Source: a bacterium (GTDB taxonomy: Bacteria > SAR324 > XYD2-FULL-50-16). Taken from it: a stretch of 21,843 bases of DNA. The position numbers and the translations under genes were made by a program. The stretch covers positions 1-21,843 of the forward strand of contig JAJRZQ010000041.1 of assembly GCA_024275165.1 (NCBI GenBank). Reading direction: 5' to 3'. Under the pieces are notes generated by a model. The model saw only the letters and a program-made list of their open reading frames with translations, did no database searches and was not told the DNA's origin. Below, in pieces: positions 1-21,843 of the stretch (positions within the stretch are counted from its first letter, which is position 1; the number at the start of each line of letters is the position of its first letter).

Positions 1-302
1 CATCGCTTTCAGGGGCCTGCTCCTCGGTGGTTGTTTCTGTGGTTGGCAGGGGTTCTTCTTCCTCTTCTAAGGAAAGGGGTTCTTCTTTTGCTTCGTTAAG
101 TTCCAAGTCATCGCTTTCAGGGGCCTGCTCCTCGGTGGTTGTTTCTGTGGTTGGCAGGGGTTCTTCTTCCTCTTCTAAGGAAAGGGGTTCTTCTTTTGCT
201 TCGTCAAGTTCCAAGTCATCGCTTTCAGGGGCCTGCTCCTCGGTGGTTGTTTCTGTGGTTGGCAGGGGTTCTTCTTCCTCTTCTAAGGAAAGGGGTTCTT
301 TT
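1..302. repeat. 108-bp tandem direct repeat, about 2.8 copies visible
   Basis: The unit starting CATCGCTTTCAGGGG recurs at positions 1, 109 and 217, an exact 108-base period. Copies one and two differ by one base (GTTAAG near 95 against GTCAAG near 203, changing Asn to Asp in the minus-strand protein). The third copy diverges after about position 300. The period is a multiple of three and encodes 36 residues of the minus-strand acidic protein. The array may continue left of the window. Confidence 0.95.
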
Positions 303-874
303 TCCGCTTTGGTAAAGTTGGGCTCATCCATGACCTCGCTTTTTGTCTCTGCTTCGAGTTCGGTCAAAGGCGCCCTTTTTGGGGATAGCGTTTCTTCTTC
401 CAGAGGCTCTTTTTCTATGGTGAGGTCGGTTTTGGGGGAGCCTTCAAAAACAACCTCGAAGCGCACGGGTTCGGCGGGCTCTTGAGTTGGACTGGCCAGG
501 GGTGGGGCTGCGGCATCTGTTTCGCCAAAGCCTAAAAAACGGGTTTTGCCTTCTCCAAAGGGACTGCCTTGTTCTTCTGGTTCTTTATTGCCCTGGGACT
601 CTGCCTCGCTGACCGGCATGGAGCGCATTTCGGCCTCTGCAGATTGCAGTTGTTCTTCTAATTGATGGTAACTTGAGGGGGAAGCCTCTTCAGGTAGAGC
701 GTCCTCCGGGGGGTAAACGGGGGTTGCCTCTTTTTCTTGATATTCCGGTGCGTCTTCAAGGTCATTAAAGCGGGAGATCATTTCTTCGCCCCGGCAGCCC
801 TGTTGATCCTTCTCTGTCTCTTGCGGCTCCTTAGGGGGCGTTTGGGCTTGATCTTCAATCGCTTCTTTGATCAT
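1..874 (-). CDS. Acidic repeat protein of unknown function (partial, C-terminus beyond window)
   Basis: This reading frame is open from an ATG at 872-874 to the left edge, giving 291 complete codons. I do not recognise the family. The product is dominated by Glu, Pro, Ser and Thr, with no signal peptide or membrane segment, so it is probably cytoplasmic and largely disordered. The N-terminal ~190 residues are non-repetitive. From about residue 192 the sequence becomes a 36-residue tandem repeat containing EEPLSLEEEEEPLPTT and EEQAPESDD, with nearly three copies before the window ends. A weak purine-rich ribosome site (AAGAGAG) sits upstream of the ATG, and a promoter-like element lies about 110 bases upstream. 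The plus-strand frame opposite it is Ser-rich and is only the antisense image of the repeats. Identification as a real gene rests on the long in-frame run and protein-phased repeats; function is unknown. Confidence 0.8.
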   Translation of the reverse strand, partial: MIKEAIEDQAQTPPKEPQETEKDQQGCRGEEMISRFNDLEDAPEYQEKEATPVYPPEDALPEEASPSSYHQLEEQLQSAEAEMRSMPVSEAESQGNKEPEEQGSPFGEGKTRFLGFGETDAAAPPLASPTQEPAEPVRFEVVFEGSPKTDLTIEKEPLEEETLSPKRAPLTELEAETKSEVMDEPNFTKAEKEPLSLEEEEEPLPTTETTTEEQAPESDDLELDEAKEEPLSLEEEEEPLPTTETTTEEQAPESDDLELNEAKEEPLSLEEEEEPLPTTETTTEEQAPESD

Positions 875-981
875 GATTTTGCTCTCTTTTGCAGACAAGG
901 GCAAAGGGTTATCGCCTTTTTTCAGATCCTATTGAATATCAATTTTTAGAAAAGAAGGCTTGTTGGGTATTGATTTCTATT

Positions 982-1011
982 TTTATAACCTGTTCCCCTT
1001 TGTTTGGTCAA
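982..1011 (-). promoter_or_regulatory. Putative sigma70-type promoter for the acidic repeat protein
   Basis: On the minus strand TTGACC (1006-1011) is followed after 18 bases by TATAAA (982-987), each one mismatch from the consensus hexamers. Transcription would start near 975, giving a leader of about 100 bases before the ATG at 874. The match is by eye. Confidence 0.5.
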
Positions 1012-1024
1012 ACCCTATTGAAGT

Positions 1025-1969
1025 CTAAAAACGCAGGCCTTTAGAGGCGAGGCGGCTCAGTTCAGCTTGACCGTAACGGATCACCTCTTTGAGGGGGCGG
1101 TGTTCGCTCATCGCGTAGAGTTTGGTAAAAGCTTGTAAATGTTCTCCATGGCGGAGAAGGCGTTTTTCAACCGGGGCAAAACCCAATTTTTTTGCCGCCT
1201 GTTGGGAAAGGAATAAAGACCAGGAACGAGCAAAGCGCTCAAAGGGCCGCTGTTGGGTTAAGCCCTTTAGGTTATATTTTCGGCAGAGGTCGCGGCTGGC
1301 CAATTGCCCGGCCATAGCGGGAATAAACCATTCCCGACTTAAAATCGGGAGGAGGTAAAAAACCCCTTGCAGATAGTAAACCGGTAAGGCGAACTGGACG
1401 AATTCATCTAAGAATTGAATCTTTGCCGGTGGGGGGTTGGGGTCTTGCATCCCTAAGACCAGCAGAGGGGGTAAAAAAACTCCCTTAACCAGACCTTTGG
1501 GGTTGTGCCCAAAGCCTTGGACAAAAGGATGGATGGGGGCCAAAAGTTGGTTGAGGTCGCTTAAAGGGCTCACCGCAGAGCTGACGCAGTGACGGCAAAC
1601 CCCGCCTACTCCGGTGACCTGGCGGCTAATTTGGGGGAAGCGGCAGGTAAAGCAGCGCTCCGGCGCGGAGTTAAAACAGCGGGCGCAAACCTTTTCCCCC
1701 TGCCCCTCGTAATGGCGTTCTTCTGCTTGAATCTCCCGGTCGCAAAGCGCGCAGGGCTCGCTGGGGGCCGCTTGGATGGATTGCCGACAAAATTCGCAGA
1801 GCTTGCCGTGAGGCGGGGTGTTGAGGAGTTCGCGCCCCGGGAAGCGGCAGCGGGCGCAGCGCTCGTGAGTTTGAAAGCAACTCAAACAAATCGTTTGCCC
1901 CTGCCCTTCGTAAAAGGATTGGCCTTGAGGCAGGGGTTGGTCGCAAAGGTAACAGTTTTCTGGATGCAT
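1025..1969 (-). CDS. Tandem CxxC zinc-finger (LIM/DA1-like) protein of unknown function
   Basis: The N-terminal ~130 residues hold eight CxxC pairs arranged as two copies of a 67-residue module. Each module has the order CxLCD, a YEGQG turn, CxxCF, ERCxxCRFP and a final CxxC. This is typical of paired treble-clef/LIM-like fingers, so four zinc ions could be bound; the pattern recalls the LIM-like part of DA1-type proteins. The C-terminal ~180 residues have hydrophobic stretches but no HExxH peptidase motif, and I do not recognise them. The frame extends to a TTG at 1987, but the ATG at 1967-1969 starts six residues before the first CxxC and is taken here; its AGGA lies only two bases upstream, so the start is uncertain. 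The gene is divergent from the small gene at 2050 and lies upstream of the acidic repeat gene on the same strand. Confidence 0.85.
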   Translation of the reverse strand: MHPENCYLCDQPLPQGQSFYEGQGQTICLSCFQTHERCARCRFPGRELLNTPPHGKLCEFCRQSIQAAPSEPCALCDREIQAEERHYEGQGEKVCARCFNSAPERCFTCRFPQISRQVTGVGGVCRHCVSSAVSPLSDLNQLLAPIHPFVQGFGHNPKGLVKGVFLPPLLVLGMQDPNPPPAKIQFLDEFVQFALPVYYLQGVFYLLPILSREWFIPAMAGQLASRDLCRKYNLKGLTQQRPFERFARSWSLFLSQQAAKKLGFAPVEKRLLRHGEHLQAFTKLYAMSEHRPLKEVIRYGQAELSRLASKGLRF

Positions 1970-2039
1970 AATCCTAAGGATTGCCAAAGGGCAACGCTTT
2001 TGTCAAAATATAGAAAAAACCGCTCAGTAAACCCCTTTT

Positions 2040-2052
2040 GGAGCCTCTTTTG
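2040..2052 (+). promoter_or_regulatory. Shine-Dalgarno deciding a TTG start
   Basis: GGAG (2040-2043), six-base spacer, TTG (2050-2052). The upstream alternative TTG at 2038 overlaps this site and has no ribosome-binding sequence of its own. Confidence 0.5.
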
Positions 2053-2400
2053 ACCTTTGATCTGATCAATATTCCCAAGCGGGTCTTAGAACTGTATTCT
2101 AACCCAGAAAACCTGCACAAGGAAGCGGTTCCTTTTGTGGGGCATTTGCGCAAACACAGTCAAGAAGAGCAAAAAATTTTTTTGCGCCTTGACCCCTTAC
2201 TCCAGAGCAGCGCGCTTTTAGAGTTCAATAAGTCCGATGTGCTCTACGCCGAGGATTTTAAAACCATCGGGGCAGAGGGTGAGCCGGTAAGCTTTCGCCT
2301 AGTTAAAATCTGGGTGCGCAAAAAGGCGGTAGCCATTCGTTTAGAGCCCTTTGTCGTCGAAGACCTAAGCCAAGCTTTGAGCGATTACGACCGGCTTTGA
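2050..2400 (+). CDS. Small conserved-looking hypothetical protein, 116 aa
   Basis: I do not recognise this family. The product is a soluble, mixed-charge protein with no signal peptide, cysteines or membrane segments. It reads like a compact alpha/beta fold: a helical N-terminal half around LELYSNPENLHKEA and a strand-rich stretch (VSFRLVKIWVRKKAVAIRLE) near the C-terminus. A TTG at 2038 also opens the frame, but GGAG at 2040-2043 is spaced six bases from the TTG at 2050, which favours the latter start (MTFDLIN). It is a single gene, divergent from the zinc-finger gene and convergent with rsmA, whose stop is ten bases away. It is placed as a gene because it fills the interval neatly and has ordinary protein composition. 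Confidence 0.7.
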   Translation: MTFDLINIPKRVLELYSNPENLHKEAVPFVGHLRKHSQEEQKIFLRLDPLLQSSALLEFNKSDVLYAEDFKTIGAEGEPVSFRLVKIWVRKKAVAIRLEPFVVEDLSQALSDYDRL

Positions 2401-2410
2401 GCAGGGCAGG

Positions 2411-3187
2411 TTAGGTTGAGGCCATGGCCTGATAAAGCTCGAGGTAATCGGTAGGGCTCAATTCCTCCGGGCGCGCCTTTTTAACCCGTGTTTGCCATGA
2501 TGGGGGCAGCTTTTCGAAGTCCGCGCCGAAGGCTTTATATAAGAGCTTGCGCCTTTGGTTAAAGGCTTGCCGCAGCCAAGAAAGAAAGGGGGCTTCTTCT
2601 GCTAGGCCTGTTTTTTTCGGGGTGAGGCGAATTACCGCAGAGTCTACCTTAGGCCGGGGGGTAAAGGCCTCCGGGGGGACAAAGCAAATCCGCTCCAAAT
2701 CAAACATCAATTGAGCCGCCACGCTTAAGGCGCCATATTCTTTTTTGGAGTCCTTTGGTTGCCAACTCATGCGGTAGGCCACTTCTTTTTGCAGCATCAA
2801 GGTGAGGCTCTGAAAGCGCATGCGCTCTTTGGTTAAGAGAAAAAACAAGGGACTGGAGATGTTATAAGGCAAGTTGGCGATCAACTTCGCTCCTGGTTTA
2901 TCCGCTAAAAGCCCTGCCCAATCGAGTTTTAAGGCGTCTTGTTGGAGCAAACCAAAGTTCGGGTTGCCCCCAAAGCGGTTTTGTAGGCTTTCGATTAAGT
3001 CATGGTCGATCTCAATGGCGGTCAGCTTGGCCCCTGTACGCAGAATCGGGTCGGTCAAGGCGCCTAAGCCGGGGCCGATCTCAATGATCTCATCCCCCTT
3101 TTTCGGCGCCCCCGCGGCTAGGATATGGCTGCGGATACCGGGGTCGAGAAGAAAATTTTGCCCAAAGCGCTTTTTCGCCTTATGCAT
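2411..3187 (-). CDS. rsmA: 16S rRNA (adenine1518-N6/adenine1519-N6)-dimethyltransferase RsmA (KsgA)
   Basis: This SAM-dependent enzyme dimethylates the two adjacent adenines in the 3' terminal hairpin of 16S rRNA during small-subunit maturation. Family hallmarks are present in order: KKRFGQNFLLD at residues 5-15, the SAM motif EIGPGLGAL at 36-44, acidic ribose contacts in AIEID (58-61 region), the target-adenine motif NLPYNISSP at 105-113, and the C-terminal PPEAFTPRPKVDSAV signature. At 258 residues it is the usual length. It is the last gene of the dnaB–dciA–rsmA unit: its ATG lies inside the end of dciA (ATGCATAA overlap at 3180-3187), which implies translational coupling. No terminator-like hairpin is visible after the stop, where it converges on the small gene ending at 2400. 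Confidence 0.97.
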   Translation of the reverse strand: MHKAKKRFGQNFLLDPGIRSHILAAGAPKKGDEIIEIGPGLGALTDPILRTGAKLTAIEIDHDLIESLQNRFGGNPNFGLLQQDALKLDWAGLLADKPGAKLIANLPYNISSPLFFLLTKERMRFQSLTLMLQKEVAYRMSWQPKDSKKEYGALSVAAQLMFDLERICFVPPEAFTPRPKVDSAVIRLTPKKTGLAEEAPFLSWLRQAFNQRRKLLYKAFGADFEKLPPSWQTRVKKARPEELSPTDYLELYQAMAST

Positions 3188-3653
3188 GAGTTTTTCTTAA
3201 AAACTGAGCCATGGCATTGCTAAAGGCTTTTTTTAGGTTTTTATCTCGCAAGCCTTGGCTCGCCGCGTCGGCCTGGGCATAGGCCTCGTCTCGCAAGAGC
3301 GGGCGGGGGCGAGGGTTCTGGGGCTCTGGAGATTGTAGGGGGAGCGGGGGCAAGCGACCATAGATAAATTTAACGCGCTTGACAATGCCGGGGCCGCAAA
3401 GGCCGTCAGAAGCAATCAGTTCCAGTATGGATTTGTTATAATAGCTCAGGTGCTGGGCATAGGCCGCGTCTTCGGTTAAAATGGTGAGTACGCCTTTTTT
3501 AAGGCTTTGGGGCCGGGTTTTATGGCTTAAGGGTTTGCCGACAATTTCGGCCCAGCTTTTGCGGATTTTGGCAAAATAAAGCAGGTCGTCGAGGTGATTT
3601 TTTCTTAAAACCTGACTAATGACCTCTTCTGCCTTGTAACAGCCCTCAGTCAT
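3180..3653 (-). CDS. dciA: DciA-like (DUF721) protein, probable DnaB helicase loader/partner
   Basis: The N-terminal ~100 residues match the DUF721/DciA pattern: a helical start, W-x2-IVG-x-PLSHKTRPQSL near residues 34-50, a strand with LTILTEDAAYAQHL, and a final KRVKFIYG. DciA proteins are the ancestral bacterial partners that help load the replicative helicase where DnaC or DnaI is absent. Direct adjacency to dnaB, with an 8-bp overlap (ATGACTGA at 3646-3653), supports the role. The C-terminal third after a Pro/Arg-rich linker (residues 105-120) is basic and unusual in length, with a helical end. A strong AAGGAG lies four bases before the ATG, inside the end of dnaB. The family call is good; the loader function is inferred from family and context. 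Confidence 0.85.
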   Translation of the reverse strand: MTEGCYKAEEVISQVLRKNHLDDLLYFAKIRKSWAEIVGKPLSHKTRPQSLKKGVLTILTEDAAYAQHLSYYNKSILELIASDGLCGPGIVKRVKFIYGRLPPLPLQSPEPQNPRPRPLLRDEAYAQADAASQGLRDKNLKKAFSNAMAQFLRKTHA

Positions 3654-5004
3654 AATGCTCCTTATTCACCGCAATATTGCCAAAGGCGACATATTTACCC
3701 AAAAAGACCAAACGAAGCTTGCCGATTGCCCCGTTGCGGTGCTTGGATAAGAGGATTTCAGCAATGCCTTTATCCGCGCTGTCTTCATTGTAGACTTCAT
3801 CCCGGTAGATGAACAGGATTAAATCCGCGTCTTGCTCAATGGCGCCGGACTCTCGCAAATCCGATAGCTGGGGCCTTTTGTCGGAGCGACTCTCTAAACT
3901 ACGGTTCAACTGGGAAAGGGCGATAACCGGAATATTCAGCTCTTTGGCCAGGCCCTTTAAGCTGCGGCTGATCTCTGAAATCTCTTGCTCCCGCCCGATA
4001 TTGGGGCGAGAAGATCGCATGAGCTGGAGGTAATCGACCACCACCAGATCGAGCCCCTGATCGCTTTCCTTATGCAATTGCTTGGCGATGCCGCTCACCT
4101 CGTGGGGGGTGAGCCCGGGAGTATCGTTGATAAAGATATTGGTACTGGCAAGGCTGTCGGTGGCCAGGGCGAGTTTATCCCAATCCTCCGCGTTCAGGGC
4201 CCCGGTACGGAGCTTGTTGGAGTCGATTTTAGCCTCGGAGGCGATCAAACGGGTGGCGAGCTGCTCTTTACTCATCTCTAAGCTGAAGACCAGCACGGCC
4301 CCTTGTTTTTCGCTGTGGGTCGCCGCGTACTTGGCGACATTCATGGCCAAGGCGGTTTTGCCCATACTGGGGCGAGCGGCCAAGACGATTAAGTCTGAAG
4401 GCTGCAAGCCGCTGGTCAGCTTGTCTAGGTCGATAAAGCCCGTGGGCAGGCCGGTGACCTCCTTGACCGAGTTGGATTTTTTTTCCAGTTGCTCAAAGCT
4501 GGTGGTTAAGATCCCACTGAGTTTGGCGTAGCTTTTTTGGGTCGAGCGGGTGGAGATTTCTGAAATCTTCGCTTCTGCTTCGGCTAAAAGTTCCCCAATA
4601 TTCTTATCGGGGCCGCGAGATTTTTTAGCGATTTCGGTAGTGGTTTGAATCAATTCCCGCAAGAGGGCATGCTCTTGCACGATGCGCGCGTAGTAAGCGG
4701 CATTGCTGCTCGCCGGGGCGGCGTCCATCAATTCGGCTAGGTAGGCCATGCCTCCGCAGGTTTCTAGTTGCGCCCAATTTTTGAGTTTATCCCCAATCAT
4801 GACTTCATCAATCGCCCTTGCCTCTTCTTCGAGTTCTAAGATAGCGCGAAAGATGTGCTGGTGGGCGACGCTGTAAAAGGAGAGCGGGGTTAACAGAGCG
4901 GCGACCTCGGATAAAAGGTCGTTGCGGATTAAGACACTGCCTAAGACGGCTTGCTCCGCGTCGAGGTCTTGGGGAATTCCGGAAAGGGCAAGGGGTTCGC
5001 TCAT
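3646..5004 (-). CDS. dnaB: Replicative DNA helicase DnaB
   Basis: Hexameric 5'-3' helicase that unwinds DNA at the replication fork. The N-terminal domain shows the DnaB signature PQDLDAEQAVLGSVL (residues 11-25) and SFYSVAHQHIF. The RecA-like domain has TGLPTGFIDLD at 184-194, Walker A ARPSMGKT at 210-217, the FSLEMS motif near 240, Walker B VVVDYLQLM at 321-329, and the arginine-finger region SDLRESGAIEQDAD near 381-394. The length, 452 residues, is normal and no intein is present. The ATG at 5002-5004 gives the expected N-terminus, although no clear Shine-Dalgarno precedes it. It is first in an operon with dciA and rsmA, and a good promoter lies about 55 bases upstream. Confidence 0.98.
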   Translation of the reverse strand: MSEPLALSGIPQDLDAEQAVLGSVLIRNDLLSEVAALLTPLSFYSVAHQHIFRAILELEEEARAIDEVMIGDKLKNWAQLETCGGMAYLAELMDAAPASSNAAYYARIVQEHALLRELIQTTTEIAKKSRGPDKNIGELLAEAEAKISEISTRSTQKSYAKLSGILTTSFEQLEKKSNSVKEVTGLPTGFIDLDKLTSGLQPSDLIVLAARPSMGKTALAMNVAKYAATHSEKQGAVLVFSLEMSKEQLATRLIASEAKIDSNKLRTGALNAEDWDKLALATDSLASTNIFINDTPGLTPHEVSGIAKQLHKESDQGLDLVVVDYLQLMRSSRPNIGREQEISEISRSLKGLAKELNIPVIALSQLNRSLESRSDKRPQLSDLRESGAIEQDADLILFIYRDEVYNEDSADKGIAEILLSKHRNGAIGKLRLVFLGKYVAFGNIAVNKEHYD

Positions 5005-5057
5005 GCAGGTTTTAAAAGGCGGGGCGCGCCGAGAGGTTTTGGGTTGGAACAGAGTAG

Positions 5058-5086
5058 ATTTTAGGGGAGAAGAAGGAGATTGTAAA
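5058..5086 (-). promoter_or_regulatory. Putative sigma70 promoter of dnaB–dciA–rsmA
   Basis: On the minus strand TTTACA (5081-5086) and TAAAAT (5058-5063) are separated by exactly 17 bases, each one mismatch from consensus. Start of transcription would be near 5051, giving a leader of about 47 bases before the dnaB ATG. An inverted repeat (TTCTCCC at 5092-5098, GGGAGAA at 5065-5071) overlaps the promoter and could be an operator, but this is only a possibility. Confidence 0.6.
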
Positions 5087-5157
5087 AGAAATTCTCCCTT
5101 TTTTTCCCAGCGGCAAACTGCTTGAAATCTTATGGGAATAATTCCCCTCCTCTGGTT

Positions 5158-6813
5158 CTATGGGGCTGAGGGGCGCTCGATCTCTTCAACGACTCTGGAT
5201 ATCTCCGGCAAAAGCTGTTTTTTGCGGCTCAGCACCTTGGGCAAAAAGAATTTTTGAGACCCGATTGCTTTATATTGCAAGGCCTTTTCCGCTGCCGCAA
5301 AGGGGGTGCAAAGGAGCAGGCTGTCTTCTTTTAAGATGTCGGTCACCAAAAGCATGGTCCAATCCAATCCCTTTTCGGTCTGGGCGCGCCCGAGTTCTGA
5401 GTAAATCTCCGCTTCTTTATCCGGGAGTTCATCTAAGGTGACGACCTCCACCTGACCGATGCCGAACTTGAAGCCCTTTTCGCTAAAGGCCTTGAAATCG
5501 GTTTGGATAATATCTTGAGCGCTGCGGCTTTTGAGGCTGTCGGTTGAACTGAAGATTTCAATACCCCAAGCTTGATAGTCGATGCCCGTTAAGGCGGCGA
5601 GTTCTTCCACCGCTTCAATATCCTCCTTCGTGGTGGTGGGGGATTTGAGGATCACCGTATCGGTCAAGATGCCGCTTAAAAGCAGGTTCGCGGTGAGGGG
5701 TTCGGGTTCTATTCCATGTATTTTATACTGCTGGTACACCAGGGTGCAGGTGGCCCCCACGGGTTTGGCGTAAAAGCGAATCGGGTTTTTCGTAGCCAGC
5801 GTGCCCAGACGGTGGTGGTCGATGATTTCGATAATCTCTGCGGTTTCGGCCCCGTCTACGGCCTGGACCATTTCATTGTGGTCCATTAAAATGAGTTTTT
5901 GCCCTTGCACCTTGAGCAAGTCGCTGCGGCTTAAGAACCCGGTAAGTTTCCCCTCGGGGGTAACTACGGGCAGGCCTCGGCTCGAGTGGTTGAGCAGGGT
6001 TTCTTTCGCCTCCTCCACATATTGCTCAGGGGTGAGGCGGGGTGGGGCCGGGTCCATGACAAAGTGACTGGGGACGCTCAACAAGACGCGCCGCATGGTT
6101 TCGGCGGAATCGTGGGAGGAGATGAACACCCAACCGGGATAATCGCTAAAATTGATATCCACCTCTTCCCCTGAGGCGACTCCGGTTAAGAGGATGACGG
6201 GGACTCCTTCGCGCATGGCGTGGCGGATTAGGTTTTCTCGGTGGCCCACCACAAGCACTAAATTCTCTGCTTTTTGTTGCTCTAAGTTGTGCTGAAAGCG
6301 CTCTAAGGACATGGCCCCCACCACTACCCTGGCGGTGAGTTCGTTTTGGGGGCCCTGCTGGAGCATGTAGCCATCGAGCACCTCGGTGAAGTTCTCGGGG
6401 CGAATGCGGTATTCGGGCATTTGGGCTGTTGAACCGGTGAGGTAGAAGTGGGTGAGTTCGTCCATCCCGATCAAGCCGAGCAGTTCGCCTTGCTCGTTGA
6501 GGATGGGGGTGCTTTTGAGTTTTCGATCCTCCAGGTTTTGAAAGACCCTGTACAGGGGGGATTGGGCTTGCAGGGCCTCTGGCTGGGGGGTCATGATGTC
6601 TTTCACCTTGGCGAACACATCTTTGACAAACTCAGGGGCAGGGGCCTGGAACCGCTCGAAGATAAAACGAGTTTGCTTGTTTAGGTTTCCGCAGCGCCCT
6701 GCTCGGTAGATTCTTTGGGGGTCGATTTGGCTTTTTAGGCGGCGGTAGGCATAGGCGGATACAACCGAGTCGGTATCCGGGTTTTTGTGGCCAAGGATTA
6801 AGATTTCTTCCAA
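5158..6813 (-). CDS. ppaC: Manganese-dependent (family II) inorganic pyrophosphatase with CBS–DRTGG–CBS regulatory insert
   Basis: Hydrolyses pyrophosphate to phosphate in the cytoplasm. Family II DHH-type motifs are GHKNPDTDS at residues 8-16 (metal ligands His9, Asp13, Asp15), DHNE at 311-314, DHH at 332-334 and the substrate-binding SRKKQ at 529-533. Between motifs one and two lies a ~240-residue insert: a CBS domain (about 65-125, with VKDIMTPQP), a DRTGG-like domain (about 155-245) and a second CBS domain (about 250-305). This layout is known from cbsPPases, which are controlled by adenine nucleotides (inhibited by AMP/ADP) and, with DRTGG, by diadenosine polyphosphates. The frame extends to 6897, but AAGGAG at 6819-6824 sits five bases before a TTG at 6811-6813 that gives MEEILILGHKNP, the normal family N-terminus. 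The length is then 551 residues. Confidence 0.95.
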   Translation of the reverse strand: MEEILILGHKNPDTDSVVSAYAYRRLKSQIDPQRIYRAGRCGNLNKQTRFIFERFQAPAPEFVKDVFAKVKDIMTPQPEALQAQSPLYRVFQNLEDRKLKSTPILNEQGELLGLIGMDELTHFYLTGSTAQMPEYRIRPENFTEVLDGYMLQQGPQNELTARVVVGAMSLERFQHNLEQQKAENLVLVVGHRENLIRHAMREGVPVILLTGVASGEEVDINFSDYPGWVFISSHDSAETMRRVLLSVPSHFVMDPAPPRLTPEQYVEEAKETLLNHSSRGLPVVTPEGKLTGFLSRSDLLKVQGQKLILMDHNEMVQAVDGAETAEIIEIIDHHRLGTLATKNPIRFYAKPVGATCTLVYQQYKIHGIEPEPLTANLLLSGILTDTVILKSPTTTKEDIEAVEELAALTGIDYQAWGIEIFSSTDSLKSRSAQDIIQTDFKAFSEKGFKFGIGQVEVVTLDELPDKEAEIYSELGRAQTEKGLDWTMLLVTDILKEDSLLLCTPFAAAEKALQYKAIGSQKFFLPKVLSRKKQLLPEISRVVEEIERPSAP

Positions 6814-6824
6814 GCGGTCTCCTT
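6811..6824 (-). promoter_or_regulatory. Shine-Dalgarno deciding the TTG start of ppaC
   Basis: Minus-strand AAGGAG (6819-6824), spacer ACCGC, TTG (6811-6813). The 28 residues that the longer frame would add are hydrophobic and unlike any family II pyrophosphatase N-terminus. Confidence 0.75.
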
Positions 6825-7067
6825 CATATACATAATTAATCAATATGCCAAAAATGAAGAAAATTGAAAAGGGGGTAATTTTTGGGCAAGGAATCAAAAA
6901 AGAATTTCATCTAAAAACCCTTTCCAGGAGAGGGTTCCTAGGGCTGTTTTTCCAACCCTTTATAAAAACCAAGGGGCCGAATTGGCGCGGGTTGTTCTTT
7001 TTTTGTTTGCGAGATGAAGCCGATAGACAGCCTTGCCGCTCTTTGTTAGTTTAGCCTTGATCCTTCA
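6814..7067. other. Divergent intergenic region, 254 bp
   Basis: Sits between ppaC (minus) and the PAP2 gene (plus), so it should hold promoters for both; none is convincing by eye, though TATAAA occurs at 6961-6966. It contains AACCCT (6916-6921), AGGGTT (6931-6936) and AACCCT (6954-6959), so the middle element can pair with either flank. A 69-residue plus frame (6845-7054) lacks family features and is not called. Confidence 0.5.
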
Positions 7068-8249
7068 TTGAACCCTCAGTGTAATGTAGCCTTGTTCACT
7101 TCCCTTGACTCCCATCCCCGTAAAAAAGGGGCTGTCTTACTGTTTATTTTAACTCTATTTCTTTTTGCGGTGAGTTTTGTCTTTCATGTGCGGCGTTTGG
7201 ACCCGCTGCTTTCAGGGCAATTCTACAACGGGCAAACAGAATGGTTTTTAGGGCGGGAGCAACCCTGGTTATGGCTTTTTGAATACGGCACGATTCCCGG
7301 TTTGGCGTTAACCCTTGGTTGCTTGATCGCTTGGTTCTTAAGTCATTTTGTGGTTGGCTTGGTCCCCTACAGGCGGTATTTTCTGTTGATTTTTTTAACC
7401 GCCGCGATCGGCGCGGGGATTTTAGTCAACGGCTTGCTGAAAGATTATTGGGGCCGGCCCCGGCCCCGGCAGACCGTTGAGTTTGGTGGTCATTGGGAGT
7501 ACCGTCAAGTCTGTGAAATCGGGACTCCTGGCCGGGGGCAATCCTTTCCCTGTGGGCACTGCACCATGGGATACCTGTTTACCTTGTTGTTTTTTTTACG
7601 GAAAAAAAACAAACTCATTGCCTACCTCGGGGGGTCGTTCGGGGTAGGGTACGGCGTGATGATCAGCGCGGCTCGGGTGGTGCAGGGGGCGCATTTTGTG
7701 CAAGATGCAATCTGGTCGGCCGGGGTGTTGTGGTTGGTGGCCATCTTCCTCAATTATTTTGTCTTGCGCATTGAAGAAGCGCCGCCCCCGCAAATCTATG
7801 AGGGCCAATGGGGGAAAAAGTTGGGTTACGGCTTTTTGGTGGCCTTGGTGGTGAGTACGATCACGGTTTTGTTCATGACCCGCCGCCCCTATTATCGTTC
7901 CTATGATGTCGCCTTGCCCTTGCCCGCGGGAGTAGAGCGCTTGAAAATCAAGAGCAATTTTACTTGGGAGATTGATCGGGTCCGTTTTGACGACCAGCCT
8001 CAGCCCCATGTGCGGCTTGATGCCAAGGGATTTGGTTGGACCAATGTCTATCATTATTTTTATACTGATTCGCGTAGCCAAGGCCAGGGAAAGGTGCAGG
8101 TCTATCTATTGGAGGTTTTTACCAGGGGCTACTTTAGCGAGTTGAATCACGATTTAACCCTTTATCTACCCAAAGAGCGAAAAAACCGACTCACCGTGGA
8201 ATTTGAATCCCGCCCCAGCCTACCCGTCTTGCAGGAGGAAAAACATTGA
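7068..8249 (+). CDS. PAP2-family membrane phosphatase with extra C-terminal beta-rich domain
   Basis: Polytopic inner-membrane phosphatase of the type-2 phosphatidic acid phosphatase superfamily (PgpB, LpxE, undecaprenyl-pyrophosphate phosphatases). Hydrophobic segments lie near residues 21-40, 74-96, 103-122, 165-178, 184-202, 214-232 and 254-273. The three active-site motifs are K125-x6-R132-P, then SFPCGHC (159-165) in place of the usual PSGH, then R203-x5-H209-x3-D213. Catalytic His164 and His209 are kept. After the last membrane segment about 120 residues of strand-rich sequence follow, which is not usual for the family and may be a periplasmic sensor or binding domain. Substrate cannot be told. 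The start is uncertain: TTG at 7068 or 7092, neither with a clear ribosome site. It overlaps the next gene by four bases (TTGA). Confidence 0.85.
   Translation: MNPQCNVALFTSLDSHPRKKGAVLLFILTLFLFAVSFVFHVRRLDPLLSGQFYNGQTEWFLGREQPWLWLFEYGTIPGLALTLGCLIAWFLSHFVVGLVPYRRYFLLIFLTAAIGAGILVNGLLKDYWGRPRPRQTVEFGGHWEYRQVCEIGTPGRGQSFPCGHCTMGYLFTLLFFLRKKNKLIAYLGGSFGVGYGVMISAARVVQGAHFVQDAIWSAGVLWLVAIFLNYFVLRIEEAPPPQIYEGQWGKKLGYGFLVALVVSTITVLFMTRRPYYRSYDVALPLPAGVERLKIKSNFTWEIDRVRFDDQPQPHVRLDAKGFGWTNVYHYFYTDSRSQGQGKVQVYLLEVFTRGYFSELNHDLTLYLPKERKNRLTVEFESRPSLPVLQEEKH
8233..8248 (+). promoter_or_regulatory. Strong Shine-Dalgarno deciding a TTG start
   Basis: AGGAGG (8233-8238) with a seven-base spacer to TTG (8246-8248), whose last two bases overlap the TGA stop of the PAP2 gene. 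This supports translational coupling of the pair. Confidence 0.75.
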
Positions 8250-9163
8250 AAAGCCTTTGGTCTCTGATCGCTAGGGGCAGCGTAAAGGACTTGCTGAAAT
8301 ACAAGTCCTTTTTCCTCTTGATTTTGTTGCTTTTTGTCTTGGATCGGGTCTTAAAACACTTGCTCCCCCTAGACCACTCCAGTCTGCCTTTGCCCGATTT
8401 CAAGCAGTTGTTGTCTCGTTTTGAGCAGGAGGCCCCGGCCACAGCCTATTATATTTTTTTAGTCTTCCCAGAACGGTTGATTGATTTTTTATTGCGCCCC
8501 TTGACTTTGGTTGCGGGCTTAGGGCTTTTTTTCTTCAAGCAGTTGATCAGTCTCTGGCCTAGTTCAGACATGCGGCGCATGCACCGGAAAGAAAGAGAAG
8601 CCTTCGGCTTGCTGCATTCGCTCCAGGAATTGGGTTGGAGTCAAGTCGCTTGGGATGCCTGCGCGGTGTTGTGGATTCTCGGATTCGCCGCTTTTTGGGT
8701 GATTATTTCTTTTTATCTGGCACTGGCGTTGTGGGGCGGGATAAACGCCTTTTTGGGCCTGGGGGCCTTGGCCTTGCTTTTGGCCGCGGTAGCCCCTATC
8801 GTGATGACGGCCTTTAGCTTTTCCAGTAAGCTTGCGGTGATCCGCCGAGGTAGCTTCAGCCAGAAGTTTCGGCTTTACCTCCTGCTCTTTTGGTCCTTTC
8901 GTCTTTTTGCCTCCAGCTATCTTTTCTTCTCCTTCAGGGTGTTTTTTGAACTGCTTTTTGTTTTGTTGATCCCCTTAGGGCTGTTGATTTATGTGGATAA
9001 CTACCTTTTGAAAATGACGCTCTCCGCTCTCTCGGCAACGCCGGTCTACAGCTTTTTAAAAATGGCGAGTTTTAAGTTTTTTCTTTGGCTATATCGTGGG
9101 TTTCCCTTGGTTCAAGCTGAATACGCGCAATATTATAAAGAGGCAAAGCTAGACCTAAACTGA
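8246..9163 (+). CDS. Polytopic membrane protein of unknown function
   Basis: I do not recognise the family. The 305-residue product has hydrophobic segments near residues 21-35, 66-75, 83-105, 139-165, 168-190, 212-250 and 270-285, broken by a basic loop (MRRMHRKEREAF, about 109-120) and by RRGSFSQKFRLYL near 200. It has no signal peptidase site and no recognisable catalytic motif. Aromatic and leucine content is very high. It starts at a TTG backed by a full AGGAGG and overlaps the PAP2 gene by four bases, so the two proteins are almost certainly made together; a partner or lipid-handling role with the phosphatase is an inference. The next gene begins 110 bases downstream and may be separately transcribed. 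Confidence 0.8.
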   Translation: MKSLWSLIARGSVKDLLKYKSFFLLILLLFVLDRVLKHLLPLDHSSLPLPDFKQLLSRFEQEAPATAYYIFLVFPERLIDFLLRPLTLVAGLGLFFFKQLISLWPSSDMRRMHRKEREAFGLLHSLQELGWSQVAWDACAVLWILGFAAFWVIISFYLALALWGGINAFLGLGALALLLAAVAPIVMTAFSFSSKLAVIRRGSFSQKFRLYLLLFWSFRLFASSYLFFSFRVFFELLFVLLIPLGLLIYVDNYLLKMTLSALSATPVYSFLKMASFKFFLWLYRGFPLVQAEYAQYYKEAKLDLN

Positions 9164-9273
9164 CTTTCTCGCCGCATGGGGTGGGGTTTTGTGATTTTTC
9201 CTTTTCTAGAAGCTTATATTTTTGCTAAAGGGAAAGAAACAAATTATTCTTCCCCTAAGCTGAAGGAACTCCC

Positions 9274-10782
9274 ATGCAAATTGATTTAGGCAATCGCCGT
9301 TTTTGGCTGATCTTGTTCACTCTTGGCTTGCTTTCAAGCTGTTCTACCTTAAAAAATTGGATCACTCCAGTGGCCACGACTGCCATGACCTGTAAGCTTT
9401 TTGCCGATGAGTTTGTCAAAAGTCCGGTCAACCCGCCCTTATATGAAAAAAGGGCGCAAGCCTGCAAGCCTGTAAGCGACCCCGATAAATTGGCCAATGG
9501 GGTTTATTTTCTTGATGGGAATTGTCAAAAGGCGGTGCCTTTTTATGGGGAGACCTTTCAGCGCTATTGCGCGACCCGGATGGTACCGGGAAAAATCCAG
9601 CAAAACACCTTGGGGAACCCTCCTGGCTGGAAATATTACCTGCCGGGCAAGCAAAAATCAACGGCGAAAAAGGCTCGCTACGAAACCCCCTGGACCTTAT
9701 CCCACGGGACACAGGTCAAGGCGGGAGTGATTGACTTAACAAAGGAGACCCGGCCCTTTGTCAAGGGGGTAGAATACCGCCGAGTGGGAAATTGCTCCTT
9801 GGGGATGAGTATTTATAAGGCAGACCCTTTAGCCAAGGGGCTTAAAGCGGCAATGATCATCCATGGCGGGGCCTGGACCTATCGCGGGACGGGAGCCTCG
9901 ATCGGGAACGAGGCCACAGCGCCGAACTTTACCAAGCGGGGTTATGTGGTGTTTGCCCCCTTTTATCGCCTCATTGGGAACCAAAGTGGCCCTGAAGCCT
10001 GCCGTGGGGTGACGGGGAAAGCGCAGCAGGCCGACCTGCTGGCCGCTTTAGATTGGGTTTTGGCCCGGGGGGGAAACTATGGAATGAAAAAGGGAACCCC
10101 CATTGATTTGGCGGGGCAGTCTTCCGGGGCGCAGAGCGCTGCCTTTGTCGCTTTGAATCGCCCTCAGGCGGTGCGAAAAGTCTTATTTTTATATGGCCCG
10201 ACCGACTTTCCCTTTTTCATTGAGGAATCAAAACCAGGGGGGCTTTGGCCCGACGCCAAGCAGTTTGCCCCTTCCAAAGCCGCCTTGATCACCTATTCGG
10301 GGCAGACAGCGCAGACAGTGGGCCAATTAAACCCCCGGGCCCCCTTAATGCAGGAAAACGATTTTCCTGCATTGGTGGCTAAAAATCGGGGCAAGGCGCC
10401 GCGGATTTTCATGATCATGGGGGACGCGGACCAACTCGGCCCCATCGAGCTGCCGGTTCGATTATGCCAAGCCTATGGAGGCAAGCCCTTGAGCAGAGAA
10501 AAGTACCAGCCTCCCTGCAACTTTTTTCAAAAATGGATCAATGCCAAGGCCTGTAGCCCGAAAATTGCCTGCGATTCAGCAGGGAGCCGTTTGCAGATCG
10601 TGCATGGGGCAGGGCATGCCCTGGATTTAAAATGCTTTCATCCCCTGGTGGCTCAAATTGCCAATCATGTGGGCAATGCCCCTTTAGCCATCAATCCCTT
10701 TTGCCCCTCAGGAGATAAAAAGGGAGAGGCCATCGTCGAAGAAGCCTTACTGGAGGCCTATAACGAGTTTTTTACCCCTTAA
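9274..10782 (+). CDS. Cysteine-rich lipoprotein, alpha/beta-hydrolase (HSL/BD-FAE-like esterase)
   Basis: Residues 1-23 form a lipoprotein signal: basic NRR, a hydrophobic core, then LSSC with the lipidated Cys23, so the protein is exported and membrane-anchored. A catalytic domain of the carboxylesterase/HSL-like type follows: oxyanion motif HGGAW at 197-201, nucleophile elbow GQSSG at 281-285 (Ser283), probable acid in MGDAD (382-386), and His448 in GAGHALD. A ~170-residue N-terminal extension precedes the fold. The mature part has 12 further cysteines (40, 64, 84, 99, 174, 243, 398, 415, 427, 433, 454, 477), an even number that fits disulfide bonding outside the cytoplasm. Substrate is unknown. 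AAGGA lies about seven bases before the ATG. Good confidence in fold and export, low on reaction. Confidence 0.88.
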   Translation: MQIDLGNRRFWLILFTLGLLSSCSTLKNWITPVATTAMTCKLFADEFVKSPVNPPLYEKRAQACKPVSDPDKLANGVYFLDGNCQKAVPFYGETFQRYCATRMVPGKIQQNTLGNPPGWKYYLPGKQKSTAKKARYETPWTLSHGTQVKAGVIDLTKETRPFVKGVEYRRVGNCSLGMSIYKADPLAKGLKAAMIIHGGAWTYRGTGASIGNEATAPNFTKRGYVVFAPFYRLIGNQSGPEACRGVTGKAQQADLLAALDWVLARGGNYGMKKGTPIDLAGQSSGAQSAAFVALNRPQAVRKVLFLYGPTDFPFFIEESKPGGLWPDAKQFAPSKAALITYSGQTAQTVGQLNPRAPLMQENDFPALVAKNRGKAPRIFMIMGDADQLGPIELPVRLCQAYGGKPLSREKYQPPCNFFQKWINAKACSPKIACDSAGSRLQIVHGAGHALDLKCFHPLVAQIANHVGNAPLAINPFCPSGDKKGEAIVEEALLEAYNEFFTP

Positions 10783-10849
10783 GTAAACTTCTTCTTCCTT
10801 GGCAGGATTCCCCAAAGGCTTTAAACTAAGGCTGTTTACGCTAAAGGGG
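10775..10849 (+). repeat. Two-part long-range inverted repeat spanning the intergenic gap
   Basis: CCCCTT (10775-10780) can pair with AAGGGG (10844-10849), and GTAAAC (10783-10788) with GTTTAC (10834-10839), nested in the right order around a 45-base loop. The right arm contains the purine-rich ribosome site of the gene at 10854. It matters only for transcripts that read through from the hydrolase gene. Confidence 0.4.
10799..10827 (+). promoter_or_regulatory. Possible promoter of the HupK-like gene
   Basis: TTGGCA (10799-10804), 17-base spacer, TAAACT (10822-10827). The -35 is one mismatch from consensus, the -10 two. The start would be near 10834, giving a leader of about 20 bases. Confidence 0.4.
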
Positions 10850-10853
10850 AAGA

Positions 10854-12053
10854 ATGCATTTAGACATTGCCGACGGGATCGAAGGTCGTTTAAACATTAA
10901 ATGTTTGGTTGAGCAGGGCCGCATCAGCAAGCTGCGGGTGCATTCGACCCGCCCCTTGCAACTCCCGAAGGTGTTTCATGGGCGCACTCGAGACGAGGTG
11001 CTGACCATGATTCCGCGCATTTATGCCAGCAATCCGATTGCCCAAAGCTACGCCGCCGTAACCGCCTTTGAGAGCATCTTAAAGCTCAGCACGAGGGATC
11101 GGGATATGGCTTTGCGCAATCTCTTGGTGAAAATCGAGATCCTCTCTGAGCATCTTTTACGCCTGTTCTACGATTGGCCCCGTATTTTGCAAGAACAACC
11201 GCGAGCGGCCGAGGCGGATTGGATGCAAAAAAAATTGGCTCAATTGCAGCAGGCCTGCGACCCTAGGCAAGAGGCCTTTGCCTTTAATATGCGTACCCTG
11301 AAGCCGGATCAAGAAACCGGTCTGGTCATTTTAAGCGAAGTTCAAGAAGCTTTGCGCCAGGAGCTGTTTGGGATGGACCCCTTAGCCTGGGCCGGCTTGG
11401 AACCGCAGCAAATCAAAACTTGGGTCGAGCGGGCCGCTGCCCCTGCCGCGGAGATGTTGCAAGAAATACAAGGCTTAGGCATTGCCCTGTTAGGGCAGGG
11501 AGAGGTCCAGGGGTTGCCCTGGCTGGGTTTGGGCGAACTCGGCGCGGACCTGCGTTTTAAGGAGGCAGAGGAATATGCCCAGCAACCTAGCTTGAACGGC
11601 CAGATCCATGAAACCACTCCGCTCTCTCGCATGTGGGCTCAGCCTAAGGTACAGGGCTTGATCAAGCTTTTTGGGGATGGGTTATGGATGCGTATTTTAA
11701 GTCGGCTTTTAGAGACTTGCCAATGCCTAAGCGAACTCAAAACTGAATTGCTGGATCCGAAGCAAAGCCGTTTGTTTGGGCAAAGTCGGAGCCTGGCCGC
11801 CCAAGGAGTCAGTCAGATTGAAGCGGCGAGGGGAAAATTGATCCACCGGGTTGCGCTGGAAGGGGATCGGGTCAAACAATACGATATCCTGGCCCCTACG
11901 GATTGGAATTTTCACCCTCGGGGTATTTTGGCCAAGTCTTTGGTGGGGCTGCCTTATGAGGGGGATACCTCAACTCGGTTGAAAATCGAATTGCTGGTTC
12001 ACGCCTTAGACCCCTGTGTGGACTATGAAATTGAACTTGAGTCCTCTGCCTAG
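10854..12053 (+). CDS. HupK/HoxV-like [NiFe]-hydrogenase large-subunit paralogue (assembly scaffold type), metal ligands lost
   Basis: The sequence follows the plan of a [NiFe]-hydrogenase large subunit but is shorter (399 residues) and lacks its metal site. The region that should carry RICGxC reads RIYASNP (residues 55-61), without cysteine, while the following AQSYAAVTAFES keeps the helix pattern. Near the C-terminus are WNFHPRG and ALDPCVDYEIE: the distal motif DPCxxCxxH retains only Cys388, with no second Cys or His and no cleavable tail. This combination is typical of HupK/HoxV proteins, scaffolds proposed to help build the Fe(CN)2CO unit during hydrogenase maturation. No hydrogenase structural or hyp gene is in the window. 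GGGGAAGA precedes the ATG closely. The relation to large subunits is fairly secure; the role is inferred. Confidence 0.7.
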   Translation: MHLDIADGIEGRLNIKCLVEQGRISKLRVHSTRPLQLPKVFHGRTRDEVLTMIPRIYASNPIAQSYAAVTAFESILKLSTRDRDMALRNLLVKIEILSEHLLRLFYDWPRILQEQPRAAEADWMQKKLAQLQQACDPRQEAFAFNMRTLKPDQETGLVILSEVQEALRQELFGMDPLAWAGLEPQQIKTWVERAAAPAAEMLQEIQGLGIALLGQGEVQGLPWLGLGELGADLRFKEAEEYAQQPSLNGQIHETTPLSRMWAQPKVQGLIKLFGDGLWMRILSRLLETCQCLSELKTELLDPKQSRLFGQSRSLAAQGVSQIEAARGKLIHRVALEGDRVKQYDILAPTDWNFHPRGILAKSLVGLPYEGDTSTRLKIELLVHALDPCVDYEIELESSA

Positions 12054-12078
12054 ATGGCCTTAAAATCACTTCACGCGC

Positions 12079-12084
12079 TATAAT
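12079..12084 (+). promoter_or_regulatory. Consensus -10 element for the DnaQ-like gene
   Basis: A perfect TATAAT lies 70 bases before the ATG. No good -35 is present at 17-18 bases (TGGCCT at 12055-12060 is poor), so it may need an activator. Transcription would begin near 12091, directly before two hairpins. Confidence 0.45.
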
Positions 12085-12093
12085 TTTGTTGAT

Positions 12094-12136
12094 TTGCGGG
12101 GCTTCCCGCAAGGAACCTGGATTACTTACAGGTTCC
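12094..12136 (+). promoter_or_regulatory. Two adjacent perfect hairpins in the likely 5' leader of the exonuclease gene
   Basis: Hairpin one: TTGCGGG (12094-12100), loop GCTT, CCCGCAA (12105-12111). Hairpin two begins at the next base: GGAACCTG (12112-12119), nine-base loop, CAGGTTCC (12129-12136). Neither is followed by a T-run, so a simple terminator is unlikely. The ribosome site AGGGG follows at 12144-12148. Possible roles are mRNA stabilisation, a protein-binding leader or translation control. Confidence 0.6.
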
Positions 12137-12153
12137 GCTAGCTAGGGGAAAAA

Positions 12154-12858
12154 ATGTTGTTATTGGGTTTAGATGTGGAAACCACCGGTTTGAGCGCGGA
12201 GCGAGACCGGATCATTGAAATCGGGGCCGTACTCTGGGAAACAGAATGCAACCAGCCGGTTAAAATCTACAGTGAAATGATTTTAGAGCCGAGCTTGACG
12301 GGGGTCTCGAAAGAGATTGAAGAGATCACCGGTTTAAATTTTGAGCTTTTGCGGCGTTTTGGGGTCGCCCCTGAGGGCCGGTTGTTTGCCGATTTGGCCT
12401 GGATGATGGAGCGGGCCGCCTATTTTGTGGCCCACAACGCCCCCTTTGACCGGGGTTTTTTAACGAACTTCTTTCATCGTTATGAGCAGAGCTTTCCTGA
12501 TAAACCCTGGATCGACAGCCTGCAAGATATTGAATACCCCGCGAAGTTAAAGGGTCGCAACCTCACCTATTTGGCGGCGGAGCATGGTTTTTTAAATCCC
12601 TTTCCCCATCGGGCGGTTACCGATGTACTGACCCTGTTTAAGGTTCTCAGCCATTACCCAATCGCTGAGATCGCCCAACAAGCGGCAGCTCCTACGCTTG
12701 AGGTAACGGCTTTAGTCAGTTATGAAGATCGCAATAAAGCCAAGGAGGCCGGTTTTCGTTGGGATGGGGCGCAAAAAAAATGGAAACGAAGCATGAAAAA
12801 ACCCCTGTTTGACCCCAAAAAATACGACTTTCCTGTTGAAGTCGTTGAGTTGGGTTAA
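12154..12858 (+). CDS. DnaQ-type DEDD 3'-5' exonuclease with C-terminal DUF5710-like motif
   Basis: Single-domain exonuclease of the DnaQ/RNase T superfamily. Motif I is LDVETTGL (Asp7, Glu9), motif II is VAHNAPFDRGFL (about 92-103, Asp99) and motif III is HRAVTDVL (His152, Asp157), which makes it the DEDDh type with all catalytic residues in place. After the ~175-residue nuclease domain comes a short segment (188-212) reading VSYEDRNKAKEAGFRWD followed by KKWKR; this resembles the small DUF5710-type motif often appended to DNA-modifying and plasmid proteins. It may act as a proofreading subunit or an independent DNA or RNA trimming enzyme; the window does not say which. AGGGG lies five to six bases before the ATG. 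Its stop codon overlaps that of the opposing GST remnant. Confidence 0.9.
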   Translation: MLLLGLDVETTGLSAERDRIIEIGAVLWETECNQPVKIYSEMILEPSLTGVSKEIEEITGLNFELLRRFGVAPEGRLFADLAWMMERAAYFVAHNAPFDRGFLTNFFHRYEQSFPDKPWIDSLQDIEYPAKLKGRNLTYLAAEHGFLNPFPHRAVTDVLTLFKVLSHYPIAEIAQQAAAPTLEVTALVSYEDRNKAKEAGFRWDGAQKKWKRSMKKPLFDPKKYDFPVEVVELG

Positions 12859-13215
12859 GCGGGTTGTTCCGGTTGCCATTGCGTCGTGATAAAGCGAGAT
12901 TGCGCCTGTATCTTTGTGATCCAAGCGAGGATCGCCGGATAGGGCTTGAGGTCAAACCCGCCTTCAGGCGCCACATGGGTAGAGGCAAAAAAAGCGCTGT
13001 CGGCAATGCTGTAGACCCCTCCCGCGAGGAGGGAAACCGAGACAGGCGTTGTTCCGTGACCTTTAAGGCGGCTAATCCGGATTTTTTTCTTTCGGCCAGT
13101 TGCAACTTACTATTTGGCGGGGTCGTCCCATTTTAACCAATGACGAGAGCCGACGAGGTTGGGTTCATGGCTGTTTTGCTCCAAGAACATCCATTGCGGC
13201 GCTTTAGGAACCTCT
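12855..13215 (-). pseudogene. Glutathione S-transferase remnant (C-terminal domain only, frame-disrupted)
   Basis: Translating the minus strand in two frames recovers a continuous GST C-terminal domain. Block one (about 13215-13113) reads PQWMFLEQNSHEPN and HWLKWDDPAK, then meets TAG at 13110-13112. Block two (about 13118-13035), in another frame, reads LAERKKSGLAALKVTEQRL. Block three (about 13037-12855), back in the first frame, reads LLAGGVYSIADSAFFAS, then THVAPEGGFDLKPYPAI and AWITKIQ, ending TAA at 12855-12857. This order and wording match the bacterial GST pattern with QWMFFEQYSHEP, GLAAL-x-VMEQRL, SIAD and THVA-EGGFDL. The N-terminal thioredoxin-like glutathione-binding domain is missing; thiI occupies that side. 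So the gene is truncated and has two compensating frameshifts plus stops. Sequencing error cannot explain the missing half. Confidence 0.85.
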
Positions 13216-13333
13216 GAAAAACTCCTTGCCTATTGCTTGTTCAAGCGATAAGTTTGTGCCCTTCGGGCTGATTATAGCCCTTGGGGCGCGTCAAGTTTTT
13301 CCGTTTCTCAGCCCTGTTGCTCGCTTTTGTTTT
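13216..13333. other. Spacer between thiI end and the GST remnant
   Basis: No gene. It holds small inverted repeats, GGGCT (13265-13269) with AGCCC (13276-13280), but no T-run after them on either strand, so no terminator is called. A few residues resembling the GST linker (GKEFF) may lie near 13225, suggesting decay continues into it. Confidence 0.4.
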
Positions 13334-14539
13334 TTATCCCCACAGCTTTGCCTTGATTGAACTGAAGAACTGATAGGTTTCTGCGCCCTGCAAGGCTTGA
13401 TCAATTAAACGATCCTCGTCCAGCAAGGCATGATCCGCGCGCAAGCCCTCAATTCGCCCGTGGGTTTCTGGTTTTTTTGGTTGAAAGACCGTGCAGCAGT
13501 CGTCAAAGGGTTGAATGGAGAGGTTGTAGGTGCCGATTCGCTTGGCCCATTCGATGATTTCGGATTTGTCCATCCCCACTAAGGGGCGCAGCACGGGCAA
13601 ACTCGCCGCGTCTTGGGTGCAGGCTAAATTTTCCAGGGTTTGGCTGGCCACCTGGCCTAGGGCCTCCCCCGTAATGTAGGCTTTGACTTTATAGGTTTCT
13701 TTCAAGCGCTCTGCGATACGAAACATCATCCGACGATAGAGCAGGGTGCGGTTTTTTTCCAAGGCCTTTTGCTGGATTTCTTTTTGAATCTCGGCAAAGG
13801 GGACGACGAGTAGAATAGATTTCGGCTGATAACGACTGAGTCGCTCGACGAGGTCAATCACCTTTTGTTTGGACTCTTCTGGGGTAAAGGGAAAACTGTG
13901 AAAGGTGAGGTAGATTATCTTACAGCCTCGTTTGAGCATCATCCAACTGGAGACGGGGCTGTCGATTCCCCCGGAAAGAAAGCTGATCACCGTACCGGCC
14001 GTACCCACAGGCAGGCCCCCTTGGCCGGGGATTTTTTCTAAGTATAAAATCGCTTGATTTTGCTCCCAAATCTCAATCCCCAAGCTTAGGTCCGGGGCGG
14101 TCATCTTGGCTTGGAGCTGGGGGAAGCGCTCTAAGATATGCCCTCCCAGTTGGGCCGCCAACTCAAAGGATTTGCGGGGAAAGCGCTTGTCGGTGCGGCG
14201 CGCTTCGACCTTAAAGGTGAGGGGCTCGCCAGAGCCCCCTAAGGCCTGTTGCACCAATTCGATTCCCAGGGTGGTTTGATTTTTTAAATCCCAGTCGCTT
14301 AAGCTGGCGAGGCTGAAATTGTGAATCCCGGGGATGTGTTTTAAAACCTCAATGGCCAAGTCCGCCTCTCCTTCGACCCGCACCAGCATGCGCCCATGGC
14401 GGCGGGTTACCTGATGGGTTAGGTTCGCGTTTTTAAGGTGGTCGCGCAGGTTGCTGGCTAAGGTTTTTTCAAACCAGTGGCGGTTGCCGCCTTTTAAGGC
14501 GAGTTCGGCGTAGCGGATTACAAAGAGGGAAGATTCCAC
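13334..14539 (-). CDS. thiI: tRNA 4-thiouridine synthase ThiI (no rhodanese domain)
   Basis: ThiI adenylates U8 of tRNA and inserts sulfur to make 4-thiouridine; in many bacteria it also supplies sulfur for the thiazole of thiamine. Domains in order: N-terminal ferredoxin-like part (VIRYAELALKGGNR, residues 6-19), THUMP (about 55-155, with KVEARRTDKRFP), then the PP-loop ATPase with SGGIDSPV at 189-196, the GEALGQVASQTLENL segment near 290-304, and CCTVFQPKKPETH from 347. The C-terminal rhodanese domain of the enterobacterial enzyme is absent, as in many other bacteria and archaea. The open frame runs to 14596, but that start would overlap the upstream gene by 47 bases; the GTG at 14537-14539 gives MESSLFVIRYAEL, the usual N-terminus, and a ten-base gap. 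No strong ribosome site is seen. Confidence 0.94.
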   Translation of the reverse strand: MESSLFVIRYAELALKGGNRHWFEKTLASNLRDHLKNANLTHQVTRRHGRMLVRVEGEADLAIEVLKHIPGIHNFSLASLSDWDLKNQTTLGIELVQQALGGSGEPLTFKVEARRTDKRFPRKSFELAAQLGGHILERFPQLQAKMTAPDLSLGIEIWEQNQAILYLEKIPGQGGLPVGTAGTVISFLSGGIDSPVSSWMMLKRGCKIIYLTFHSFPFTPEESKQKVIDLVERLSRYQPKSILLVVPFAEIQKEIQQKALEKNRTLLYRRMMFRIAERLKETYKVKAYITGEALGQVASQTLENLACTQDAASLPVLRPLVGMDKSEIIEWAKRIGTYNLSIQPFDDCCTVFQPKKPETHGRIEGLRADHALLDEDRLIDQALQGAETYQFFSSIKAKLWG

Positions 14540-14549
14540 GAGAGGGGGC

Positions 14550-15485
14550 CTAGGGTTGGCGGTTGTTGATTTCTTGCAGCCATTGCGCGGCCACATCCAT
14601 GGGGTCGGTAATGGTGATTTGTTCGTTGTTGATTGGTTTTGTAAAGCTTAAAGATCGACAATGCAAGGCTTGGCGTGTTAGTTTAACGCGATCTATGATG
14701 CGGGAAATTTCTTTATGCTCGTACCAGTCGAGGTAGACCTCTTCATCGGGGTAGTATTTTTTATCCCCCACAATAGGGCAGCCCAGGTGGGCTAAATGCG
14801 CTCGAATTTGATTGGTCTTGCCGGAAATCGGTTCTAAAGTGACCAAGCTGTAATCCCCCTGAGGTTCCACTTCGGTGATGAGGGTTTTGCTGTTGGGGTT
14901 TTTGCTGAAGATGAGCTTTTGTTTGGTGTGAATCCGCGAACCCTTGTCGGGAACCAGTTTCCCTTCAATGGGGCCCAGTTCCGGCTGACCAAAAACAAAG
15001 GCTTGGTAGAGTTTATGCACCTGACGAGCCTCAAAGAGAGGCTGAATCGCGCGGTTCGCGTTTTTGCTCTTCCCAAACACCAGCACTCCGCTGGTCTCTA
15101 AGTCGAGCCGGTGGATGGGGTTGAGCTTGGGAATCCCGAAGTACTCCTTGGCGTACACGGCCAAGGCGCTAAAATAAAAGTTGCCCGAAGGGCTGACGGG
15201 CAGCATGGTGGGCTTGGAAATCGCCAAGATGTCCTCATCTTCAAAGATGACCCGTAAAGGAGGCAGGTCCATGTTTTCATCGCTACGAAAGTGCCTGTAG
15301 GTAATTAAGTCGCCTCGTTGCAGCATGTAGTCCGCTGAAGGGGGCTCTCCATTGATTTGAATCCGCTCTTGTAAAATTAAGGGGACGCGCTCGAGTTGAC
15401 GAATGTAGCGATCATGGAGGAAGTTGACTAAGGGACGGGCTCCGTAGGGATAGCGATAAACGAATTCTTTAAAGTCGGCTTGCAA
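14550..15485 (-). CDS. RluA-family RNA pseudouridine synthase
   Basis: Isomerises uridine to pseudouridine in rRNA or tRNA. An S4-like N-terminal RNA-binding segment (about residues 15-65, including VNFLHDRY and QINGEPPSADYMLQRGD) precedes the catalytic domain. That domain has DEDILAISKP near 83-91, the signature IHRLDLETSGVLVF at 124-137 with catalytic Asp128, and the later GKTNQIRAHLAHLGCPIVGD. The layout is that of RluA/RluC/RluD proteins; the exact target site cannot be told. Translation starts at a TTG (15483-15485) as no ATG occurs for another ~50 codons, and no Shine-Dalgarno is evident, which leaves the start open. It lies 14 bases after the regulator gene and 10 bases before thiI, so the three probably form one operon, two of them RNA-modification genes. 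Confidence 0.92.
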   Translation of the reverse strand: MQADFKEFVYRYPYGARPLVNFLHDRYIRQLERVPLILQERIQINGEPPSADYMLQRGDLITYRHFRSDENMDLPPLRVIFEDEDILAISKPTMLPVSPSGNFYFSALAVYAKEYFGIPKLNPIHRLDLETSGVLVFGKSKNANRAIQPLFEARQVHKLYQAFVFGQPELGPIEGKLVPDKGSRIHTKQKLIFSKNPNSKTLITEVEPQGDYSLVTLEPISGKTNQIRAHLAHLGCPIVGDKKYYPDEEVYLDWYEHKEISRIIDRVKLTRQALHCRSLSFTKPINNEQITITDPMDVAAQWLQEINNRQP

Positions 15486-15499
15486 TGGAGTTTGGAAAC

Positions 15500-16126
15500 T
15501 TAAAATTCAAAGTGATAAGCGCAGCCTTGAGCCTCATCGGCTATGGATTGTACTCGGCGTACCTTGGCTTCGGGGAAGACGCTTTTAATCACCCGAATCT
15601 CGGTTTCGCAAGGGAAGCTGTATTGGCTGGTGATGCTGCTGATCGAGCAGTTGGCGACATGCAACATATAGGATTTAGGGTCCAGGGTTTCAATGGAGGG
15701 CATATTCCCTTGCCGCTCGATAAACTGGCAATAGAGATCTAATTTTTGCCTGGGGGAAGTCGCTTCGGATAAGACCTGCCTTAATTCTTCGATGAGTCGT
15801 AGTTCTCTTTTTTGCACGACCTTTTCTAAGGTTTTGCCCGCATCGAGATTTTTGATGTCTTCGAGTAATTCCAAGGCAAAGCTGTCATAATTTTTAGGAA
15901 AGCAAGACTCGCCTTTATCGGTTAAGCTGAAGACCTGCAAGGGGCGACCGAGTTTTTGGCGCACTTGGCCCACTTGAATCAGTTCTTCTTTTTCCAGTTT
16001 GCCCAAGTGCCCGCGAATAGCCATGGGGGTAATTCCGATCTCTTCGGTAAGTTTTTTGACTGAAACGGGGCCGTTTCGTTTGATATATTCTAGCACCCGG
16101 TCGCGGGTACTGCTGGGTGAGTTCAT
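15500..16126 (-). CDS. SufR-like winged-helix transcriptional regulator
   Basis: The N-terminal ~70 residues form a DeoR/ArsR-like winged helix: RDRVLEYIKRNGPVSVKKL, then EEIGITPMAIRGHLGKLEKE as recognition region, then a wing with GRPLQVFSLTDKG. The C-terminal region follows the SufR plan, where cysteines bind an Fe-S cluster that senses iron-sulfur status: Cys160 (NCSISS), Cys173 (FPCETE) and Cys202 (QGCAYHF). The cysteine usually found about eight residues before the last one appears to be Ser194 here, so only three are seen. The ATG has AAAGGA five bases upstream. It leads an operon with the pseudouridine synthase and thiI and is divergent from the metallophosphatase. No suf or isc genes are in the window; Fe-S sensing is an inference. 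Confidence 0.8.
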   Translation of the reverse strand: MNSPSSTRDRVLEYIKRNGPVSVKKLTEEIGITPMAIRGHLGKLEKEELIQVGQVRQKLGRPLQVFSLTDKGESCFPKNYDSFALELLEDIKNLDAGKTLEKVVQKRELRLIEELRQVLSEATSPRQKLDLYCQFIERQGNMPSIETLDPKSYMLHVANCSISSITSQYSFPCETEIRVIKSVFPEAKVRRVQSIADEAQGCAYHFEF

Positions 16127-16202
16127 AGGGGTCCTTTAGGCTTGCCAAGCAATGGCTGGACTTTTAGAGTAGAGTTGCGGGGAAAGGTAGGCTGTATCCC
16201 TG

Positions 16203-16231
16203 TTCAACATAAAAATAGTTTAAAGTATATA
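16203..16231 (+). promoter_or_regulatory. Putative promoter of the metallophosphatase gene
   Basis: TTCAAC (16203-16208), 17-base spacer, TATATA (16226-16231) within an AT-rich TATATATATAG run. The start would be near 16238, leaving only about 13 bases of leader, which contains CCTCC rather than a ribosome site. The region ATAGTTTAAAGTAT (16215-16228) is a near-palindrome and could bind the divergently encoded regulator. Confidence 0.45.
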
Positions 16232-16250
16232 TATAGAGTTAGCAACCTCC

Positions 16251-16907
16251 ATGAAGAAGCGCAAGATTATAGTCGGGGATGTGCATGGTTGCAGTATCGA
16301 GTTGGGTAATTTACTCAAAGCCTGCGATTACGCGCCAAAAACAGACCAATTGTATCTGGTGGGGGATTTGATCAACAAGGGGCCCGACAGCCAAGGGGTG
16401 ATGGAAATTGCCTTGCAGACTCAGGCAAAATGCGTGATCGGCAACCATGAATACCACCTCTTGCGCGATGCCCAAGGGGTGGAGGTAAAGCGTTCCTGGG
16501 TCGAGGGGCTCAAGCGGGCCTGGGGGGGGCGGTTTGCCTCTTATCTCAAAGAGATACAAAGTTGGCCTTTTTACTTAGAAGAAGAAGATTGCCTCATCGT
16601 TCACGCGGGCTTGGCCCCGGGCCAAGCCGTGGCGGAGACCGACCCCTTTTTGTTGTGTAATATTCGCACCTGGGACGGGGTGGGTAAGCGGCTCTGGAAC
16701 CACGCCGACCCCGCTTGGTTTGAGCTTTACAAGGGAGAAAAACTCGTGGTTTTTGGTCACTGGGCGGCCTTAGAAGGGGTAATTCGCCCCAACGCGATTG
16801 GGCTGGATACGGGGTGCGTGTACGGCAAACGCCTAACGGCCTTCATTTTACCGGAGAAGCGGTGGGTCAGCGTGGCTGCTGAGAAAGCCTATTGCCCCAT
16901 TGATTAA
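16251..16907 (+). CDS. ApaH-like calcineurin-type metallophosphatase (PPP family)
   Basis: Two-metal phosphoesterase of the PPP/ApaH group, which includes symmetrical Ap4A hydrolases and bacterial Ser/Thr protein phosphatases. The motifs are complete: GDVHGC (residues 9-14), GDLINKGP (38-45), GNHEYHLL (64-71), VHAGLAPG (117-124), FGHWA (168-172) and LDTGCVYGKRLTA toward the end. The INKGP and the LDTG-x-VYG-x-LTA ending are closer to ApaH than to protein phosphatases, so dinucleoside polyphosphate cleavage is the first guess. This would fit with a DRTGG-type pyrophosphatase in the same window, which in known cases responds to such nucleotides, but the genes are 10 kb apart. The length of 218 residues is slightly short for ApaH. 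No Shine-Dalgarno is seen before the ATG. Confidence 0.88.
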   Translation: MKKRKIIVGDVHGCSIELGNLLKACDYAPKTDQLYLVGDLINKGPDSQGVMEIALQTQAKCVIGNHEYHLLRDAQGVEVKRSWVEGLKRAWGGRFASYLKEIQSWPFYLEEEDCLIVHAGLAPGQAVAETDPFLLCNIRTWDGVGKRLWNHADPAWFELYKGEKLVVFGHWAALEGVIRPNAIGLDTGCVYGKRLTAFILPEKRWVSVAAEKAYCPID

Positions 16908-16986
16908 AAATTGCTATCCATATCGAGCTAAACTTTTCGTGATTTTCTTTTAGTTACGCAGCCCTGAACCGGGTCGCTTCACCCAA

Positions 16987-17535
16987 ATGAAATGTATTAT
17001 GGCAAACCCCTCTTTGGAAGCAACGGTTGACCCAAACCTGATTGCTGGTTTTATCGCTGAACTCGGTAGCGATTCCTCCGCTACCGTTCCCCTCTTGCAA
17101 GCGATCCAGACGCAATATGGCTATTTGCCCCGCACTGCGATGGATCTGGTGGTGGAGCAAACTGAAATTTCAGGGAGTCAGCTTTATGGGGTGGCTACCT
17201 TTTACGCCCAGTTTCGCTTAAAGCCCGTGGGGCGTCATTTGATTAAGGTTTGTCATGGAACGGCCTGCCATGTAACCGGGGCGGATCGGATCAATACGAG
17301 CCTCCATTATCAGCTCAATATTCAAGGGGAGGATGAAGACACGGCCTCCAACGGCAGCTATACCATGGTGGATGTGGCCTGTATCGGTTGTTGCTCCCAG
17401 GCCCCTCTGATCGTGGTCGATGAAGAAGTCCATGGCAACCTCAACGGAGCCAAGGCCCAAAAAGCGGTGCGGATGCATGCCCGAAAAGCGGGTGAAGAGT
17501 TGCCCAAAGCGGTCAAGCAATCGCTTAAATCTTAA
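16987..17535 (+). CDS. nuoE: NuoE/HydC-like [2Fe-2S] thioredoxin-fold subunit
   Basis: Small electron-transfer subunit of NADH-dependent oxidoreductase complexes (complex I NuoE, HndA/HydC of bifurcating hydrogenases). An N-terminal helical bundle (about residues 15-75, with LLQAIQTQYGYLPRTAMDLV and LYGVATFYAQF) is followed by a thioredoxin fold with the cluster cysteines Cys89-x4-Cys94 (CHGTAC) and Cys132-x3-Cys136 (CIGCC). All four ligands are present. The first ATG (16987) and a second one at 16999 are both possible; neither has a clear ribosome site. The gene stops 15 bases before the nuoF-like gene, and the two plus the following fusion gene form an operon. Which complex it serves is decided by the partners, not by this subunit. 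Confidence 0.93.
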   Translation: MKCIMANPSLEATVDPNLIAGFIAELGSDSSATVPLLQAIQTQYGYLPRTAMDLVVEQTEISGSQLYGVATFYAQFRLKPVGRHLIKVCHGTACHVTGADRINTSLHYQLNIQGEDEDTASNGSYTMVDVACIGCCSQAPLIVVDEEVHGNLNGAKAQKAVRMHARKAGEELPKAVKQSLKS

Positions 17536-17550
17536 TCAGGGAAGAGAAGT

Positions 17551-19332
17551 ATGAACGCTCAAGGTATTGAAATCATTGTTGGGGAAGGAACATGCGGGAT
17601 CGCGGCCGGCTCCAAAGAGGTGATTGATATTTTTAAAGAACAGGCCCCGGGGGCAAAGGTGCGCTCTGTTTCTTGCGCCGGTATGTGCCATATGGAAGTC
17701 ATTACCGAGGTTCGAGACGCCACGGGAAAAAGCTTTATGTATGGGAAGGTGAATAAAAAAGGGGTTGCCAAGATTTTAGACTTCCACTTAAAGGGGGGCG
17801 CTTTTCCAGAGGAGTTGCAGATTGTCAGCCCCCAGGCGCCGGAACATGAAAACAGCCAATACTTAGCCCGGCAAACCCGCATCGCTCTGCGCAATGTAGG
17901 GCAGTTGGACCCCACCAGCATTGAGGAGTATCAATCTCGCGACGGCTACAAGGCGATTGAAAAGATTTTGAGAGAGGGCCTGAGCCAAGACCAGGTGATC
18001 GCCGAGGTGAAAACCGCCGGAATCCGCGGGCGCGGTGGGGCGGGGTTTCCCACGGCAGTCAAATGGGGTTTTGCCAAAGCGCAGGACTCAGAAACAAAAT
18101 ACCTTGTCTGCAACGGTGACGAGGGGGATCCCGGGGCCTTTATGGATCGCTCCTTACTGGAAGGAGACCCCCACAATGTCATCGAGGGGATGCTGATCGC
18201 GGCCTATGCTTTCGGCGCCAATAAAGGCTACGCTTATATCCGCGCCGAGTATCCCCTGGCGGTGAAGAACTTTGGCCTCGCCATTGAAAAGGCGAAAAAA
18301 GCGGGTTACTTGGGCGAGAACATCTTAGGCAGTAAGATGTCCTTTGAGCTAAAGATCAAAGAAGGGGCCGGGGCCTTTGTCTGCGGTGAGGAAACCGCTC
18401 TTTTGGCCTCCATCGAAGGGGAGCGGGGGATGCCTCGTTTGCGCCCGCCCTTCCCCGCGGTGAAGGGCCTTTTTGGCAAGCCGACCATCATCAACAATGT
18501 TGAAACCCTATCCAACCTCGCCTGGATCATCAACCAGGGAGGGGAGGCCTATGCCGCCTACGGCACCGAGGATTCCAAGGGCACCAAGGTCTTTGCCTTG
18601 GCCGGCGCGGTCAAGCGCGGCGGTTTGGTCGAGGTTCCCATGGGCACCACCTTGCGTGAGGTGATCTACGATATCGGGGGCGGGAGCTCTACCGACAGAC
18701 CCATCAAGGCGATTCAGTTGGGTGGCCCCTCCGGGGGGGTTATCCCCGCGGAGGTGTTCGATACCCCTATTGAATACGCGGCCATCAACGCGACCGGCGC
18801 CATCATGGGCTCGGGAGGGATGATTGTGATGGATTCCAAAACCTGCATGGTGGACTTGGCGAAGTTTTTTATGGAGTTCAATCACTTGGAATCCTGTGGG
18901 AAATGTACCCTTTGCCGGATTGGCACCTTAAGGATTCGCGAACTCTTGAGCAAAATCAGCGAGGGAAAGGGCGCCATGGAGGATTTGGATATTTTGGAAA
19001 ACCTTTCCAAACAGGTGATGAGCGGCTCCCTCTGTGCCTTAGGCGGGACCGCGCCCAACCCGGTGCTGACCACCTTGCGCTATTTCCGTAGCGAATATGA
19101 GGCGCATATTAATGAGAAACGCTGCCCTGCCGCCGTGTGTAAGGCGTTGATCAGTCATGTGGTGATTCAGGCGGATTGCACGGGCTGCACCCTTTGCGAA
19201 AAGGCCTGCCCCACCGATGCCATTACCGGACAACCCAAGGTGGCGCACAGTTACGAGATTGATATGAATAAATGTATTAATTGCAGCATGTGTGTTGAAG
19301 TCTGCAAGCCCGATTGCATCCTCGTTGAATAA
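17551..19332 (+). CDS. nuoF: NuoF/HydB-like NADH-binding flavoprotein with extra N- and C-terminal Fe-S modules
   Basis: FMN- and NAD(H)-binding subunit. Residues 1-75 form a thioredoxin-like module with Cys15, Cys42 and Cys46 (GTCGIAAG and CAGMC). The NuoF core follows: FMN loop GRGGAGFP at 160-167, NGDEGDPGAFMDR at 188-200, GAFVCGEETALLASIEG at 274-290, the SLBB-type region, and the N3 [4Fe-4S] site Cys449-x2-Cys452-x2-Cys455 with Cys495. The C-terminus adds a two-cluster ferredoxin: Cys543/546/549/553 and Cys575/578/581/585. This long form (593 residues) is typical of HydB/HndC-type subunits in bifurcating hydrogenases, NAD-dependent formate dehydrogenases and Sporomusa-type Nfn rather than classical complex I. 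GGAAGAGAAG lies just before the ATG. It is translated between the nuoE-like and fusion genes. Confidence 0.94.
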   Translation: MNAQGIEIIVGEGTCGIAAGSKEVIDIFKEQAPGAKVRSVSCAGMCHMEVITEVRDATGKSFMYGKVNKKGVAKILDFHLKGGAFPEELQIVSPQAPEHENSQYLARQTRIALRNVGQLDPTSIEEYQSRDGYKAIEKILREGLSQDQVIAEVKTAGIRGRGGAGFPTAVKWGFAKAQDSETKYLVCNGDEGDPGAFMDRSLLEGDPHNVIEGMLIAAYAFGANKGYAYIRAEYPLAVKNFGLAIEKAKKAGYLGENILGSKMSFELKIKEGAGAFVCGEETALLASIEGERGMPRLRPPFPAVKGLFGKPTIINNVETLSNLAWIINQGGEAYAAYGTEDSKGTKVFALAGAVKRGGLVEVPMGTTLREVIYDIGGGSSTDRPIKAIQLGGPSGGVIPAEVFDTPIEYAAINATGAIMGSGGMIVMDSKTCMVDLAKFFMEFNHLESCGKCTLCRIGTLRIRELLSKISEGKGAMEDLDILENLSKQVMSGSLCALGGTAPNPVLTTLRYFRSEYEAHINEKRCPAAVCKALISHVVIQADCTGCTLCEKACPTDAITGQPKVAHSYEIDMNKCINCSMCVEVCKPDCILVE

Positions 19333-19353
19333 CTCTATTTAAAAAATCGACTC

Positions 19354-21843
19354 ATGAGCCAAGAAGTAAAAATCATCCTCAATGGTCAAGAGGTTTCGGT
19401 CCCTGCCGATTCCACCATCCGCGAAGCGGCAGAGGCAAAGGGGTACCACATCCCTACCTTTTGTTACGATAAGCGAATGAAGCCCTATACCAGTTGCTTT
19501 TTATGCGTGGTTGAGGTGGAAGGCGCCCGGGGGATGATTCCCTCCTGCGGCACCAAGGTGGCGCCCGGAATGAAGGTGCAAACCGATTCGCCCAAGGTGA
19601 AGGAAGCGCGGACGATGAACCTAAACCTCACCTTAAGCGATCACGCCGGGGATTGTGTGGCCCCCTGCGAAACCAAATGCCCCTCGAATGTAGATATTCA
19701 GGGGTATATCGCTCATATCGCCAATGGGCAGTACGAAGCGGCAGCCCGCTTGATTAAGGAGCGCAATCCCCTGCCCGTGGTTTGCGGTCGGATTTGCCCT
19801 CACCCTTGCGAGTCCCAATGTCGTCGGACTTTGGTTGACGAGCCCGTGGCCATCAACCCCTTAAAGCGTTTCGCTTCAGAGTACGAGTTGGAACAGGGCC
19901 CCTTCATGCCCGAGGTGGGCGCGGATACGGGCAGAAAGGTCGCCATCGTGGGCGGCGGCCCCGCAGGGCTGACCGCCGCTTATTATCTGCGCCAAATGGG
20001 CCACGCCGTTGACCTCTATGACATGATGCCCCAATTGGGGGGGATGGTTCGTTACGGGATTCCCAGCTTTCGCCTGCCCTGGGATTTATTGGACGGCGAG
20101 ATTGCCTCGATTATCGACATGGGGGTGCAGGTGAACTTGAACCAAAAATTGGGCCGTGACTTTTCCTTGGTTGATTTGCAAAGCCAAGGGGCGGACGCGG
20201 TATTGCTCGCCATTGGGGCCTTTAAGTCTAAAAAAATGGGCCTGGAGGGGGAAGATATTCCCGGCATTGTTGGGGGGGTGGATTTCTTGCAAGAGGTGGT
20301 TTTGGACCGCCACCAAAAACAAGGGGAGACGGCCTGCGTCATCGGCGGCGGGGATACGGCCATGGATTGCTGCCGAGTGGCTCTGCGTAAGGGGTACAAG
20401 GTGACCCTGCTCTATCGGCGAACCCAAGAGGAAATGCCGGCGGCGCACTACGAAATCGAAGAAGCGATGGAAGAGGGGGTGGAATTTCGCTTTCTCACCG
20501 CCCCGACCGGAGTTCTCGCCCAAAACGGCAGGGCCACGGGGTTGCAGGTGATCACCATGGAATTGGGTGAGCCCGACTCAGGAGGCCGCCGTCGCCCGAT
20601 CCCGATCCAGGGAACCGAAGAGGAATTAAACTTTGATTTGATTATCTCCGCCATTGGGCAAGACCCCGATATGGACGCTACCTTAAAGTTGGAAGCAGAG
20701 CAGCCGGAGATCACCAAATGGAGTACCTTTGTCTATGACCAAGCCAACATGGCGACCAGTCTGCCCGGGGTTTTTGCCGCCGGGGATTGCGCCTGGGGGC
20801 CTGAAACGGTGATTCGCGCCATCAGCGAGGGGAAGAATGCCGCTAAGGCGATCAACCTCTACCTTTCGGGGGTCGAGGTGAAACTGGTGAAACCGTATGA
20901 GATCAGCCGTGGCTGGCTGGAAGACTTAAACAGCGCGGATTGGGCCCCCCGTTGGGAGCATCAGCGGCGCTTGCAAGATCAGGTCAAACCACCGGAAGAA
21001 CGACTTGCCGGAGGGGGCTACGGCCCGATCAATCTCGGGTTGAACGAGGCGCAAGCCTTGGCCGAATCAACCCGCTGTATCGAATGTGGTTGCAATGCCC
21101 GTTTCACCTGCGATTTACGCGATTACTCCACCGAGTACGGGGCGAGCGAAAAGATATTCAAAGGGCAAAAACGCGATTACGCCGAGGACGCGAGGCACCC
21201 CTTGATCAAGATCGAGGCCGACAAGTGCATTACCTGTGGGTCTTGTGTGCGGGTCTGTAGTGAATTGCGCGACATCAACGCCTTGGCCTTGGAAAACCGA
21301 GGATTTTTTACCAAGATCGTCCCCGCTTTTGGCGATGCCTTGCAGGAAACCGCTTGCGATGCCTGCGGCATGTGCCACGATGTGTGCCCTACCGGCGCCA
21401 TGGCCTTGAATACGGGGAAGGAATGCGGCCCCTGGTTGACCGACCTCACTACCACCACCTGCACGGCATGTAGCCGGGGCTGCGCGTTGAGGGTGCATAG
21501 TCGAGATGGCCGCTTTACCAAAGTGGAATCAGTGGTTTCCGACTCCACCAATGGCGGGGTGATCTGCCGTGATGGCCGCTTTCAATTTCAGCTTGTTGAC
21601 CCGCAACCCCTGGTGGTGAGCGAAGTGGCCATGGTGAAAGAATGGGTGGACGCGGCAAGGAAAGTCAGCCTGATTGTGGGTTCGGGCTTAACGGTCGAAG
21701 AAATCTACGCGGCCAAAAAGTTTGCTAAACTCAAGGGCGGGAGTTTGTATTACTTGGCGGGAGAGGTCAAAGAGTCCTCTAAAAAACCCTATGCGAAAAT
21801 TGAGTCCTTGGCCAATATCTCGCTTTTGGAAAAGTTGGGAGCC
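19354..21843 (+). CDS. Multidomain Fe-S flavoprotein: NuoG-type [2Fe-2S] + GltD/NfnB-like NADPH module + [4Fe-4S] clusters + molybdopterin-oxidoreductase-like domain (partial)
   Basis: The frame is open for 830 codons and runs off the window. Domains in order: NuoG-type [2Fe-2S] with Cys37/48/51/65; GltD-like N-terminal cluster region (Cys101/105/109 and Cys144/148/152/156); FAD motif GGGPAG at 200-205; NAD(P)H motif GGGDTAMD at 331-338 with YRRTQEEMPA (354-363), whose arginines favour NADPH; second FAD motif GVFAAGDCAWGPE (472-484). Then come Fe-S sites: Cys575/578/580/586, Cys625/628/631/635 and Cys668/671/674/678. The last visible part is a Fe4S4 domain of the molybdopterin-oxidoreductase type (Cys703/706/710/738, then CRDGRF) and the beginning of the next domain. 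It is the third gene of the nuoE–nuoF operon, 21 bases after nuoF. Whether the C-terminus is catalytic (formate dehydrogenase-like) or degenerate (NuoG-like) cannot be seen. Confidence 0.92.
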   Translation, partial: MSQEVKIILNGQEVSVPADSTIREAAEAKGYHIPTFCYDKRMKPYTSCFLCVVEVEGARGMIPSCGTKVAPGMKVQTDSPKVKEARTMNLNLTLSDHAGDCVAPCETKCPSNVDIQGYIAHIANGQYEAAARLIKERNPLPVVCGRICPHPCESQCRRTLVDEPVAINPLKRFASEYELEQGPFMPEVGADTGRKVAIVGGGPAGLTAAYYLRQMGHAVDLYDMMPQLGGMVRYGIPSFRLPWDLLDGEIASIIDMGVQVNLNQKLGRDFSLVDLQSQGADAVLLAIGAFKSKKMGLEGEDIPGIVGGVDFLQEVVLDRHQKQGETACVIGGGDTAMDCCRVALRKGYKVTLLYRRTQEEMPAAHYEIEEAMEEGVEFRFLTAPTGVLAQNGRATGLQVITMELGEPDSGGRRRPIPIQGTEEELNFDLIISAIGQDPDMDATLKLEAEQPEITKWSTFVYDQANMATSLPGVFAAGDCAWGPETVIRAISEGKNAAKAINLYLSGVEVKLVKPYEISRGWLEDLNSADWAPRWEHQRRLQDQVKPPEERLAGGGYGPINLGLNEAQALAESTRCIECGCNARFTCDLRDYSTEYGASEKIFKGQKRDYAEDARHPLIKIEADKCITCGSCVRVCSELRDINALALENRGFFTKIVPAFGDALQETACDACGMCHDVCPTGAMALNTGKECGPWLTDLTTTTCTACSRGCALRVHSRDGRFTKVESVVSDSTNGGVICRDGRFQFQLVDPQPLVVSEVAMVKEWVDAARKVSLIVGSGLTVEEIYAAKKFAKLKGGSLYYLAGEVKESSKKPYAKIESLANISLLEKLGA

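Follow-up and report, generated by a model that had tools for sequence, protein, structure and literature searches.

A candidate Stn-type electron-bifurcating transhydrogenase operon in a SAR324 bacterium, with a shortened C-terminal domain in its large subunit

Described enzymes and the operon in the window

What defines the Bfu family is its BfuBC core, in which three Cys and a His hold the special B2 cluster, together with ferredoxin-binding clusters (PMC9304861). Clusters B2 to B5 set the bifurcating BfuB apart from its non-bifurcating homologues, from which the B2 His is absent (PMC9304861). Work with the Nfn-Bfu of Thermococcus sibiricus showed that NADPH reduces ferredoxin in an NAD+-dependent manner (PMC9304861). 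In the StnC of Sporomusa ovata, a protein of 1172 aa, residues 102–565 are GltD-like and residues 683–1172 form an inactive FdhF-like domain (PMC10482914). K170 is strictly conserved in StnC (PMC10482914), and activity was lost when K170 and R239 of the S. ovata enzyme were mutated. The position of the fifth B2 ligand and that of StnC C114 are variable in known or related enzymes.

The window, that is, the whole stretch of DNA that was analysed, is the complete contig C33 (21,843 bp). Three open reading frames, all on the forward strand, form the operon at its end. The stnA/bfuC-like gene (16987..17535) encodes a NuoE-type, thioredoxin-fold [2Fe-2S] subunit of 182 aa, and the stnB/bfuB-like gene (17551..19332) a predicted bifurcating FMN/NAD(H) subunit of 593 aa with a C-terminal 2×[4Fe-4S] ferredoxin domain. 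The stnC/bfuA-like gene (19354..21843) covers codons 1–830 of 974 and is open at the window end, with its remainder on contig C13 (L003:1-780). The last 345 bp of C33 recur at the start of C13, where stnC continues in frame and reaches its stop codon at L003:780; the full-length gene of 974 codons is a join of two contigs that differ at 2/345 bp (window 21632 T/A and 21727 A/C). These mismatches may be strain variation, and a second gene copy is another possible source. The join is supported because three relatives have an uncut stnC, with open frames of 975, 986 and 990 aa, followed by two genes that match those on C13. Nearly all loci that extend far enough keep the A-B-C gene order.

Scans with Pfam and NCBIfam, in which the matches lay far above cut-off, confirmed the NuoE-like, NuoF-like and fused [2Fe-2S]-GltD-NuoG genes that an earlier note on this DNA had placed, with correct coordinates, at 16987–21843. 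StnA matched 2Fe-2S_thioredx (PF01257, E 8e-42), and StnB matched Complex1_51K (1e-47), SLBB and NADH_4Fe-4S (3e-31), followed by the C-terminal two-[4Fe-4S] ferredoxin domain. The large subunit begins with a NuoG/HydA-type [2Fe-2S] domain (aa 1–101, 19354..19656, forward strand; Fer2_4, PF13510, at aa 3–79), whose C37, C48, C51 and C65 are conserved in the aligned set. A GltD/NfnB-like FAD/NADPH module with its N-terminal [4Fe-4S] sites follows (aa 101–506, 19654..20871, forward strand; Fer4_20, PF14691, at 101–181 and Pyr_redox_2, PF07992, at 195–493), and it includes K171 and R240. Next come NuoG-type [4Fe-4S] sites (aa 575–690, 21076..21423, forward strand; Fer4_Nqo3, PF22117, at 616–683), the cysteines of which (C575/578/580/586, C625/628/631/635 and C668/671/674/678) are common to S. 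ovata StnC and to the short and long sets of relatives. The part of StnC in the window closes with the start of a degenerate FdhF/NuoG-like domain (aa 699–830, 21448..21843, forward strand; Molybdop_Fe4S4, PF04879, at 699–748), which holds one [4Fe-4S] site (C703, C706, C710 and C738).

Subunits of the solved StnABC and NfnABC complexes were the best PDB matches over most of each of the three proteins. For StnA these were NfnC (9n5u_C), 9bov_C and StnA (8oh5_A); StnB was best matched by S. ovata StnB (8oh5_B, E 5e-222), with aa 8–593 aligned, including the cluster cysteines; and StnC by 9bov_A (the best-scoring, E 5e-202), 9n5u_A and 8oh5_C. The relation to StnABC suggested in the earlier note, with a Hyd/NuoEF-type NAD/FMN module joined to a GltD/NuoG-type NADPH subunit, is borne out, whereas the larger variant imagined there is not supported, StnC being smaller here than in S. 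ovata (974 vs 1172 aa).

The signature residues point the same way. The B2 ligands of StnB (C432, H519, C525 and C530) are each present in 71/71 relatives, and the cysteines of its C-terminal ferredoxin domain are conserved in the alignment. The fifth B2 ligand position is Ser470 here, Cys in 25/27 members of the clade and Thr in S. ovata StnB. In the large subunit, the cluster cysteines of S. ovata StnC are conserved, and K171 and R240, equivalent to StnC K170 and R239, were found in 77/77 relatives; K171 is the lysine near cluster C7 that replaces the Glu of NfnB. The position of StnC C114 is occupied by Ile115, and by Ile or Val throughout the relatives. A NuoE-like [2Fe-2S] BfuC/StnA subunit is present, and BfuA/StnC has the order [2Fe-2S], GltD (FAD/NADPH), NuoG Fe-S and FdhF-like domain, as expected of Stn/Nfn-Bfu (Type 1 Bfu). 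On all sequence features that lend themselves to comparison, the operon belongs to this type, and its product is very probably an electron-bifurcating NADPH/NADH/ferredoxin transhydrogenase of the Stn type (Nfn-Bfu, Type 1 Bfu). This is a known enzyme type of ordinary design; the operon adds a new member to it, from a distinct clade whose C-terminal domain is short and inactive. Its identification as NfnAB was rejected, given that the operon holds no NfnA gene and that the best NfnA hit in the genome scores 27.5 bits against a family cut-off of 220.

The shortened C-terminal domain of StnC

StnC has 237 residues beyond its last cluster cysteine, C738, close to the ~247 of its own clade; the longer group has ~487. 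A structure predicted for the tail from 28 sequences (259 aa, mean pLDDT 86) aligns to residues 715–1172 of S. ovata StnC with 239 aligned positions and Z 18.7, and it also matches NuoG subunits of complex I with Z up to 18.8. According to this model, the tail is a predicted shortened NuoG/FdhF domain. Kremp et al. had already listed StnC homologues of 891–1241 aa (PMC7483475), so the short large subunit was dropped as a novelty by itself.

The earlier note had taken the molybdopterin-like domain for an addition that possibly couples formate, or another substrate, to NAD and NADP. A molybdopterin enzyme of this kind would agree with the Molybdop_Fe4S4 match and with the existence of Fdh-Bfu enzymes (PMC9304861). 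However, the tail contains no Cys from residue 739 to 959, and therefore no catalytic Cys/Sec of the formate dehydrogenase type; C960 is not conserved among relatives in the alignment. In the gene as completed on C13, neither catalytic residue was found in the last 237 aa. Moreover, the tail is about half as long as that of the long group, it folds as a shortened domain, and even the full-length StnC domain is described as inactive (PMC10482914). A molybdopterin formate dehydrogenase, which would need the catalytic residue and a complete Mo-bis-PGD domain, was rejected, and the coupling of formate or any other molybdopterin substrate to NAD and NADP can be given practically no weight. Nor is the domain an addition, given that S. 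ovata StnC has the same domain order, including the inactive FdhF-like domain (PMC10482914); this exact architecture is thus already known from a characterised protein, and so the claim of novelty falls. The C-terminal NuoG/FdhF-like domain is structural and predicted to be non-catalytic; the S. ovata enzyme requires its counterpart for assembly.

The diiron gene, complex I and the cell role

A rubrerythrin/ferritin-like gene of 149 aa (PF02915, E 3e-18) lies ~80 bp 3' of the joined stnC, on C13. Profile searches found such a gene directly 3' of stnC, on the same strand, in 25/69 testable loci, comprising 6/28 of the short clade (three in the window's family and three in Magnetococcales) and 19/41 of the long group; elsewhere it was seen in only one locus (L058), ~0.9 kb downstream. 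The expected diiron ligands, four Glu and two His, are invariant in 27/27 ferritin-like proteins. The association of stnABC with the diiron gene is real, and it is not required by the core enzyme. It is a recurrent and apparently undescribed partner: the parts of the open-access literature available to us held no description of a rubrerythrin-type gene beside a full Nfn-type BfuA.

Genes nuoH–N, which the earlier note had named as the mark of an ordinary complex I, do not follow stnC, where the ferritin-like gene comes next. An ordinary complex I was rejected on this ground, and also because the complex I cluster of the genome, nuoABCDHIJ(K)LMN, sits on contig C17 without nuoEFG and is followed by a PFOR. 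No separate match to NuoK was obtained in this cluster; its gene is presumed to fill the space that separates NuoJ from NuoL. The same cluster lacking EFG is present in all three relatives. StnB is the only NuoF-family (PF01512) protein of the genome apart from RnfC. A single NuoF-family protein was found in each of the three relatives. Two of these proteins are StnB itself; the one in G001, which is encoded on a different contig from the stnC fragment, is taken to be StnB as well.

Wider roles can be proposed for the complex. The diiron protein could be the terminal H2O2/O2 reductase of a four-subunit enzyme, fed by the Stn complex. In favour of this are the adjacency in two divergent groups, the invariant ligands and the proposal of Rub-Bfu, in which rubrerythrin stands beside a BfuBC that lacks BfuA (PMC9304861). 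It seems nevertheless unlikely, given that the gene is missing from the majority of short-clade loci, among them every testable locus of Scalindua, that the ferritin-like protein has no rubredoxin domain, and that it could be merely co-regulated and protective. It is very improbable that StnABC is a detached dehydrogenase module that docks on the EFG-less complex I and feeds electrons from NADH or NADPH to quinone. The missing nuoEFG in four genomes with StnB as their PF01512 protein, the NuoG-like domains of StnC and the Bfu-type complex I enzymes (Nuo-Bfu) that have been proposed (PMC9304861) would all be in keeping with docking, but the stn and nuo genes are on different contigs in all four genomes, and the family match is to the soluble StnABC. 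In addition, the absence of nuoEFG was established for these four related genomes and not for the Scalindua or Magnetococcales relatives, and many bacterial genomes are reported to encode a complex I that lacks the NADH module (PMC11238625). A broader proposal combines the two, with Stn and the diiron protein as a four-subunit enzyme passing NAD(P)H and ferredoxin electrons to peroxide or oxygen, and/or with Stn supplying the EFG-less complex I, directly or as ferredoxin. This we hold to be quite improbable; if true, respiration in Lambdaproteobacteria would have one soluble bifurcating module in place of its NADH arm. Follow-up is merited by three points: the clade, the diiron partner and the complex I link.

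As regards the Stn-type transhydrogenase itself, the substrates, direction and bifurcation mechanism proposed here derive by analogy from the published work on the S. ovata and T. sibiricus enzymes, and the NADP(H) specificity of the GltD site is putative. The FAD of the GltD domain would oxidise NADPH, and electrons would travel singly along the NuoG-type Fe-S chain to the FMN in StnB, where hydride would be transferred to NAD+. The site formed by FMN, B2 and the StnA [2Fe-2S] cluster, together with the C-terminal ferredoxin domain of StnB, would deal with low-potential ferredoxin, the StnA cluster being mobile. The overall reaction would be 2 NADPH + NAD+ + 2 Fd(ox) <-> 2 NADP+ + NADH + 2 Fd(red).

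In the cell, the most likely direction seems to be the formation of NADPH from NADH and reduced ferredoxin, the latter supplied by PFOR and other 2-oxoacid:ferredoxin oxidoreductases. This is suggested because neither PntB nor an NfnA above the family cut-off was found in the genome, which is 98% complete, and because ferredoxin would come from PFOR/OGOR. The genome has an Rnf cluster and genes for PFOR and a 2-oxoacid:ferredoxin oxidoreductase (OGOR), named from their translations, as well as two haem-copper oxidase genes. Nitrogenase was considered as a consumer of ferredoxin, but the best hit to PF00142 is modest (60.7 bits, C13:29606), and this family also matches all control genomes, so the hit is uninformative on this point. 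In uncultured respiring lineages, Stn may be regarded as a source of both NADPH and low-potential ferredoxin that is open to experimental test.

Distribution and comparison with known systems

The operon is present in three genomes of the window's family, with a large-subunit identity of 63–64%. A scan of species genomes, for which an alignment of four family members served as the query (a single sequence gave no matches), recovered two sets. The first, at ~54–65% identity, comes from Scalindua/Brocadiaceae, Lambdaproteobacteria, Magnetococcales, 'Oligoflexia' MAGs and a single Rhodocyclaceae MAG; the second, at ~40% identity, comes from Bacteroidota, Ignavibacteria, Delongbacteria and others. 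In a midpoint-rooted StnB tree, with four reference sequences transcribed from printed alignments, all of the first set falls together (SH-aLRT 100, stem 0.57), apart from the sequences of S. ovata, 9bov and 9n5u; the window adjoins Lambdaproteobacteria (99), and those adjoin Planctomycetota (92). Because the search patterns for this sample derived from members of the family itself, Firmicutes are under-represented. Ca. Lambdaproteobacteria (equated with SAR324), anammox Scalindua, Magnetococcales and the 'Oligoflexia' MAGs make up a well-supported short-tail clade. The genes beside stn in the Scalindua, Magnetococcales and Oligoflexia MAGs look unrelated (thiG, histidine biosynthesis, MatE, SCO1 and a Na/Pi transporter).

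As far as their accessible parts go, published distribution lists name Firmicutes, Proteobacteria, Synergistetes, Bacteroidetes and Euryarchaeota (PMC9304861, PMC7483475). Our results place an Stn-type bifurcating transhydrogenase in Ca. Lambdaproteobacteria, anammox Scalindua and magnetotactic Magnetococcales, which those parts of the lists do not include, and the open-access texts at hand contained no description of the short-tail clade or of a Lambdaproteobacteria Stn.

The closest described system is S. ovata StnABC (8oh5/8oh9; PMC10482914, PMC7483475), with which the operon shares three genes in the same order, the StnC domain order, the equivalents of K170 and R239, the StnC cluster cysteines and a Bfu-type StnB. 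It differs in the shorter StnC (974 vs 1172 aa) with its reduced FdhF-like domain, in having Ile for C114 and, as the fifth B2 ligand, Ser instead of Thr, in belonging to a different clade and in the diiron gene that follows stnC. NfnABC of Caldicellulosiruptor saccharolyticus (9bov/9bp5), also a member of the Bfu family, provides the best PDB match of the large subunit, although its own large subunit has 1178 aa and a full C-terminal domain. The archaeal-type NfnABC 9n5u_A-C, which is taken to be the T. sibiricus Nfn-Bfu (PMC9304861), is similar in large-subunit length (NfnA, 963 aa), whereas the cluster cysteines missing there (A4; C2) are kept here. The predicted Rub-Bfu (Type 4 Bfu; PMC9304861) likewise has a rubrerythrin-type gene beside a BfuBC core, but Rub-Bfu has no BfuA and its rubrerythrin comes directly after BfuB; identity with that type was rejected, given that a full Nfn-type BfuA/StnC stands here between BfuB and the diiron gene.

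Genes flanking the stn operon

Directly downstream of stnC lies a ferritin-like diiron gene (L003:860-1309, on contig C13), and such a gene was also found in this position in 25 related loci; it recurs after stnC in loci of the window's family, of Magnetococcales and of Bacteroidota type. In each of the four loci from the window's family (L003, L026, L027 and L030), it is adjoined by a conserved 641-aa protein (L003:1460-3385), for which no family match was found. A SufR-like HTH regulator (window:15500-16126) is encoded upstream of the stn genes, on the strand opposite to theirs; its match to SufR, an iron-sulfur biogenesis repressor, scored 93.5 bits, under the 178.8-bit cut-off.

Complex I and Rnf clusters

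The window genome (G000) harbours a complex I cluster without nuoEFG (C17, about 69,373-79,762; L121:5373-15762), followed by PFOR, and nuoEFG are also missing from the complex I clusters of three relatives (L129, L130 and L131). Across these genomes, StnB is the sole NuoF-like protein apart from RnfC in the window genome. There, the Rnf cluster (G000:C7:31000-46000; L118), ordered rnfBCDGEA by eye, is flanked by a fused PFOR on one side and 2-oxoacid:ferredoxin oxidoreductase genes on the other.

A hydrogenase-like protein

A fuller NiFe-hydrogenase large subunit is encoded at G000:C47:178685-179989. The 399-aa large-subunit-like protein at window:10854-12053, which ends in DPCVDYEIELESSA, matches mainly the C-terminal part of this subunit type and lacks its metal-binding Cys pairs; it may be a HupK/HoxV-like protein or a degenerate homologue.
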